Positions 1-61,427 of a stretch of DNA of 61,427 nucleotides are shown here, in pieces. Origin of the DNA: Acidobacteriota bacterium (GTDB taxonomy: Bacteria; Actinomycetota; Acidimicrobiia; Acidimicrobiales; Microtrichaceae); assembly GCA_003577145.1 (NCBI GenBank), contig QEUP01000023.1, positions 1-61,427 of the forward strand, in the 5' to 3' direction. The notes beneath the pieces were generated by a model. That model had not been told where the DNA came from and ran no database searches. It worked only from the letters and a program-made list of their open reading frames with translations. Position 1 is the first letter of the stretch; the number at the start of each line of letters is the position of its first letter. A program made the translations under genes and the position numbers.

Positions 1-9
1 CTCGACCGC

Positions 10-82
10 CGGAACGATGTCATGCTGTGAAGAGGACTCCGAGGGCGGAACGATGTCCAGCGGTTCGCGCCGGAACGATGTC
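10..82. repeat. Three direct copies of a 12-bp motif
   Basis: The 12-mer CGGAACGATGTC occurs at 10-21, 46-57 and 71-82, with start-to-start distances of 36 and 25 bases. The bases after each copy are also alike (ATGC, CAGC, CTGC). No gene was found here. Irregularly spaced copies of one motif outside a gene fit transposase-binding sites near the end of an insertion sequence, or a multi-site operator. I see no transposase, but the window starts here, so an element may lie just to the left. Confidence 0.6.
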
Positions 83-223
83 CTGCGGGCCGTCAGCTAC
101 CCTCGCTGCTTCCGGGCTGTGCGGGCGCGCTGTGGCACGGCTGCCCGGTGGGAGTAGCGTGTTGGGATGCCTGGACGCAGACTCGCAGCGCTTGATGCGG
201 GAGAAGGGGATGGCGGGGTATCG

Positions 224-1540
224 ATGAGCACCACCGGTTTGCAGCGGGTCACCCTGACAGGGTCCCGGATCCGCCTGGTGGCCCTGTTCGCAGCGATCGG
301 GGTGCTGCTGGTTCCCCTGGCCGGGAGGGTAGAGGCCCAGGAGGAGACGACGACCACGGCCGCCGCAACCGACAGCACCGCGGCGCAAGAGGCCGAGGAG
401 CCGCTGCCCACTGCGATATCACCCGACGCCCAGCCGGTCGAGGGGGGTGTCGGGTCATATGACGCCGCGCCGGTACTGGCGCCGGGCAAGTACGTGCAGG
501 CCTTCCCTCAGCCAGGCGAGAAGTTGTTCGCGGTCGACGTACGAGAGGACGAGGCGATCGATCTCACGGCGGTCCTCGATCGCGGAGCAGCCACCATCGG
601 CAACGAGATGGGGTCGTTTCGCGTCCTCGTTTACAACGAGGGTGCGGCTCCTGCAGGAGACGAGATAGTCGAAGAAGGACCGCTGGCCCTTCAGGTTGTC
701 GCTGCCCGGCTCTTCACAGGGCCGCTCGAAGACGGACGCTACTTCCTGCAAGTCCAGTACAAGGACGAGGTCGGTACGCCGGCGCGGGTGGAGCTCGACA
801 TCGCTGTCGTCGATGCCTCCGCACCCAGCACCACCGCGGCACCCCTCACCGTCACGACCGAGGTGGAGGTCAGTTCCGGACCGCCGTTCGTGGTCACGTT
901 GCTCATCGGCATCGTGGTGGGCGCGGTCCTCGGCTTCGGTATCGTGAAGCTCCTCGAGCGCCGCAGGAAGAAGGAGGAGACGGCGCTGGAGAAGGCCCGC
1001 CAGGCAGCACTTGACGCCAAGCTGAGCGGGTTCGGCGACGACGAGGGCGGGCCACGCGGCCCGGGTGGACCTGGTACTGCCGCCGGCGCACGTCCACCGG
1101 GTGCGGCACTGAGCGAGATGGTGCGCCCTGCCCGCACGGGTGCTCCGACGCCGTCGTGGAGCCCCCACGGTAGGGGTCCCCAACAGCAGCCCCAGTACCC
1201 CCAACAGCAGCCCCAGTATCCCCAACAGCCGGAGTACCCCCAGCAGGCGCCGCCGCAGGGTCAGCCTCAGCCTGGTTACGCCGAGCCCCAGTACCCCCAA
1301 CAGCAGCCCCAGTACCCCCAACAGCCGGAGTACCCCCAACAGCCCGAGTACCCCCAGCAGCAGCCGGAGTACCCCCAACAGCCCGAGTACCCCCAACAGC
1401 CGGAGTACCCCCAGCAGCAGCCGGAGTACCCCCAACAGCCCGAGTACCCCCAGCAGCAGCCCGAGTACCCCCAGGAGCCGGGAGGATCTGGATCCGAGGA
1501 GCCGGGCGGGGTCGGGGACGAAGGCCGTCCGCCTGAGTAG
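224..1540 (+). CDS. Membrane-anchored protein with Gln/Pro-repeat cytoplasmic tail
   Basis: Function not recognised. The protein has about 438 residues from the ATG at 224; the frame also opens at 167, but the signal peptide fits the ATG. An N-terminal hydrophobic segment (VALFAAIGVLLVPLAG) ends near a VEAQ cleavage-like site. It is followed by a Thr/Ala-rich linker and an extracellular beta-rich region to about residue 215. One transmembrane helix (VVTLLIGIVVGAVLGFGIV) leads to a basic stop-transfer stretch (ERRRKKEE). The cytoplasmic tail holds about 15 repeats of the YPQQ/EYPQQP type, then an acidic C-terminus. This is a bitopic envelope protein whose tail looks like a polyvalent protein-binding or condensate-forming region; that role is inference. 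The next gene starts 27 bases downstream. Confidence 0.8.
   Translation: MSTTGLQRVTLTGSRIRLVALFAAIGVLLVPLAGRVEAQEETTTTAAATDSTAAQEAEEPLPTAISPDAQPVEGGVGSYDAAPVLAPGKYVQAFPQPGEKLFAVDVREDEAIDLTAVLDRGAATIGNEMGSFRVLVYNEGAAPAGDEIVEEGPLALQVVAARLFTGPLEDGRYFLQVQYKDEVGTPARVELDIAVVDASAPSTTAAPLTVTTEVEVSSGPPFVVTLLIGIVVGAVLGFGIVKLLERRRKKEETALEKARQAALDAKLSGFGDDEGGPRGPGGPGTAAGARPPGAALSEMVRPARTGAPTPSWSPHGRGPQQQPQYPQQQPQYPQQPEYPQQAPPQGQPQPGYAEPQYPQQQPQYPQQPEYPQQPEYPQQQPEYPQQPEYPQQPEYPQQQPEYPQQPEYPQQQPEYPQEPGGSGSEEPGGVGDEGRPPE
1182..1480 (+). repeat. In-frame Tyr-Pro-Gln-Gln coding repeats
   Basis: Short direct repeats built on CAGTACCCCCAACAG and CAGCCGGAGTACCCC lie within the upstream gene. They encode PQYPQQQ and EYPQQP units, interrupted once by a Gly/Pro-rich spacer near 1245-1285. 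Copies are nearly identical at DNA level, so copy number probably varies by slippage or recombination. Confidence 0.9.
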
Positions 1541-1567
1541 CAGGTCCCGCGAGGAACGGCGCCGGGG

Positions 1568-2794
1568 GTGAGCCGCACTCCCTCCCAGGCCCGGGTGCTC
1601 GGCGGCACCGTCGTCGCCGTTGTGAGCTCGGTGCTCCCGGCGTTCCTGGTCGGGGCCCTGTCGGTCGAGCTGCGCGACTCGCTCGGCTACGACGAGTCGG
1701 CGGCCGGGCTGCTGCTGGCGTCGTTCTTCGGGGCCGGCGCGTTGTCGTCGGTGTTCATGGGGCGCATTTCCGAGCGGGTCGGCAGCCTGCTGTTCCTGCG
1801 GTGGGCTGCGCTGCTGACGCTGCTCGTGCAACTCGGCATCGCGCTGCTCGTTCAGTCCTACACCGCGCTGTTGGTCGGTCTGCTGGTCGCGGGCCTGGTG
1901 AACGCAATCGCCCAACCGGCGGCAAACGTGGCCGTAGCCCGTCACGTTGCGGTGTCCCGCCAGGGGCTCGCGCTGGCGATCAAGCAATCGGCCATGCCGG
2001 CGGCATCGCTGATAGCAGGTGCGTCACTTTCTGCCCTGGTGACAGCCTACGGATGGCAGGTGGGCTTCGGTGTGGGCGTGGTTGTGGCCGCCACAGCCCT
2101 GGTCGTCCTCCCTGCGCGGGCACCGGAGATCACGTTCAACGGTCGTGGCCGCCCTGCGGAGGAAGCTGACGAGCGTGACGCGCCTCTGCGTGCCTTGGTG
2201 ATGCTGTCAGTGGCAGTCGGCCTGGGGGCCGCAGCCGGGGTCGGGCTCGTGGGGTTCCTCGCCGAGTCGGCCGCGGGCGCCGGCTTGGCACCTGAGGTGG
2301 TCGGACCGCTCTACGCCTGCGGCAGCGCCCTCACCATCGTGGTACGACTCGTTGCCGGCAGGTCGGCGGATCGCCGGCCTCGAAGCAGCATCGGCGTGGT
2401 TGTCACGATGCTCGGACTCGGGGCCGCGTCGTTCCTCGTCCTCGCGATCCCCGCAGGGTGGGCACAGATCGCCGGTGCCCCGCTGGCGTTCGGTGCCGCC
2501 TGGGGCTGGCCGGGGCTCTTCAACCTCTCGGTCATCCGCACCAACCCGGTGGCTCCCGGCCGGGCAACCGGCGTGACCCAGACGGGTACCTACGTCGGGG
2601 CGATCGTGGGACCGTTGCTGTTCGGCATGCTGATCGACGTCTGGTCCTACAGCGCGGCCTGGATTGCGGCCGCCGCGCTGGCTTGGGGTTCGGCCCTTGC
2701 GATGCTCTACAGCCGTGCCATCATCCGACGGGCCCGGGCGACGGGCGAGATGCCTTCCGCACCTGCGCACCTCCCTCGTCCGGCAGCCGGCTGA
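1568..2794 (+). CDS. Major facilitator superfamily transporter
   Basis: The protein has 408 residues from a GTG start and about 12 hydrophobic helices in two halves split by a charged loop near residue 200 (RPAEEADERDAPLR). The loop after helix 2 reads GRISERVGS, a variant of the MFS motif A, and the second half has GRSADRRPRSS at the same place. Length and layout fit an MFS antiporter of the CynX/YbfB-like type. The substrate cannot be read from sequence. The gene follows the repeat-tail protein by 27 bases and converges on the acyl-CoA synthetase with a 9-base gap. Confidence 0.85.
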   Translation: MSRTPSQARVLGGTVVAVVSSVLPAFLVGALSVELRDSLGYDESAAGLLLASFFGAGALSSVFMGRISERVGSLLFLRWAALLTLLVQLGIALLVQSYTALLVGLLVAGLVNAIAQPAANVAVARHVAVSRQGLALAIKQSAMPAASLIAGASLSALVTAYGWQVGFGVGVVVAATALVVLPARAPEITFNGRGRPAEEADERDAPLRALVMLSVAVGLGAAAGVGLVGFLAESAAGAGLAPEVVGPLYACGSALTIVVRLVAGRSADRRPRSSIGVVVTMLGLGAASFLVLAIPAGWAQIAGAPLAFGAAWGWPGLFNLSVIRTNPVAPGRATGVTQTGTYVGAIVGPLLFGMLIDVWSYSAAWIAAAALAWGSALAMLYSRAIIRRARATGEMPSAPAHLPRPAAG

Positions 2795-2803
2795 GCGGGC
2801 GGT

Positions 2804-4345
2804 TCAGACTATGCGGCTCTGGTGGCCCACCCAGTAGCGATCCTTGAGCACCCGCTTGTAGAGCTTGCCGGTCGGATGGCGCGGCAACTCCGCCTCGAAG
2901 TCGACCGTGCGCGGGCACTTGACGTGAGCGAGGTTGGCGCGGCAGTACTCGATGAGCTCCTGTTCCAACTCGGGTCCGGCTCGGTCCATGTCAACGGGCT
3001 GGACGACAGCCTTCACCTGCTCCCCGAACTCGTCGTCGGGTACGCCGAACACGGCGACGTCGTAGACCGCAGGATGCATCGTCAAGACGTTCTCGGCTTC
3101 CTGGGGATACACGTTCACCCCGCCGGTGATGATCATGTAGGCATGGCGGTCGGTGAGGTACAAGAAGCCGTCCTCGTCGGTGTAACCCACATCACCGAGC
3201 GTGGACCATCCCTCGGCGTTGCGGGCCGAGGCGGTCTTTGCGGGATCGTTGTGGTACTCGAAGGTCGCTCCACCTCCGAAGTAGACGGTGCCCGTCTCAC
3301 CCAGGGGCACCTCCTCGCCGTCCTCGCCCACGATGTGCAGTTCTCCGAGGAGTGGTTTGCCGACGGTGCCCTTGTGGGCCAGCCAGTCCTCGGGGCCGGC
3401 GTAGCAGAATCCGTTGCCCTCCGTACCGGCGTAGTACTCGTGGAGCACCGGTCCCCACCAGTCGAACATCTGCTCTTTGACGGGGATGGGACACGGCGCG
3501 GCGGCGTGAACGGCGACGCGGAGGCTCGACAGGTCGTACTTGTCACGGATCGACGGGTCGAGCTTGAGCATCCTCACGAACATGGTCGGGACCCACTGGC
3601 TGTGCGTCACCCGCTGGCGTTCGATCAGCTCCAGCGCCCCTTCGGGATCGAAGTGCTCCATCACCACAACGGTCCCACCCGCTCGCTGGATACCCATGCA
3701 GAAGCGCAGCGGGGCGGCGTGATACAGGGGCGCGGGTGAGAGGTAGACGGTGTCGGAGGAGATGCCGAAGAGCCCCTCGAGCAACAGCTGAAGTGGTCCC
3801 GGGGTGCCCAACGCCTTTCCCGGGAGGGGCACCTTCACGCCCTTCGGCCGGCCGGTCGTACCCGACGAGTAGAGCATGTCCATGCCCTCGAGCCGGTTGT
3901 CCAACGGGGTCGGGGAGGCCTCGGCAACCACCTGCTCGTACGGCTCGTGGCCCGGGAGAGGGCCGTCGAGCACGAGCCGAAGCTCCACCCGGGGCGTCTC
4001 GGCGATGATGTCGGCGCCGACCTCGGCCATGTGGCGCGAGGTGATGAACGCACGTGCCCCGCAGTCGTTGACGATGTAGGCGACCTCGGGTGGTGTGAGC
4101 CGGGAGCTGATGGCCGTGTAGTAGAGGCCCGCGTAGTGGGCACCCCACGCGATGGCCAGGAAGTGCGGGTGGTTCTCGAGGCAGAAGGCCACATGATCCC
4201 CGGGTTGCATACCGGCAGCCCGGAACACACGTGAGAGCCGATTAGCCTCCTCATCGAGGTCCCGGTAGGTGATCACCGAGCCTGACGTGGCCATGATGTA
4301 GGCGGGTTCATCTCCCCTCTCATCGAGCTGCGCTCCTGGAAACAC
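2804..4345 (-). CDS. Acyl-CoA synthetase (AMP-forming, FadD-like)
   Basis: A class I adenylate-forming enzyme of 513 residues that would activate a carboxylic acid with ATP and CoA. Visible motifs are the phosphate-binding loop YSSGTTGRPKGVK near residue 160, the EYYAGTEG adenine-binding region, the TLGDVGYTDEDGFLYLTDR hinge motif, and PTGKLYKR near the C-terminus with the catalytic Lys. It starts at a GTG with GGGAGGG just upstream. The closest family type is the actinobacterial FadD4-like synthetases. Acyl specificity is unknown, and no fatty-acid operon surrounds it. Confidence 0.9.
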   Translation of the reverse strand: MFPGAQLDERGDEPAYIMATSGSVITYRDLDEEANRLSRVFRAAGMQPGDHVAFCLENHPHFLAIAWGAHYAGLYYTAISSRLTPPEVAYIVNDCGARAFITSRHMAEVGADIIAETPRVELRLVLDGPLPGHEPYEQVVAEASPTPLDNRLEGMDMLYSSGTTGRPKGVKVPLPGKALGTPGPLQLLLEGLFGISSDTVYLSPAPLYHAAPLRFCMGIQRAGGTVVVMEHFDPEGALELIERQRVTHSQWVPTMFVRMLKLDPSIRDKYDLSSLRVAVHAAAPCPIPVKEQMFDWWGPVLHEYYAGTEGNGFCYAGPEDWLAHKGTVGKPLLGELHIVGEDGEEVPLGETGTVYFGGGATFEYHNDPAKTASARNAEGWSTLGDVGYTDEDGFLYLTDRHAYMIITGGVNVYPQEAENVLTMHPAVYDVAVFGVPDDEFGEQVKAVVQPVDMDRAGPELEQELIEYCRANLAHVKCPRTVDFEAELPRHPTGKLYKRVLKDRYWVGHQSRIV

Positions 4346-4426
4346 GACGGCCCTCCCTTCTCTGGTAGCCCCACCCTGTCATGGCACCGCCAGGTGCTCC
4401 AAGAAGTGAAGCGGCAGGTCGGCCGG

Positions 4427-4432
4427 TACAGT
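4427..4432 (+). promoter_or_regulatory. -10 box TACAGT, leaderless start
   Basis: TACAGT ends six bases before the ATG at 4439, and no Shine-Dalgarno sequence lies between. Transcription would begin at or next to the start codon. Confidence 0.55.
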
Positions 4433-4438
4433 CGACTC

Positions 4439-5323
4439 ATGCCATCACTGCGCACCCTCGCGAGGCGCCGGCCGAGAACGGCGTTCGTGCTCAGCGGTGG
4501 AGGCAACCTGGGTGCACTGCAGGTCGGGATGCTTCGTGCGTTGGCCGAGCGCCACGTCGTCCCCGATCTGGTCCTCGGGTGCTCTGTCGGGGCATTGAAC
4601 GGTGTGGCGTTCGCTGCTGAGCCCGAGCTGTCCGGGGTACGCAGGCTCGAGGCGTTGTGGCTGAGCATCACCAGCGACAGTCTCATGCCGTCGTCGTGGC
4701 TGCCGGCGACGTTCCAGCTTGCCCGCAAGGGTGAGTCCCTCCACGGGAACGAGGGCCTCGTCGAGACCATCAACCGCATCCTCGAAGTCCAGAGGTTCGA
4801 GGAGCTGACGGTTCCGTTCCAATGCGTTGCCACCGACCTCGACTCTGCAACCGAGAGCTGGTTCGACGAAGGCGAGTTGCTCCCGGCGCTGCTGGCTTCG
4901 GCGGCCCTGCCCGCCGTGTACCCGGTGGTTCACATCGACGGCCGGCGCTACATGGACGGCGCGATCGTCAACGACATCCCTTTGAGCCGGGCCGTCGCGC
5001 TCGGGGCTCGTCGCATCTATGTCCTCCATGTCGGCCAATCGGGGCGGCCGCGCGGCGAGATCAAGAGGCCATTGGATGCGGCCGTCATCGCCTACTGGAT
5101 CGCCCGCCAGAGCAGGCTCGCGCGCGACCTGAGTGCGGTCCCCAGGAACACCGAGGTGCTGGTGCTGCCGCCAGGTGAGCGGCCGCAGATCCGCTACGAC
5201 GACTTCAGTCACACCCAGGAGTTGATGACGCACGGCTACCTGTCGACTTCCCGGTACCTCGATGCGCGGGTGGGGCATCACCGCGCGCTTCCAGGCGAGC
5301 ATGACCTCGGCGAGTCTGCGTGA
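4439..5323 (+). CDS. Patatin-like phospholipase
   Basis: A cytosolic patatin-family serine hydrolase of 294 residues, expected to hydrolyse phospholipids or acyl esters. The oxyanion loop GGGNLGALQVG lies near residue 20, the nucleophile elbow GCSVG (Ser of the Ser-Asp dyad) near residue 46, and the catalytic Asp in MDGAIVND near residue 180. I chose the ATG at 4439 because of the -10 box at 4427; a GTG at 4394 would add 15 residues upstream of the conserved start. The family includes RssA-like proteins. It is divergent from the acyl-CoA synthetase, so lipid turnover is a plausible shared theme. Confidence 0.88.
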   Translation: MPSLRTLARRRPRTAFVLSGGGNLGALQVGMLRALAERHVVPDLVLGCSVGALNGVAFAAEPELSGVRRLEALWLSITSDSLMPSSWLPATFQLARKGESLHGNEGLVETINRILEVQRFEELTVPFQCVATDLDSATESWFDEGELLPALLASAALPAVYPVVHIDGRRYMDGAIVNDIPLSRAVALGARRIYVLHVGQSGRPRGEIKRPLDAAVIAYWIARQSRLARDLSAVPRNTEVLVLPPGERPQIRYDDFSHTQELMTHGYLSTSRYLDARVGHHRALPGEHDLGESA

Positions 5324-5354
5324 GGCCGGTGAGGACGCCGACGTCACATCCCTC

Positions 5355-5360
5355 TAATCT
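5355..5360 (+). promoter_or_regulatory. -10 box TAATCT, leaderless start
   Basis: TAATCT ends six bases before the ATG at 5367. CTCGGGGA lies between, but it is too close to the start to be a good ribosome binding site. Confidence 0.55.
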
Positions 5361-5366
5361 CGGGGA

Positions 5367-6605
5367 ATGGACGACACCGAAGTTCCCTTCCCCGAGACCG
5401 GTCGGAGCGGCGACGACATCCTCGAGCAACTGCGGTCCGAACGGGCCGAGGACATCGACTGGAAGAGCGGTCGGGCGTTCAGCCTCGTCTACAACGTCGA
5501 CGAGGAAGACCATGAGCGATTGCTCGAGACGGTGGGCGCGATGTTCCTCCACGAGAACGCCCTCAACCCTTTCAAGTACCGAACCCTCATGCGCATGGAA
5601 CGCGAGGTCGTCGCCATGGCGGCCTCGCTCTTCGGGAGCCCACCGAGGGCTGGATCCATGTCGTCGGGAGGGACCGAGAGCATCTTCCTCGCGGTGCACA
5701 CCGCGCGCCAGGTTGCCCGTGACCGCGGTGTCGAGAAGCCTCAGATCCTGACTGCCACCACCGCGCATCCGGCTTTCGCCAAGGCCTGTCACTACCTCGA
5801 CGTCGAGCAGGTTCGGCTTCCCGTAGGCGGGGACGGTCGAGCAGAAGCCGACGCCTTTGCCGACCACATCGGTACCCGAACAGCGCTGGTCGTGGGCTCG
5901 GCGCCGTGCTACCCGTTCGGGGTCATCGACCCCATCCCCGACCTCGCCGCGCTGGCAGTCGAGAACTCGACCCTGTGCCATGTCGATGCCTGCCTCGGTG
6001 GATGGCTGCTGCCGTTCTGGGAGCGGCTCGGGGAGGATGTGACGCCATGGGACTTCCGCGTCGAAGGCGTGACATCGCTGTCGGCCGACATCCACAAGTA
6101 CGGCTACTGCTTCAAGGGGGCGTCGGTGGTGCTCTACCGCGACCGCGAGCTACTGGAGAAGCAGCACTTCGTCTACGACGATTGGCCCGGCGGCCTGTAC
6201 GCGTCGGCTACAGCGGCCGGCACGAGGTCAGGTGCGCCCATAGCCGGTGCCTGGGCCACCATCACCCACCTTGGAGTGGACGGTTATCTCCGGCTTGCCC
6301 GACGGGTGCAGCAGGGCACGAGGGGTTTCATGGACGCGATCCGCTCGATCGAGGAACTGGAGATCACAGCGGAACCCGACATGTCGGTGTTCGAGTTCGG
6401 CTCCCGCGTTGACGACATACAGGCCATCGGCGACGTGATGGATGACCGAGGGTGGCACCTCGACCGGCAACAGGGGGGATTACACGTCATGATCTCTCCG
6501 GGGCACGACCGTGTGGTCGACGACTTCGCGAGTGATCTGCGAGCCGCGGTCGCCGACCATGGCGAAGCCAGGGGAATCGAGGCGATCTACGGGAGTGTCT
6601 CCTGA
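5367..6605 (+). CDS. PLP-dependent lyase of the sphingosine-1-phosphate lyase/decarboxylase family
   Basis: A fold-type I pyridoxal-phosphate enzyme of 412 residues. The PLP-binding lysine is in SADIHKYGYCFKGASVVLYR (about residues 238-257), which is characteristic of sphingosine-1-phosphate lyases rather than glutamate decarboxylases (HKY). Other family features are SSGGTESIFLAV near residue 97 for phosphate binding and HVDACLGG near residue 207 for the Asp that contacts the pyridine nitrogen. Bacterial homologues cleave long-chain base phosphates or phosphorylated amino-alcohols, or decarboxylate amino acids; the substrate here is open. The mobA reading frame overlaps its stop codon. Confidence 0.87.
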   Translation: MDDTEVPFPETGRSGDDILEQLRSERAEDIDWKSGRAFSLVYNVDEEDHERLLETVGAMFLHENALNPFKYRTLMRMEREVVAMAASLFGSPPRAGSMSSGGTESIFLAVHTARQVARDRGVEKPQILTATTAHPAFAKACHYLDVEQVRLPVGGDGRAEADAFADHIGTRTALVVGSAPCYPFGVIDPIPDLAALAVENSTLCHVDACLGGWLLPFWERLGEDVTPWDFRVEGVTSLSADIHKYGYCFKGASVVLYRDRELLEKQHFVYDDWPGGLYASATAAGTRSGAPIAGAWATITHLGVDGYLRLARRVQQGTRGFMDAIRSIEELEITAEPDMSVFEFGSRVDDIQAIGDVMDDRGWHLDRQQGGLHVMISPGHDRVVDDFASDLRAAVADHGEARGIEAIYGSVS

Positions 6606-7162
6606 CGTTCCGTCGCTTCAGCGGAGCGGTCCTGACCGGTGGAGCGAGCCGGCGAATGGGAGTCGACAAGGCGACCCTCGTCGTCGGCGGCCGACCGCTG
6701 GCGCTCCGGGTTGCCGGCGCCCTCGAGGCGGCGGGTGCGGGCGAGGTCTTCGCGGTCGGAGGCGACGCCGAGATACTCTCCGACCTCGGTCTCGAGGTGG
6801 TGCCTGACAGGTATCCGGGTCAGGGACCGCTCGGTGGTCTGATCACCGCCATCGCCTCGGCGAGCAATGATGCCGTCGTCGTGACGGCCTGTGACCTGCC
6901 GTCGGTCAACGCCGAGACGATCGTGGAGGTGCTGGAGGCGCTCGGCTCGTTCGACGCTGCCGTGCCGGTGCTCAGCTCGGCCCGCCAGTTCCTCTGCGGC
7001 GCCTACCACAAGCGGTGCCTGGGTCCGCTGTTGGCGGCGTTCGAGGCGGGTGAGCGTTCGATCCACCGATCGCTGGGGCACCTCGAAGTCGTCGAGGTGA
7101 GCGGCCTGGACCCTGCATCGCTCCGCGACGCCGACACGCCCGGCGACCTGGAGCGGGGATGA
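6602..7162 (+). CDS. mobA: Molybdenum cofactor guanylyltransferase MobA, probable CTG start
   Basis: A nucleotidyltransferase that attaches GMP to molybdopterin. The family starts with a GTP-binding loop of the type GAVLTGGxSRRMGxDKA. That loop is present in frame (GAVLTGGASRRMGVDKA), but its first part lies upstream of the first ATG at 6656. Between the loop and the previous gene's coding region no in-frame ATG, GTG or TTG exists. CTG at 6602 overlaps the preceding stop as CTGA, the same geometry as ATGA or GTGA overlaps elsewhere here, and gives 186 residues, normal for MobA. Later motifs VTACDLPSV (metal/GTP binding) and DADTPGDL are intact. Starting at 6656 would delete the catalytic loop. 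A sequencing error is the alternative. Confidence 0.82.
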   Translation: MTFRRFSGAVLTGGASRRMGVDKATLVVGGRPLALRVAGALEAAGAGEVFAVGGDAEILSDLGLEVVPDRYPGQGPLGGLITAIASASNDAVVVTACDLPSVNAETIVEVLEALGSFDAAVPVLSSARQFLCGAYHKRCLGPLLAAFEAGERSIHRSLGHLEVVEVSGLDPASLRDADTPGDLERG

Positions 7163-7191
7163 GCCCGGGCCGAGGCGGCACCGCTGCCCGG

Positions 7192-7197
7192 TAACCT
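7192..7197 (+). promoter_or_regulatory. -10 box TAACCT
   Basis: TAACCT lies two bases before the ATG at 7200, so transcription would start after that ATG. This favours the downstream GTG at 7230, which has its own ribosome binding site. Confidence 0.45.
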
Positions 7198-7229
7198 GCA
7201 TGGAAGGTGAGATCGTGCAAGGAGCGCCA

Positions 7230-7544
7230 GTGGAAGTACCCGAGATCGGCGTCGAGGAGGTGGGCGGGACCGGAGATGACTTCACCGTGATCGATGTACG
7301 CAACCCCGACGAGTATGTGGAGGCGCATGTACCAGGGGTGACGCTCATCCCGCTCTCAGAGCTGGCAGATCGTATCGCGGAGGTCCCGACAGACCGCCGC
7401 GTGTACGTGATCTGCCGCTCCGGCCTTCGCAGTGAGACGGCTGCGAGGTACATGATCGAGCATGGGATCGACGCTACGAACGTGGCTGGCGGCATGCTGG
7501 CATGGATCGATGCCGGCAAGGCTGTCGAGGCCGGGCCGGGCTGA
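7230..7544 (+). CDS. Single-domain rhodanese-like sulfurtransferase
   Basis: A small cytosolic rhodanese of about 104 residues. The fold markers VIDVRNPDEYVEAHVPG and the active-site loop CRSGLRSETAA with its catalytic Cys are present, followed by NVAGGMLAWIDAG. I placed the start at the GTG at 7230, which has AAGGAG (7219-7224) five bases upstream; an in-frame ATG at 7200 would add ten residues but sits on the -10 box. Such proteins carry sulfane sulfur for molybdopterin, tRNA thiolation or cyanide detoxification. Its place after mobA is suggestive of cofactor sulfur transfer, but no more than that. Confidence 0.88.
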   Translation: MEVPEIGVEEVGGTGDDFTVIDVRNPDEYVEAHVPGVTLIPLSELADRIAEVPTDRRVYVICRSGLRSETAARYMIEHGIDATNVAGGMLAWIDAGKAVEAGPG

Positions 7545-7565
7545 GCTCACAGGACCCGGATCCCA

Positions 7566-8732
7566 GTGTCTGAGCACCGGATCGTCGAAGCCGACGATGA
7601 GTTCGCGATGGTCATCGACCGACTCCGGCAGCAACCCGCCTACGCGATAGACACCGAGTTCCATCGCGAGCGGAGCTACTACCCGCGGGTCGCCCTCGTA
7701 CAGCTCGCCTGGGAAGAGGAAGTAGCGCTCGTCGATCCCCTCTGCGTCTCGCTCGAAGCGCTCGCCGAGCTGTTCTGCGAGGACAACACGGCCGTCCTTC
7801 ACGCCGCGGGGCAGGATCTGGAGGTGTTCGACAGATGCGTGGGCTCAGCTCCTCGTCGTATCTTCGACACACAGGTAGCCGCGGGGTTCCTCGGAATGAC
7901 CAGTCCCTCGCTGGCCTCCCTCCACGACCGCGAGCTGGGCACTCGCCTGCCCAAGGGCGACCGTCTCACGGACTGGATGCGCCGCCCCCTCACGAGTGCG
8001 CAGCTCGACTACGCCGCGTCGGACGTGGCTCACCTTCTCGAGATCTACGAGCGGGTGGTTCGACAGCTGAGCGAGCGTGGCCGGCTCACCTGGGCACTGG
8101 CTGAGTGCGAGGAGCTGCTCGATGCGCCCCGAGGCCAGCGCGACCCTGAGCTCGCCTGGAAGCGGATCAAGGAGGCACGCCACCTGAGAGGTCAGGCACT
8201 CAGCACCGCCCAGGGTCTGGCGGCGTGGCGTGAGCGTACCGCCGCCGACTCCGACCAGCCGGTGAGGTTCGTTCTCTCCGACCTGGGACTGGTGGGGATT
8301 GCTCAGCATCGTCCAGGCACCCTGAAGGAGCTGAAGAGGATCCGTGGAGTCGACGAGCGCCACCTGCGAGGCGCGCAGGGCAATCAGATCTTGGAGATCG
8401 TGAGGGAGACCGATGGCATAGAGCCGAGGAGGGACAAGACGACCAAGAACACGGAGCTGTCCAAGGATCTGAGGCCGGCGGTGTCACTGGTCTCGGCGTG
8501 GGTGAGTCAGATCGCGCGTGACAACCAGATAGACACCGCACTGCTGGCGACTCGAACCGACCTGGAGGCCCTCCTGCGCGGTGACGAGGATGCACGCCTG
8601 GCCCAAGGCTGGCGGGCGGACTTGGTGGGCGAACCGGTTCGCTGCTTGGTCGGTGGGGAGGCCTCGCTGGCGTTCGACGGCCACGGATCCCTGGTCTTGG
8701 AGGCCCGCTCTCGTCGCCTGCTGGACGGCTGA
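7566..8732 (+). CDS. rnd: Ribonuclease D
   Basis: A 3'-5' exoribonuclease of the DEDD superfamily with 388 residues from a GTG start. Exo I is AIDTEFHRERSYYPRVALVQ near residue 26 (Asp and Glu metal ligands). Exo II is in the LHAAGQDLEVFDRC region near residue 78. Exo III is LDYAASDVAHLLEIYERV near residue 140 with the last Asp and a Tyr (DEDDy type). An HRDC domain follows at about 205-285. Bacterial RNase D trims the 3' ends of tRNAs and other small RNAs. It ends seven bases from the convergent DUF1634 gene; a weak 5-bp hairpin (8724-8741) spans the gap. Confidence 0.93.
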   Translation: MSEHRIVEADDEFAMVIDRLRQQPAYAIDTEFHRERSYYPRVALVQLAWEEEVALVDPLCVSLEALAELFCEDNTAVLHAAGQDLEVFDRCVGSAPRRIFDTQVAAGFLGMTSPSLASLHDRELGTRLPKGDRLTDWMRRPLTSAQLDYAASDVAHLLEIYERVVRQLSERGRLTWALAECEELLDAPRGQRDPELAWKRIKEARHLRGQALSTAQGLAAWRERTAADSDQPVRFVLSDLGLVGIAQHRPGTLKELKRIRGVDERHLRGAQGNQILEIVRETDGIEPRRDKTTKNTELSKDLRPAVSLVSAWVSQIARDNQIDTALLATRTDLEALLRGDEDARLAQGWRADLVGEPVRCLVGGEASLAFDGHGSLVLEARSRRLLDG

Positions 8733-8739
8733 GCACCCG

Positions 8740-9045
8740 TCAGGAGATCGCCGCCGCGACGAACCCGCCGCCGGCGACGACCAGCAGCAGCGCCACCCCG
8801 ACCGATACGAACAGCAGATCGCGTCGCCGCCACCACCTGATGATGAGCCAGGCGATGCGCACCAGCGGCGCGGCGACGAGCAAGGCTGCTGTGGCTATGG
8901 CGAACGATTTGTCGAGCGGGGAGGGGGCGAACGTCGCGGCCACTGCCAGGAGGAAGGCAAGCAGCGTCGCGACGCGTAGGAACCAGACCAGTGGTTGATA
9001 CCGGACCGAGCGGGGGTCGAAAGGGCGGAGGTCCTCGGTGCTCAC
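8740..9045 (-). CDS. DUF1634 three-helix membrane protein
   Basis: A 101-residue protein with a short hydrophilic N-terminus and three transmembrane helices, the layout of DUF1634. In many bacteria DUF1634 genes sit next to TSUP/TauE-SafE transporters, and here the gene follows one by ten bases, so the two are almost certainly cotranscribed and may act together at the membrane. The start is a GTG (9043-9045) with GAGGGTGG just upstream, inside the end of the transporter gene. Confidence 0.8.
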   Translation of the reverse strand: MSTEDLRPFDPRSVRYQPLVWFLRVATLLAFLLAVAATFAPSPLDKSFAIATAALLVAAPLVRIAWLIIRWWRRRDLLFVSVGVALLLVVAGGGFVAAAIS

Positions 9046-9055
9046 TGGCCCACCC

Positions 9056-9877
9056 TCATGCCTGCACCAACAAGACGGCACTGACGACGACGAGGAGAGC
9101 GGAGAGAACAGCTCTGACCATGACCACGCTGAGGGCGCGCTGTACCGAGGCTCCCACCACACCGCCGAGTAGGCCTCCGGCGACGACCGCGGCCCCGGCC
9201 ACCCAGTCGACCCGTCCCTGGGCAGTGAAGACCAGGAGTCCTGCCGCAGCAGTGATCCCGACGCTGAACGTGGAGGTTGCCGCAGCGACCTTGACTGGTA
9301 CGTGCATGATCTCGCGCATGACGGGTGTCTTGATGAAGCCTCCACCGACCCCGGCCAGCCCGGCCACCAGACCCGACAGCGCCATGAGCACCAGGCCCAG
9401 GGGAATGCGTCGAGCTTGGTAGGGGACGATCCCGCTCTCACTGCTGTACTGTCCTGCCAGCGTGCCGGGCCACTCCCCGGGCACTTCGTGTGCGAAGGCG
9501 GCGCGCGGAAGGTTGCGGATCCGCCGACGCGTGACACCGGCAATCGCGCTGGCCAGGGCCACGGCTGCGAGGACGCGGGTCAGGGCGGTAGCGTCCAAGT
9601 GCACCGACACGAGTGCTCCCAGGATCGCGCCCGCGGAGGCGCTGGTCTCGATCGTCACGCCCAACCGCTGGTGCACCAGGCCCTCGTCGAGTTGTCCAGC
9701 CGACGCTGCCAGGGAGCCGGCTGCAACAGACAGCAGGCCCAGCGGCGCCGCTTGCGCCGGCTCCACCCCGGCGAGCACCAGTGCGGGAACGAGGATCACC
9801 GCTCCGCCGATGCCGCCGAGGGTGCCCACCGCTGCGGTGGCGACGCCGAGACCGAACAGGCCCGGCAGGGTGATCAC
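9056..9877 (-). CDS. TSUP (TauE/SafE) family anion exporter
   Basis: A 273-residue integral membrane protein with about eight helices in two homologous halves. The first half has GTLGGIGGAVILVPAL and the second VAGLAGVGGGFIKTPVM, the paired Gly-rich motifs of the family. Members export sulfite, sulfonates or sulfoacetate, or import related anions. A hydrophilic insert near residue 125 (HEVPGEWPGTLAGQYSS) separates the halves. It is divergent from the acidic repeat protein and forms a pair with the DUF1634 gene. Specific substrate unknown. Confidence 0.88.
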   Translation of the reverse strand: MITLPGLFGLGVATAAVGTLGGIGGAVILVPALVLAGVEPAQAAPLGLLSVAAGSLAASAGQLDEGLVHQRLGVTIETSASAGAILGALVSVHLDATALTRVLAAVALASAIAGVTRRRIRNLPRAAFAHEVPGEWPGTLAGQYSSESGIVPYQARRIPLGLVLMALSGLVAGLAGVGGGFIKTPVMREIMHVPVKVAAATSTFSVGITAAAGLLVFTAQGRVDWVAGAAVVAGGLLGGVVGASVQRALSVVMVRAVLSALLVVVSAVLLVQA

Positions 9878-9991
9878 CGTTCCGTTCCGGAGATCATGGC
9901 CCCGGGGTGAGGGCTGCGTTGGCGGGGATCTGAGGCAAAGGGGTCGAAAGTGGTTGAGAGCGGCGATTGTGGCGTAGGCCCAGGCCGACGA

Positions 9992-9997
9992 TAGAGT
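9992..9997 (+). promoter_or_regulatory. -10 box TAGAGT
   Basis: TAGAGT lies about 40 bases before the GTG at 10038 and would give a leader of roughly 30 bases with GGGAG at 10026-10030 as ribosome binding site. It overlaps a possible earlier GTG at 9996, which argues against that start. Confidence 0.4.
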
Positions 9998-10037
9998 GGT
10001 TGGTCCCAGTCGTGGAATCGTACGTGGGAGCTGTCTT

Positions 10038-10385
10038 GTGAAGAAGGGTCGCCATCGGCGCTTCCAAGAAGCTCGGGCATTGAAACGCCAGGATCTCGAT
10101 AGCGATTCGCTCAGTGAGATCGAGTCATTGCTCGATGAAGAAGAGGACGTCTACGAGGCCGGCGTCGTCGAAGACGGCGGCATCGCCTTCGCGCCCGCCA
10201 GGGATGTGGCCGGTAACGGGGACTCCGACAACGCTGAACCAGACAACGGTGACCCGGATGACGGTGAACCGGATGACGGTGGCTCCGATCACGGTGGTTC
10301 ACACGACCGTGCCGAAGACGAGGACGGCGACGGCGACGACTGGCGCAAAGAGGTCGAGCAGTACCTGAACGACTCACACGATTGA
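10038..10385 (+). CDS. Small acidic protein with Asp-rich tandem repeats
   Basis: Not recognised. The product has 115 residues. A basic N-terminus (KKGRHRRFQEARALKR) is followed by an acidic helix-like region (SLSEIESLLDEEEDVYE). A low-complexity run of GD(P/E)DDGEPDDGGSDHGG-type units encoded by short tandem DNA repeats comes next. It ends WRKEVEQYLNDSHD. The GTG start at 10038 has GGGAG seven bases upstream. No signal peptide or membrane segment is visible. The charge layout suggests a cytosolic disordered protein. Its last 9 codons and the stop are copied at 12183-12211 on the far side of the CLC gene. Confidence 0.65.
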   Translation: MKKGRHRRFQEARALKRQDLDSDSLSEIESLLDEEEDVYEAGVVEDGGIAFAPARDVAGNGDSDNAEPDNGDPDDGEPDDGGSDHGGSHDRAEDEDGDGDDWRKEVEQYLNDSHD

Positions 10386-10386
10386 C
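10358..10386 (+). repeat. 29-bp direct repeat, left copy
   Basis: Identical to 12183-12211; with one mismatch the match extends to 10352-10386 / 12177-12211. This copy is the 3' end of the acidic-protein gene, including its stop codon. The two copies are 1825 bases apart and enclose the CLC channel gene. Confidence 0.9.
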
Positions 10387-10432
10387 CACCAGCCGGTAGC
10401 GACGAACCGTGCGAAGCCCGCTCGATGGTCGT

Positions 10433-12130
10433 TCAGCCACCGGTTTCGTCGAGGATCTCGTCGAGCTTGACGATCTCGGACGCGAGGACTACTCCGATGA
10501 AGTACCCGTCGGCATCGGTCACCGCAAGAGTCTCGACGTCGGATTCATCCATGGCAGCAACGGCGTCTCGTAGGGTCCACGAGGGGCGACCGGCGGGCAG
10601 GTCCGTGCGCATATGAAGGTCGACGGTCTCGTTGTCCCACGACGAGCGATCGACCCCAGAGATCTCCTCGAGGCTGCACATACCCAGATAGCGGCCACCG
10701 TCGACCACCGGCACAGTCCGTTCGCGCCGTCCCATGACGTGAGCCCAGACGAATTCCGTCACCGTGGCGTCCGGTGGGACGGTCAGCACGTCTGTCGTGA
10801 GGGCGGAGGTTATCGGGAGGGTGAAGCGTCGCTCGAGGTGCCCAAGGCGGCGCCTGCGCTGGAAGGTGGACACCGACGACTCTCCGGCGACCAGCTGCGA
10901 TACTGCAGCCGCGATCAGTGCCGGGACCACATAGCGTTCGCCGACCGACACCTCGGTAAGGATCTGGCCCACGCCCGTCGTCGTCTCGGCGACGAACATG
11001 ACGGCTGCGATCGGTGTCCGATAGCCGGCACCCAGGAACGCAGCAACCCCGAGTACGGGGAAGAGACCGGATTCAGGTTGGCCCACCAGACCAGCGACCA
11101 GTCGCCCGAGGAGGGCACCCTGGACGGTCAAGGGGATGAAGACGCCGCCTACGCCGCCCGCGGCAAGGGTCGTGAAGCTCGCGATCATGCGAAGCACGAA
11201 GAGAAGAGCAACGACGGCTACAGCCTCGTCCTGAAGGGCTACCCAGTCGACGGCTCCGTAGCCAGGCCCGGCCGTAAGGGGTGCGTCGTAGACGGCTACA
11301 GATGCCACGATCAGGCTGCCGAGGACCACACCGCCGAGGGCGACCCTCCACCCGACCCCGAGAGCCGCTGAGATCGACTTCGCCCGGCGGATGAGCCAGG
11401 CGAATCCTCGGCCGCCCAGACCCGCCAGCAGTCCGATGAGTGCGGCTCCGCCCAGCTCCTTCAGGCCCAGGCTCGGAACTATGCCCCGCCCGAGCGTCAG
11501 CACCGGCTCCGTACCGAGGACAGCCACGAAGGTCAGGTAGCTGCTGGCGGAGGCGAACAGCGCCGGCAGGAGCGCATGCGGGCCGATGTCGTCGCGGTAG
11601 GGGACCTCGACGGCGAAGATGACCGCGGTAGCAGGAGTCCTGAAGATCGCGGCTATCGCCGCAGCAGCCCCGGCGGTGAGCAGCATGTTGGCCTCGTCGC
11701 GGGTGAAGTACTTGCGGAGCCAGTTCTGGAGTTGCTCCCCGATGGTTGATCCGGCGTAGATCGACGGACCCTCGAGACCCAGCGAACCGCCGAACCCGAT
11801 CGTGGTAATACCAGCGATCATCTTTCCCGGGAGCTCGCGCAAGGAGAGCCGGGTGTGACGCTCATGGAAGGCCTGCACGTACAGTTCGGAGGTGGCCGGG
11901 GTTGTCCCGTTAGCCAGGTAGCGCAGGGACAACGCTGCTAGGGCGAGGCCGACTGCGGGGGCGCCCGCCTGCATCCAGAGTGGCCACTCGACGAAGCGCT
12001 GCAGGATGAGGTCGACGGTCACGTAGTCGAAGCCGGCAACGACGAGACCCACGATCACGCCTGTGGCGGCCGAAGCCGCCGGTACGCGTGCGGCTGGATG
12101 CCGGGCTAGCGTGCGGAGTCGCTCTCTCAC
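10433..12130 (-). CDS. CLC-family chloride channel/transporter with two CBS domains
   Basis: A 565-residue CLC protein with about ten or more hydrophobic helices to residue 400 and a paired CBS domain at about 435-560. The gating-glutamate motif is GGSLGLEGP and the later filter segment is GGVGGVFIPL. Two deviations stand out. The first filter motif, GSGIP in classical CLCs, is replaced by NGTTPATSE. The residue that aligns with the internal proton glutamate of E. coli ClC-ec1 (IIEEM) appears to be Val (AVEVP), as in CLC channels rather than H+/Cl- exchangers. The CBS pair may sense adenine nucleotides. GTG start with GGAGG close upstream. It is flanked by a 29-bp direct repeat. Confidence 0.9.
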   Translation of the reverse strand: MRERLRTLARHPAARVPAASAATGVIVGLVVAGFDYVTVDLILQRFVEWPLWMQAGAPAVGLALAALSLRYLANGTTPATSELYVQAFHERHTRLSLRELPGKMIAGITTIGFGGSLGLEGPSIYAGSTIGEQLQNWLRKYFTRDEANMLLTAGAAAAIAAIFRTPATAVIFAVEVPYRDDIGPHALLPALFASASSYLTFVAVLGTEPVLTLGRGIVPSLGLKELGGAALIGLLAGLGGRGFAWLIRRAKSISAALGVGWRVALGGVVLGSLIVASVAVYDAPLTAGPGYGAVDWVALQDEAVAVVALLFVLRMIASFTTLAAGGVGGVFIPLTVQGALLGRLVAGLVGQPESGLFPVLGVAAFLGAGYRTPIAAVMFVAETTTGVGQILTEVSVGERYVVPALIAAAVSQLVAGESSVSTFQRRRRLGHLERRFTLPITSALTTDVLTVPPDATVTEFVWAHVMGRRERTVPVVDGGRYLGMCSLEEISGVDRSSWDNETVDLHMRTDLPAGRPSWTLRDAVAAMDESDVETLAVTDADGYFIGVVLASEIVKLDEILDETGG

Positions 12131-12182
12131 CGTCCTCCATTTCTACAGCAGAGGGACTCCGCAGATGGGACGCGCGGGTCGG

Positions 12183-12211
12183 GCAGTACCTGAACGACTC
12201 ACACGATTGAC
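12183..12211 (+). repeat. 29-bp direct repeat, right copy
   Basis: Second copy of 10358-10386. The local frame reads WDARVGQYLNDSHD then stop, resembling the end of the acidic protein beyond the identical part, so this may be a remnant of a duplicated gene 3' end. It lies between the divergently placed CLC start and the end of the McrB-module partner gene. Confidence 0.85.
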
Positions 12212-12236
12212 GATCAAAGCGGTGGGGAGCCTGGAC

Positions 12237-13223
12237 TCAGCCAGCGTGGGTAGCTCCCTGGATGGCGAGCTCCACGGCCGCCTCGACGTCACGGCGGCTC
12301 GTGACCAGGGCGTGAGGTCTGCCGGAGGCACGGGCTGCCAGCGCGGCTTCGGCCCGCGACGGACTGCGCGCGTGTGCCTTCTCCGGCACATCGAGAAGGA
12401 CATCGCCCACGAGGATCCCGTGAAGCCGGGAGTGGTCACCCCGCACACGTGGATGGATGTAGCGGATGGGGCCGGCTTCGAGGGCACCGTCGATGGCCCT
12501 GAAGGCCGGTATGTCGATTCCTCGGCGCTCCAACGACTCGGCTACAGCGAGCACCACGTTGTGCTGGGACTTGGTGCGGTGATCGCAGAAAGGGAGGAGG
12601 TCGGGCCCACGGAGGGGCTCGACGCTTCGGTCCAGCATCTCGAACGCCGGGTGATAGGTCCGGCTGCGTCGGCCCGACAGCGCACGCTTGAGGTCGCGCG
12701 CAGCGGGGCGCTCCCGCGGTACCGATGCGAGGGAGCGGTGCTCCAGATACCGCTGGGCCCGGAAGCCGTTCAGCCGGGCAGCCCGCAGGGTCTCGTCGTC
12801 GTAGTCAGCCGCAGGTATGGCATCGGCTGCCCTGCCCGCATCCCGCACAGAGAGCAAGGCCATCACCAGGAGCCGGTTCTCCACGATGTCATATCCGCGG
12901 GAGGGAGCAGCACAGACGAGAACGTCATCGAGTCCATAAGAGGAGGCCCGTGCCGACATCGTCTCGCTCCAGAGCACCGGCCCGCGCAACTCGCCCTGGC
13001 AACGCTGCGGTCGCGTGGTCATGGTTATGGAGAGGGATCGGATCGTGCGCGGCATCTCGTCGAGGAGCCGGACTGCCTCGTCGGAGGTTGCCAGCAGGGT
13101 GCCGGCCAACTGCCGTACCACACTGGGCGACAGGCCCAGCAGCGCATCGACGACCTCGTGCAGCACGTAGGGCCTCGCTACCCTGCGCCAGATCTCGTTC
13201 GTGGAGTCAGCCATCCGGGCCAC
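12237..13223 (-). CDS. DUF2357/McrC-like partner of the McrB-type ATPase
   Basis: A 328-residue soluble protein. The middle part, with ELRGPVLWSETMSARASS followed by APSRGYDIVENRLLVMAL (about residues 78-120), resembles the DUF2357/McrC-type pattern of a GxIxW strand and an R-F/Y-D-x-x-ENR-L helix. That pattern is typical of partners encoded directly after McrB-like AAA+ ATPases. I do not see a convincing PD-(D/E)xK nuclease centre in the C-terminal half, so it may be a non-nuclease adaptor or a very diverged nuclease. It starts seven bases after the ATPase stop (GTG 13223 or ATG 13214), which supports one operon. Assignment by pattern only. Confidence 0.6.
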   Translation of the reverse strand: MARMADSTNEIWRRVARPYVLHEVVDALLGLSPSVVRQLAGTLLATSDEAVRLLDEMPRTIRSLSITMTTRPQRCQGELRGPVLWSETMSARASSYGLDDVLVCAAPSRGYDIVENRLLVMALLSVRDAGRAADAIPAADYDDETLRAARLNGFRAQRYLEHRSLASVPRERPAARDLKRALSGRRSRTYHPAFEMLDRSVEPLRGPDLLPFCDHRTKSQHNVVLAVAESLERRGIDIPAFRAIDGALEAGPIRYIHPRVRGDHSRLHGILVGDVLLDVPEKAHARSPSRAEAALAARASGRPHALVTSRRDVEAAVELAIQGATHAG

Positions 13224-13229
13224 CCCGGC

Positions 13230-14165
13230 TCAGACCACCAGCTCCACCCCGAGGATCTCGGCGATGGTTCGCTGAGCTTCCGAGCGTTCGGGTGGGTCCA
13301 TGTGCTGGGCAACGGTCCGGTAGAGCGAAGTCGCCTTGCTGTCGTCCATCCCCTCGAACTGCGGCAGGAAGTACGCGTAGAAGACCTCGTAGAGCACGCG
13401 CGATTCGCTGACACCGTCTTGCAGGCGCCGCTCGGCGTACTTCGCGGCGTCGATGTAGATGGCGGGGCCCAGATCGCTGAAGTTCCTGAGTGCGAGCAGG
13501 TGGGAGACGATGGAACCGGGACCGGCGAGCAGCTTCTCGTAGGACTCGTCGGATGGGGTTCCCACCTCGATGAAAGCGAATCTGCGCATGAGTGCGTAGG
13601 ACATCTCGAAGAGGAGGTTCTTGTCGAACACGTTCATCGTGGCGACGATTCGCCAGGCTGCCGGAAGCCTGATGACGTCGGTGTTCTCCGGCGGCTCGAG
13701 GCCGGCAGGCACCAAGGAGATGGGCCGCGTCTTGCCGAGCCTCTTGAAGGGCAGGACGACTGCCGAGCCGGACAGCACGGTGAACAGCTGGCCGAAGGCA
13801 CGATCGAAGTTGGATCGGTTGAGCTCGTCGATGACGAGCCACCTGCCGGTCTCGATGGCTTCGACGAACAGCCCCGCCCGGAAGATCAGACCCTCTGCGG
13901 TCGGCTGGAGTCCGCCGATGGTCTCGAACGTCGTCCATTCGGTCGTTGCGGTCGTCGGGAGGTAACCGGTGCACAGCATGGACTTCTGCGCGACCTCGGC
14001 GGTGAGGTACGCGAGAGTCGTCTTTCCCGTGCCGGGCGGACCGGTGAGTATGACGTGCTTGCCCGCGTCGATGGCCGCGACCATCTGGTCACACACGTAG
14101 TCCGGAAAGTACATGCCGGCGTCGATGGCGGCCCGGCTCAGCTGCTCGGCGGTAAATGGGCGCAT
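13230..14165 (-). CDS. McrB-like AAA+ ATPase
   Basis: A 311-residue AAA+ NTPase. Walker A is LTGPPGTGKTT near residue 45. Walker B is WLVIDELNRSNFDRAFGQL near residue 118; the ELNR is typical of the McrB/MoxR clade. Sensor 1 is IVATMNVFDKN near residue 180, followed by FEMSYALMRRFAFIEV, which matches the McrB pattern MNxxDRxLxxxDxALRRRFxF. In McrB the signature is MNTADRS; here the Asp is kept but the following Arg is Lys. There is no N-terminal DNA-reading domain as in E. coli McrB. It lies between a Cys-rich protein gene and the DUF2357-like partner on the same strand. Confidence 0.85.
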   Translation of the reverse strand: MRPFTAEQLSRAAIDAGMYFPDYVCDQMVAAIDAGKHVILTGPPGTGKTTLAYLTAEVAQKSMLCTGYLPTTATTEWTTFETIGGLQPTAEGLIFRAGLFVEAIETGRWLVIDELNRSNFDRAFGQLFTVLSGSAVVLPFKRLGKTRPISLVPAGLEPPENTDVIRLPAAWRIVATMNVFDKNLLFEMSYALMRRFAFIEVGTPSDESYEKLLAGPGSIVSHLLALRNFSDLGPAIYIDAAKYAERRLQDGVSESRVLYEVFYAYFLPQFEGMDDSKATSLYRTVAQHMDPPERSEAQRTIAEILGVELVV

Positions 14166-14223
14166 CGACCCACCTGTCGACCGGTCTGGGCTGCGACTTG
14201 AGCGCCAACCCCGTGGCCCGTGC

Positions 14224-15000
14224 TCAGGTCGTGCGTGCCCCGCGCGGGTGGGGGAGGAAATGGACCTCTTCACGGTGCCGCAGGTGGTTCGCCAGGAGAC
14301 GGTATGGCTCCTCGCCCACGAGGGCGACCAACTCGTCCTTCAACGCCCGGTAGACCGGGCGGCGGCCCACGAAGGCCAGGTCCGAATCGGTGCACCACCA
14401 GTGGAACTCGCTGCCACCGTCGCCCCAGTCGTAGCGCTTCCACTCCCGGACCGTGAACGTCACATGGCCGTTCTCGTCGGTCTCCTCGGTCAGACGGAGT
14501 GGCAGCTGCCAGCAGACGTCGGGCTTCCACTCGAGGGGCGGCTCGTCGGCCTCGTCAGCGCCACGGTGCAACGCGCAGCCGGCTCCACCTGGGAAGCCGG
14601 GACGGTTCAAGAAGATGCAGGCGTCGTCCACCAGGCGTGCCACCCATTCACCATCATCGTTCTTGAAGATGGGGCCGCCCAGTTCACGCGCCGCGGCCCG
14701 ATGCTGCCATTGCTTGTTGTCGAGGCGCTTGGCCGCTCTGCGGACTCGTTGGCGGTCCTCCTTGTCGGCAAAGTGAGCGCCGTAGGAGCAGCAGCCCTGC
14801 TCGAGCCCGGGAGCCGGTCCGTCGAGCACCCCGGGGCACCCGTTCCCGTAGATGCAGGTCCAGTTGCTCAACATGAACGTGACATCGAACAGCCAGGTGT
14901 CGCCGTCACTGTCCTCGAATGAGATCCAGTCATGCACATCGGCTGGCTCTGAGCCGTGCTTTCGGCGCGTCATGTTCTCGGATCCGTTGTCTGAGGCCAT
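14224..15000 (-). CDS. Conserved Cys-rich protein with a YkgJ-like cysteine cluster
   Basis: Function not established. The product has 258 residues. A cysteine cluster near residues 48-75 reads C-I-Y-G-N-G-C...GCCSYGAHF, and further Cys/His residues come in LVDDACIFLNR and GGAGCALHRG. The spacing resembles zinc- or iron-chelating YkgJ-type clusters. The C-terminal half is Trp-rich. Similar proteins are widespread in actinobacteria as I recall, which would make it a core rather than defence gene. It is first in a minus-strand set with the McrB-like ATPase (58-base gap). I chose the ATG at 15000, eight bases after a -10 box; a GTG at 15003 is the alternative. Confidence 0.65.
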   Translation of the reverse strand: MASDNGSENMTRRKHGSEPADVHDWISFEDSDGDTWLFDVTFMLSNWTCIYGNGCPGVLDGPAPGLEQGCCSYGAHFADKEDRQRVRRAAKRLDNKQWQHRAAARELGGPIFKNDDGEWVARLVDDACIFLNRPGFPGGAGCALHRGADEADEPPLEWKPDVCWQLPLRLTEETDENGHVTFTVREWKRYDWGDGGSEFHWWCTDSDLAFVGRRPVYRALKDELVALVGEEPYRLLANHLRHREEVHFLPHPRGARTT

Positions 15001-15008
15001 CACCGGCG

Positions 15009-15028
15009 AGGTTAACCCTGATCATTCA
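15009..15028 (-). promoter_or_regulatory. -10 box TAACCT with upstream TGAATGATCAGG motif
   Basis: On the minus strand the sequence reads TGAATGATCAGGGTTAACCT. TAACCT (15009-15014) ends eight bases before the ATG at 15000. The same arrangement, TGAACGATCAGGGTTAGACT, precedes tatA at 48845-48864, and a third copy of the upstream part lies at 48380-48392. Confidence 0.55.
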
Positions 15029-15090
15029 CGGTGACCGCCCCATCCGGGTGTTGAGCGCGGCGCTCACCCAACGCGCCAGACTGGTTGCCA

Positions 15091-16536
15091 GTGTCAGCCA
15101 CTTCCGAGAACAGCGACACACCGCTGGTTGACGACCTGAGGGCGGTGCTTGGCCGCGATCGGGTCACCGTCAGCGGTACCGAGCGCCGCCTCTATCGCAC
15201 CGACGCCGCCCACCAGCGGGGTGATACGCCGGCTGTGGTGTGCTTCCCGTCGACCACCGAGGAGGTCCGCTCGGTCGTGCTCGTGTGCCGCAAGCACGGC
15301 CGGCCATTCGTCCCACGTGGTTCTGGTACCGGCTTGGCGGGCGGCGCGGTGCCGGTCGGCTCTCCTGTGGTGATCGTGACGACGCGGATGAACCGCGTTG
15401 TCGACGTTGATCTCGAGGAACGCGTTGCTTGGGTTCAGCCGGGGGTGTTGAACCTCGATCTGACGAACCTGGTCAGGCCGCTGGGGTTTCATTTCGCGCC
15501 GGACCCGTCGAGTCAGCAAGCCTGCACGATCGGCGGGAACGTCGCCACCAACTCGGGTGGCCCGCACTGTCTGCGGTATGGCGTCACCAGTGCCCACGTC
15601 GTCGGGTTGGAAGTGGTCCTGCCGGACGGGGAGGTCGTGGAACTGGGTGGCCCCGAAGCCGAGCCAGCCTGTTTCGACCTGCGGGGAGCGTTCATCGGCA
15701 GCGAGGGGACGATGGGGATCACGACCCAGGTGGCGGTGCGACTGACGCCGAACCCGCCAGCGGTGATGACGTTGCTGCTTGCCTTCGACGATCTCGACGC
15801 GGCGGCAGGATGTGTCAGTGGGATCATCGCCAGCGGGATCATCCCGGCCGCATTGGAGATGATGGACGGCGAGATGGTGTCAGCTGTCGAGGACTTCGTC
15901 GGCGCCGGTTATCCGCGCGACGCCACGGCGGTGCTCCTCGTCGAGGTGGAGGGTCTGCCAGGTGGTGTCGCCGACGAGGCAGAGCGGGTCTCGGGTGTCG
16001 GGTACAGCTTCGGCGCCAGGTCGGTACGGATCGCCGAGGACGAGGCTGAGCGCAACTTGCTGTGGAAGGGCCGCAAGACCGCCTTCGGCGCAGTGGCGCG
16101 CATCATGCCCGACTACTACCTGCACGACACGGTCGTACCCCGCAGCCGGCTGGTTGACGTCCTCAGGAAGGTGAGGGAGATCGCTCGTCGGCACCGGCTG
16201 TTGGTGTTCAACGTCTTCCACGCCGGAGACGGCAACCTGCATCCGCTGCTGGTGTTCGACGCGAGAGAGGCCGGTGTGGCAGAACGCGTGCACGCTGCCG
16301 GTGGCGAGATCGTCGAGGTCTCCCTGGCAGCGGGCGGGGTGCTGTCGGGCGAGCACGGGATCGGGCTCGAGAAGCGCGAGTACATGGCGCAGATGTTCAC
16401 CCAGGACGACCTCGACGCCCAGGCAGCGGTGCGAATGGCGTTCGATCCCGCCGGGCTCGCCAATCCCGGCAAGGTCCTTCCTGCGGGGTCGCGCTGCGGT
16501 GAGCTGGGCGACCTACCCGCAGGGGCGTGGATTTGA
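15091..16536 (+). CDS. glcD: Glycolate oxidase FAD subunit GlcD
   Basis: An FAD-linked oxidase of the VAO/p-cresol methylhydroxylase fold with about 481 residues, which oxidises glycolate (or another 2-hydroxyacid) to glyoxylate. The FAD-binding PCMH domain covers about 35-220, with PRGSGTGLAGGAVP, CTIGGNVATNSGG and GSEGTMGITTQVAVRL. The C-terminal substrate and cap domain contains VFHAGDGNLHPLL (metal/FAD-contact His) and LSGEHGIGLEKREYM. GTG start at 15091; a TTG six bases upstream is possible. It forms an operon with glcE and glcF. D-lactate dehydrogenases of the same family are the alternative, but the DEF set favours glycolate oxidase. Confidence 0.92.
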   Translation: MSATSENSDTPLVDDLRAVLGRDRVTVSGTERRLYRTDAAHQRGDTPAVVCFPSTTEEVRSVVLVCRKHGRPFVPRGSGTGLAGGAVPVGSPVVIVTTRMNRVVDVDLEERVAWVQPGVLNLDLTNLVRPLGFHFAPDPSSQQACTIGGNVATNSGGPHCLRYGVTSAHVVGLEVVLPDGEVVELGGPEAEPACFDLRGAFIGSEGTMGITTQVAVRLTPNPPAVMTLLLAFDDLDAAAGCVSGIIASGIIPAALEMMDGEMVSAVEDFVGAGYPRDATAVLLVEVEGLPGGVADEAERVSGVGYSFGARSVRIAEDEAERNLLWKGRKTAFGAVARIMPDYYLHDTVVPRSRLVDVLRKVREIARRHRLLVFNVFHAGDGNLHPLLVFDAREAGVAERVHAAGGEIVEVSLAAGGVLSGEHGIGLEKREYMAQMFTQDDLDAQAAVRMAFDPAGLANPGKVLPAGSRCGELGDLPAGAWI

Positions 16537-17456
16537 GGCCGGTGTCGCGTAAGCGCGACGAGCCTCTCCTCGCCTTCAAGGCCGAGGTGGGTGCCAGCGG
16601 GCCCGTGACGGCCGTGGGTGGTCGCACCCAATGGGAGGTCGGCGGCGGTGTCCTGCCCGAGGCCCGCGAGGTGATGGCACCGGCGGGAGTCGTCTCCTTC
16701 GAACCCGCCGACATGGTCGTCCGGGTACGGGCCGGCACCGAAGCCCGCGTTCTGGACCTGGTTCTGGCCGAGGCGGGCCAGATGGTTGCCCTGCCCGACG
16801 AGCCCGGGGCGACGGTGGGTGGCCTGTTGGCAGTCGGTCACAGCGACGTCACCCGACTGGGTTTCGGTGCGGTTCGCGAGACGCTGCTCGAGGCGACCTA
16901 TGTCTCGAGCGGAGGTCGCCTCGTCACCGCTGGCGGACCTACGGTCAAGAACGTCAGCGGGTTCGACCTCTGCCGGCTCCTGGTCGGCTCGTTGGGTCTG
17001 CTCGGATTCCTGGGAGAGGTTGTGCTGAGGACGCGTCCCCGACCCGCAGCCACGCGCTGGCTCACCGGAGTCGCCGATCCGTTCAAGCTGCTGCGATCGC
17101 TGTACTGGCCCACCTCGCTGCTCTGGGACGGTGCGCGGGTGTGGCTCCGCCTCGACGGAAATCCGGTAGACGTGGATGCGGACACGAGACTGGCCGAGGG
17201 CGAGGGCCTCCAGCTCTGCGACGGGCCACCTCCTCTGCCACGATTTCGCCACTCGGTTCGACCGGCTGCCCTACGCGATCTCAACCGGGACTCCACCTTC
17301 ATCGCCGAGGTCGGCGTTGGGGTCGTCCACTCGGCCGAGCCACCCCCCGGACGGGAGCTCGAACCGGCGCTCGCCGAGCTGCATCGACGCCTGAAGCGGC
17401 AGTTCGATCCAACCGGCAGGCTCAACCCCGGACGGCGTGTGGGAGGTTCGTGGTGA
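16533..17456 (+). CDS. glcE: Glycolate oxidase FAD-binding subunit GlcE
   Basis: About 307 residues with the PCMH-type FAD-binding region. PADMVVRVRAGTEARVLDLVLAE and DEPGATVGGLLAVGHSD correspond to the GlcE pattern, and TVKNVSGFDLCRLLVGSLG is the signature FAD-contact stretch. The short C-terminal part ends FDPTGRLNPGR, a family hallmark. The start is TTG at 16533, overlapping the glcD stop (TTGA); a GTG six bases earlier is an alternative. Membrane-associated complex subunit with GlcD and GlcF. Confidence 0.88.
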   Translation: MRPVSRKRDEPLLAFKAEVGASGPVTAVGGRTQWEVGGGVLPEAREVMAPAGVVSFEPADMVVRVRAGTEARVLDLVLAEAGQMVALPDEPGATVGGLLAVGHSDVTRLGFGAVRETLLEATYVSSGGRLVTAGGPTVKNVSGFDLCRLLVGSLGLLGFLGEVVLRTRPRPAATRWLTGVADPFKLLRSLYWPTSLLWDGARVWLRLDGNPVDVDADTRLAEGEGLQLCDGPPPLPRFRHSVRPAALRDLNRDSTFIAEVGVGVVHSAEPPPGRELEPALAELHRRLKRQFDPTGRLNPGRRVGGSW

Positions 17457-18619
17457 ACCTCGGGATCGACGAAGACGAGCTCGCCAGCTGTGTGAACTGC
17501 GGGTTGTGCCTCCCGCACTGTCCCACCTTTCGCGTCACGGGAGCGGAACCGCTCTCGCCGCGCGGCCGGATCTCGGCCATGCGAGGGGTGCAGGTCGATG
17601 GGGAAGTCGTCGACGGGGCGTTCGTGGAGGTGATCGAGACATGTGTGCAGTGCCTCGGCTGTGAGACCGCCTGCCCGTCCGGTGTGCCGTTCGGCGCCCT
17701 GATGGGGGCCACCAGGGCGAGCCTGGCCTCGAAGCGTCGCAGCGGCCATCAGTCACGCCTCACGCGCGCCGCGCTGGGCCTGTTGGGGGCTCACGGGGCC
17801 GTGCTCGCAGGCGCAAGAGCGTTGGCGCTGGGCCAGCGACTGAGGGTCGTTCCCAGGCGTGTGCCGCTTCCGCTTCTGCCGTTGCGCCAGGAGCGGCTTC
17901 GGAGCACCGGGTCAGACGTGTGGTTGTTCACCGGCTGCGTGATGGACGCGGTGCAGCGCGACATCCACCAGGCCAGTATCCGGGTGCTCGATCGAATGGG
18001 GCTGGGTGTGTCCCTCCCTGGCAACGAGGCATCCTGTTGTGGGGCCCTCTCCGAACATGCCGGCTTGACGGACCAGGCCAGGCGGATGGCCTCGGGAGTG
18101 ATGAAGGCGATGCCCGGTGAGTCGCCCATCGTCGTGAACAGCGCCGGTTGCGGTGCGGCATTGAAGAACTACGGCCAACTCCTCGCCACCGGCGAGGCCG
18201 AGCGCTTCTCGGCGCGTGTGCACGACATCTGCGAGTTCCTCGCGCAGCGGAAGACAGCACTCCCGCCCCCGAGCTCGGCGAGGCGAACCACAGTGGCAGT
18301 GCAGGACCCGTGCCATCTCCGTCATGTCCAAAAGCTCCATGAGAGTGTTCGAGCCGTGCTGCAGCCATATGCGCGTCTGATCGAGCTCGACGACGAGGGC
18401 CTCTGTTGTGGCGCGGGGGGCTCGTTCTCGATCCTTCATGCGGATCTGGCCGTTGCCGTCAGGGAGCTGAAGCTGCGAGCGATCGAGCGCAGCGGGGCGG
18501 CTCTCGTGGTGAGCGCCAACCCTGGTTGCTCGTTGTTCCTGCAGGCAGCCGGGGTCGATGTCGTGCACCCGGTACAGCTCATAGACTGGGCCATTTCCGG
18601 AGGTCCTGATGGCAGGTGA
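17453..18619 (+). CDS. glcF: Glycolate oxidase iron-sulfur subunit GlcF
   Basis: A 388-residue Fe-S subunit that passes electrons from the flavin subunits to the quinone pool. Two 4Fe-4S motifs sit at the N-terminus (CVNCGLCLPHCP near residue 13; CVQCLGCETACP near residue 63). Two CCG domains follow, with GNEASCCGALSEH near residue 188 and EGLCCGAGGSF near residue 318. The GTG start overlaps the glcE stop as GTGA. Confidence 0.93.
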   Translation: MNLGIDEDELASCVNCGLCLPHCPTFRVTGAEPLSPRGRISAMRGVQVDGEVVDGAFVEVIETCVQCLGCETACPSGVPFGALMGATRASLASKRRSGHQSRLTRAALGLLGAHGAVLAGARALALGQRLRVVPRRVPLPLLPLRQERLRSTGSDVWLFTGCVMDAVQRDIHQASIRVLDRMGLGVSLPGNEASCCGALSEHAGLTDQARRMASGVMKAMPGESPIVVNSAGCGAALKNYGQLLATGEAERFSARVHDICEFLAQRKTALPPPSSARRTTVAVQDPCHLRHVQKLHESVRAVLQPYARLIELDDEGLCCGAGGSFSILHADLAVAVRELKLRAIERSGAALVVSANPGCSLFLQAAGVDVVHPVQLIDWAISGGPDGR

Positions 18620-18815
18620 GTTCGACGAGATCCGCGCCCGCCTCGAGGTGATCGCCGAAGAGCTCGCCGACCTCGCGCTGGCCCGCCTCCGTCAATCGGT
18701 CGACGCCGGCGGGACCGAGCTGCCAGTCGACGAGAAGCGTCTCACTCGCGCTCGGCGTGCTGTCGAGAAGGCAGTCGTCATCTTGCGCGAGCCCGATGAT
18801 ACCGATCTCGCCTGA
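18609..18815 (+). CDS. Small conserved helical protein
   Basis: A 68-residue, mostly helical, charged protein with no Cys and no membrane segment (EIRARLEVIAEELADLALARL near the N-terminus, RLTRARRAVEKAVVILRE near the end). The ATG overlaps glcF by 11 bases, so it is translationally coupled. Small proteins of this appearance are common in actinobacteria; the function is unknown. It converges on the LOG-family gene with a 14-base gap. Confidence 0.65.
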   Translation: MAGEFDEIRARLEVIAEELADLALARLRQSVDAGGTELPVDEKRLTRARRAVEKAVVILREPDDTDLA

Positions 18816-18829
18816 TCCGCCAGTGGATG

Positions 18830-19879
18830 TCACTGCCGGTTGTCAGTGTCGTTGATGGCCCGGATCAGCTGGTGCAGCCGTGAGTAGCTGGCGTTGTCGA
18901 AACGAAAGACAAGTCGGGGACGATCGACGGCGTCGTCGTCTTCGACCTCGACTCGTGAGGCGACGGTGCGCTCGATCTCGCCCACAACGACTATGTCCGA
19001 GAACTCCCGGTTGAGTCGAGCCAGCTCCCGGTCATGGATCTCGCGCTCGAGACGAAGGACAAGGCGGCCACCGACCACTCGCATGGAGTGGAACACCGAG
19101 TAGAAGCCGGTGATCGTGCCGAGAGCGCTGCCGATGCTGTCGGTGATGGTCACCAGGTCGAGGTCGTGTGGCGAGATCAGGTGGTTGGCGAGGAGTTCGG
19201 TCTCCACGAACTCCCGCCAGGTCTGCCAGTAGCTACTGCCTGGTGCGTCGAGCAGTACCACCGGAGCAGGGTAGCTGCGGCCGGTCTGCATGAGGGTGAG
19301 CAGTTCGAAGGCCTCGTCCATGGTGCCGAAACCCCCCGGCAGGAGAACGAAGCCGCTCGACTCCTTGATGAAGGTCAGCTTGCGGGTGAAGAAGTACCGG
19401 AAGTTGATCAGCTTGGCGTCGTCGGCGATCACCTCGGCCGGCATCGACTCGAAGGGCAGGACGATGTTGATTCCAAAGGACATGTCGGCGCCGGCACCCT
19501 CGAGCCCGGCGGTCATGACGCCCGGACCGGCCCCCGTCATGATCATCCAGCCTCGGGCGGCCATCTGGGCTGCCAGCTCGCGGGCGCACTGATAGGCCGG
19601 TTCGTCGGGCGTCGTTCGAGCCGACCCGAACATGGTGAGCTTGCGTACATCTCGGTAGGGACCGAAGACGTGGAAGGCGTAACGCATCTCCTTCAGTGCA
19701 GCGTTGGCGATCTTGAGGTCGCCTCGATCGACGCCTTCACGACCCATCCGTATGCCGGATACGACCAGCTCGAAGAGGAGATCGCGGTCTTTGGTCTCAC
19801 CGGCGGCAGCCAGCAGCTCGAGGATCTGATCGTCGAGCTCCTTGTGGCCGGTGCGATAGCGGGGAAGGCCCTTTGGCAT
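18830..19879 (-). CDS. LOG-family protein (TIGR00730-like Rossmann fold)
   Basis: A 349-residue protein with a central LOG/lysine-decarboxylase-like Rossmann domain (about 85-270). TMFGSARTTPDEPAY and MTGAGPGVMTAG bind nucleotide, and LLPGGFGTMDEAFE is the family catalytic motif (PGGxGTxxE). Characterised family members are cytokinin-nucleoside-5'-monophosphate phosphoribohydrolases or nucleotide 5'-monophosphate nucleosidases. The N-terminal helical part (about 80 residues) and the C-terminal extension (about 80 residues) make it longer than plain LOG proteins (180-250). The ATG at 19879 starts MPKGLP; the frame runs further upstream without homology. Confidence 0.85.
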   Translation of the reverse strand: MPKGLPRYRTGHKELDDQILELLAAAGETKDRDLLFELVVSGIRMGREGVDRGDLKIANAALKEMRYAFHVFGPYRDVRKLTMFGSARTTPDEPAYQCARELAAQMAARGWMIMTGAGPGVMTAGLEGAGADMSFGINIVLPFESMPAEVIADDAKLINFRYFFTRKLTFIKESSGFVLLPGGFGTMDEAFELLTLMQTGRSYPAPVVLLDAPGSSYWQTWREFVETELLANHLISPHDLDLVTITDSIGSALGTITGFYSVFHSMRVVGGRLVLRLEREIHDRELARLNREFSDIVVVGEIERTVASRVEVEDDDAVDRPRLVFRFDNASYSRLHQLIRAINDTDNRQ

Positions 19880-19911
19880 GGTGCCATCGTGACAGATCAG
19901 CGCCGGTGGGC

Positions 19912-22170
19912 TCAGGCCGCTACGACACGCCCGTAGAGGGTGGTGCGCTGCTCGAGGCGGCGGCCCAGGGGCTCGACGAGCTCCCTGAAGTCGGCCTCCC
20001 CGAGCTGCTGGCCGTGCTCGGCGCCCGCCGCGCGGGAGATGTTCTCGTTGATGAGCGTGCCACCCAGGTCGTTGACCCCAGCCCCGAGGCACTGGCGGAC
20101 CCCGTCGAGGCCGAGCTTGACCCACGACGCCTGGACGTTGTCGATCCAGCGGTGGTAGGCGATGCGGCCGACGGCGTGCATGAGCAGCGCCTCACGAAAC
20201 GTCGGACCGCGTCGGCTCTTCTGCTGGAGGTAGATCGGGGAGGCCATGTGAACGAACGGCAGGGGCACGAATTCGGTGAAGCCACCGGTCTCCTGTTGCA
20301 GGGCGCGGGTCCGAATCATGTGGCGTGCCCAGCTGCGCGGCTGCTCCACGGAGCCGTACATGATGGTGACGTTGGAGCGCAGGCCCACCGAGTGCGCCGC
20401 CCGGTGCGCTTCGAGCCACTCGTCGGTGGTGATCTTGTCGGGACAGATGATCTGGCGGATCGGGTCGTCGAGGATCTCGGCGGCGGTGCCCGGGAGCGAA
20501 CGCAAGCCGGCATCCCGGAGGCGGCGCAGGTAGCGCTGGAGCGGTTCCCCCAGACGCCGGGCTCCCTCGGTCACCTCGAGCGCGGTGAAGCCGTGGACGT
20601 GGATGCCCGGAACGGCACCGGTCACCGCGCGGGTGACGTCGATGTAGTAGTCGCCGTCGAAGTCGGGGTGGATTCCGCCCTGGAGGCAGACCTCGGTGGC
20701 ACCCATCTCGGCCGCTTCGGCAGTTCTCGTGGCGATCTCGTCCAGCGTCAGCAGGTATGGCTGTCCCCGGAGGTTCAGCGAGAGCGGCCCTTTGGAGAAC
20801 CCGCAGAACCGACACTTGAAGGTGCACACGTTCGTGTAGTTGATGTTGCGGTTCGACACCCAGGTGACCACCTCGCCGACGGCCCGGCGGCGGAGCTCGT
20901 CGGCCACCTCGGCTACGGTCGCCACCTCCGGGCCTCGAGCCGAGAACAGCCGGACGATCTCGTCCTCGCCTACCTCCTCGCCGGCGAGGACGCCGTCCAG
21001 CACTTCCCGCACCGGTCCGCGGTCAGCGCCGGGGGCAGGAACCAGCTGAGGCGGGGGAGTGGGAGCACCCGAGTACCAGCCCAGGTCGGAGTCCCGGGCG
21101 AGGCCCTCGGCGTCGGAGCGATCAAGGACCCGGAACTGGAGACCGGGGTCGATCCAGCGGGAGCGGTCCAGCGCGTACGGGGGATGGACGGTGAGCCGGG
21201 GAGCGAGCACGTACCCGCGGGCTTCGCTGACCTCCCGGAGCCGATCCAGGGTCGGCCAGGGCCGCTCGGGATTGACGTGGTCGGCTGTCACGGGCGAGAC
21301 CCCGCCCCAGTCGTCGATGCCCGCGTCGAGCAGGTCGCCGAAGTCATCGGACAGGTTGGGTGGTGCCTGCACCGTGACCTCGGGAGGCAGCATCAGACGG
21401 GCCAGGGCTATGGCGTCGAGGTACTCCTCGTGTGCACAGGGGGCTGAGGCGTGCATGGCCGTGCCGGGCTTCGGGAGGAAGTTCTGGACGATGACCTCCT
21501 GCACGTGGCCGTGACGGCGATGGCTTGCGGCGATCGCGGACAGAGCAGCCATCCGGTCCTGCCGGGACTCGCCGATGCCGACGAGGATGCCGGTGGTGAA
21601 CGGGATCGACAGCTCGCCGGCAGCTTCCAGCGTGGCCAGGCGTCGCTCCGGCGTCTTGTCCGGAGAGCCACGGTGGCAGTCGAGGGCGGGGTTCAGCGTC
21701 TCCAGCATCATCCCCTGCGAAGGTGCCACTGCACGAACAGCCGCCAGCTCAGCGGGGTGCAGGGCACCGGCGTTGCCATGGGGCAACAGACCGGTCTCCT
21801 CGGTCACCAGGCGGGCCATTGCCACCAGGTAGTCGACGGTTGATCGGTAGCCACGCTCGGCGAGCCAGGCCTTCGCCGCCGGGTATCGCAACTCGGGCCG
21901 CTCGCCGAGCGTGAACAGAGCTTCGTGGCATCCCGCCAGGGCGCCGGCGCGGGCGATTCCGAGGATGCGATCGGGCGGGAGGAACGGCTGCTCGGTCCGG
22001 GCCGGTGGTTGGGCGAAGGTGCAGTACCCGCAGCGGTCTCGGCAAAGCGTGGTGAGCGGGATGAAGACCTTGGGCGAATAGGTGATCCGCGTTCCGTAGG
22101 TCTCGTCTCGTACCGCAGCAGCACGGGACCTCAGCTCGGCGTGCGGGACAGCCAGCAGTTCGGCAGCCAT
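19912..22170 (-). CDS. fbiC: F420 biosynthesis protein FbiC (fused CofG-CofH), FO synthase
   Basis: A 752-residue fusion of two radical SAM enzymes that makes FO, the chromophore of coenzyme F420, from tyrosine and a flavin precursor. The N-terminal CofG part carries CRDRCGYCTF (CxxxCxxC) near residue 35; the C-terminal CofH part carries CTFKCRFCGF near residue 450, then CLQGGIHPDF. Order CofG-CofH is that of mycobacterial FbiC. The ATG at 22170 is preceded by a TAAGGT -10 box seven bases upstream; an ATG at 22221 would add 17 residues. It implies F420-dependent oxidoreductases in this organism. Confidence 0.93.
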   Translation of the reverse strand: MAAELLAVPHAELRSRAAAVRDETYGTRITYSPKVFIPLTTLCRDRCGYCTFAQPPARTEQPFLPPDRILGIARAGALAGCHEALFTLGERPELRYPAAKAWLAERGYRSTVDYLVAMARLVTEETGLLPHGNAGALHPAELAAVRAVAPSQGMMLETLNPALDCHRGSPDKTPERRLATLEAAGELSIPFTTGILVGIGESRQDRMAALSAIAASHRRHGHVQEVIVQNFLPKPGTAMHASAPCAHEEYLDAIALARLMLPPEVTVQAPPNLSDDFGDLLDAGIDDWGGVSPVTADHVNPERPWPTLDRLREVSEARGYVLAPRLTVHPPYALDRSRWIDPGLQFRVLDRSDAEGLARDSDLGWYSGAPTPPPQLVPAPGADRGPVREVLDGVLAGEEVGEDEIVRLFSARGPEVATVAEVADELRRRAVGEVVTWVSNRNINYTNVCTFKCRFCGFSKGPLSLNLRGQPYLLTLDEIATRTAEAAEMGATEVCLQGGIHPDFDGDYYIDVTRAVTGAVPGIHVHGFTALEVTEGARRLGEPLQRYLRRLRDAGLRSLPGTAAEILDDPIRQIICPDKITTDEWLEAHRAAHSVGLRSNVTIMYGSVEQPRSWARHMIRTRALQQETGGFTEFVPLPFVHMASPIYLQQKSRRGPTFREALLMHAVGRIAYHRWIDNVQASWVKLGLDGVRQCLGAGVNDLGGTLINENISRAAGAEHGQQLGEADFRELVEPLGRRLEQRTTLYGRVVAA

Positions 22171-22177
22171 GCCGCGC

Positions 22178-22183
22178 ACCTTA
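22178..22183 (-). promoter_or_regulatory. -10 box TAAGGT, leaderless start of fbiC
   Basis: On the minus strand TAAGGT lies seven bases before the ATG at 22170, without a ribosome binding site between. Confidence 0.5.
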
Positions 22184-22248
22184 TCGGCATACCGTCCGCC
22201 ATACCGGTCGATGGCTCTCATCGGGGGTTGTGCAGGTGCCAGGTCGAG

Positions 22249-22330
22249 GCCGAGGCGAGAGGGCCGAGGCGAGAGGGCCGAGGCGAGAGGGCCGACGCGA
22301 GACGCCGAGGTAGAGGGCCGAGGCGAGAGG
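22249..22330. repeat. 14-bp tandem repeat, six units
   Basis: GCCGAGGCGAGAGG repeats at 22249, 22263, 22277 and 22317 as perfect units, with two degenerate units between 22291 and 22316. It is noncoding and lies 80-160 bases upstream of fbiC. Confidence 0.9.
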
Positions 22331-22340
22331 CGTTGCCCCG

Positions 22341-22394
22341 ATGTGACAGCACCCTGTCGAGCCAAACGCAGCTCGGCGGGACGGACCTCTCGGC
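22341..22394. repeat. Dispersed repeat, copy A
   Basis: This stretch resembles 59308-59359 over its full length (ATGTGACAG, then CTGTCGAGCCAA, CGCAGCT and TCTCGGCG are shared; a few substitutions and one 2-base indel). Both copies are intergenic and both lie upstream of minus-strand genes (fbiC here, an enoyl-CoA hydratase there). Confidence 0.7.
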
Positions 22395-22433
22395 GGACCG
22401 CCTCGAGTTGTCCGCTCAGGCCCTGAGCCCGCT

Positions 22434-23525
22434 TCAGGTCTTGAAGGACTCGGCTTTGGTCGCCAGGGCGCTCAGCACTTCGTCGAAGGACTTGCCGAAG
22501 GCGGACAGACCCTCGTCCTCGAGGGTCTGTCCGACGTCGCCCATGTCGACGAACCTCCCCACTGCTTCCCAGTCGGCTCCGGCCTGCCCGACGTCGGTGT
22601 CGAGCGTCCGCCCGAGGGTGCCATGGTCGTCGAAGAGGTCGAGCGTCTCGTCGGGCAGGGTGTTCACGGTGTTGGGCCCGATGAGCTCGTCGACGTACTT
22701 CGTGTCCGGGTAGGCCGGGTTCTTGGTCGATGTCGACGCCCACAAGGGGCGCTGGACCTTGGCGCCCCTGGCCTCGAGCGCTTCCCAGCGAGGCCCCCGG
22801 AACCTGTCGAGGAACATCTGGTAGGCGAGCTTGCCCTGCGCCACCGCCGCCTTGCCTCGCAAGGCCAGCGCCTCGTCATTGCCGAGCGCCTCGAGACGGC
22901 GATCGGTCTCGGTGTCGACCCGGCTGATGAAGAAGGACGCCACGCTGGATACGGCCGAGAGGTCGCCGTCGCGGGCCTCGAGCCCTGACAGGTACGCCTC
23001 CATCACCTCGCTGTAGCGCTCGAGCGAGAAGATGAGCGTCACGTTGATGCTGTGACCCTCCGACAGCATCTGGCGGATGGCCGGTAGCCCCTCCTCGGTA
23101 CCGGGGATCTTGACCAGCAGGTTCGGCTTGGCAATGCGCTCATGGAGCGTGCGGGCCGCGGCGATCGTCCCTTCGGTGTCGCGGGCCAGCTCCGGGGCGA
23201 CCTCCACCGACACGAAGCCGTCGGAGCCGCCGCTGGAATCGTGGACAGGTCGCAGCAGATCGAGCGCGTCGCCGATGTCGCTGGTAACCAGGTCCCAGTA
23301 GGTCTCCGAGATCGCTTCGCCGGCGCTCACCAGATCGCCGAGCTGCTCGTCGTATGCGTCGGTGGACTCCATCGCCTTCTGGAGGATGGTCGGGTTCGAG
23401 GTGATGCCTCGCACACCGCGCTCGACCCAGCGGGATATCTCGCCACCGGTGATCCAACCGCGCTTGAGGTTGTCGAGCCAGGGGCTCTGGCCCTCGGACC
23501 GGTAGAGCTGCTGGATCCTGCTCAC
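22434..23525 (-). CDS. tal: Transaldolase
   Basis: A pentose-phosphate pathway enzyme of 363 residues that moves a dihydroxyacetone unit from sedoheptulose-7-phosphate to glyceraldehyde-3-phosphate. Family motifs are GVRGITSNPTILQKA near residue 38 and NLLVKIPGTEEGL near residue 135 with the Schiff-base Lys. RPLWASTSTKNPAYPDTKYV follows near residue 250. This is the long actinobacterial/cyanobacterial subtype. GTG start with GAGGAGG upstream. The transketolase gene lies 446 bases upstream on the same strand, separated by a tandem repeat. Confidence 0.95.
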   Translation of the reverse strand: MSRIQQLYRSEGQSPWLDNLKRGWITGGEISRWVERGVRGITSNPTILQKAMESTDAYDEQLGDLVSAGEAISETYWDLVTSDIGDALDLLRPVHDSSGGSDGFVSVEVAPELARDTEGTIAAARTLHERIAKPNLLVKIPGTEEGLPAIRQMLSEGHSINVTLIFSLERYSEVMEAYLSGLEARDGDLSAVSSVASFFISRVDTETDRRLEALGNDEALALRGKAAVAQGKLAYQMFLDRFRGPRWEALEARGAKVQRPLWASTSTKNPAYPDTKYVDELIGPNTVNTLPDETLDLFDDHGTLGRTLDTDVGQAGADWEAVGRFVDMGDVGQTLEDEGLSAFGKSFDEVLSALATKAESFKT

Positions 23526-23576
23526 GTGTCGTCCTCCTCGTTGCCCGGGTCAACGCACCTTCGCCCCGACACTAGT

Positions 23577-23966
23577 GATCGGCGCAGCCAGGTGTTGGTG
23601 AGAGCGGGTGAGCCTCAGCGAAGCAACGCCGGGATTCAGGGGGTGTGGGGCTGTGGAGGCGCAGCCGCAACAGCGGGCTCGGACTTCTTCGGATCGGCGC
23701 AGCCAGGTGTTGGTGAGAGCGGGTGAGCGTCAGCGAGGCAACGCCGGGATTCAGGGGGTGTGGGGCTGTGGAGGCGCAGCCGCAACAGCGGGCTCGGACC
23801 TTTTCGGATCGGCGCAGCCAGGTGTTGGTGAGAGCGGGTGAGCGTCAGCGAAGCAACGCCGGGATTCAGGGGGTGTGGGGCTGTGGAGGCGCAGCCGCAA
23901 CAGCGGGCTCGGACCTTTTCGGATCGGCGCAGCCGGGTGTTGGTGAGCGTCAGCGAAGCAACGCCG
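23577..23966. repeat. 115-bp tandem repeat, three full copies and one partial
   Basis: Units begin with GATCGGCGCAGCC at 23577, 23692, 23807 and 23922, exactly 115 bases apart. The three full copies differ at only a few positions. The fourth lacks ten bases after GTTGGTGAG and breaks off at 23966, six bases before the transketolase stop codon. Since 115 is not a multiple of three, reading frames through the array shift at each unit, so it is not coding. It fills most of the 446-base gap between tkt and tal. Confidence 0.95.
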
Positions 23967-23971
23967 AAGCA

Positions 23972-25942
23972 TCACAGCAGCGTGCGGGCCTGCTCGGCGA
24001 CGTTGTCGGCGTTGATGCCGTATTCGTGCATGACGACGTCACCCGGCGCGGAGGCACCGAAGCGATCGATGCCGACCGACAGGTCGGCGTATTTGGACCA
24101 GCCCAGGGTCACGCCTGCTTCCACCGAGAGGGTGGGGCAGTCCGGCCGCAGGACAGTGTCCTTGTAGGCCCGTTCCTGCAGCTCGTACAACTCCCAGGAC
24201 GGCATCGAGATGACCCTGACGGCGACACCTTCGGCGGTGAGCACGCCGGCGGCCTCCACGCAGACGTGCACCTCGGAGCCCGTGCCCAAGAGGTTGAGCT
24301 GCGGCTCGCCCTCGCAGTCACGCAGGACGTAGGCGCCCCGCCCGAAGCCCTCCTCGCTGGTTCCCTCGAGGACGGGTAGCCCCTGACGGGAGAGTACGAG
24401 CGCTACCGGTCCGTCGTGATCCATCGTGACCCGCCAGGCGCTGGCGGTCTCGTTGCCGTCGGCGGGCCGCAGCACGAGCAACCCGGGCATGGCCCGCATC
24501 GCCATCAGCTGTTCGATCGGCTGGTGGGTCGGGCCATCCTGGCCGACTCCGACCGAGTCATGGGTCCACACGAAGATCGACCTGGTCCCGGACAGCGCGG
24601 CCAGACGTACCGCGCCCCTCATGTAATCGGAGAAGACGAAGAACGTTCCACCGACCGGACGGGTACCCCCGTGCTCAGCCATGCCGTTGAGGATCCCGCC
24701 CATGGCGTGCTCGCGGATCCCGAAGTGGATCTGGCGCCCGGCGCGTTGGTTCTTACTGAGGCTGGGGAAGTCGTCGAGCCTGGTTCCTGTGTTGCCCGTC
24801 AGGTCCGCGGCGCCGCCCAGGAGTCCCGGGACCTTCTCGGCGAGAGCGTCGACGCATGCACCGCTGGCCTTGCGGGTAGCGACGGTTTCACCCGGCTGCC
24901 AGCTCGGAAGGGCGGAACTCCACCCCGGCAGCCCCCGACCGGCCAGCGCGGCGTCGAAGCTCTCCTTCTCGGCGTAGGCCGCGTACCGATCTTCCCAGGC
25001 CTCCCGGAGGGCACGACCGCGCATCCCGGCTTTCCTGTACAGGTCGAGCACGGTGTCGGGAACCCAGAAGGGCTCGTCTGGGATGCCCATTACCTCTTTG
25101 GTGCGGGTGATGTCCTCGGCGGTGAACGCCAGCCCGTGAGCGGCAGGGTCGTCGACGTGGTCGGGCGACGGGTAGGCGATGTGGCTGCGAACGATGACGA
25201 TGGAAGGCGCGTCCTCGACGTCTTGGGCGTTGCGGATCGCGGTCTCGAGCGCGTCGAGGTTCTCGGCGTCTTCGCCGAGCTCCTGGACGTGCCAGCCGTA
25301 GGCGTTGAACCGTCCTGCTGGGTCGTCGCTCAGCGCCAGCTCGGTGGGGCCGTCGATGGAGATGTGGTTGTCGTCGTAGATGTAGACGAGGCGCCCCAGG
25401 CCGAGATGACCCGCGAGTGAGGCTGCCTCGTGGCTGATGCCTTCTTCGAGGTCACCGTCGGAGCAAAGGACGTAGATGCGGTGGTCGCATACCTCGGTGC
25501 CGAAGCGCTCACGAAGGTATTGCTCGGCGATGCCCATGCCTACGCCGTTGGCCACCCCCTGGCCCAGTGGACCGGTGGTGACCTCGATACCGGGGGTGTG
25601 ACCGGTCTCGGGATGGCCAGGAGTGCGGCTGCCCCAGGTGCGGAAGCTCTCGAGGTCCTCGAGGGTGAGGCCGTAGCCGGTGAGGTAGAGCATCGAGTAC
25701 TGCAGGATGCAGGCGTGGCCGGCCGAGAGGATGAAGCGGTCCCGATCGGGCCAGTTCGGAGCGGAGGCGTCGTAGTCCATGATCCGCGTCCAGAGGACGT
25801 GGGCTGTTGGTGCCAGTGCCATGGCCGTTCCCTGATGGCCCGAGTCGGCCCTGAAGGGGCCATCCATGGCGAAGCCGCGGATCACGTTGATCGCGATGCG
25901 CTCCAGTTCGGCGGTGTCGCTGGCCTTGGTCTGCCTGGTCAT
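23972..25942 (-). CDS. tkt: Transketolase
   Basis: A thiamine-diphosphate enzyme of 656 residues in the pentose-phosphate pathway. The ThDP motif begins [15 protein letters not shown] near residue 150 and ends with DDNHISIDG. The N-terminal [11 protein letters not shown] and [15 protein letters not shown] and the C-terminal [16 protein letters not shown] (catalytic Glu) are all present. I chose the ATG at 25942 (MTRQTK) with GGGGGA upstream; a longer in-frame start exists at 25981. It sits upstream of transaldolase in a minus-strand pentose-phosphate pair. Confidence 0.95.
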
Positions 25943-25999
25943 CGTGGTTCCCCCGGAGGCGAGGTTCGGTGTCGGCCCCAACCATATCCAGCGAGGCGT

Positions 26000-26800
26000 T
26001 CACCCCCGGTCGATGGCCTGGGACGCGACGGGCAGGCCGGGATGAGCCCTGCGCGCGGCCGGCGGCCGGAAGACGCCGCCGGGGTGGCGGAACTCGACGA
26101 GGCGCAATCCGGCCAGGAGCCGGACGAGGGGCCAGGCCGGATCGAGCTCCCCGGCATGGAAGGCGAGCTTTGCCGAGGTCGGTGCCGCGTGGTGGTTGTT
26201 GTGGAGACCCTCGCCCATCGTGAGGAGGGCAAGCCACTGCAGGTTGGTCGCCGAGTTCTCATAGGGTCGCCGGCCGAAGTGGTGGCCCAGGGCGTTGACG
26301 GCGGCGTTGCCTTGGAGGTACATGACGGTGTGGATCCCGGCGGCGAGCAGGCCGATGACCCAGCCGAACACGACCACCAGCAGGGTGACACCGGCTCCCA
26401 GTCCGACCAGCGCGTGGTCGAAGAGCAGGCGGTCCCAGCTGTCGGCCGGGAGGTCCCGGGCGTATCGGCGGACCAGTTCCGGGTCGCGCAGAGCCCTGCG
26501 GTACAGCCCGACGTTGTGAAGTTGCACGGTCCTCCAACCCAGCAGCACCGGCGAGTGCGGGTCGCCGTCGACATCGGTGAAGGCATGGTGCTTTCGGTGC
26601 ACTGCCATCCACTGGCGGGGCCGAATGCCGGTCGTCACCCAGGTCAGGACCCGGAAGGCGAAGCGAAGCGGTGCCCGCAGCACGAGGGCACGGTGCGAGA
26701 GGCAGCGATGCAGGTAGACCGTGGTGGCGAGGTTGGCCGCGGTGGTGACGGCTGCGGCGACGAGTAGGGCGGTGAGGGATGCGAAGAGGAAGGCGGCCAT
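26000..26800 (-). CDS. Membrane fatty-acyl-CoA desaturase
   Basis: A 266-residue di-iron desaturase of the SCD/DesC type that introduces a double bond into acyl chains. Three histidine boxes are present: HRCLSH near residue 31, HRKHH near residue 68 and HNNHH near residue 198, plus GHHFG near residue 175. Hydrophobic helices flank the boxes in the usual 2+2 layout. The ATG at 26800 follows AGGG eight bases away; a GTG nine bases upstream is possible. Divergent from a TetR-family regulator across a palindromic operator, which suggests control by a lipid-responsive repressor. Confidence 0.88.
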   Translation of the reverse strand: MAAFLFASLTALLVAAAVTTAANLATTVYLHRCLSHRALVLRAPLRFAFRVLTWVTTGIRPRQWMAVHRKHHAFTDVDGDPHSPVLLGWRTVQLHNVGLYRRALRDPELVRRYARDLPADSWDRLLFDHALVGLGAGVTLLVVVFGWVIGLLAAGIHTVMYLQGNAAVNALGHHFGRRPYENSATNLQWLALLTMGEGLHNNHHAAPTSAKLAFHAGELDPAWPLVRLLAGLRLVEFRHPGGVFRPPAARRAHPGLPVASQAIDRG

Positions 26801-26813
26801 GACCGGCACCCTA

Positions 26814-26833
26814 CCTACCTACCAGTAGGTAGG
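26814..26833. promoter_or_regulatory. 20-bp palindromic operator between desaturase and TetR regulator
   Basis: CCTACCTAC (26814-26822) and GTAGGTAGG (26825-26833) are perfect inverted 9-mers separated by CA. An extra CTAC at 26811 extends the repeat series. It lies between the divergent starts (26800 and 26868) and is the expected binding site of the TetR-like protein, controlling both genes. Confidence 0.82.
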
Positions 26834-26854
26834 GCAATGATCACGGTCAGGCAG

Positions 26855-26860
26855 TAGCCT
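26855..26860 (+). promoter_or_regulatory. -10 box TAGCCT, leaderless start
   Basis: TAGCCT ends seven bases before the GTG at 26868. The palindrome at 26814-26833 would overlap the -35 region, consistent with autorepression. Confidence 0.55.
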
Positions 26861-26867
26861 TCGCCCG

Positions 26868-27488
26868 GTGAGCCCGACGGCACCCGCAACCTCCACCCGG
26901 GACGCACTGCTGGCGGCGGCGCGCCGTTGCTTCGCCGAGCACGGTTATGAAGGTACGTCGCTGAACGACATCGCCGAGGCGGTGGGAATCCGCCGGCCCA
27001 GCCTGTTGCACCACTTCCCGTCCAAAGAGGCCATCTACCGCGAGGTCTTCGAGGCCCATCTCGCTGACTGGTACGTCCGGGTCGAGGAAGCCACCGGCGG
27101 TGAGGGCCGGGAGGGCTGGGACCAGGTCGAGTACGTGGTGGTGGAGGGCTTCGAGTGGTTCCTCGAGAATCCCGAGTTCGTGACCATCTTCCGTCGGGAG
27201 GCCCTCGACGAGGAGGGGCGGTTGGGAATCGACCTGGGCGCGGCGCTGAGACCGCTGTTCCTCAGAGCGGCCGAGTACTTCGAGAGGCAGATGGACGCCG
27301 GCGTATTCCGGCGCCACGACCCCGAGCAGCTCGTGCTGACCATCTACGGGGCCCTGCTCTCGTACTTCAGCGATCTACCGCTCATCCAGGGGCTGCTGGA
27401 CGCAGATCCGCTGGAGGAGAACGCGGTCGAGCGCCGTCTCCGGCACATCGTGGGCTTCTTCAGGGCTGCGCTGGTGCAGGACGGCTAG
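26868..27488 (+). CDS. TetR/AcrR-family transcriptional regulator
   Basis: 206 residues. The N-terminal helix-turn-helix domain is standard: [19 protein letters not shown], then [21 protein letters not shown] (recognition helix) and [13 protein letters not shown]. The helical C-terminal ligand domain is about 145 residues. As neighbour and divergent partner of a desaturase it is likely a repressor sensing acyl-CoA or free fatty acid; that ligand is inference. Its 3' end overlaps the convergent GH84 gene by 29 bases. Confidence 0.9.
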
Positions 27489-28998
27489 GCCCGAGCCGCG
27501 TGTCCTCGTAGGGGAGCGCCGCACCAGGTTGGACCGAGGTTCTCAGAAACCGGCCGTGGAGCGTGACCGCCTGTCCGGGCGGCGCGGAGAAGGACCCGTC
27601 GGGCGCGACCTCCAGCTTCCGGTCGCCGCAGAAGACCTCTGGCAGCGAGTCGTCGCAGCAGTCGAGCAGTGCGAACGCCAGGCGAACCAGGCGATCGGTG
27701 GCGTTGTCGGACTGTTCGAGAGAGCCGCTGTGCATCCGCCAGTCACCCCTGCTGGACTGACCGAGCACCGGGCGGAACGATCCCCTAGAGCCGAAAGCGG
27801 TCACGCCGTCGCGGCGCGCGTCGGGCCAGGCGAGCATGAGTGTGAAGCCCTGCAACGTGGCCCCGTCCCCGTCTGATGCGACCACCCGGCCGTTGCCGCG
27901 GTGGTCGAGGCTCGCCACCGGATGCACCGCCTGTATCAGGCGCACGGCGCTGGAGCAGCACCCGGCCTCCTTGGTCACCTGATCCACCCACGGGCGCACC
28001 TCCTCGCTGAGAACGCCAGTGGGATCCGGAGCGTCAGCCAGCCGGTCGAGCCACGAGACGAAACGACGGCCTGATGCGGGCCAGTCACCTGAGCGACCCT
28101 CGACGGCGCGAGCCAGTCCCTCCGCCAGTTCGACGGGGCGAACTCCGTCGCAGGCCTCGGCGAAGAGCCGGTACGAACCGGTTTCGCCGGCCCAGCCCTC
28201 GAGTGGGTCCTGTCCGTCGAGCCACGCCGCGATGGACGCCAGAGCCGGGCGCGACGCCCTTGGCTGGTTCATGGGGTTGGCGAGGTAGCCCCAGCAGGCC
28301 TCGGCCAGCAGAGGATCGCGGCCTCTGAGGGGGCCGAGATGGAGCCGGTCGGCCATGATCATGTCGTTAGCCGGGTAGTTGTCCCACACCAGAGGCGGGC
28401 GACCCCCCAGCGCCGCGGCGCGAAGTCGGGCCTCGGTGGCGGTCAGCTGATCGGCCACCACTGTCCAGCCGGTCCAAGCGATCGGCACCTCTGGAGGAAC
28501 ACCTCGCGCGAGCGCGTCGAGGTAGGGGGTGGGCTCGACGCCCGTGTAGATGGTGGGTGTCAACAGCAGTAGGCAGTCCTCGGGCAAGGCGCCCCTCAGC
28601 CAGGCTGTGAGATCCGCGTGATCCTCGCCGAGGCCGGGCCGCACATCGATGTCATCGAGAAGGAGCCCGACGACCTGTACACCCTGGTCGAGCACTTGCC
28701 GGATCTTGTCGAGCAAGGCGGTGCGATCTGTGCTGCTGCGGTAGTCGATCGACAGTCCCGGTGAGATGGCGAACCCGACACGGACGCCTGCCTGCTCGGT
28801 GAACCGGCTGAACTCCGTCAGCCAGTCCTGCGGGTACAGATCCCGCCATTGCTGACGGTGCAGGGGATCGTCCTTGGGCGCGTAGAGGTAGTCGGTCATG
28901 CCTCGCGCGGCGCACCATTGGCACAGCTCGACCCGCTCCTGCCACGTCCAAGGGCGACCGTAGAAGCCCTCGATGATGCCTTTCATGGACCACGACAT
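27460..28998 (-). CDS. GH84-like beta-N-acetylglucosaminidase (O-GlcNAcase family)
   Basis: About 512 residues from the ATG at 28998 (a longer start at 29049 is possible). The N-terminal barrel carries the GH84 markers: [35 protein letters not shown] and the catalytic Asp pair in LLLDDIDV. These enzymes remove beta-linked GlcNAc by a substrate-assisted mechanism. No signal peptide is visible, so the protein may be cytosolic and act on cell-wall recycling products or glycosylated proteins rather than on host glycans. The region after residue 330 is not recognised. Confidence 0.85.
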
Positions 28999-29190
28999 GG
29001 CTACGGCCGGGATGAAGGAGACGGGAGGCGCCTCTGCGCGCTCGCCCAACGGCTCGCCGGCGTGCCTCGAGGTCGTGGGCCAGCGCCTGTGAGGTGCTTT
29101 GACCCGTCGGTGCGTCGCGTGTTGCTCAAGTTGCGTCCTCCAGGGTTGAGAGGTCTCCTCCGGCCTGCGACCAGCCGCCGGAGCGGGCTC

Positions 29191-29216
29191 GCTGATGATC
29201 GGCGCTGATGATCGGC
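29191..29216. repeat. 13-bp tandem duplication
   Basis: GCTGATGATCGGC is repeated perfectly at 29191 and 29204, just upstream of a possible -10 box (TACCGT, 29219-29224) for the acyl-CoA synthetase operon. Confidence 0.8.
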
Positions 29217-29290
29217 GCTACCGTATTCGGTCGGGTCGGGTGCTCGTCTCCGGGGTCGACGACGCTCGAGATCGGCTGACGGAGACGTGC

Positions 29291-29938
29291 ATGTCCAGAA
29301 CGCTGTCCGAAGCTGCCTCCAGCGAGCTGTTGGGGGCCCGCGGCATCCCGGTGAACTCGCATCGCCTCGTCGACGATGCCGAGGCAGCGTTGTCGGCGGC
29401 CGGAGAGCTGGGATATCCGGTCGTCGCCAAGCTCTGCGGGGAGGCGATCGCCCACAAGACCGAGCGTGGGCTCGTCCGGGTGGATCTGCGGACTCCGGCC
29501 GATGTCCGAGTTGCGGCGTCGGAACTGCTGGCATCGGCCCGCCCCGACGACGGGGCCGTGCATCTGCTGGTCGCTCCTTTCGTGAGCGGCCACCGGGAGC
29601 TGCTGGCTGGACTTCACCGCGATGGGCAGTTCGGCATGACCGTGATGCTAGGTGTTGGCGGGATACTTGCCGAAGCCATCGCGGATGTGTCGGTACGACT
29701 CGTGCCGATCAGCAGGGTCGACGCGGACGAGATGGTCGAGGAACTGGCCACGCAGTCGCTGCTCGGCCCGTTCCGGGGAGAGCCCGCGGTCGACCGAGGC
29801 GAGCTGGCCGAACTGCTGGTCAGGCTCTCGGACGCATCGCTCGCCGATCCCGGCATCCGTGGTGCAGATCTGAACCCCATCGTCATCACCGCAGGGCGTC
29901 CACTGGCCGTGGACGCCCTCGTTGAGGTCGACACGTGA
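29291..29938 (+). CDS. ADP-forming acyl-CoA synthetase, beta (ATP-grasp) subunit
   Basis: A 215-residue ATP-grasp protein matching the beta chain of ADP-forming acetate--CoA ligases. ELGYPVVAKLCGEAIAHKTERGLVRVDL lies near residue 42. MLGVGGILAEAIADVSVRLVPI with the Glu/Asp ligands lies near residue 118. The C-terminus has RGADLNPIVI. The ATG at 29291 has GGAG at a good distance. It is followed directly by the alpha chain (overlap GTGA), so together they interconvert acyl-CoA, ADP and phosphate with acid, CoA and ATP. Confidence 0.87.
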   Translation: MSRTLSEAASSELLGARGIPVNSHRLVDDAEAALSAAGELGYPVVAKLCGEAIAHKTERGLVRVDLRTPADVRVAASELLASARPDDGAVHLLVAPFVSGHRELLAGLHRDGQFGMTVMLGVGGILAEAIADVSVRLVPISRVDADEMVEELATQSLLGPFRGEPAVDRGELAELLVRLSDASLADPGIRGADLNPIVITAGRPLAVDALVEVDT

Positions 29939-31401
29939 TCCCGGGAGAGAGCTTCGAGGCGCTGTTCGAGCCACGCGGCATCATCGTGGCCGGAGCGTCC
30001 ACCCATCCAGGGAAGTTCGGCTTCGTCAGCCTGCACAACATCCTCGCTGCCGGTTACGAGGGAGAGGTATTCGCCACGAACCTGGACGGCACTCCTGTCC
30101 TCGGCGTGCAGTCCGAGCGTCGCATCGAGGACCTGCCCGCCGGCAGAGCCGACCTCGTCTTCGTGTGCACCCCCAAGGCCGCAGTTCCGGAGGTATTGCG
30201 CAGCTGCGCAGCCAAGGGCGTGCGGGCCGCCTTCCTGACCTCCGCCGGATACGGAGAAGCCGGGCCTGAAGGCGCCAGGGACGAGGCCGAGCTGGCGGCT
30301 CTCGCAGATGAGCTGGGGATGCTCGTCGTGGGACCCAACGGCCAGGGGGTCGTTTCCACCCCGGTCAAGCTGTGCGCCCAGATCGTGGCGCCCTACCCAC
30401 CGACCGGTTCGATCGCGGTCGCCAGCCAGTCAGGCAACTTCGTCTCGTCGTTCATGAACTACGCCATCCAAAGCGGTGTCGGGATCAGCCGCGCCGTGAG
30501 TGCCGGCAACGCCGCCGCGGTGACAGTGCGGGACTTCCTGGGTTACTTCGCGGAGGACGACGCGACCAGCACCTCCCTGGTCTATCTGGAAGGCGCCCAT
30601 GACGGCCGCCGCTTCTACGAGCGGGCCAAGGCCGCCGCGGCCGGCAAACCGGTGGTGGTGGTCAAGGGAGGTGTTAGCACCGGCGGCGCTCGGGCCGCCG
30701 CGAGCCATACGGGATCGCTTGCCAGCGACGACCGTGTCTTCGACGGGATGTGCCGCCAAGCAGGCGTGACGCGGGCAAGCACTGTCGAGGAGGCGTTCGA
30801 GGCCGCGGCCACCTTCGCAACCCAACCATTGCCTGCCGGGAACCGGGTGGTGGTCATGACCACCGCCGGCGGCTGGGGCGTGGTCACCGCCGACGCCATC
30901 GCCGCCACGAGCCTGGAGTTGCTGGTGCTTCCCGATGACCTGCTGGCTGCGATCGACGAGAAGCTGCCGCCGAGGTGGAGCAGGAACAACCCCGTAGACC
31001 TGGCGGGTGGGGAGACCAGGGACACTGTTCCCGAGGTCCTCGAGCTGATCGCCGGGCACGAGCAGGTCGACGCCGTCGTGTTCCTGGGGCTGGGGATCCA
31101 ATCGAACCAGGCTCGCCTGATGCGAGCCGGCCCCTTCTTCCCGGAGCACGGTCTCGAAAGGATCGTCGCGTATCACGAGCGACAGGACGACCGCTTTGCC
31201 CGGGAGGCCGCCCGGATCTCGGACGAGACAGGCAAGCCCATCCTGACCGCGACCGAACTGGCCATCGCCGACCCCGAGAACGCCGGCCCCAAGGCGGTCC
31301 GCGAAACCGGTCGGCTCTGCTACCCGTCGTCGAATCGGGCGGTGGTCGCCCTGGACCACCTGTGGCGCTATAGGAGGTATCGGCTGCGCCGCGGTCTGTG
31401 A
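29935..31401 (+). CDS. ADP-forming acyl-CoA synthetase, alpha (CoA-binding/ligase) subunit
   Basis: 488 residues. The N-terminal CoA-binding domain has IIVAGASTHPGKFGF and VGPNGQGVVSTP. The succinyl-CoA-ligase-like flavodoxin domains have VASQSGNFVSSF and the phosphohistidine site RAAASHTGSLAS near residue 260. Alpha and beta are separate genes here with beta first; in many bacteria they are fused. The carboxylate could be acetate, propionate or an aryl acid. Confidence 0.88.
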   Translation: MIPGESFEALFEPRGIIVAGASTHPGKFGFVSLHNILAAGYEGEVFATNLDGTPVLGVQSERRIEDLPAGRADLVFVCTPKAAVPEVLRSCAAKGVRAAFLTSAGYGEAGPEGARDEAELAALADELGMLVVGPNGQGVVSTPVKLCAQIVAPYPPTGSIAVASQSGNFVSSFMNYAIQSGVGISRAVSAGNAAAVTVRDFLGYFAEDDATSTSLVYLEGAHDGRRFYERAKAAAAGKPVVVVKGGVSTGGARAAASHTGSLASDDRVFDGMCRQAGVTRASTVEEAFEAAATFATQPLPAGNRVVVMTTAGGWGVVTADAIAATSLELLVLPDDLLAAIDEKLPPRWSRNNPVDLAGGETRDTVPEVLELIAGHEQVDAVVFLGLGIQSNQARLMRAGPFFPEHGLERIVAYHERQDDRFAREAARISDETGKPILTATELAIADPENAGPKAVRETGRLCYPSSNRAVVALDHLWRYRRYRLRRGL

Positions 31402-31456
31402 TGGAGTCCGCCGATCCGGGTAGCGGGGGTGGCCGGAACTCACCAGCCATCGGGAT

Positions 31457-31462
31457 TATCCT
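31457..31462 (+). promoter_or_regulatory. -10 box TATCCT
   Basis: TATCCT ends nine bases before the GTG at 31472, with no ribosome binding site between; probable leaderless or near-leaderless transcript. Confidence 0.45.
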
Positions 31463-31471
31463 TCGCGTGTC

Positions 31472-32941
31472 GTGACCCCCCGGAACCGGTCGCAGCGCAT
31501 CGCTGTTCCCGCCTTGCTGATGGCACTCGCTGCCATCTGTGTCGTCTTGGCGGTACGCGCCGACGCCCAGGAAGACGACGCGGTGGCACCGGCGGGCACC
31601 TCGACTCAGGAGACCGCGGCGCCGGTCACACCGGTGCTGTCGGCTCGTCGAGTGCCTCGGGTCGTGGCGGCGCCTGTAGGGGACCAGGCGCTGAGGACGG
31701 ACCTGGACGCGATCGTCGCCTCTTCGCCGGCGGACAGCTGCCTGTCGGTCCAGCGCTCAGGCGAGACGGTGATCGACCATCGGTCCGACTCCGCGTTGGT
31801 CCCCGCATCCAACCAGAAGCTGGTGACCGGTGCGGCGGCATTGATCCAGCTCGGCCCCGATCACGTGCTCACGACGGATGTGTCCGCCGCTACACCGCCG
31901 GTCAACGGGGTGATCTCGGGTGATCTCTACTTCGTGGGTGGCGGCGACCCGTTGTTGGCCACCGACGACTACATCGCCGTCTTCGAGTCCCAGCCGCAGA
32001 TCCATTCCGACATGGAGGCGCTCGCTGACGCGGTCGTAGCGGCTGGTGTCACCCGTGTGGAGGGCTCGGTGGTAGGAGACGAGAGCCGGTACGATGCCAT
32101 GCGCGCCGTACCGTCATGGCCGGAGCGCTATGCGGAACAGAACGCCTCGGGTCCTTTGAGCGCGCTCTCGGTCAACGACGGGTTCGCCTCGTACCGCAAG
32201 GTCAGTCTCATGGAGCTCGACGTGACGGCGTCAGAGGATCCCGCACTGGAGGCGGCAGCAGTCCTCACCGGGCTCCTGCGGGAGCGAGGAGTCGAGATCG
32301 TCGGTGAACCGCTCAGCGGCGTGGCGCCCCCCGGCGCGACCGTGGTGGCGAGCCTCGAGTCGCAGACCATCTCCGAGATTGTCCACGAGATGAACTCCGA
32401 GTCCGACAACACGACCGCCGAGCTGCTCCTCAAGGAGATCGGCCTCGCACGCCGCGGGGAGGGGACGACCACAGCCGGGGCGGCGGCCGTCCCCGAGATC
32501 CTCGCCGAAGCCGGACTGCCCGTCAACGGACTGGTTGTCGCCGACGGGTCGGGCCTCGATACCGGGAATCGGGTGAGCTGTGACCTCCTCCTGGGGATCC
32601 TCCTGGCGGACGGTGCCGAGGGCCCGCTCAGCAGCAACCTGTCGGTGGCGGGCCAGTCGGGAACGCTGGCCGAGAGGTTCGTCGGGACACCGGCGGAGGG
32701 ACGACTGACCGCGAAGACCGGCTCGTTGAACGAGGTGACGGCGTTGTCCGGGTGGGTCCTGTCCGAGGGCGGACAGAACATCGCCTTTGCATATGTGGTC
32801 AATGTCCCTGACGGGGCGTCGGTCAGCGGGGAGGACCTGGCGCTTCAGACCGAGCTCGGTGTGGCGCTGGCGTTGTGGCCCGAGGGGATCGACGTCGAGG
32901 CCCTGGCGCCGGTTTCGATGCCGGAAGCGGCCGAGGACTGA
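31472..32941 (+). CDS. dacB: D-alanyl-D-alanine carboxypeptidase/endopeptidase (PBP4, S13 family)
   Basis: A 489-residue low-molecular-weight penicillin-binding protein that trims or opens peptidoglycan cross-links outside the membrane. The N-terminal segment IAVPALLMALAAICVVLAVRA is a signal peptide or anchor. The three active-site motifs are SNQK (in PASNQKLVTGAA near residue 112), SDN (in NSESDNTTAELLLKEIG near residue 310) and KTG (in GRLTAKTGSLNEV near residue 412). The insert between the first two motifs is typical of class C PBPs (S13). Confidence 0.92.
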   Translation: MTPRNRSQRIAVPALLMALAAICVVLAVRADAQEDDAVAPAGTSTQETAAPVTPVLSARRVPRVVAAPVGDQALRTDLDAIVASSPADSCLSVQRSGETVIDHRSDSALVPASNQKLVTGAAALIQLGPDHVLTTDVSAATPPVNGVISGDLYFVGGGDPLLATDDYIAVFESQPQIHSDMEALADAVVAAGVTRVEGSVVGDESRYDAMRAVPSWPERYAEQNASGPLSALSVNDGFASYRKVSLMELDVTASEDPALEAAAVLTGLLRERGVEIVGEPLSGVAPPGATVVASLESQTISEIVHEMNSESDNTTAELLLKEIGLARRGEGTTTAGAAAVPEILAEAGLPVNGLVVADGSGLDTGNRVSCDLLLGILLADGAEGPLSSNLSVAGQSGTLAERFVGTPAEGRLTAKTGSLNEVTALSGWVLSEGGQNIAFAYVVNVPDGASVSGEDLALQTELGVALALWPEGIDVEALAPVSMPEAAED

Positions 32942-33071
32942 AGCCTTGAGGCGAGGAGGGGCGGTTATGTTCGGGGCTTCATCGTGAGGGCTGGGCAGCT
33001 GGTCGGGCCGGAGTGGGTGCGACCATCCCACGGCGATTGTAGGATTCGCCGGGTCGATCGGAGGAGAGGCA

Positions 33072-33437
33072 TTGGCGTCCGAGAAGAGTCCGGCTCAGGT
33101 CGTGACCGAGCTCAAGGAGCTGCTTGTTGCCTACGCGCAACAGGAGACCGTCGAGCCCCTCAAGAAGCTCGGTCGATACATCGGGTTCGGAGTAGGCGGC
33201 GCCTTGATGCTCGGCTTGGGATTCGTGCTGTTGCTCATGGGGCTGCTGAGGGGCCTGCAGCGGATCGAGCTGTTCAACGATTCTGAAGGTGCTGTCGACC
33301 TGGTGACCGAGGGGTTCACCCCGACGGCATGGTCGTGGGCACCCTATGTCATCACCGCGCTGGTGGCCGTGGTCATAGTGGCCCTCGCGGCAAGTGGCAT
33401 CAGCGACAAGAAGAAAGCCGGAGGAAGGCCGAAGTGA
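33072..33437 (+). CDS. Holin-like (phage_holin_3_6/DUF1469-type) membrane protein
   Basis: A 121-residue protein with a TTG start after a strong GGAGGAG site. A charged amphipathic N-terminus (EKSPAQVVTELKELLVAYAQQE) is followed by two transmembrane helices (GGALMLGLGFVLLLMGLL and WAPYVITALVAVVIVALAAS) and a basic tail. Database matches are often named phage holin, but the family is widespread in actinobacterial chromosomes, and nothing here suggests a prophage. It starts a tightly packed trio with the next two genes. Confidence 0.75.
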   Translation: MASEKSPAQVVTELKELLVAYAQQETVEPLKKLGRYIGFGVGGALMLGLGFVLLLMGLLRGLQRIELFNDSEGAVDLVTEGFTPTAWSWAPYVITALVAVVIVALAASGISDKKKAGGRPK

Positions 33438-33658
33438 GCAGTGCCAACGCCGTTGTGGAAAAGAAGATCACGCGCGACGACATCAAAGGCAAGCTGGCCG
33501 AGCTGCAGAGCGGAGTCGACGAGAAGGTCGAAGGTGCGCGGACGCAGATGATCGCGGTCGGTGTGATCGTGCTCACCGGGGTCATCGTGGTCGCCTTCGC
33601 TCTCGGCCGCCGTCGCGGCCGCCGCAAGAGCACGATCATCGAGATCCGACGAAGCTGA
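33434..33658 (+). CDS. Small single-helix membrane protein with basic tail
   Basis: A 74-residue protein: charged helical N-terminus (KKITRDDIKGKLAELQSGVDEKVEGA), one transmembrane helix (MIAVGVIVLTGVIVVAFAL) and a strongly basic end (GRRRGRRKSTIIEIRRS). The GTG overlaps the upstream stop (GTGA). Similar to DUF3618-type actinobacterial membrane proteins in layout; function unknown. Confidence 0.75.
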   Translation: MSSANAVVEKKITRDDIKGKLAELQSGVDEKVEGARTQMIAVGVIVLTGVIVVAFALGRRRGRRKSTIIEIRRS

Positions 33659-34245
33659 TGAATCCCGGGGCCAGGAAGGCCGAGGCTGACCGCGACCGCG
33701 ACACGGAACCGTGGCAGAAGCGGCTGACGGAACGGGGGCTGCGACGCCTCCTCGGGGACAGCGGTACGGCTTGGGTGGCAACGACTCTGCTGACGTGGAC
33801 CGCGGGTCGCCTGGGCGAGGTATTCCGTGACCGGCCCGAGACTGTCGCCCGACTCGATTTGCGACAGGGGGAGCGGTTCAGTGTCACCGCCCGGCCTCCG
33901 CTGACTCGCAGGGAGCGCCGGCTCTCGGATGAACGTGAAAAGCTTGCTCGTCGAGTCGAACGGGCATCGCGGCCGAGGCGCAGGCAGAGAAGGATCGCCA
34001 AGGAACTGCGCGTGGCAAAGCGGCGGCTCGCTCGCCACCGGCCGGGTTCGCGCCGCTACGGGAGGGCCTCTGACAACGTCACCGCTCTGTCGGCCGAGCT
34101 GGAACGGGCGAGCCGGCCCCGTCGCGGTGCGCGGTCGTTGCAGAAGAGGCTCGACTTGCTCGACCGGGAGTTGGCCGCTGAGCGAGGCCGCATCATGAGC
34201 AAGGCCCGGCGTAGGAAGCGGGCGCCCGTGACGGCCAAGGCCTGA
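33658..34245 (+). CDS. Basic coiled-coil protein, third gene of the envelope trio
   Basis: Not recognised. A 195-residue, Arg/Lys-rich protein. A weakly hydrophobic segment (SGTAWVATTLLTWTAGRLGEVF) lies near residue 35; the rest is basic and predicted helical, with an internal near-repeat (ERASRPRRRQRR near 103, ERASRPRRGARS near 155). The ATG shares one base with the previous stop (TGATG), so it is coupled. The basic character suggests binding to nucleic acid or the inner membrane face. Confidence 0.65.
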   Translation: MNPGARKAEADRDRDTEPWQKRLTERGLRRLLGDSGTAWVATTLLTWTAGRLGEVFRDRPETVARLDLRQGERFSVTARPPLTRRERRLSDEREKLARRVERASRPRRRQRRIAKELRVAKRRLARHRPGSRRYGRASDNVTALSAELERASRPRRGARSLQKRLDLLDRELAAERGRIMSKARRRKRAPVTAKA

Positions 34246-34348
34246 GGCTCGCGCACCACCATGAGACCGGCCGCGTCGCCCCTGGACCTGAATTCAGCCA
34301 TGCTGGTGCCGTGAGCACAGACCATCGCCCTGTTGCGGGATCCCAGGG

Positions 34349-35125
34349 ATGAGCCGGCCTCTCGGTGATGGGGAACGAGTCCTGCTGGTGGACACCAAGG
34401 GACGCCGCTACCTGGTGAGCCTCACCAGCGGCAAGGAGTTCCACTCCCACGCCGGCTTCGTTCCTCACGACGACATCATCGGAGCCGAGGAGGGGTCGGC
34501 GGTCAGGTCGACAAGGGGGGCCACGTACCAGGTCTTCCGCCCAACCTTGGGCGACTTCGTGCTGAAGATGCCCCGGGGCGCGCAGGTCATCTATCCCAAG
34601 GACCTGGGTCCCCTGTTGATGCTGGCTGACGTGTTCCCCGGTGCCCGCGTCCTGGAGTCCGGCGTCGGGTCGGGCGCGCTCTCGATGACGATGCTGAGGG
34701 CGGGTGCGATGGTGACCGGCTACGAGCTGCGTGAGGACTTCGCCTCGCGTGCGAGCCGAAACGTCCGGGACTTCCTGGGGGAGGAGGCTGCCGGGCGGTT
34801 CCGTGTCGAGATCCGCGACTGCTACCAGGGAATCGGGGGTGGACCGTACGACCGCGTGGTGCTGGATCTCCCCGAGCCCTGGCACGTGACCAAGCACGCG
34901 TCCGGCGCCTTGCATCCCGGCGGGATCCTCGTGAGCTACACACCCAGCATCGTGCAGGCCATGCAGCTCAGAGAATCACTCGCCGACGCCGGATTCATGC
35001 TCCCCGAGACGATCGAAGTGCTGAGCCGGTCGTGGCACATCGACGGGCAGGCGGTGCGACCCGACCATCGAATGGTCGCCCACACCGGGTTCCTCACCCA
35101 TGCTCGGCTCCGGGCCGGGCCGTGA
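34349..35125 (+). CDS. trmI: tRNA (adenine-58-N1)-methyltransferase TrmI
   Basis: A 258-residue SAM-dependent enzyme that forms m1A58 in the T loop of tRNAs. The N-terminal beta domain ends at KMPRGAQVIYPKDLGPLLMLAD. The Rossmann core has VLESGVGSGALSMTMLRAG (SAM loop), GYELREDFASRASRNV and YDRVVLDLPEPWHV, whose catalytic Asp lies in DLPEPW. The gene stands upstream of the proteasome ATPase gene, as in Mycobacterium. ATG at 34349 follows AGGGATG. Confidence 0.93.
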   Translation: MSRPLGDGERVLLVDTKGRRYLVSLTSGKEFHSHAGFVPHDDIIGAEEGSAVRSTRGATYQVFRPTLGDFVLKMPRGAQVIYPKDLGPLLMLADVFPGARVLESGVGSGALSMTMLRAGAMVTGYELREDFASRASRNVRDFLGEEAAGRFRVEIRDCYQGIGGGPYDRVVLDLPEPWHVTKHASGALHPGGILVSYTPSIVQAMQLRESLADAGFMLPETIEVLSRSWHIDGQAVRPDHRMVAHTGFLTHARLRAGP

Positions 35126-36285
35126 ACCTGCTCGACGCCATCCTGATCGTCCTGCTGGTTCTGGCTGCGGTCGGAGGCTACCGCTTGGGCTTCGTCACCA
35201 GGATCGCCTCGTGGGTAGGTCTGCTGGTCGGCCTCTTCGCTGCCGCCAGGATCCTGCCCTGGGTGACAGAGCGGTTTCCGGACACGGACGAGGTCCAGCT
35301 GTTCCTGATCGCTTCGGGAATCCTGCTGGCCGGCGCCCTGGCGGGCCAGGTGATCGGATACCTCGCCGGACTGCGACTGCGGGTGGTCATTCCCGAGGGT
35401 GGAGCCCGCACCGTCGATCGTGTCGGGGGAGCAGTTGCCGGGATAGTGGGCATTGCGATCGTCATCTGGCTGCTGTTGCCGACGATGGCGTACGTGCCGA
35501 GTTGGCCTGCCCAGCTTGCCAGGAACTCCGCGGTGGCCCGGTTCGTGGACTCGGTGTTCCCCGAGCCGCCGGACGCCTTCACGACCCTCGACAGCGTCCT
35601 GGGCGGGGACAACTTCCCCAAGGTGTTCGAGGCGCTCACCCCCACACCCGCCGTGGGGGAACCACCGGCCGGTATGCCCGTCGATCAGGAGACCTTGGCC
35701 TCGGTGCAGACCAGGGCGGTACGCGTCGAAGGTGTCGCCTGCCAGCAGGTCCAACTCGGCAGCGGATTCGTCGTGAGTGCAGAGGTGGTGGCCACCAACG
35801 CACACGTCGTTGCCGGCGTGACCGAGCCGTACGTGATCCGTGACGACGACGTGGAACTCCCGGCAACGACGATCCATTTCGATCCCGATCGTGACCTGGC
35901 TCTGCTGTCGGTTCCCGGCATGGATCGCCAGCCGCTCCCGCTGGGAGATGCCGAGATCGGCGAACAAGGGGTGGTCATGGGGTTTCCCGGGGGTGGGAGT
36001 CTGCGCCTCGAGCCTTACGAGATCGGGCGTGACGTGACCGCCAACGGCACCGACATCTACGACACCGGTTCCACCTCGAGAGAGGTTTTCGTGATCGCCT
36101 CGGGCATCGGCCCCGGAGACTCCGGGGCGGCGCTCGTCGATACCGGCGGTGAGGTGGTCGCTGTCGCCTTCGCGATCGCGCCCGATCGGGAGAACGTGGC
36201 CTATGCGCTGCAGACCGAGGAACTCCAGGCAGTCCTGTCGGCCTTCGATCCAGCCCCCGATCCGACCGGGCCCTGTCTCGGCTGA
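35122..36285 (+). CDS. MarP-like membrane serine protease (CvpA plus trypsin-like domain)
   Basis: A 387-residue protein. Residues 1-125 form a CvpA-like block of four transmembrane helices. The extracytoplasmic part is a chymotrypsin-fold protease with His in ATNAHVVAG, Asp in DPDRDLALLSV and Ser in GIGPGDSGAALV. A Cys near residue 211 and the Cys at the end (GPCLG) could form the disulfide that regulates MarP activity. The M. tuberculosis homologue maintains pH homeostasis under acid by periplasmic processing. The GTG overlaps trmI (GTGA), placing this protease inside the proteasome locus, unlike in Mycobacterium. Confidence 0.88.
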   Translation: MNLLDAILIVLLVLAAVGGYRLGFVTRIASWVGLLVGLFAAARILPWVTERFPDTDEVQLFLIASGILLAGALAGQVIGYLAGLRLRVVIPEGGARTVDRVGGAVAGIVGIAIVIWLLLPTMAYVPSWPAQLARNSAVARFVDSVFPEPPDAFTTLDSVLGGDNFPKVFEALTPTPAVGEPPAGMPVDQETLASVQTRAVRVEGVACQQVQLGSGFVVSAEVVATNAHVVAGVTEPYVIRDDDVELPATTIHFDPDRDLALLSVPGMDRQPLPLGDAEIGEQGVVMGFPGGGSLRLEPYEIGRDVTANGTDIYDTGSTSREVFVIASGIGPGDSGAALVDTGGEVVAVAFAIAPDRENVAYALQTEELQAVLSAFDPAPDPTGPCLG

Positions 36286-36340
36286 GGACCGGCCAAGCGG
36301 ATTCGGTTCCCGGAACCGTCCGGCTCTCTCACGAATCTGC

Positions 36341-36357
36341 GCCCCCGGTGCGGGGGC
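36341..36357. terminator. Hairpin between convergent genes
   Basis: GCCCCCG, loop GTG, CGGGGGC: a perfect 7-bp GC stem between the MarP-like gene and the ferredoxin gene. A second palindrome, CGGTTCC-C-GGAACCG, lies at 36304-36318. Neither has a U tract; in actinobacteria such hairpins often still end transcription. Confidence 0.55.
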
Positions 36358-36363
36358 TGCCGC

Positions 36364-36600
36364 CTACTCGACTTCGATGAAGATGCACTCCCCAGGGCAT
36401 TCCTCGGCGGCCTCGATGACCGCTTCTTCCTGACCGGCCGGGATGTCGGCAAGACCTTCGGCACCGCCCGGATCGCTGAAGATCTTGTCACCCTCCTTGA
36501 CGTATGCCAGACCGTCGTCGAGGAGGGTGAAGACATCGGGCGCGATCTCTTCGCACAGGCCGTCACCGGTGCAGAGATCTTGGTCGATCCAGACCTTCAT
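36364..36600 (-). CDS. Ferredoxin with CxxDxxC cluster motif
   Basis: A 78-residue single-cluster ferredoxin. The cluster motif reads C-T-G-D-G-L-C near residue 10 and ECPGEC near the C-terminus. The second cysteine of a normal CxxCxxC motif is Asp, as in Pyrococcus furiosus ferredoxin (4Fe-4S with an Asp ligand) or in 3Fe-4S ferredoxins that serve cytochromes P450. It is very acidic. It lies between trmI/marP and the proteasome ATPase gene but on the opposite strand. AGGAAG lies at a suitable distance upstream. Confidence 0.9.
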   Translation of the reverse strand: MKVWIDQDLCTGDGLCEEIAPDVFTLLDDGLAYVKEGDKIFSDPGGAEGLADIPAGQEEAVIEAAEECPGECIFIEVE

Positions 36601-36928
36601 GTCGTCGCTTCCTGCCTGTTCTGTGTTCGGTTGCGAGATGGGGGATTGGGTTCGGGTTCGGATGCTAACCGTCGTCTGCAAACGCATGGCAATCCGGCTG
36701 CACCGTCACCCTGTGAGTCTAGCGTTGACGCGAATAAAACCGGCAAAAACAGTGGAAATATGATGGTTCGCCGCGGGTGGCGGGCGGGGGCTGCGGAGCG
36801 CTCCACCGGCGGCGAAGGTCGACGCGCCGGCGCAGGACTGGAATGGTCCGGCGGACTGCCGACGAGAGGTACTAGAACTAGCACCGGAACCAGCACCCGC
36901 CGGTGTAGGGTCCGAGTGAAGGTAGGAG
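36601..36928. other. Divergent intergenic region between ferredoxin and mpa
   Basis: 328 bases without a credible gene. On the minus strand TAGCAT (36662-36667) is a likely -10 for the ferredoxin with a 55-base leader. On the plus strand an unusually AT-rich patch near 36725-36765 holds TTGACG (36725) and TATGAT (36759), but their 28-base spacing does not make one promoter. CTAG-AA-CTAG (36872-36881) and a near-repeat AACTAGCACC/AACCAGCACC (from 36877) precede the mpa -10 box and may bind a regulator. Confidence 0.5.
36906..36911 (+). promoter_or_regulatory. -10 box TAGGGT upstream of mpa
   Basis: TAGGGT lies 17 bases before the GTG at 36929. The short leader would contain GAAGG (36918-36922) at a normal distance, and AGGAGG directly before the start. 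Confidence 0.4.
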
Positions 36929-38707
36929 GTGATTACCGTCGAGGACGCTCAGTACGAACGACGGCTCGCCGAGTACGAGGCGGAGATCGCCGAGTTACGG
37001 GAAGAAGCCAAGGCCCTCGAGGAAGAGGTGCTCGCACTGCGCCGCCGACTCCAGGACGCCCCCAAGCGCGTTCGAACCCTCGAAGAGCGCCTCCTCGAGA
37101 CCAAAGGCCAGTTGGCGCAGGCGGTTTCACAGAACGAGAAGCTGACCTACACCCTCCGCGAGGCGCGCGAGCACATAGCCACGTTGCGCGACGAGGTCGA
37201 CAAGCTCACCCAGCCCCCTTCGGCTTACGGCACCCTGCTCGGGTTCAACGAGGACGGCACCGCTGACGTCTTCTCGGGTGGCCGGAAGATGCGCGTGTCG
37301 GTCTCACCGACCATAGATGCCGAGGAGCTCGCGCTGGGCCAGGAGGTCGTGCTGAACGAGTCGTTCAACGTCGTACTGGCTCGTTCGAACGAGAAGACGG
37401 GCGAGGTGGTGACGCTCAAGGAGATCCTCGAGGACGGCTCACGCGGGGTCATTGTCGGAAGGGCCGACGAGGAGCGCGTGGCGGAGTTCTCGGAGGCACT
37501 GCGGGAGCAGCCGCTGCGCGCCGGGGACAGCTTGATGATGGACACGCGATCAGGAGTGCTACTCGAACGCCTTCCTCGTCCAGAGGTGGAGGACCTGATC
37601 CTCGAAGAGGTGCCCGACGTCAGCTACGCCGACATAGGTGGACTCGACGGTCAGATCGAGCAGATCACCGATGCGATCGAGCTGCCGTTCCTCCATCAGG
37701 ATCTCTTCGCCGAGCACAAGCTGCCTGCCCCGAAGGGCATCTTGCTGTACGGCCCTCCGGGGTGCGGCAAGACGCTGATCGCCAAGGCGGTAGCGAACTC
37801 CCTGGCGAAGAAGGTCGCCGAGGTGAGCGGTGACCGCGAGGCGCGCAGCTACTTCCTCAACATCAAAGGACCGGAGCTGCTGAACAAATACGTCGGCGAG
37901 ACCGAGCGGCACATCCGGCTGGTCTTCCAGCGGGCACGCGAGAAGTCCGAGGACGGTACACCCGTGATCGTCTTCTTCGACGAGATGGAATCGCTCTTCC
38001 GTACCCGCGGTTCGGGAATCAGCTCCGACGTCGAGTCCACCATCGTCCCCCAGCTGTTGGCCGAGATCGACGGGGTGGAGGCGCTCCGCAACGTGATCGT
38101 CATCGGCGCTTCCAATCGAGAGGACCTCATCGATCCGGCGATTCTCCGACCCGGACGTCTCGATGTGAAGATCAAGATCGAGCGCCCCGACGCGGGAGCA
38201 GCCGCATCGATCTTCACCCGCTACCTGACCGATGATCTGCCCTTGGCGGACGAGGTGGTCAGCACCGTCGGCGGTGGCGACCGGGCCAAGGCTGTGCAGG
38301 GGATGATCGAGCGGACGGTCGAGCACATGTACCGTGCCGACACCGAGAACGAGTTCCTCGAAGTGACCTACCAGAACGGCGACAAGGAAGTGATGTACTT
38401 CAAGGACTTCGCTTCAGGCGCCATGATCGAGAACATCGTCCGTCGGGCCAAGAAGTTGGCGATCAAGCGATTCCTGGCCGAAGGCTCGCGAGGCATCAAC
38501 GTCGAGGACCTGCTGGCCTCCATACGCCAGGAATACAAGGAGCACGAAGACCTGCCCAACACGACCAACCCCGACGACTGGGCCAAGATCTCAGGCAAGA
38601 AGGGCGAGCGCATCGTCTATGTACGGACGCTGGTGAAGGCCGAGGACAACGCTGACACGAGCGGTGGGCGTGCGATCGAACGCGTCCAGACCGGCCAGTA
38701 CCTGTAG
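36929..38707 (+). CDS. mpa: Proteasome-associated AAA+ ATPase Mpa/ARC
   Basis: A 592-residue ring ATPase that recognises Pup, unfolds pupylated proteins and feeds them to the 20S core. An N-terminal coiled coil (about 5-90, Pup-binding) leads to OB-fold domains (about 95-245) and one AAA module. Walker A is [15 protein letters not shown] near residue 273, Walker [13 protein letters not shown] near residue 350 and the arginine finger region [15 protein letters not shown]. The C-terminus is GQYL, the HbYX-like tail that docks on the core particle. Start GTG 36929 is supported by GAAGG six bases upstream. Confidence 0.97.
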
Positions 38708-38789
38708 CCGAGCGCAGGGACCTCCTCCAACCACGCCGGACACCATCACTTCAGGGCGCTGCGACCGTGTTGGCGGCGCTGTAGCACGG

Positions 38790-38795
38790 TATGGT
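38790..38795 (+). promoter_or_regulatory. -10 box TATGGT, leaderless start of dop
   Basis: TATGGT ends seven bases before the GTG at 38803. It overlaps an in-frame ATG at 38791, making that ATG an unlikely start. Confidence 0.55.
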
Positions 38796-38802
38796 CGGGG
38801 CC

Positions 38803-40311
38803 GTGGCAATACCGAAGATCTGCGGCATCGAGACCGAGTACGGGATCGTTCTGCGCGGAGTCTCGGAGAGCAACCCGATCGCAGCCTCATCGATGCTGAT
38901 CAACGCCTATGTCCTCGAGCTGGAGTCCCAGCCGGTGGACCCCACTACCAAGGTGGGCTGGGACTTCGAAGACGAGTCACCGGGAAACGACGCTCGCGGG
39001 GACGTACCCGTCGGCAGTCTTGCTCCGGAGGTCGAAACCCATCTCGTCAACGCGGTGCTCACGAATGGGGCCCGCTACTACGTCGACCACGCGCACCCCG
39101 AATTGTCCACCCCGGAATGTGCCGACGCGCGTACGGTGGTTGCTTACGACCGAGCCGCCGAGGTCATACTCGAACGGTCCATGCGGGCAGCCCGGCGCAT
39201 CTTGCCTGACGACCAGGAGATCGTCGTCTACAAGAACAACTCGGACGGCAAGGGCAACAGCTACGGCTGCCACGAGAACTACCTGATGGACAGAGCCGTC
39301 CCCTTCGGTCGTGTCGTGGCTCACGCGACCCCCCATTTCATAACACGGCAGCTGTACACAGGTGCCGGCAAAGTCGGCACAGAGGCTCCCGGGCTCTCTG
39401 CCGAGGACGTCCCATATCAGTTGACGCAACGGGCGGACTTCTTCGAGGAGGAGGTCGGACTCGAGACGACCCTCAAGCGTCCCATCATCAACACCCGCGA
39501 CGAGCCTCACGCAGATGCACAGAAGTACCGCCGGCTACACGTGATCGTCGGCGACGCCAACATGGCCGAAGCGGCCACCTTCCTGAAGGTGGGCACCACC
39601 GCGCTCGTCCTCGCCATGATCGAAGACGACTTCCTTCCACGCGAGTTCATCCTCGCCAAGCCGGTCCTGGCCATGCGTGAGGTCAGCTACGACCTCACCA
39701 TCTCCAAGCCGCTGGAGCTCGCCGCCGGGGGTACGGTCACCGCGTTGGACATCCAATGGGAGCTGTTCAACCGGGCCAAGAAGTATGCCGACGAGTACGG
39801 CTTGAGCTGTGTGGGCGAGCTCGTCGGACAGAACCTCCTCGATCGCTGGGAGCACGTACTGGCTACTCTCGAGAGCGACCCGATGGGACTCGCCGGTCAG
39901 CTCGACTGGGTGGCCAAGTATCGGTTGCTGGAGGCCTACCGTGACCGCAACGATCTCGGCTGGGGTGACACCCGGCTGCGGGCGATGGACCTCCAGTACC
40001 ACGACCTACGGAGGGAGAGGTCGCTTTCTGGACGCCTCGGCCTGGAGCGCCTCATCGGAGATGACGAGGTCGAGCGCGCCGTCGAGGAACCGCCCGACGA
40101 CACTAGGGCCTACTTCCGCGGCAAGTGCCTGCAGCGGTGGTCCGAGGACATCGTCGCCGCGAACTGGGATTCTCTCGTGTTCGATGTAGGCACTGACCCT
40201 CTGAGGAGGGTTCCGATGATGGAGCCGACACGGGGAACCAAGGCGCATGTCGGAGACCTGCTGGAGGAATGTGCGACATCCGCGGAATTGCTGGAGAGGC
40301 TGGGCTCATGA
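38803..40311 (+). CDS. dop: Depupylase/Pup deamidase Dop
   Basis: A 502-residue glutamine-synthetase-like enzyme that removes Pup from substrates and, in species with PupGln, deamidates it. GIETEYGIV at the start supplies the Mg/ATP-binding Glu residues; YVDHAHPELSTPEC has the catalytic Asp region. The Dop-loop, absent from PafA, is present near residues 40-70 (GWDFEDESPGNDARGDVP). [18 protein letters not shown] and NTRDEPHAD are shared with PafA. GTG start chosen by the -10 box at 38790. It precedes pup as in Mycobacterium. Confidence 0.95.
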   Translation: MAIPKICGIETEYGIVLRGVSESNPIAASSMLINAYVLELESQPVDPTTKVGWDFEDESPGNDARGDVPVGSLAPEVETHLVNAVLTNGARYYVDHAHPELSTPECADARTVVAYDRAAEVILERSMRAARRILPDDQEIVVYKNNSDGKGNSYGCHENYLMDRAVPFGRVVAHATPHFITRQLYTGAGKVGTEAPGLSAEDVPYQLTQRADFFEEEVGLETTLKRPIINTRDEPHADAQKYRRLHVIVGDANMAEAATFLKVGTTALVLAMIEDDFLPREFILAKPVLAMREVSYDLTISKPLELAAGGTVTALDIQWELFNRAKKYADEYGLSCVGELVGQNLLDRWEHVLATLESDPMGLAGQLDWVAKYRLLEAYRDRNDLGWGDTRLRAMDLQYHDLRRERSLSGRLGLERLIGDDEVERAVEEPPDDTRAYFRGKCLQRWSEDIVAANWDSLVFDVGTDPLRRVPMMEPTRGTKAHVGDLLEECATSAELLERLGS

Positions 40312-40399
40312 TGCCCCTGTGCCCGAACGAACGGCTCCGCTCCGGGGACCGTGCAGTGCCGCTCGTCACCGACGACACCGGATCGGGGGGCCGGCGCGG

Positions 40400-40405
40400 T
40401 ACGGT
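40400..40405 (+). promoter_or_regulatory. -10 box TACGGT upstream of pup
   Basis: TACGGT followed by a leader of about 17 bases carrying GGAGG (40419-40423) gives pup its own promoter and a good ribosome binding site, in contrast to the leaderless neighbours; fits a gene that must be made in large amounts. Confidence 0.4.
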
Positions 40406-40428
40406 GAGAACAGACCTTGGAGGTAGGG

Positions 40429-40629
40429 ATGGCAGAGCGTGAGTTGAAGAGGAGGCAGACGCCCAAACGCGACGACGAGGAGATCGACGAGGCTCCTGCG
40501 CCGGCGGTCTCCGAGACGGGGGAGAAGATAAAGGCGGAGCTGGATGACCTTCTCGACGAGATCGACGACGTTCTCGAGACCAACGCCGAGGACTTCGTCA
40601 AGTCCTACATCCAAAAAGGGGGAGAGTAG
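40429..40629 (+). CDS. pup: Prokaryotic ubiquitin-like protein Pup, GGE form
   Basis: A 66-residue, mostly disordered, acidic modifier. The second half ([20 protein letters not shown]) forms the helix that pairs with the Mpa coiled coil. The C-terminus is [12 protein letters not shown]. Mycobacterial Pup ends in GGQ and needs deamidation by Dop before PafA can ligate it; this one is encoded with Glu, so it is ready to use. ATG with GGAGG upstream. It sits between dop and prcB as expected. Confidence 0.97.
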
Positions 40630-40691
40630 CCGGGAAGGCCGGACCCGGGACCACCCTCTCGGCCTGTGCGCCGTCTGGGTCCCGGAACCGG

Positions 40692-40697
40692 TAGCCT
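40692..40697 (+). promoter_or_regulatory. -10 box TAGCCT, leaderless start of prcB
   Basis: TAGCCT ends seven bases before the GTG at 40705; no ribosome binding site lies between. Confidence 0.5.
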
Positions 40698-40704
40698 CCG
40701 TTGG

Positions 40705-41517
40705 GTGAGTCTTCCGTTGTTCACCCCGGGCGAGGACCCCGGTCCGGATTTCGCCGAGCTCTTGCGCCGGATCGACTACCTGCCGCCGGTCCCAGAGGTC
40801 AAGGTCGACGATCGGGTTCCGATCACCCACGGCACGACCGTGGTGGCAATCCGCTATCGCGACGGTGTGGTGATGGCAGGCGACCGTCGGGCTACGGCGG
40901 GCAACTTCATCAGTCACCGTGAGCTGGAGAAGGTCTTTCCTGCAGATCGCCACAGTGGCGTAGCCATCGCCGGCGCGGCAGGTCCTGCCATGGAGATGGT
41001 CCGGCTGTTCCAGCTACAGCTCGAGCACTACGAGAAGGTGGAGGGCCAGTCCCTGAGCCTCGAGGGGAAGGCCAACCAGCTCGGGCAGATGGTCCGCAAC
41101 CATCTGCCTGTGGCGATGCAGGGTCTGGCCGTGGTACCGCTCTTCGCCGGCTATGACACCGGGCGTGACCACGGGCGCCTCTTCGAATACGACGTGACCG
41201 GCGGCCGTTACGAGGAGAGCGACTTCGCCAGTGCGGGATCGGGGAGCCTGCACGCGGGTACGGTCGTGAAGCTCGGCTACAGCGAGGGCATGGAACGCGG
41301 CGATGCCATCGATCTCATACTGAAGGCGCTGTTCGAGGCTGCTGACGAGGATTCGGCCACCGGCGGCCCGGACCTGGTTCGCGGTATCTACCCGCTCATC
41401 GCCACCATCACTGCGGAGGGATTCGAGCGAATCGAAGAAGGCGAGATAGCCGAACGCTTCCGTGCCCTCATCGCCGAGCTGAGCACTGAGGAGGCACGCG
41501 GGGGTGAACGCGCATGA
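40705..41517 (+). CDS. prcB: Proteasome 20S beta subunit (precursor)
   Basis: A 270-residue precursor of the catalytic subunit. Autocleavage between Gly43 and Thr44 (ITHG|TTVVA) would release a 43-residue propeptide and expose the nucleophile Thr1. In mature numbering Asp17 (MAGDRRAT) and Lys33 (ELEKVF) are at the canonical places, and the SGS motif in GSGSLHAG is present, so the subunit should be active. The GTG at 40705 gives a propeptide of normal length. prcA overlaps the stop by four bases. Confidence 0.96.
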   Translation: MSLPLFTPGEDPGPDFAELLRRIDYLPPVPEVKVDDRVPITHGTTVVAIRYRDGVVMAGDRRATAGNFISHRELEKVFPADRHSGVAIAGAAGPAMEMVRLFQLQLEHYEKVEGQSLSLEGKANQLGQMVRNHLPVAMQGLAVVPLFAGYDTGRDHGRLFEYDVTGGRYEESDFASAGSGSLHAGTVVKLGYSEGMERGDAIDLILKALFEAADEDSATGGPDLVRGIYPLIATITAEGFERIEEGEIAERFRALIAELSTEEARGGERA

Positions 41518-42191
41518 GCATGCCCTTCTACGTGGCACCGGAACAGGTGATGAAGGACCGGGCCGACTATGCCCGGAAGGGAATCGCCCGGGGGAGAAGC
41601 CTCGCCGCGGTGGTGTACGACGACGGAATCCTCCTCTGCGCCGAGAACCCCTCCCGGACGTTGCGCAAGGTGAGTGAGATCTACGACCGGATCGGGTTCG
41701 CCGGAGTCGGGAAGTACAACGAGTTCGACCAGTTGCGCATCGCCGGGGTCCGTCACGCCGACTTGAAGGGCTTCTCGTTCAGCCGGGAGGACGTGGACGC
41801 GAGAGGGCTCGCCAACCAGTATGCGCAGATCCTCGGACAGATCTTCACCCATGAGATCAAGCCGATGGAGGTCGAGATCCTGGTTGCCGAAGTGGGGGCG
41901 GAGCGTGCCGGCGACCAGTTGTTCCACATCCTGTACGACGGTACGGTCGTGGACGAGACCGGCTTCACAGTCCTCGGTGGGGAAGCCGACGCCATCGCCG
42001 ATCGTCTGGAGGGGGCTTGGGGTGATGATCTCGATCTGCGTTCGGCTCTGCAGGCCGCTGTCGACTCCCTTGCCGGCCCGGATCGACAGCTCGATGCTTC
42101 CGATCTGGAGGTCGCGGTCCTCAGGCGCTCCGACAGCCGCCGGGCCTTCCATCGGATCGAGGGCAGCGAGCTCGACGCGCTCATGGGCTAG
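41514..42191 (+). CDS. prcA: Proteasome 20S alpha subunit
   Basis: 225 residues forming the outer gate rings. It starts MSMPFYVAPEQVMKDRADYARKGIARGRS, the N-terminal gate and H0 helix, and continues with the Ntn fold (SLAAVVYDDGILLCAEN). There is no catalytic Thr, as expected. The ATG overlaps the prcB stop (ATGA). Conserved Lys and pocket residues between adjacent alpha subunits receive the Mpa GQYL tail. Confidence 0.96.
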   Translation: MSMPFYVAPEQVMKDRADYARKGIARGRSLAAVVYDDGILLCAENPSRTLRKVSEIYDRIGFAGVGKYNEFDQLRIAGVRHADLKGFSFSREDVDARGLANQYAQILGQIFTHEIKPMEVEILVAEVGAERAGDQLFHILYDGTVVDETGFTVLGGEADAIADRLEGAWGDDLDLRSALQAAVDSLAGPDRQLDASDLEVAVLRRSDSRRAFHRIEGSELDALMG

Positions 42192-42199
42192 CCCGCCGG

Positions 42200-42205
42200 T
42201 AGGTT
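42200..42205 (+). promoter_or_regulatory. -10 box TAGGTT upstream of pafA
   Basis: TAGGTT ends ten bases before the ATG at 42216 in the 24-base gap after prcA; probable separate leaderless or short-leader transcript. Confidence 0.4.
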
Positions 42206-42215
42206 GGGGGGCGCC

Positions 42216-43574
42216 ATGGAAAGACGGATCTTCGGTCTCGAGAACGAGTACGGTGTCACCTGTACCCTGCGTGGCCAGCGAAGGCTCAGTCCCGACGAGG
42301 TAGCGCGGTATCTCTTCCGGCGAGTCGTCTCGTGGGGTCGCAGCAGCAACGTCTTCCTGGCCAACGGGGCGCGCCTGTACCTCGATGTCGGCTCACACCC
42401 CGAGTACGCAACACCAGAGTGCGACTCCCTCTACGACCTGGTGGTGCACGACAAGGCGGGAGAGCGGATTCTCGAGCAGCTTCTGGCCAGTGCCGAGCAG
42501 CGGCTCCGGGAGGAAGGTATCCGAGGCGTCATCTACCTGTTTCGCAACAACACGGACTCGGCCGGCAACTCCTATGGCTGTCATGAGAACTACCTGACCA
42601 GCCGGCGCGACGACTTCGGCCACTATGCCGAGGTCCTCATCCCCTTCCTCGTGAGCCGTCAGATCTATGCGGGAGCGGGAAAGGTCCTCCAGACGGCTCG
42701 GGGCGCGATGTACTGCGTGAGCCAGAGGGCGGAACACATCTGGGAGGGTGTCTCGAGTGCCACGACGAGGTCACGCCCGATCATCAACACACGGGACGAG
42801 CCTCACGCTGATGCAGAGAGATACCGTCGTCTCCACGTGATCGTCGGCGATTCGAACATGAGTGAGTACGCCACGTTCCTGAAGGTGGGTGCATGCAGCA
42901 TTCTCCTACGCATGCTCGAGGAACCTTCCGTGGTGCTGCGTGACATGACTCTCGAGAACCCCATCCGCGCGATTCGTGAGATCAGCCACGACATGACCTG
43001 CAGGCGACGTGTGCGGCTGGCCAACGGCCGCGAAGCGAGCGCTTTCGACATCCAGGCCGAGTATCTGGAGCGCGCGCTGCGGTATGCGGAGACGAGGGAC
43101 CTGAGCGACCTGGAGATGCAGGCGCTCGGAATGTGGGAACACGTCATGAAGAAGCTGGAGAAGGACCCTCTGAGCCTTGATCAGGAATGCGATTGGGTGA
43201 TCAAGCACAACCTGATCGAGTCGTATCGCGAGAAGAACGACCTGCCCCTCACCCACCCGCGGGTAGCGCTGCTCGATCTGCAGTACCACGACATCAACCG
43301 CAACAGGGGCATCTTCTACAAGATGCAGCGCAAGGAGATGGTGGAGCGGATCTGCAACGAGAAGGACATTGCCGCAGCGGTCGAGGCGCCGCCACAGACC
43401 ACGCGAGCACGCCTGCGGGGTGAGTTCATCCGGAGGGCCAAGGAGCGCAAACGCGACTACACCGTCGACTGGGTGCACCTGAAGCTGAACGATCAGGCAC
43501 AGCGGACGGTCCTCTGCAAGGACCCCTTCAAGGCCCATGACGAGCGGGTCGAGAAGCTGATCGCCTCGCTTTGA
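42216..43574 (+). CDS. pafA: Pup ligase PafA
   Basis: A 452-residue glutamine-synthetase-like enzyme that activates the C-terminal Glu of Pup with ATP and joins it to substrate lysines. [14 protein letters not shown] holds the Mg/ATP Glu residues, [17 protein letters not shown] the catalytic Asp near residue 57, and [19 protein letters not shown] and [13 protein letters not shown] are as in the family. The Dop-loop is missing, which separates it from the dop gene upstream. Here it directly follows prcA; in M. tuberculosis it is some genes away. Confidence 0.96.
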
Positions 43575-43611
43575 CAAGCTTGGGGTAACCACCCGACAGG
43601 ACATCAGTCAC

Positions 43612-44652
43612 ATGCCCCAGTTCCACACCGCTCGCGTGACCGAGCTGCTCCTCGAGAGACCCGGTCTGCAGCGGGTCATGATCGAGCTCGAGGAGGACGA
43701 ACAACCCGGTCGCGCCTACTGCCTCACCGAGCTCACCGGACCCGTCGACGTCGGTGACCGTGTGATCGTCAACACAACCGCGGTGGATCTCGGTCTGGGC
43801 ACGGGCGGCTGGCACGTCGTCCATTGGAACCTGGAACGCAGCTCTTTCACACGGCCGGGCCCGGGGCACGTGATGAAGCTCCGGTACACGAGCCTCCAGT
43901 TCGATGCCGGCACTGACGAGCTGATGCACCCGGAGTTGGATGAACGGCTCCGGGGCCTGCCCGTCGTGGCCTGTTCGGTTCACAGCCAGGCCGCCGTCGT
44001 GATAGCCACCATCAGGCACCTCGCCCCGTTGTCACAGATCGTCTACGTCATGACCGACGGCGGAGCCTTGCCCTTGGCGCTGAGCGACCTGGTTGCCGAG
44101 ATGGTCAGCAGGGAGATCCTGTCCGGGACGATAACCGCCGGTCACGCGTTCGGCGGAGAGCACGAGACCGTCACAGTCGCCTCGGCTCTGGGGCTGGCGG
44201 CCAACGTGCTCGACGCGGACGTGGCGGTTGTCGGGATGGGGCCAGGCGTCGTCGGTACCGGGAGCACCCTCGGAACCAGCGCCGTCGAGGCAGCCTCGGT
44301 TGCCAACACCGCGGCTGCCCTCGGTGGCGTCCCGATCGTGGCGGTCCGCGCGTCGAGCGCCGATCGTCGCGCTCGTCACCGCGGTATCAGCCACCATACG
44401 GAGACGATCAGCCGGCTGTTGTGCCACGCGGTGCAGTGTGCAGCCATCCCTCCGGAGGTGAGCGGGCTCAGGAACATCATCGCCAGGCCTGTCGAGGCAC
44501 CCGATCCCGGCGAGGTGCTGCGAGCGGTCGGACTCGATGTCACGACGATGGGCCGAGGCCCAGCTGAGGATCCGCTGTTCTTCGAGGCAGCGGCAGGCGC
44601 GGGCGCGTTGGCCGCGCGCCTCATGGCCGCCCGTAGAGCATCGAGCCACTGA
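43612..44652 (+). CDS. DUF3866-family protein
   Basis: A 346-residue protein with a beta-rich N-terminal part (about 1-105, including GDRVIVNTTAVDLGLGTGG) and a Gly-rich alpha/beta C-terminal part (SQIVYVMTDGGALPLALSDLV, TAGHAFGGEHETVTVASALG, DVAVVGMGPGVVGTGS). This fits DUF3866, a family of unknown function found in Gram-positive bacteria. It lies between pafA and pafB, 37 bases after pafA, so a role with the proteasome or DNA-damage genes is possible but unproven. Confidence 0.8.
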   Translation: MPQFHTARVTELLLERPGLQRVMIELEEDEQPGRAYCLTELTGPVDVGDRVIVNTTAVDLGLGTGGWHVVHWNLERSSFTRPGPGHVMKLRYTSLQFDAGTDELMHPELDERLRGLPVVACSVHSQAAVVIATIRHLAPLSQIVYVMTDGGALPLALSDLVAEMVSREILSGTITAGHAFGGEHETVTVASALGLAANVLDADVAVVGMGPGVVGTGSTLGTSAVEAASVANTAAALGGVPIVAVRASSADRRARHRGISHHTETISRLLCHAVQCAAIPPEVSGLRNIIARPVEAPDPGEVLRAVGLDVTTMGRGPAEDPLFFEAAAGAGALAARLMAARRASSH

Positions 44653-44741
44653 CGGGCGATCCGCCGCGCAGAGCCGTACCTCTCAATTAGCCATTCAGCG
44701 GTCTGCTCGAGCGGTGGATCGAAGCCAGCGCGGCCGGCCGG

Positions 44742-44747
44742 TAGGAT
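44742..44747 (+). promoter_or_regulatory. -10 box TAGGAT, leaderless start of pafB
   Basis: TAGGAT ends seven bases before the GTG at 44755. This promoter would drive pafB-pafC-lepB. Confidence 0.5.
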
Positions 44748-44754
44748 CCGCCGC

Positions 44755-45675
44755 GTGTCGAAGCTCGAACGGCTGTTGAACCTCACCGCGGCGCTGCTCG
44801 ATTCCGCTCGACCGTTGACCGCTGCGGAGATCCACCAGCGGGTGCCCGGTTATCCCGAAGGAGGGGCGAGCTTCCATCGGGCGTTCGAGCGCGACAAGGA
44901 GGACCTGCGCGAGATGGGAATACCACTCGAGCTCAGGCCGGTCGAGTGGACGGATCCGCCTCGTGACGGATACCTGATCCCGAAAGAGGAGTACTACCTG
45001 CCGGAGCTCGACTTGGAGCGGGACGAGTTGGCGGCCCTGCACCTCGCCCTCTCGGCGGTGAGGCTCGATGGCATCCATGGCCTGGAGGCGATGTGGAAGC
45101 TAGGGGGTACACCCGAATACGAAGGTGGTCTTCCTGTGACCGCCCTGGCAGCCATCCCCGCGGATGACAACCTGGTGCAGCTCTTCGCGGCGGTTGTGGA
45201 GCGCCGACAGACGAGCTTCGTGTACCACGACGAAGAACGTTCCGTGCACCCCTATCGGATCGACTACCGGAAGGGTCGATGGTATCTAACGGGGTTCGAC
45301 ATGCTCCGTGACGCTGTTCGGAACTTTCGAGTGGATCGCATCGAAGGGAAGGTGACGACAGCCGAGCCCGGCGGCTTCACCAAGCCGGAGTCCGCACCAG
45401 GGCTCGAGCTGGAGCCTTGGGTCGCGGGTGGCGAGTCCGAGATCATCGCCGTGTTGAGCGTCGATCATGACCAGGCTCTGTCGGCGGTCCATCATGTGGG
45501 GACCGAAGCCGTGTCACGCGAGCTGCCCGACGGCTCGGTCGTATTGGAGCTCCCGGTGCGCAACCGGGACGCCTTCAGGTCTTTCGCGCTGACCTTCCTC
45601 GAACATGCCGAGGTCGTCGGGCCCCGCGAGCTCAGGGACGATCTCGTCAGATGGCTGGAGGACCTGGCCCGGTGA
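44755..45675 (+). CDS. pafB: PafB, WYL-domain regulator of the mycobacterial-type DNA-damage response
   Basis: 306 residues. An N-terminal winged helix (KLERLLNLTAALLDSARPLTAAEIHQRV) and linker are followed by a WYL domain near 155-205 (SFVYHDEERSVHPYRIDYRKGRWYLTGFD; the W-Y-L element is GRWYLTGF), then the WCX extension. PafB and PafC form a heterodimer that activates DNA-damage promoters in mycobacteria; single-stranded DNA is the proposed signal. pafC overlaps by four bases. Confidence 0.93.
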   Translation: MSKLERLLNLTAALLDSARPLTAAEIHQRVPGYPEGGASFHRAFERDKEDLREMGIPLELRPVEWTDPPRDGYLIPKEEYYLPELDLERDELAALHLALSAVRLDGIHGLEAMWKLGGTPEYEGGLPVTALAAIPADDNLVQLFAAVVERRQTSFVYHDEERSVHPYRIDYRKGRWYLTGFDMLRDAVRNFRVDRIEGKVTTAEPGGFTKPESAPGLELEPWVAGGESEIIAVLSVDHDQALSAVHHVGTEAVSRELPDGSVVLELPVRNRDAFRSFALTFLEHAEVVGPRELRDDLVRWLEDLAR

Positions 45676-46640
45676 GTCGTCTCACCGCGAGCGATCGCCT
45701 GAGGCGGATCCTTGCGATGGTGCCGTGGATCGTCGAGCGTGACGGCCCAACCGTGGATGAGATCTGTCAGCGCTTCGACGTGACCAGGCCACAACTGCTC
45801 GAAGATCTCGAGGTGCTGTTCATGGTGGGCATCTACCCGTACACCCCCGACGAGTTGATCGATGTTCGCATCGAGGACGACCGGGTGTGGATCGATCTCG
45901 CCGACTTCTTCCGTCGACCACTCCGCCTTTCGCACGCACAAGGACTCGCGCTGGTGGCGGCCGGATCGAGCCTGCTGGCGGTACAGGGTGCCGACGAGAG
46001 CGGGCCCCTGGCACGTGGCCTGGCAAAGCTTGCAGCTGCCCTAGGGGTGAACCCCGATGATGTCGTCGAGGTTCACCTCGGTCCTGCAGAGACCCGAACC
46101 CTGGCACTGCTGACCGAGGCCGCTCTGGCAGGCCACCGGGTCGAGATCGACTACTACGGCTACGGTCGAGATGAGCGGAGCCGACGCATCATCGAGCCTC
46201 ATCGGGTCTATGCCGACAGCGGCCAGTGGTACGTGGCCGCCTACTGCCTCCGAGCGGAGGGGGATCGCGTCTTCCGGCTCGACCGGATCTCAGAGGCTCG
46301 CCGGCTCGAGGAGCGTTTCGAGGTCGTCGCCGAGCCGCTCCAGCTGGGCGTGTTCAGGCCAGAGGAAAAGGATCCGAGGGTCGAGCTCGATCTTGAACCC
46401 GGCGCTCGGTGGGTGATCGAGCAGTATCCCTGCGAGAGCGTTGTGGAGCTGGGCGGTGGCCGCATCAGGGTCACCCTGGCCGTGTCGGCCCGCCCGTGGC
46501 TGGAGCGGCTGCTGCTCAGACTGGGCCGCGACGCCAACCTGGTCTCGTGCACCGGGGACCAGGCGTTGCTCGGCGCACGCAGGGAGGCGGCACAGCGCAT
46601 ACTTGATCGCTACGAGAACCGATACGCTGAACCCGCGTGA
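45672..46640 (+). CDS. pafC: PafC, WYL-domain partner of PafB
   Basis: 322 residues with an N-terminal winged-helix region (ASDRLRRILAMVPWIVERDGPTVDEICQRFDV). A WYL domain lies near 160-205 (VEIDYYGYGRDERSRRIIEPHRVYADSGQWYVAAYC; the element is QWYVAAYC), and a WCX domain follows. GTG start overlapping pafB (GTGA). Pairs with PafB. lepB in turn overlaps its stop, so the three genes form one transcript. Confidence 0.93.
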   Translation: MSRLTASDRLRRILAMVPWIVERDGPTVDEICQRFDVTRPQLLEDLEVLFMVGIYPYTPDELIDVRIEDDRVWIDLADFFRRPLRLSHAQGLALVAAGSSLLAVQGADESGPLARGLAKLAAALGVNPDDVVEVHLGPAETRTLALLTEAALAGHRVEIDYYGYGRDERSRRIIEPHRVYADSGQWYVAAYCLRAEGDRVFRLDRISEARRLEERFEVVAEPLQLGVFRPEEKDPRVELDLEPGARWVIEQYPCESVVELGGGRIRVTLAVSARPWLERLLLRLGRDANLVSCTGDQALLGARREAAQRILDRYENRYAEPA

Positions 46641-47548
46641 AGGCCTCCAACCCCCCACCCGGTCCCGACGACCGCAACATCGACGACCCATCGCTGGTCA
46701 GCGAGATGCTGACCCGGGCCATCCTGGAAGGTGAGGAGCCGGCGGAGGCGACGCCCGTGTTGGAAACGGCGATCGATGAGGTCAACGGCAACACCGGCGA
46801 TCACAGCGAGGGCGAGCCGGCTTCCACCGGCGTGCTCCCCGTGGCGGGGGGCGACCCGTTCGAGACGGCGACCAACCCGCGGCCCCGAGCCGGCTCAGGC
46901 GAAGGGGGCACAGTGGCCGATCTGTCCGAGGACCCGGAGACCGGTGACGACGAGCAGAGCGACGACGAGAAGGGTCACGACGAGCAGGGCGACGACGAGC
47001 AGGGCGACGACGAGCCGTCGAGTGGGCTGCGTAACGCCATCGAGTGGTCTGCGGTGATCGTTGGCGCCCTGGTGGTGGCGCTGCTCATCAAGACCTTCCT
47101 GCTTCAGGCCTTCTACATCCCGTCAGAATCCATGGAGCCCACCCTCGAAGTTGGTGATCGGGTGCTCGTGAACAAGCTCAGCTACGACTTCCATGATGTG
47201 AATCGCGGTGACCTCGTCGTGTTCCACCGCCCCGAGACCGATCCTTCCGACGACGAGGCGATCAAGGACCTGATCAAGCGCGTGGTCGGCCTTCCCGGCG
47301 AGACAGTTGAGAGCGTCGACGGACATGTCTACATAGACGGTCAACCCCTCGAGGAGCCTTATGTGCCCGACGGTGTGACAACCACCATGCCGGGTCCGGT
47401 GACGGTACCGGAAGGCCAGGTGTTCGTCATGGGCGACAATCGGGAGAACTCGAGTGACAGCCGGGTCTTCGGCCCGATATCGCAGGATCTGATAATCGGA
47501 CGCGCCTTCCTCCGGGTGTGGCCTCTCAGCCAGATCGGCTTCCTGTAG
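46637..47548 (+). CDS. lepB: Signal peptidase I with long acidic cytoplasmic extension
   Basis: A 303-residue type I signal peptidase. After one transmembrane helix (AVIVGALVVALLIKTFLLQAFYI, about 138-160) come the catalytic Ser165 in IPSESMEPTL and the general-base Lys in DLIKRVVGLPGE. MGDNRENSSDSRVFG follows. The first 135 residues are acidic, low in hydrophobics and include repeats of DDEQGDDEQGDDE. They are absent from most signal peptidases and would lie in the cytoplasm. GTG start overlapping pafC. Confidence 0.93.
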   Translation: MKASNPPPGPDDRNIDDPSLVSEMLTRAILEGEEPAEATPVLETAIDEVNGNTGDHSEGEPASTGVLPVAGGDPFETATNPRPRAGSGEGGTVADLSEDPETGDDEQSDDEKGHDEQGDDEQGDDEPSSGLRNAIEWSAVIVGALVVALLIKTFLLQAFYIPSESMEPTLEVGDRVLVNKLSYDFHDVNRGDLVVFHRPETDPSDDEAIKDLIKRVVGLPGETVESVDGHVYIDGQPLEEPYVPDGVTTTMPGPVTVPEGQVFVMGDNRENSSDSRVFGPISQDLIIGRAFLRVWPLSQIGFL

Positions 47549-47622
47549 CGGGGGCGCATCAACTCCACCTGTCGATCCGGCCCCTGGGAGTGCTCAAGTC
47601 TGCCGCCACGGGTGTCGACGCC

Positions 47623-47862
47623 ATGGCCATGATCCGGCGGGTCGAAGGATCGGACGAGGCGACCCTGTCCACGCGGTGCCCACACTGCGGCATAGTCGAG
47701 GTCCCAACCCTGGCCGTGACTGTGTGGCACCCGCACGGAGAGGAGGGCGGTCGGTACTCGTTCATCTGCCCGCGCTGTGGAGCTGTGAAGAACAAGGCGA
47801 TCGACGCCGATACAGCCGGGATCCTGTGGGCGGCCGGAGCCTCACGAGCCGACGACGGATAG
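47623..47862 (+). CDS. Small zinc-ribbon protein, paralogue 1
   Basis: A 79-residue protein from the ATG at 47623 (frame open further upstream). Two CxxC knuckles, RCPHCGIVE and ICPRCGAVK, about 30 residues apart, form a zinc ribbon. The second part, DADTAGILWAAGAS, resembles the corresponding part of the next gene (DDRTVDLLVAAGVS). Function unknown; may bind nucleic acid or a protein. Confidence 0.65.
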   Translation: MAMIRRVEGSDEATLSTRCPHCGIVEVPTLAVTVWHPHGEEGGRYSFICPRCGAVKNKAIDADTAGILWAAGASRADDG

Positions 47863-48045
47863 GCCGAGGCGCTCTCCGGCCGACCGATTCGTGACCGTTC
47901 AGGGCTGGTTCCTTCGGGGGCTGCAACTCCGACGCTCCTCCGCCTCGCTCCCGCTGGTCCCGCATCCCGCAAACGCCGAGGGCTCAAGAGCCGACACCTC
48001 GCTGCCGAAGTAAGCCTTGTACGGCCGGTAGCAGGAGGGCCTTCG

Positions 48046-48378
48046 ATGGCAACCATTCGGGCGAGTTGCAGCACCTGCGGCGACGTCGAGCTCACGACCG
48101 TGGACGTGCAGGTGAGGGTGTGCATGGACGATGACGCCGCCACCTACAGGTTCCGGTGCCCGATCTGCACCATGACCCAGGTCAAAGGCGCCGATGACCG
48201 GACTGTCGACCTGCTCGTCGCTGCCGGCGTCTCCTACAGCACCTGGACCCTGCCGGCTGAGCTGCACGAGCGCCCCTCGGGTGATCCGATCGACCACGAT
48301 GACCTGCTCGACTTCCACCACCTCCTCGAGCAGGGAGACTGGTTCACCGAGCTGACGGCGTCACTGGACCGTCACTAG
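48046..48378 (+). CDS. Small zinc-ribbon protein, paralogue 2
   Basis: A 110-residue protein with an ATG after AGGAGGG. Knuckles are SCSTCGDVE and RCPICTMTQ, then DRTVDLLVAAGVSY, matching paralogue 1 in order and spacing. The C-terminal extension is acidic (DPIDHDDLLDFHHLLEQGDWF). The two genes look like a tandem duplication with divergence. The 183 bases between them hold no gene I can support. Confidence 0.7.
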   Translation: MATIRASCSTCGDVELTTVDVQVRVCMDDDAATYRFRCPICTMTQVKGADDRTVDLLVAAGVSYSTWTLPAELHERPSGDPIDHDDLLDFHHLLEQGDWFTELTASLDRH

Positions 48379-48593
48379 TCCTGATCATTCACGAGCTCGC
48401 ACGAGCAACTCGCAGCAGGACGGTTACAACCCTCTCAGCCTTGGAGGATCCAAGTTGGGCAACACAAGAGATGCCAACAGCTGGCGCTTCCGCACCCCAA
48501 CCCGCCACCGGCCTGCCCGAACCAGGCAGACGTCTGTGGTCGTGGCACCAGCCCGGATCATCCACCTGCTCGACGCACCGCTACTGTGTGGAG

Positions 48594-48803
48594 GTGCCCG
48601 CATCGGCCTGGTTGCTCGTCGGTGTCCTGATGGCCACTGCATCAGTGATCGCCGGCGTGCTGAGCCTTACCAGGCGAGCGCACGAGGAGTTGAGAGAGGC
48701 GCAGGGACACACCGACGAACTGAGCACCGATGTCGCGGTGCTGAACGAAGCAGCCCAGGACCTGCGCGACTCCCTCTTCGAACAGCGACGCCCTCATCCC
48801 TGA
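48594..48803 (+). CDS. Small single-helix membrane protein
   Basis: A 69-residue protein from the GTG at 48594, which follows a TACTGT -10 box (48582-48587) by six bases. One N-terminal transmembrane helix (AWLLVGVLMATASVIAGVLSL) leads to a charged helical tail (REAQGHTDELSTDVAVLNEAAQDLRDSLFEQ). Not recognised. The 215 bases upstream (48379-48593) hold no clear gene, only one copy of a TGATCATTCACG motif at its left end. Confidence 0.55.
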   Translation: MPASAWLLVGVLMATASVIAGVLSLTRRAHEELREAQGHTDELSTDVAVLNEAAQDLRDSLFEQRRPHP

Positions 48804-48844
48804 CGATGCGCTGTCGGCATCTGGCGTGGCTCGGGTCCTCACCA

Positions 48845-48864
48845 TGAACGATCAGGGTTAGACT
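48845..48864 (+). promoter_or_regulatory. tatA promoter: TGAACGATCAGG motif and -10 box TAGACT
   Basis: TAGACT (48859-48864) ends six bases before the ATG at 48871. It is directly preceded by TGAACGATCAGGGT, nearly the same as the sequence before the Cys-rich gene at 15015-15028 (minus strand). Confidence 0.55.
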
Positions 48865-48870
48865 CGTCTC

Positions 48871-49347
48871 ATGACCTCCACAAGCGGTGGAGCGCTCGCT
48901 TTCATACAGAACCTCGGGATGTGGGAGATCATCGTCATCGCGGTGGTCGCGCTGATCGTCCTGGGCCCCCACAAGCTGCCCGAAGCGGCCCGCCAGATAG
49001 GTCGCTTCATGTCCGAGTTCCGCAAGGTGTCCCAAAACCTCCAAAGCGACTTCCGTGACGCCATCGAGGATCCGCTCCTGAAGCCGGCCCAGGATCTCGC
49101 CGAGTTGGCTCGTGAACCTGCCCAGCACCTCAAGAACCTCGCGACCGACGCCATCGCAGAGGTCTCCCGGGCCGGCACCGGCGGTGACAACGGGGGCGGG
49201 TCGGCCCCGGCCAACGGAAGCCGCACGTTTCCAGGCAGCGCCGGGGCCGAGTCAGCCTCAGGGAGCAGTCGTGTGCCCGACCAGGAGGGCGGATCCTTCC
49301 CGGATGCTGCCGAGGCGGCCGCGCCTGAACCGCTGCGCGAGCAGTGA
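48871..49347 (+). CDS. tatA: Twin-arginine translocase TatA/TatB-type protein
   Basis: A 158-residue Tat component. A short N-terminal helix (WEIIVIAVVALIVLG) ends in GPHKLPEAARQIGRFMSEFRKV, the hinge and amphipathic helix. The Gly-Pro-x-x-Leu-Pro hinge and the length of the tail resemble TatB more than the shorter TatA; the family call is secure, the subtype is not. A disordered Gly/Ser/Ala-rich tail follows. tatC overlaps by four bases. Confidence 0.88.
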   Translation: MTSTSGGALAFIQNLGMWEIIVIAVVALIVLGPHKLPEAARQIGRFMSEFRKVSQNLQSDFRDAIEDPLLKPAQDLAELAREPAQHLKNLATDAIAEVSRAGTGGDNGGGSAPANGSRTFPGSAGAESASGSSRVPDQEGGSFPDAAEAAAPEPLREQ

Positions 49348-50111
49348 GCGCCGGAGCGGAGAAGGTGGGGAGGGTCGACGAGAGTCGAATGACCCTTGTC
49401 GAGCACCTCACCGAGCTCCGGTCCCGGCTGCTCAAGGCGATTCTCGCCATCCTCATCGGCTGTGTTCTCGCCTTTCTCTTCTGGCAACCGCTCTTGGACT
49501 TCCTCCTCGCGCCGCTCTGCGACGCCGCTCCCGAGAACTGCACGCTGATAATCACCGACCCGGTGCAAGGGCTGTCGACGCGACTCAAGGTCTCCGGATA
49601 CGCCGGCATCTTCTTCGCCATGCCAGTGATCCTCTGGCAGCTGTGGCGCTTCATCACCCCGGGCTTGTACGACCACGAGCGCAAGCTCGCTGTTCCGTTC
49701 GTGCTCAGCTCGTTGGCATTGTTCCTTCTGGGCTCCGGCCTCGCCTACTGGACCCTCCCGAAGGCACTCGGGTTTCTCATAGACGTCGGCGGTCCGGACA
49801 TTCAGCCGTTCTTCACGCCAACCGGCTACATCGGGCTGGTCACCTACATGATGCTGGCCTTCGGAATCGGTTTCGAGTTCCCGATCGTCCTCATCTTCCT
49901 CCAGCTCGCGGGGGTGCTGACCGCGGATCGGCTCAAGTCGTGGCGGCGGTATGCGATCGTGGGGATAGTCGCCCTCGTCGCGGTCATCACTCCCTCAGGT
50001 GATCCCTGGAGCCTTCTCGCCCTCTCGGTTCCGATGTACCTCTTCTACGAAGCGGCGATCGTCATCGGCCGGCTGCTGAAGAGGCGAATGCGAGCCCGCG
50101 AGTCTGCGTGA
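49344..50111 (+). CDS. tatC: Twin-arginine translocase TatC
   Basis: A 255-residue receptor of the Tat export system with six transmembrane helices. The cytoplasmic N-terminus MTLVEHLTELRSRLLKA contains the conserved Glu that reads the twin-arginine signal. FAMPVILWQLWRFITPGLYDHERK and FGIGFEFPIVLIFLQLAGVL are family segments. GTG start (GTGA overlap). helY follows with a GTGA overlap; the tatA-tatC-helY order matches Mycobacterium. Confidence 0.95.
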   Translation: MSAGAEKVGRVDESRMTLVEHLTELRSRLLKAILAILIGCVLAFLFWQPLLDFLLAPLCDAAPENCTLIITDPVQGLSTRLKVSGYAGIFFAMPVILWQLWRFITPGLYDHERKLAVPFVLSSLALFLLGSGLAYWTLPKALGFLIDVGGPDIQPFFTPTGYIGLVTYMMLAFGIGFEFPIVLIFLQLAGVLTADRLKSWRRYAIVGIVALVAVITPSGDPWSLLALSVPMYLFYEAAIVIGRLLKRRMRARESA

Positions 50112-52711
50112 AACCCGAACCCCTGCGCTTGGACCGCTTTCAGGAGGAGGCGATAGCCGCACTCGACGACGGCGCATCAGTTCTCGTCGCTGCGCCCACT
50201 GGGGCGGGGAAGACCCTCGTGGCCGAGCATGCCATCGAGATCGCGCTTCGCGAGCAGCGCAAGGCTTTCTACACGACTCCGATCAAGGCTCTTTCGAACC
50301 AGAAGTACGGCGATCTGGTTGGCCAGCACGGAGTGGAGAGCGTGGGCTTGCTCACGGGGGACAATGCCATACGAGGCGACGCGCCAGTCGTGGTCATGAC
50401 GACCGAAGTCCTGCGGAACATGATCTATTCGGAGTCGTCTCTGCTCAGCGGCCTGCTCTACGTGGTTCTCGATGAGGTCCACTACCTGCAAGACGCCTAC
50501 CGCGGTCCGGTCTGGGAGGAGGTCATCGTCCACTGTCCTGCTTCGGTGAAGCTCGTATGCCTTTCCGCGACCGTGTCGAATGCGACTGAGTTGGCAGATT
50601 GGCTCGGCGAGGTCCGGGGCGAGACGGCCACCATCCTCGAAACGCAACGACCCGTCGGCCTCACCAGCCTCTACCTGGTGGGTGACCGGTCACGGCCCGG
50701 GTATCACCTGCTCCCGATCCTGGTCGACGGAAGGCCCAATCCCGAGGGCCACCGATTCGACTCGCGCAACAGAGGGCACTCTCCCGGGAGGGGAAGACCG
50801 AGGCCGCGGTTCTTCAGCCCCCGGCGAGTGGCGACCGTGGAGCGTCTGGCCGAGGAGGCCATGCTTCCGGTCATCTACTTCATCTTCAGCCGCGCGGCGT
50901 GCGATGAGGCCATGCGGCGTTGTGTCGAGGAGGGCCTGCGACTCACCGACAGCGATGAACGGCTGAGAATCAGGGAGATCCTCACCGAACGAACCGACGG
51001 CCTGAGCGACTCAGACCTCGACTTCCTCGATTTCGACAGGTGGGCGGTCGGTATGGAGACGGGAGTTGCCGCCCATCACGCCGGCATGGTCCCGGCGTTC
51101 AAAGAAGCGGTGGAGCAGTGTTTCGCCGAAGGGCTCGTGAAGGTGGTCTTCGCGACCGAGACCCTGGCACTCGGCATCAACATGCCGGCGCGGGCCGTCG
51201 TCATCGAACGCTTGACCAAGTTCACCGGCGAGACGCACGAGTTCTTGACGCCGGGCCAGTACACCCAGCTGACGGGACGGGCAGGTCGCAGAGGAATCGA
51301 CTCGCATGGTTATGCGGTGGTGCTGTGGTCACCTTTTGTCGACTTCGGACGACTCGCCTCCCTGGTGGCCAGCCGCAGCTTTCCGCTCTCGTCGGCCTTC
51401 AGACCCAACTACAACATGGCTGCCAATCTCGTGCGCCGGTACGAGTCCGACGAGGCACACCACCTCTTGAACCAGTCCTTCGCCCAGTTCCAAGCCGACC
51501 GGTCCGTGGTTCGTCTGGAACGACGGGTCGAATCCCTCAAGCGGGAGATCTCGCTCCTCGAGGAGCAGCTGGGCAGGACCCCCGGCATCAGGCACTACCG
51601 CGAGTTGGTTGACGAACTGGAGCGGGAGCGCGTCCGTCGTCCCTCATCGCGGGCTTCGATCGAGCAGGCCGTGAGCGCACTCAAGCCGGGCGATGTCATC
51701 GGCATCACCGGAGAGCCAGCGGTTGAGCGCGCCGTCGTGCTGTCGGTCGCATATCGACGGCGTGGATCCATCAAGGTCCGTTGCGTGAACGGGGAGGCTC
51801 AGGTCATCCTCTACGACCTCGCGGACTTCCAAGCCCCCCCTGAAGTCCTGGCCCACGTCGATCTGCCGGTGCCCTTTCTGCCCCACGACGCTGCCTACCA
51901 GCACCAAGCGGCCGAGGTGCTGCGTCGCGCGCACGTCCGACCGCGGCGCACAGCTCCCGAGAGTGGTCACTACGAGCAGGCACTGGCCGCGGTGCAGTCG
52001 CACCCTGTTCATCGCCTACCGGGACGGGATCGCCTGCTCGCTGCTTTCGAGGATCTCGAGTCCAAACGGGGCCAGCTCGATGACCTGGAAAGGGTCATCG
52101 GCGGGCGGACAGATTCGCTGGCGCGCCGCTTCGATCGGGTTCTCGACCTGCTCGACGACTGGGGTTACGTTCAGGGCTGGTCGCTCACCCCGAGGGGAAC
52201 GGACCTGGCCCGCATCTACCACGAAGCTGATCTGGTGGTGGTCGAGGCCCTGGCGAGGGGAGTCCTCGACGATCTGGAACCCCCTGAACTTGCCGCGATC
52301 GTCTCGGGCCTGACGTACGAGCACCGTTCGCCGGTGCCGTCGGCGGACTGGCACCCGGAACACTCCCTCGCCAAACGGGCATCGGAGCTGGAGTCGATCG
52401 CCTCAGATCTGAATCGAGCAGAGAAGGCCCGTTCCCTGTCCGAGACGCGGCTCCCCGAATGGGGGTTCGCGGCCCAGGCGCGGGCCTGGGCCGCCGGCAG
52501 CGACCTCGATGTGATCCTGGAGGGCGATGACATCTCCGGCGGGGACTTCGTGCGCAACGTCAAACAGCTCATCGACCTGCTCCGCCAGATAGCGGAGTGC
52601 GCCCGTTCCCGTAGCACCGCCGGGGCTGCCGCGCGGGCGGCTGAAGCCCTGTTCCGGGGGGTGGTGGCAGCCTCCGCGGAACCTCGGCCCGAACCGGCCG
52701 GCCAGCGTTGA
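50108..52711 (+). CDS. helY: Ski2-like DEAD/DEVH-box RNA helicase HelY
   Basis: An 867-residue superfamily 2 helicase. Motif I is VAAPTGAGKTLVAEHA near residue 32. TTPIKALSNQKY is motif Ia, VVLDEVHYL the DEVH box near residue 120 and CLSATVSN motif III. VFATETLALGINMPARAVV and YTQLTGRAGRRGID are motifs V and VI near residue 385. The long C-terminal half fits the Ski2/Mtr4/Dob1 group. Likely handles RNA secondary structure in degradation or ribosome work; the bacterial HelY role is not well defined. Confidence 0.9.
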   Translation: MKPEPLRLDRFQEEAIAALDDGASVLVAAPTGAGKTLVAEHAIEIALREQRKAFYTTPIKALSNQKYGDLVGQHGVESVGLLTGDNAIRGDAPVVVMTTEVLRNMIYSESSLLSGLLYVVLDEVHYLQDAYRGPVWEEVIVHCPASVKLVCLSATVSNATELADWLGEVRGETATILETQRPVGLTSLYLVGDRSRPGYHLLPILVDGRPNPEGHRFDSRNRGHSPGRGRPRPRFFSPRRVATVERLAEEAMLPVIYFIFSRAACDEAMRRCVEEGLRLTDSDERLRIREILTERTDGLSDSDLDFLDFDRWAVGMETGVAAHHAGMVPAFKEAVEQCFAEGLVKVVFATETLALGINMPARAVVIERLTKFTGETHEFLTPGQYTQLTGRAGRRGIDSHGYAVVLWSPFVDFGRLASLVASRSFPLSSAFRPNYNMAANLVRRYESDEAHHLLNQSFAQFQADRSVVRLERRVESLKREISLLEEQLGRTPGIRHYRELVDELERERVRRPSSRASIEQAVSALKPGDVIGITGEPAVERAVVLSVAYRRRGSIKVRCVNGEAQVILYDLADFQAPPEVLAHVDLPVPFLPHDAAYQHQAAEVLRRAHVRPRRTAPESGHYEQALAAVQSHPVHRLPGRDRLLAAFEDLESKRGQLDDLERVIGGRTDSLARRFDRVLDLLDDWGYVQGWSLTPRGTDLARIYHEADLVVVEALARGVLDDLEPPELAAIVSGLTYEHRSPVPSADWHPEHSLAKRASELESIASDLNRAEKARSLSETRLPEWGFAAQARAWAAGSDLDVILEGDDISGGDFVRNVKQLIDLLRQIAECARSRSTAGAAARAAEALFRGVVAASAEPRPEPAGQR

Positions 52712-53319
52712 CCGTCGAGAAGGGCAAGGATTGGGGCCGGATCGCACCCCTTGCCGACGACGGTGTTGTCGTTCACCGGGATGCCGAGGCCCGCCAGGCC
52801 GTGGAGGCGGCGTTCCTCGCCTCCCTGCCACTGCCCTCCCTGGGCCTGGTCGGGGGGGACCTCGGCCGAACGCTGGGTTGCAGGGGTGACGAGGGCCGGC
52901 TGAGGTCACCAGCGGGGGTCACCCTCCCCATCGACCTCGGGGTGGTCTGCATGGACGGACAGGACCACTGCTTCCTCGCCCATCTCGTGGCACGTCGCCG
53001 GTGGTGGGGTGGGACCTTCCTCGTGGCGATGAACGCCGCGTGGTACCGAGACTGGTACCTCGGCCCGAGGGCTCACCCGAACGACGGGTTGCTGGACATC
53101 ACACGAGGGCGCCTGCCGTTGCGTGACCGCATCCAGGCCAGGAGCAGGCTGACCAGCGGCAGCCACCTTCCCCACCCGGGACTTCATACGGAGCGGGTAG
53201 AGAGGTCCTCTTACGAGCTCGACAGGCCGACGCCGATCTTCCTGGATGGCGAACCGGTGGGTAAGGCACGTCACCTCGAGCTCCGGGTGGTCCCGGACGC
53301 GCTCGAGGTCGTCGTCTGA
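52708..53319 (+). CDS. Truncated diacylglycerol-kinase-like protein
   Basis: 203 residues. The middle and C-terminal parts resemble the second domain of YegS/DgkB lipid kinases: FLVAMNAAWYRDWYLGPRAHPNDGLLDI near residue 107 matches the pattern N-x-x-Y-G-G-G-x-x-x-A-P-x-A-x-x-D-D-G-L-L-D, and PTPIFLDGEPVGKARHLELRV the pattern xxVDGE. The N-terminal nucleotide-binding domain with GGDGT is missing, and the Gly-rich part of the motif is lost. Probably a non-kinase derivative that binds lipid. TTG start overlapping helY (TTGA). Confidence 0.55.
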   Translation: MTVEKGKDWGRIAPLADDGVVVHRDAEARQAVEAAFLASLPLPSLGLVGGDLGRTLGCRGDEGRLRSPAGVTLPIDLGVVCMDGQDHCFLAHLVARRRWWGGTFLVAMNAAWYRDWYLGPRAHPNDGLLDITRGRLPLRDRIQARSRLTSGSHLPHPGLHTERVERSSYELDRPTPIFLDGEPVGKARHLELRVVPDALEVVV

Positions 53320-53430
53320 ACGGCGCTACGGCCGGGCCGTTTGGGCAAAGGCGGCAGGGTGGTATCGACGCCACCGGGACAGCACCTTCGCCGAAGGATG
53401 CCAGCGCGGGGCTCTTCCGGGCAGGAGGGC

Positions 53431-53436
53431 TACTCT
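53431..53436 (+). promoter_or_regulatory. -10 box TACTCT, leaderless start
   Basis: TACTCT ends seven bases before the ATG at 53444. Confidence 0.5.
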
Positions 53437-53443
53437 GACGAGC

Positions 53444-54637
53444 ATGCCAGGCGCAGATCCGGCCGCGTTGAAAGAGCGCGTGGTGAAAGCAGTCGACGAG
53501 CTGGCTGACCGGCTCATAGAGGTTTCCCACGAGATCCACTCACACCCCGAGCTCTGCTATGAGGAGCGCTTCGCTCACGACCTGCTCACCGATCTCCTGT
53601 GTCAGGCGGGTCTGGAGACCGAGCGTCACGCATACGACCTCGAAACAGCGTTCGTAGCCAGGGTGGGCGACACCGGCCCGGTGGTCGCCGTCATCTGTGA
53701 GTACGACGCCCTACCCGGGATAGGGCATGGCTGTGGCCACAACATCATCGCCGGCAGCGGCGTCGGAGCGGGGCTGGCCGCGGCATCGATCGCCGCAGAG
53801 GCCGGCGGGTCCGTCATCGTCATCGGCACACCGGCGGAGGAAGGCGGCGGGGGAAAGGCCAAGCTCATAGACCGAGGAGCATTTGCGGGCGTGGACGCCG
53901 CGATGATGGTTCATCCCGCCGGTGCCGACATGGTGTCGATGAACGGCATCGCCATCCAGCAGCTCGAAGTCGAGTACTTCGGTGAGGCAGCACATGCTGC
54001 GGCGTTTCCCCAGCATGGCAGGAACGCGCTCGACGCCGCGGTGCTCGGGTACATGAATGTTGCTGCCCTACGCCAGCACATCAGGCACGATGAGCGTGTA
54101 CACGGCATCTTCACGCGTGCGGGTGACAAACCCAACGTTGTACCGAGCCACACGTCCGCGCTCTGGTACGTCCGTGCGAGACGACTGAGCACGCTCGAAC
54201 CATTGAAGGATCGTGTCATCGCCTGCCTCGAAGCCGGTGCATCGGCGGCGGGCTGTGAGATGTCTCACAACTGGGCCGAGCCCGCCTATGCCGATCTGGT
54301 CAGCAATGAGACCATCGTTGCCAGGTATGCGGCCAACGCCGCGACTCTCGGTCGCCAGCTCGGCCGTCCCGATGCTGCCGCGGCGGTTGTCGGTAGCACG
54401 GACATGGGCAACCTGAGCTACGTGGTCCCTTCCATCCACCCGATGATCCAGGTCGCACCCCCGGAGGTAGTCATCCACACCCCGGCGTTCGCCCAGTATG
54501 CGGTATCGGCCTCGGGTGACCAGGCAGTGCTGGATGGCGCAAAGGCTCTGGCCATGACCGTCGTGGACCTCTGGACCGACAGAACCCTCCTGGACCGTGC
54601 ACGCAGCGAGTGGGCGGAGCGAGTGGGCGATGAGTGA
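53444..54637 (+). CDS. M20-family metallopeptidase/amidohydrolase (AbgB/AmhX-like)
   Basis: 397 residues. Metal-binding and catalytic features of the M20D amidohydrolases are present: HEIHSHPELCYEE near residue 29, CGHNIIAGSGVGAG near residue 102 and PAEEGGGGKAKLIDRGAF near residue 129. A dimerisation domain follows in the middle (VEYFGEAAHAAAFPQHGRNALDA). Family members cleave N-acyl or p-aminobenzoyl amino acids and dipeptides. The substrate is unknown. It overlaps the possible early start of the next gene. Confidence 0.88.
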   Translation: MPGADPAALKERVVKAVDELADRLIEVSHEIHSHPELCYEERFAHDLLTDLLCQAGLETERHAYDLETAFVARVGDTGPVVAVICEYDALPGIGHGCGHNIIAGSGVGAGLAAASIAAEAGGSVIVIGTPAEEGGGGKAKLIDRGAFAGVDAAMMVHPAGADMVSMNGIAIQQLEVEYFGEAAHAAAFPQHGRNALDAAVLGYMNVAALRQHIRHDERVHGIFTRAGDKPNVVPSHTSALWYVRARRLSTLEPLKDRVIACLEAGASAAGCEMSHNWAEPAYADLVSNETIVARYAANAATLGRQLGRPDAAAAVVGSTDMGNLSYVVPSIHPMIQVAPPEVVIHTPAFAQYAVSASGDQAVLDGAKALAMTVVDLWTDRTLLDRARSEWAERVGDE

Positions 54638-54645
54638 TCGGGGGC

Positions 54646-54651
54646 TAACCT
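54646..54651 (+). promoter_or_regulatory. -10 box TAACCT, leaderless start
   Basis: TAACCT ends eight bases before the GTG at 54660, which supports that start over the ATG at 54630 inside the preceding gene's end. Confidence 0.45.
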
Positions 54652-54659
54652 CGCCAAGC

Positions 54660-56273
54660 GTGAGCACTTACGTCGGGGAGGACTTCAGTACCGAAGAGGC
54701 AGACGTCCTCAGGCGGTACTTCACCAATCTCGACGGACCGGTGTTCGCCCTGGTGAACCTTCCGGAGGTGGTCAAGGGGGCCCTCTTCGCCCGCTACTCC
54801 CGGTCGGCCAAATCCTTGCGGAGGCTGTTCCTCGACGAGTTCGTCGGAGATCTCGACATCACCGGGGACTCGACCATCGACGCGACGATAGGTCTGCGAA
54901 GGGCCGAGGAGCTCTACGATCGGGTCTTCTTCGCCTACGGTGACGACTCGGTGGCCCAACTGGGTGGGGTTCACCTCGCTTGTGAGCAGGCCTCGAACGT
55001 GTTGACCAAGGTCCTCGAGTGGGGTCGACTGATGTCGTATCTCGAGCAGTCGACCAGGTACATCGCGTACGACGCTCGAATCGGAGGGCGTTACCGCTTC
55101 TACCGGGATGCGGAGATCCTCGCCTCAGCTCTGGGCGCGCGCTATGTCGGTGACATCGACAGGCTGTTCGATACCTACGCGGATCTCTTGCCGACAATGC
55201 AGGACTTCTTCCGGGTACGTCATCCCAAGGCACCCGACGACTCGGATTTCGTGTATCGCCAGGCGATCAGGGCCAAGGCGTTTGATTCGTTGCGCGGCAT
55301 CCTGCCCGCGGCGTCGCTCTCCAACGTCGGTATCTTCGGAACAGGACAGGGCTATGAGCATCTCCTGTTGCGCATGCGATCCCACCCGCTGCCAGAGGTG
55401 AGGCAGTACGCCGACCTCATGCTCACCGAGCTCCGCAAGGTCATGCCCTCGTTCCTCAAGCGGGTCGACCTGGCGGATCGTGGGGTCGTCTGGAGCGAGT
55501 ACCTCGGGTGTAACCGGGCAGCCATGGAGGACACCGCGGCAGCTCTGGTGGGGGAGGACAACGAGAGCTCATCGAGCCCGGCGGTCGAGTTGGTCGATTT
55601 CGACCCTGACGGTGAGCTCAAGATGGTCACTGCAATGCTCTATCCCTTCACCGACCAACCCGAGCATCGGTTGGAGGAGCGAGTCCGCGCCATGACGGTT
55701 GAGGAAAGGCTGCGGGTCGTGCGTGCGTACGTAGGTGAGCGCACCAATCGTCGCCACAAACCGGGACGGGCTCTCGAACGAACCTCCTACCGGTTCGATG
55801 TGCTGGCGGACTACGGAGCGTTTCGTGACCTGCAACGCCACAGGATGCTCACCATCGAATGGCAACCGCTGACGCCGCGGCACGGGTACACCCAACCCGC
55901 GGCGATAGCGAGCGCCGGCTGCGCGGGTGCTTTCGACGCGGCGATGGAGAGAAGTGCGACGTTGTTCGAGGTGCTTTCCGAGAGCTTCCCCGCCCAAGCC
56001 TCCTACGCTGTGTGTCTCGCCTACCGGATTCGTTTCGTGATGCAGATGAACGCCCGTGAGGCGATGCACCTCATCGAGCTGCGGACCTCGACCCAGGGAC
56101 ACCCTGCCTACCGACATGTGGGCCAAGAGATGCATCGGCTCATCGCGGAGAAGGCGGGACACAAGGCCATAGCCGAGATGATGAGCTTCGTCGACTACTC
56201 CTCGGAGCCCGAGCTGGAGCGGCTCCAGGCCGAGCGCCAGGCCGAGGTCCGGCGTCAAAGCCGAGCCCGTTGA
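54660..56273 (+). CDS. Tandem ThyX-like (flavin-dependent thymidylate synthase) protein
   Basis: A 537-residue protein with two ThyX-like halves, about twice the usual 220-260. Canonical ThyX has RHRxxSxNExSxRY. In the first half residues 121-134 read WGRLMSYLEQSTRY: the Ser, Glu, Ser, Arg and Tyr remain but the RH pair is lost. In the second half residues 393-395 are RHR, but the following MLTIEWQPLTP lacks the Ser/Arg part. The later MNAREAMHLIELR matches the ThyX substrate helix. Together one composite site could form. It may make dTMP or have another flavin chemistry. GTG 54660 chosen; ATG 54630 adds ten residues. Confidence 0.82.
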   Translation: MSTYVGEDFSTEEADVLRRYFTNLDGPVFALVNLPEVVKGALFARYSRSAKSLRRLFLDEFVGDLDITGDSTIDATIGLRRAEELYDRVFFAYGDDSVAQLGGVHLACEQASNVLTKVLEWGRLMSYLEQSTRYIAYDARIGGRYRFYRDAEILASALGARYVGDIDRLFDTYADLLPTMQDFFRVRHPKAPDDSDFVYRQAIRAKAFDSLRGILPAASLSNVGIFGTGQGYEHLLLRMRSHPLPEVRQYADLMLTELRKVMPSFLKRVDLADRGVVWSEYLGCNRAAMEDTAAALVGEDNESSSSPAVELVDFDPDGELKMVTAMLYPFTDQPEHRLEERVRAMTVEERLRVVRAYVGERTNRRHKPGRALERTSYRFDVLADYGAFRDLQRHRMLTIEWQPLTPRHGYTQPAAIASAGCAGAFDAAMERSATLFEVLSESFPAQASYAVCLAYRIRFVMQMNAREAMHLIELRTSTQGHPAYRHVGQEMHRLIAEKAGHKAIAEMMSFVDYSSEPELERLQAERQAEVRRQSRAR

Positions 56274-56364
56274 GCCGCTGCCTCCGGTCGCGCTCGCTGT
56301 GACCCGCGTTCGGCCCGAGAGTAGCTATGCTCCCCGCAGATACAACGCCAGGCACGAGGGACAG

Positions 56365-56904
56365 ATGGTTGACGACACCCCTGACGGGAAAGAGCCGGAG
56401 GAGGAGGACTTCGACGAGGACGCACTCGACGAGGACTTCGACGAGGACGCACTCGACGAGGACTTCGACGAGGACGCACTCGACGAGAAGGAGCTCGAGG
56501 AAGAGGACTTCGACGAGGACGTCCCCGATGATGACGAGACCGAGGGGGACGAAGCTGAGGAGGTCGCCGCTGCCCGGAAGAAGAAGCGAGTCAAGGGCAG
56601 CGAGGAAGAGGACGAGGAAGAGGAGGTCGATCCCGACGACGTCGAGGCCGACCTCGACACGATCCTGAAGGACCGGATCTCCGCGTCCGAGGACGAGGAC
56701 GAGGAAGAGGACGAGGAGCCCGAGGAGAGGGGCAGCGAAGCGGGTGGCTCGGTGGCCGCGAAGCGTGAGGGCGAGTTCACCTGTCCGCAGTGCTTCATGA
56801 TCGTCCACCCGCGTCAGTTCGGCCGTCGTGACAAGCCGATCTGCCCCCAGGGTGAAGAGGACTGCCCGGCAATCAGGATGGTCTTCGAGTCAGTGCGCAA
56901 GTAG
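56365..56904 (+). CDS. Acidic protein with C-terminal zinc ribbon (DUF4193-like)
   Basis: 179 residues. About 110 N-terminal residues are Asp/Glu-rich, including three exact copies of EDFDEDALD, broken by one basic patch (ARKKKRVKG). The C-terminal part EFTCPQCFMIVHPRQF...PICPQGEEDCP contains two Cys pairs and resembles the C-terminal ribbon of DUF4193, an acidic actinobacterial protein of unknown function. ATG with GAGG upstream. It could act as a nucleic-acid mimic or a polymerase-associated factor; that is speculation. Confidence 0.72.
   Translation: MVDDTPDGKEPEEEDFDEDALDEDFDEDALDEDFDEDALDEKELEEEDFDEDVPDDDETEGDEAEEVAAARKKKRVKGSEEEDEEEEVDPDDVEADLDTILKDRISASEDEDEEEDEEPEERGSEAGGSVAAKREGEFTCPQCFMIVHPRQFGRRDKPICPQGEEDCPAIRMVFESVRK
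56404..56484 (+). repeat. Three exact 27-bp coding repeats
   Basis: Three identical 27-base units at 56404-56430, 56431-56457 and 56458-56484, each encoding EDFDEDALD. Perfect identity including third positions indicates recent expansion. Confidence 0.95.
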
Positions 56905-56962
56905 CAGTATCACCGGATGTGACGGATTTCCTGATGGCGCCACCCTGAGGCATGATCGATAG

Positions 56963-57493
56963 GTGAGCCGAGACACGCATGAGCGTGCGGACTGCAACCC
57001 TCAGACGATCCTGGCCCGTCCGACTGCCCTCTTGACCGAGTTCCGGGGGGTGTTTCCGAGGTTCTACGATCGGGGCCGGGGTCAGGCTGCAGTCATCAGG
57101 ACAGCAGGAAGGTTCGCCGTCAAGCGGATCTCGACCTACGCCGAGAGGGGTCTCGCCACCTTCCAGTTGCCAGCGGTGCAACGGAACGGGCTGCACCTGC
57201 TGAGGCGCCGCAACAGCGACGCTGGGGGAGAAGTGCGACGGAGGGCGCAGCAACCCGAGTCCACCGGAGTTGCGACGCGGACCAAACCCCAAGCCACACC
57301 CCCGCGGGATACGGGTGGTGTCGACCCGGAGACGCTGGCCATCCATGACTATGACAGCCTTGCTGCTTCCCAGGTTGTCGCCAGGCTCAACGGCCTGGAG
57401 GCTGACCAGCTCGAGGCGGTGAGGCGCTACGAAAACGCAACGCGGGGCCGGAAGACGATCCTCAACAAGATCGCCCAACTCCAGCGACCCTGA
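56963..57493 (+). CDS. Protein with C-terminal DUF8129-like domain
   Basis: 176 residues from a GTG. The C-terminal 50 residues (LAIHDYDSLAASQVVARLNGL ... VRRYENATRGRKTILNKIAQL) match a short helical domain common in actinobacteria at the end of otherwise variable proteins (DUF8129 pattern). The middle is low complexity. The N-terminal 80 residues are not recognised, and the true start could be further in. Not membrane bound. Confidence 0.65.
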   Translation: MSRDTHERADCNPQTILARPTALLTEFRGVFPRFYDRGRGQAAVIRTAGRFAVKRISTYAERGLATFQLPAVQRNGLHLLRRRNSDAGGEVRRRAQQPESTGVATRTKPQATPPRDTGGVDPETLAIHDYDSLAASQVVARLNGLEADQLEAVRRYENATRGRKTILNKIAQLQRP

Positions 57494-57522
57494 GCGTCGG
57501 TGAGGCTGGAGTTGTCGCAGGG

Positions 57523-58011
57523 ATGATAGAAGCGGCACGTCCAGCAATGATCCATGAGCTGGATCAGATCGTCGAACTGATCCAGCTCGCCTACCGCGAG
57601 GCTGCCTCCGCGCGAGGTGGGCCGGTGTTCCTTCGTCGTGAGGCCAGGCCATTGCCACCGGAGGACGGGCTCGAAGACCTCCTGGACTCCGAGGACAGCG
57701 CGGTCATGGTCGGGACGATCGACAACGCCATCGTCGGGTACGGCGTGGTGGCGGTCGAGACGCTTCGCGACGGCGGAAGACTGGCTGTCGTCGAGGACAT
57801 CTACGTTCGACAGGAGGCCCGCGAGGTCGGAGTCGGGCAAGCGCTCTTGGCGGCTCTGGCCGACTGGAGTCGCGATCAGGGATGCTTCGCCATCGACGCC
57901 CTGGTGCTCCCGGGGGACCGGGCCAGCAAGAACTTCTTCGAGGGACAGGGGATGACAACACGTGCTCTGGTCGTCCACCGGGCTCTCGACTCCATGGGCG
58001 AAGGCGCGTGA
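57523..58011 (+). CDS. GNAT-family N-acetyltransferase
   Basis: 162 residues with the GNAT fold. Strand 4 and the acetyl-CoA loop are seen in [27 protein letters not shown] (the R/Q-x-x-G-x-G/A motif is REVGVGQA), and the C-terminal [22 protein letters not shown] has the usual N-x-x-x-F-x-x-x-G-F pattern. The target is unknown. The next gene overlaps by four bases. Confidence 0.85.
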
Positions 58012-58424
58012 CGGATTCGACAACCCGGCCCGAGCTTTGCGTGGGTGCCGTCGTGGTCGATGACGACAGCTTGCTGCTCGTGCGCCGTGGAGAGGGCCCA
58101 GGTGCCGGCGAATGGTCGGTGCCCGGTGGCCGGGTCGAGTGCGGAGAATCACTTGCAGAGGCCGTGGTTCGTGAGTTGCGAGAAGAGACCGGACTCGAAG
58201 GGGTCTGCGGGGAGCTCATCGGATGGGTCGAGCGCATCGACGAGAGCCACCACTTCGTGATACTGGACTTCGAGGTGACCCTTCTTGACACAAGGGATCC
58301 GGCTGCCGGAGATGACGCCGCCGAGGCTTGTTGGATACCGGTGAGTGAGGTCGCAGAGCAACGGCTGGTGGAGGGCTTGGCGGAGTTCCTCCATGAGCAC
58401 GGTGTGATCGACACGATCACCTGA
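58008..58424 (+). CDS. NUDIX hydrolase
   Basis: 138 residues. The NUDIX box [26 protein letters not shown] fits GX5EX7REUXEEXGU exactly, and [30 protein letters not shown] is the usual lead-in. Members hydrolyse nucleoside diphosphates linked to other groups, such as ADP-ribose or damaged nucleotides. GTG start overlapping the acetyltransferase (GTGA). Confidence 0.93.
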
Positions 58425-58469
58425 GCGCAGGAAGCACGTCCGGGTGCCGCGATGACCTGAGGATCAGGG

Positions 58470-59234
58470 TCAGGAGGCTGTCCAGTTGGGCTCGCGCTTC
58501 TCTATGAAGGCGGTCAGACCTTCGGTGAAGTCCGTCGTTCCCATCAGCGTCGCCATCGCTCCGCCCGACAGCCTGATCCCCTCGGCGTCGTCCTGAATGC
58601 CGCGCAGCTCGCGTAGCAGCCTCAACGACTCCCGAACCGCGAGGGGCGCGTTGGCGCAGATCCGCTCAGCCAAACGCCGCGCTGTGTCAAGCGCGGCACC
58701 CGGCTCGCACAGCTCGTTGACCATTCCCAGCTCATAGGCACGCTCAGCAGAGATCGGATCGCCGGTGATGGCCAACTCTGTTGCGATGTTGCGGGGAAGA
58801 ACGCGCTCGAGTCGGAACAGGCCCCCTGCGGCTGCGACCAGGGAGCGCTTCACCTCGGGGATACCGAACCGTCCGTCGGTTGAGGCGACGACGAGGTCGC
58901 ATGAGAGCACGATCTCAGTACCGCCGGCCAACGCGGGACCGTCACACGCGGCGATCAACGGCTTGGTGCGCTCTCGCAGGACGATTCCAGCAAAGCCACC
59001 GCGCTCGGTCGACAGGGCAAGGGCATTCCCCGAGTTGATCTCCTTGAGGTCTGCCCCGGCGCAGAAGACGGGACCAGCTCCGGTGAGGATGCCGACCCAA
59101 ACCTCGTTGTCGTTCTCGAGCTCGTCGATGGCCGCCTCCATGCCCTGAGCCACGGCTCCGTTGACGGCGTTGCGTGCGTCCGGCCTGTTGATGGTCAGGA
59201 CCGCCAGGTTGCCCTGCTTTTCGTATTCGACCAT
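58470..59234 (-). CDS. Enoyl-CoA hydratase/isomerase family protein
   Basis: A 254-residue crotonase-fold enzyme. The acyl-CoA site is formed by RPDARNAVNGAVAQGM and GAGPVFCAGADLKEI. The oxyanion loop is in ACDGPALAGGTEIVLSCDLVVAS, and GRFGIPEVKRSL carries the catalytic Glu position of the hydratases. The ATG at 59234 is seven bases downstream of a TATGGT box. It converges on the NUDIX gene (45-base gap). Exact reaction not determinable. Confidence 0.88.
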   Translation of the reverse strand: MVEYEKQGNLAVLTINRPDARNAVNGAVAQGMEAAIDELENDNEVWVGILTGAGPVFCAGADLKEINSGNALALSTERGGFAGIVLRERTKPLIAACDGPALAGGTEIVLSCDLVVASTDGRFGIPEVKRSLVAAAGGLFRLERVLPRNIATELAITGDPISAERAYELGMVNELCEPGAALDTARRLAERICANAPLAVRESLRLLRELRGIQDDAEGIRLSGGAMATLMGTTDFTEGLTAFIEKREPNWTAS

Positions 59235-59241
59235 GCGGGGC

Positions 59242-59247
59242 ACCATA
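59242..59247 (-). promoter_or_regulatory. -10 box TATGGT, leaderless start
   Basis: On the minus strand TATGGT ends seven bases before the ATG at 59234, with no ribosome binding site. Confidence 0.5.
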
Positions 59248-59307
59248 GTGCTGCGGCTGTCGTCGTCTGCAACCGGCTTGGAGTGTCTTGCTGAGGGCGG
59301 CGCTCCA

Positions 59308-59359
59308 ATGTGACAGTGCTGTCGAGCCAAGCGCAGCTTGGGAGGCGAACGTCTCGGCG
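59308..59359. repeat. Dispersed repeat, copy B
   Basis: Partner of 22341-22394. This copy contains the perfect inverted repeat CCAAGC-GCA-GCTTGG (59327-59341); the other copy has an imperfect version. It lies in the 188-base gap between the divergent hydratase and HAD genes. Confidence 0.7.
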
Positions 59360-59422
59360 CGACAAAGCTGCATCTCTTCGGCGCTGTGTCCGAGCCGGTG
59401 GAACTCACCAAAGGGAGGATCT

Positions 59423-59980
59423 GTGTCAGGCCCGATACCGGTATTCGATCTCGATGGGACCCTGCTGGACTCCGACACCGCCCTGATGAGGCCGTTCCTT
59501 CAACTCGGGGTACCGCGTAGTGAGATCACGTTCGGTCATCCGATCGAGATCGAGTGCACACGACTCGGCATCCGCCTGGACGACTACCTCTCGATCTACG
59601 ACATCTCGGCGGCGCAGCCCTTTCCGGGGGTGGACCAGCTCTTGGGTTCGCTCAGTCGATGGGGGATCTGCTCCAACAAGCATCGCACCAGTGGAACCGC
59701 GGAGCTGGAGCGGCTGGGTTGGCACCCGGAAGTAGCCACCTTCTCCGACGACTACGGCGGTGGGGCAAAGCACCTCGGTCCGGTGCTCGACGCTTTGGAT
59801 GTAGCAGGCTCGGAGATCGTCTTCGTCGGCGACACTGAACACGACCGGCACTGCGCCGAGAAGGTCGCGGCGGGATTCGGGTATGCGGGCTGGAACCCCC
59901 GGGTCAGTTCACTGGCGGTTGACGGGGTTCGCGTCTTCTCCACTCCGGGGGAGATCCTCGACCTGATCGGTCACCGGTGA
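59423..59980 (+). CDS. HAD-family phosphatase (Gph-like)
   Basis: 185 residues. Motif I PVFDLDGTLLDSD near residue 6 has both catalytic Asp residues. The segment GICSNKHRTSG is motif II (Ser/Asn), GGGAKHLGPVLDAL has the motif III Lys and VFVGDTEHDRHCAEKVAAGF the motif IV acid pair. A small helical cap lies in between. GTG at 59423 follows GGGAGG. Phosphoglycolate phosphatase-like; with glycolate oxidase in the genome such an activity would make sense, but the substrate is not proven. The 3' end overlaps the convergent gene by 72 bases. Confidence 0.87.
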   Translation: MSGPIPVFDLDGTLLDSDTALMRPFLQLGVPRSEITFGHPIEIECTRLGIRLDDYLSIYDISAAQPFPGVDQLLGSLSRWGICSNKHRTSGTAELERLGWHPEVATFSDDYGGGAKHLGPVLDALDVAGSEIVFVGDTEHDRHCAEKVAAGFGYAGWNPRVSSLAVDGVRVFSTPGEILDLIGHR

Positions 59981-61252
59981 GGAGCCACCCCCGCCAGGCT
60001 CTGGCGGGCGGGGAGCAGGCCGATCCTTCGCGGGGGCTTGCTTGGGATCGCCTGAGCGAGAAGTGCCCGGCTGGGACGGCCTCGGAACTCGGGGTCTGGC
60101 ACCCCGGGCTTGCCCGGGTGAGGAGGAAGGTTCGATTCCGAACTTGCCGGCTATGTGGGGAAGGCGGCTCGCGAGACGCGCGATCTCTCGCAGCAGTTCC
60201 TCGTTGGGTTCCACGGGCCAACTGACCGGGACAACCTGAGAGCGCACCGGCGAGTAGGCCACCGCGTCGAGTACCGTCGCCCAGCGATCCTGTGTGGTCT
60301 CAGAGGTCAGTCCGTCGGAGGCAGCCGCCGCCAGGCGCTTGCCGAGGTCTGCCGGTAGCGGTGCACCGGCCTTGGGGGGCCTCGAGCTCAGTCGCAGAGC
60401 CCGGACAAGCCGCCCGTCGGCGAGCGTTTCGGAGAGCTCAGCCAACCACTTCGCATGCTCTTCCTCCACCCGTCGCTGGAGAGCCTCCCGCAGCTCCACC
60501 GCCAGCCGGCGGCACTCCTCATCTCGCGCGGCAGTATCGGCCGCCACCACCACCGATCGCAGGTCACGAAGGTCGAGCTCTTCGATATCGGCTTTGGCGG
60601 CCTCGGCCCGGTCTCTCCACTCAGCTTCGCGCAGCCGGGGAAGCAAATCCTCTGCAAGGGTCATGAGCTGGTCAGGCTTGACCTCAGGCCGGCCCTCGCT
60701 ACGCGCCAGCTCGTTCTGCCTCTCCACCGCCTGCCGGACAGCGGGAATGCCGCCGCGCAGGACCTGTTCGGCGACGGGTGCCTGCTCGGCAGGTAGCGAG
60801 TCCAGGACCGCTTTGCGGTTGGCCCGTCCGGCGCGAAGGCGCTTGGGCTTGGGCCTGGATTCGGGCTGCGGTCGACGGGCCTTAGCTCTGTCCTCGCCCC
60901 GTCTCCGTGGGTCTCCGTCGCGCCGTCCGGCGCCGTCGCGAGGCTTGCGGCCGCCCTCACGGCGGTCTCGGCGGACCAGGGAGGTCGTCACCGGCTCGTC
61001 GGACCGACCCGAGCCGACGATCTCGAGGAGCTCCGGTTGCTTGCGGGCAGATCGTGGAGGCAGGACGGCTCTGACCTCGATCCCGTCGATGTTGAACTCG
61101 GCGTCAGCACGTACGACATCGCCGACCTTGGCTCCGTCGTAGAGGAGACCACCTTCGAGCTCACCCTTCGGCTCGCGGGCTCCGGCGGCCCGCCAGGTCC
61201 AGATGCCGTCGTCGCGGCTGCTCGTCAGCTCGATCTCGATCCTGCGAGACAT
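59909..61252 (-). CDS. Lineage-specific charged protein with helical core
   Basis: Not recognised. 447 residues. Residues 1-75 look like a small beta barrel (ELTSSRDDGIWTWRAAGA ... VGDVVRADAEFNIDGIEVRAVLPP), possibly a nucleic-acid-binding fold. Residues 80-150 are extremely Arg-rich (RRDRREGGRKPRDGAGRRDG). Residues 150-330 form a helical region containing QAVERQNELARSEGRPEVKP and AEWRDRAEAAKADIEELDL. The end is a Pro/Ser-rich tail. The combination suggests an RNA- or DNA-associated protein. ATG at 61252. The C-terminal tail overlaps the HAD gene. Confidence 0.7.
   Translation of the reverse strand: MSRRIEIELTSSRDDGIWTWRAAGAREPKGELEGGLLYDGAKVGDVVRADAEFNIDGIEVRAVLPPRSARKQPELLEIVGSGRSDEPVTTSLVRRDRREGGRKPRDGAGRRDGDPRRRGEDRAKARRPQPESRPKPKRLRAGRANRKAVLDSLPAEQAPVAEQVLRGGIPAVRQAVERQNELARSEGRPEVKPDQLMTLAEDLLPRLREAEWRDRAEAAKADIEELDLRDLRSVVVAADTAARDEECRRLAVELREALQRRVEEEHAKWLAELSETLADGRLVRALRLSSRPPKAGAPLPADLGKRLAAAASDGLTSETTQDRWATVLDAVAYSPVRSQVVPVSWPVEPNEELLREIARLASRLPHIAGKFGIEPSSSPGQARGARPRVPRPSQPGTSRSGDPKQAPAKDRPAPRPPEPGGGGSSPVTDQVEDLPRSGEDANPVNRQ
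59991..60007. terminator. Hairpin after the HAD gene
   Basis: CCGCCAG, loop GCT, CTGGCGG: a perfect 7-bp stem beginning ten bases after the HAD stop codon. It lies inside the 3' coding part of the opposite-strand gene. No U tract. Confidence 0.45.
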
Positions 61253-61290
61253 AGATGCCCAAAGCTACTCCGCAGTGTTGGGCATGGCGA

Positions 61291-61327
61291 TTGCGACATG
61301 AACGACAGCTTGCGACATGAACGACAG
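61291..61327. repeat. Two direct copies of an 18-mer
   Basis: TTGCGACATGAACGACAG occurs at 61291-61308 and 61310-61327, 19 bases apart. It is noncoding and near the window edge; fits the repeated protein-binding sites near insertion-sequence ends or an operator. Confidence 0.8.
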
Positions 61328-61364
61328 GGTGTCGCCACCGCCCCCGCAAGCGCCGTTCTCGCCT

Positions 61365-61402
61365 CGGGGGCTGCGCCCCCGGCGCCCGGCCTGCGGCCGG
61401 GC
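61365..61402. terminator. Two adjacent GC-rich hairpins
   Basis: CGGGGGC-TGC-GCCCCCG (61365-61381) and GCCCGGCC-TGC-GGCCGGGC (61384-61402) are perfect stems of seven and eight base pairs, both with the loop TGC, two bases apart. Probably a strong terminator or a repeated intergenic hairpin element; the sequence ends 25 bases later. Confidence 0.6.
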
Positions 61403-61427
61403 TCCCCCATCCCGGCGGGGACCCCAA

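Follow-up and report, generated by a model that had tools for sequence, protein, structure and literature searches.

The window (the whole 61,427-nucleotide stretch of DNA analysed) encodes a putative thymidylate synthase in which two ThyX domains are joined on one chain and the ThyX signature motif is divided between them. The gene for this double ThyX is located at 54660..56273 on the forward strand, as are the domains and residues described below, and specifies 537 amino acids plus a stop codon; it was assigned from PF02511 matches and from homologues. Judged from sequence, the protein is probably a flavin-dependent thymidylate synthase of the host cell, in a fused and asymmetric form whose active sites are composites of the two halves.

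The open reading frame starts with a GTG codon at 54660. Another in-frame GTG is found upstream at 54597; yet many homologues match from residue 1. The coordinates, strand and residue numbers of the motif parts (121-134 and 393-395) given in the first-pass annotation are exact on re-reading of the frame. Pfam Thy1 (PF02511) matches the whole protein in two stretches with 117.5 bits, and each half also exceeds the cut-off of 24.8 bits by itself (56.9 bits for the first half, 58.5 bits for the second). The score against the NCBIfam thyX equivalog TIGR02170 is 47.9 bits, below the cut-off of 87.9. Profile-profile comparison with hhalign used an alignment of 24 canonical ThyX rows, made up of two PDB fragments and 22 loci of more than 200 residues from the 23 of 30 that contain the motif. 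The first half matches this alignment with a probability of 98.4 (E 6.8e-14) and the second half with a probability of 97.3 (E 5.7e-11). The first Thy1/ThyX domain, with the motif's dUMP-side part, spans 54897..55451; the second, with the FAD-side part, spans 55590..56153. Two Thy1 domains on one chain, each matched by PF02511 and hhalign, bear out the duplication and fusion that the first-pass annotation had proposed.

Divergence from characterised ThyX proteins is considerable. No direct alignment of the first half with the second was obtained; a phmmer search of solved structures with the double ThyX alone gave no ThyX match, and a profile of the double ThyX family reaches solved ThyX only at E 0.023. 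The protein has no match to ThyA (PF00303), and a Pfam scan to E 1 gives Thy1 only. A second half unrelated to ThyX is ruled out by the PF02511, hhalign and structure matches. Likewise, two separate reading frames or a sequencing artefact are ruled out, as the joined frame is present in 104 relatives.

The structure of the full-length protein was modelled from an alignment of 55 of the 75 cleanly reading relatives (pLDDT 86.4, pTM 0.86). Foldseek listed 50 PDB matches for this model, all of them ThyX chains (probability 1.00, best E 8e-6); identity in the structural matches to ThyX chains is 15-22%. VIA-align superposes residues 305-515 on Thermotoga maritima ThyX (5iot_D) with Z 16.6 and rmsd 2.4 over 192 aligned residues, and also matches them to Mycobacterium tuberculosis (Mtb) ThyX and PolB; the second half is predicted to have the ThyX fold. 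The first half was poorly predicted when folded alone in one run (pLDDT 76.8, pTM 0.62): it lacks three strands that the full-length model has (104-112, 126-129 and 219-227), and the best match, to Mtb ThyX, is partial (Z 8.2, rmsd 1.9, only 75 residues aligned). Residue 131 of this lone model falls on Mtb residue 105, which is the expected register. These predictions may hint that the two halves fold together. Among viral models, an LMM01 thymidylate synthase (528 columns, rmsd 15.2) and a 461-residue protein (538 columns, rmsd 13.1) were also matched; at rmsd 13-15, these matches give little information on the placement of the halves.

The uninterrupted motif RHRxxSxNExSxRY is absent from both halves as a single-domain feature. 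The first half reads WGRLMSYLEQSTRY at residues 121-134 (55020..55061); it keeps E129, S131, R133 and Y134, and has W121 and G122 at the first two RHR positions. The second half reads RHRMLTIEWQPL and contains an intact RHR at residues 393-395 (55836..55844), after which the dUMP part of the motif is missing. W401 and Q402 (55860..55865) occupy the places of canonical Q/E103 and 104 in the motif.

Conservation of the divided motif was examined in 105 doubles mapped on Mtb ThyX numbering. Among 112 matched loci, 109 cover at least 481 residues; removal of three copies of the window sequence and two duplicates leaves 104 full-length or near-full-length relatives (54 to 77% identical), to which the window protein was added. 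S131, R133 and Y134 (Mtb S105, R107 and Y108) are each kept in the first half of all 105 doubles, while the second half has no residue aligned at these positions (an ungapped reading gives P403, T405 and P406). R393 and H394 (Mtb R95 and H96) are kept in the second half of all 105 doubles; the equivalent first-half positions are W in 92 and R in 13 doubles (residue 121) and G in 104 and S in one (residue 122). W401 and Q402 are likewise found in 105/105. The third RHR residue (Mtb R97) is kept by both halves, as R123 and R395, in 105/105 doubles each.

The same division is observed in more distant doubles. Eighteen of these were compared: eight annotated coding sequences, taken unfiltered from 17 plasmid and phage records, and ten IMG/VR loci chosen by an open reading frame filter that requires both half-motifs, which 10/10 passed (over the matched part, L185 and L154 are one and the same protein). 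In all 18, the first half holds the single ExSxRY, and the second half has RHR or RHNR. A 40% identical double from genome G080, outside the 105-row set, has the same split; the Miltoncostaea double carries a further RHR at residue 359. Invariance of the split residues in the 105 doubles and recurrence in 18/18 distant ones argue that the split is more than chance. The complementary half-motifs described in the first-pass annotation are therefore supported in both sets, with one amendment: the first half does lack the R and H of RHR, but the last R is still there.

Published subunit roles fit the place where the motif is divided. In one active site of Mtb ThyX, according to an excerpt of PMC6514825, subunit A supplies RHR 95-97 and R199, and subunit B supplies S71 and R190; subunit C adds R87, S105, R107 and Y108, the lid residue. 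In PBCV-1 ThyX with an inhibitor, Ser88 and Gln89 are contributed by one monomer and Gln75 and Arg182 by the other (PMC3498832, excerpt). The sharing of ThyX sites between subunits, already assumed in the first reading of this sequence, agrees with both accounts; the motif of one chain thus contributes its two ends to two different sites. Since RHR and R199 are supplied by a different subunit from S105, R107 and Y108, the division seen in the doubles follows the natural seam of the enzyme. Following fusion into an A-like and a C-like half, one mirror pair of sites can stay whole while the other loses residues. For the motif, the sequence has exactly this pattern.

In the proposed arrangement, one chain would be a pseudo-dimer, and two fused chains would pair to form a ThyX-like pseudo-tetramer; the earlier term 'pseudo-homodimer' needs this rewording. 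A complete site would consist of RHR and R475 of a second half opposite ExSxRY of a first half. FAD would be placed on RHR and dUMP stacked on the flavin beneath Y134; the methylene of CH2-H4folate would then be handed over flavin N5 to dUMP. In the opposite two sites, WGR would face the replaced stretch, and these sites would be dead or have another purpose. There would thus be two working sites per two fused chains, compared with four per four chains in canonical ThyX.

If this is true, the double ThyX amounts to a natural experiment on a homo-oligomeric enzyme with active sites shared between subunits: selection after fusion would have kept one full motif set and released its mirror image. 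Changes on the FAD side or the dUMP side could be made in one live site with the mirror intact, which is impossible in a homotetramer; the contribution of each subunit, and the need for four sites, could then be tested directly. The family is also an annotation trap. Database records say 'FAD-dependent thymidylate synthase', and in a search for the uninterrupted motif the protein would look broken.

The remaining active-site residues are partitioned less cleanly. R212 (55293..55295), equivalent to Mtb R172 and T. maritima R147, is R in 105/105 doubles and is found in the first half only; the second half has S (31), Q (26), A (24) and others at this position. T. maritima R147 is a dUMP-phosphate ligand. 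R475 (56082..56084), equivalent to Mtb R199 and T. maritima R174, which contacts and activates dUMP, is invariant in 105/105. A second R199 equivalent is present in the first half as R238 (R in 103 doubles, K in two) and adjoins a three-residue alignment gap. R466 (56055..56057), equivalent to the FAD phosphate-binding Mtb R190, is kept in the second half of 105/105; the first half has Y (85), F (19) or N (1). The Mtb S71 equivalents are S97 in the first half and R370 in the second, so that the counterparts of S71 and R190, which both belong to subunit B in Mtb, fall in different halves (S97 and R466).

Several canonical residues are lost from both halves or kept in only some of the doubles. 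At the position of Mtb R87 (subunit C), the first half has N113 or Q (N in 95, Q in 10) and the second half Y or F; T. maritima ThyX is also without R87. T. maritima Q75, which Mtb ThyX does not have, is replaced in the window protein by V118 and D390. Over the 105 doubles, this position is V, I or A in the first half, with Q in 2/105, and D in the second half of all 105. At the position of T. maritima S83, the first half has A (56), S (47) or G (2) and the second half T. Equivalents of T. maritima R78, H79, R80, E86, S88, R90, Y91, R147, R165 and R174 are all present in the double chain.

T. maritima H53 corresponds to D95 and N85 to L128 in 105/105 doubles; the second-half N85 position is E400. 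In T. maritima ThyX, Y91 and N85 hold H53, which forms stacking contacts with flavin or folate (PMC11940539, excerpt). Because both residues are replaced throughout the set, folate handling may differ, and details of folate binding in the cellular clade may not be those of canonical ThyX. The five most distant doubles (Paenibacillus, Bacillus, Tunturi_5, LMM01 and Vibrio) retain the H53 histidine in the first half. In the Bacillus and Paenibacillus doubles, as read by eye from an alignment, the R190-like NGR is in the first half and absent from the second, and an R199-like arginine is found only in the second half.

The gene appears to fill the thymidylate synthase slot of its host. A profile search of the host assembly, which is 96.6% complete, gave no match to ThyA, to any other Thy1/ThyX, to thymidine kinase or to DHFR_1. 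The first-pass annotation had asked whether ThyA or a normal ThyX is also encoded; neither was found in this assembly, which rules out a decayed paralogue next to a normal enzyme. DCD family matches and thymidylate kinase are present; these are the enzymes on either side of the dUMP to dTMP step.

Similar patterns are seen across 149 genomes of the phylum. The window protein is matched in 52 of them, 47 with doubles and five with single-domain ThyX. ThyA is matched in 40/149 genomes, weakly in 26 of these. Among the 47 genomes with a double, ThyA is matched in G129 only, compared with 39 of the 102 others (Fisher p 6e-7, a value that ignores shared descent). Thy1 is found in 114/149 genomes, in its single form in 67 (seven of which also match ThyA); 32 genomes match ThyA only and three match neither. 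By match counts, double-bearing genomes have two Thy1 matches per double and none beyond. DHFR_1 is found in 1/47 double-bearing genomes and 14/102 others (p 0.04), a rarity that is expected of a synthase producing no dihydrofolate. Thymidine kinase is matched in 15/47 double-bearing genomes (one below the cut-off), which do not include the host; thymidine salvage is conceivable in these 15. In phage Tunturi_5, the double ThyX gene directly follows a dCMP deaminase gene, with a dUTPase gene nearby.

In G129, a ThyA fragment (profile positions 1-74) shares a contig with DHFR, and a second contig carries a thymidine kinase fragment (contigs C181 and C211); perhaps these represent contamination, foreign DNA or recent transfer. 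The 26 genomes with weak ThyA matches (33-48 bits, profile positions 81-235) belong to families f11, f22, f24, f28 and others. Their matches lie in open frames of about 220-330 residues, with one of 571 and some that read through stops. Since 22 of the 26 have no Thy1 match, a divergent, short ThyA-like protein may be the thymidylate synthase of those 22 genomes.

The first-pass annotation left the function as either a thymidylate synthase or a flavoenzyme with a new substrate. The latter would be a descendant of ThyX that acts on, for example, UMP or a modified pyrimidine, with dTMP made otherwise. Strong divergence (no solved ThyX by phmmer and a score under the NCBIfam thyX cut-off), the altered H53 and N85 positions and the presence of PolB among the structural matches are all compatible with it. 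PolB is a UMP/dUMP methylase that acts on UMP in polyoxin antibiotic biosynthesis (PMC5003785, excerpt). It shares the ThyX fold with the second half of the double (4p5a and 4p5b, Z 12.3-13.3); unlike the two-domain double, it is a single-domain protein with chains of 226-235 residues. However, the host has DCD and thymidylate kinase and gave no match to ThyA, canonical ThyX or thymidine kinase. Moreover, 46/47 double-bearing genomes are without a ThyA match, Thy1 matches never exceed two per double, and S131, R133, R212 and R475 are invariant. A new substrate therefore seems improbable; thymidylate synthase is favoured by the sole synthase slot found in the genome and by the fit of the phylum sample.

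It is quite unlikely that all four pseudo-sites work, with W121/G122/R123, R361-R370, W401 and Q402 as substitutes for the lost residues. R123 is kept in the first half of 105/105 doubles, R238 could replace R199 there, and R370 lies at the S71 position of the second half; all of these would suit four working sites. In contrast, the second half is without equivalents of S88, R90 and Y91 across the 105 doubles, the first half is without those of R78 and H79 (H in 0/105, R at residue 121 in 13/105), and distant doubles show the same losses. A scaffold or regulatory role for one half, with whole sites in the other, is very unlikely: pseudo-enzyme halves are common in fused pairs, but neither half has the full motif and both partial sets are completely conserved.

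The double ThyX differs from canonical ThyX (T. maritima TM0449 and Mtb ThyX) in its two domains per chain, divided motif and altered H53 and N85 positions. The second-half fold, Thy1 matches, key FAD and dUMP residues and genomic slot are common to both. Duplication of ThyX is itself already known. Valas and Bourne (2009) noted a ThyX with 'domain duplication' in the Chloroflexi then sequenced, Dehalococcoides excepted, and in 'a few other species', and added that it 'has not been characterized' (PMC3224940, excerpt). The Chloroflexi protein probably belongs to the same family as the window double; a contig titled Dehalococcoidia (L101) carries a double that is 58% identical to the window's. 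The excerpt of PMC3224940 on Chloroflexi ThyX does not mention a divided motif or a composite site. The open-licence literature searched contains no account of a ThyX motif split in this way, of its agreement with the boundary between subunits, of one common origin of the doubles, or of their occurrence on plasmids and in phages.

Doubles are found in plasmid, phage and chromosomal sequences. Ten plasmid records were matched by tblastn, and all ten proteins are labelled 'FAD-dependent thymidylate synthase'. Euzebya pacifica (49% identical), Parabacteroides distasonis (46%) and Miltoncostaea oceani (46%) account for three, and the other seven, from Bacillus or Paenibacillus, are 23-27% identical. 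Seven phage records were matched as well: the proteins of Tunturiibacter phage Tunturi_5 and Microcystis phage LMM01 (two records) are labelled thymidylate synthase, and those of four Vibrio phages hypothetical protein. The doubles of LMM01, Vibrio phage Yong MS32, Tunturi_5, Bacillus and Paenibacillus share the half order and divided motif of the window protein. Phage and Bacillus/Paenibacillus doubles are 22-27% identical and keep the first-half GHxS histidine, which is D95 in the window protein; the Bacillus and Paenibacillus doubles have RHNR in place of RHR. Viral sequences were also scanned: the family profile found one locus (L160), the LMM01 protein 24 loci at 92-97% identity, the Bacillus protein nine, and the Tunturi_5 protein none.

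Genome contigs were searched with the window protein only, and labels of metagenome-assembled genomes were taken as given. Among the best 80 of 92 relatives, titles are mostly Acidimicrobiia or Actinomycetota; others are Acidobacteria (three), Bifidobacterium breve (four), and Dehalococcoidia, Myxococcota, Nitriliruptoraceae and Thermoanaerobacterales (one each). One genome, G040, has two double ThyX genes (contigs C71 and C5), 62% and 59% identical to the window's.

A tree of 58 rows (24 first halves, 24 second halves and ten canonical ThyX) separates the first halves from all other rows by one branch (support 100/99) and the second halves by another (support 97/88). This fits one origin of the doubles by a single fusion, in a tree that is unrooted, has several very long branches and brings long branches together. 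The first half of the 46% identical double from the record named Parabacteroides distasonis plasmid (L159, NZ_OY725790.1) groups with the IMG/VR contig L160.

A broader scenario is possible but doubtful. A single ancient fusion would have given an obligate composite ThyX with two live and two converted sites, which reached phages and Bacillota plasmids as well as Actinomycetota, Chloroflexota and at least one record from Bacteroidota. Its converted pockets (WGR of a first half facing the invariant W401/Q402 and the basic stretch R361-R370 of a second half) would be conserved for binding a regulator or a second substrate.

A different rearrangement is suggested by four Thy1 relatives (L146, L147, L148 and L149, from G051, G039, G009 and G075), which are seemingly circularly permuted. 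They have THRxFSRNSxSSRA on the N-terminal side and a GHxSxxEH-like stretch (HWSPxEH) at the C-terminus. In family f16, genus g21 (G009, G051 and G075) has this Thy1 form, and other genera (G024, G063, G097 and G108) have double ThyX.

The neighbourhood of the double ThyX gene looks like an ordinary, partly conserved chromosomal region. Its neighbours are tatC and genes for a DSHCT/Mtr4-like helicase, a YegS_C protein and an M20 peptidase, together with GNAT, NUDIX, enoyl-CoA hydratase and HAD genes and a gene for a DUF4193-like acidic protein (below cut-off). In a tblastn comparison over 80 related loci, the helicase was found in 56/80 and a relative of the GNAT protein in 46/80. The downstream open reading frame at 56299-56904 contains three tandem copies of the acidic nonamer DFDEDALDE, followed by a DUF4193-like tail that scores below the Pfam cut-off.
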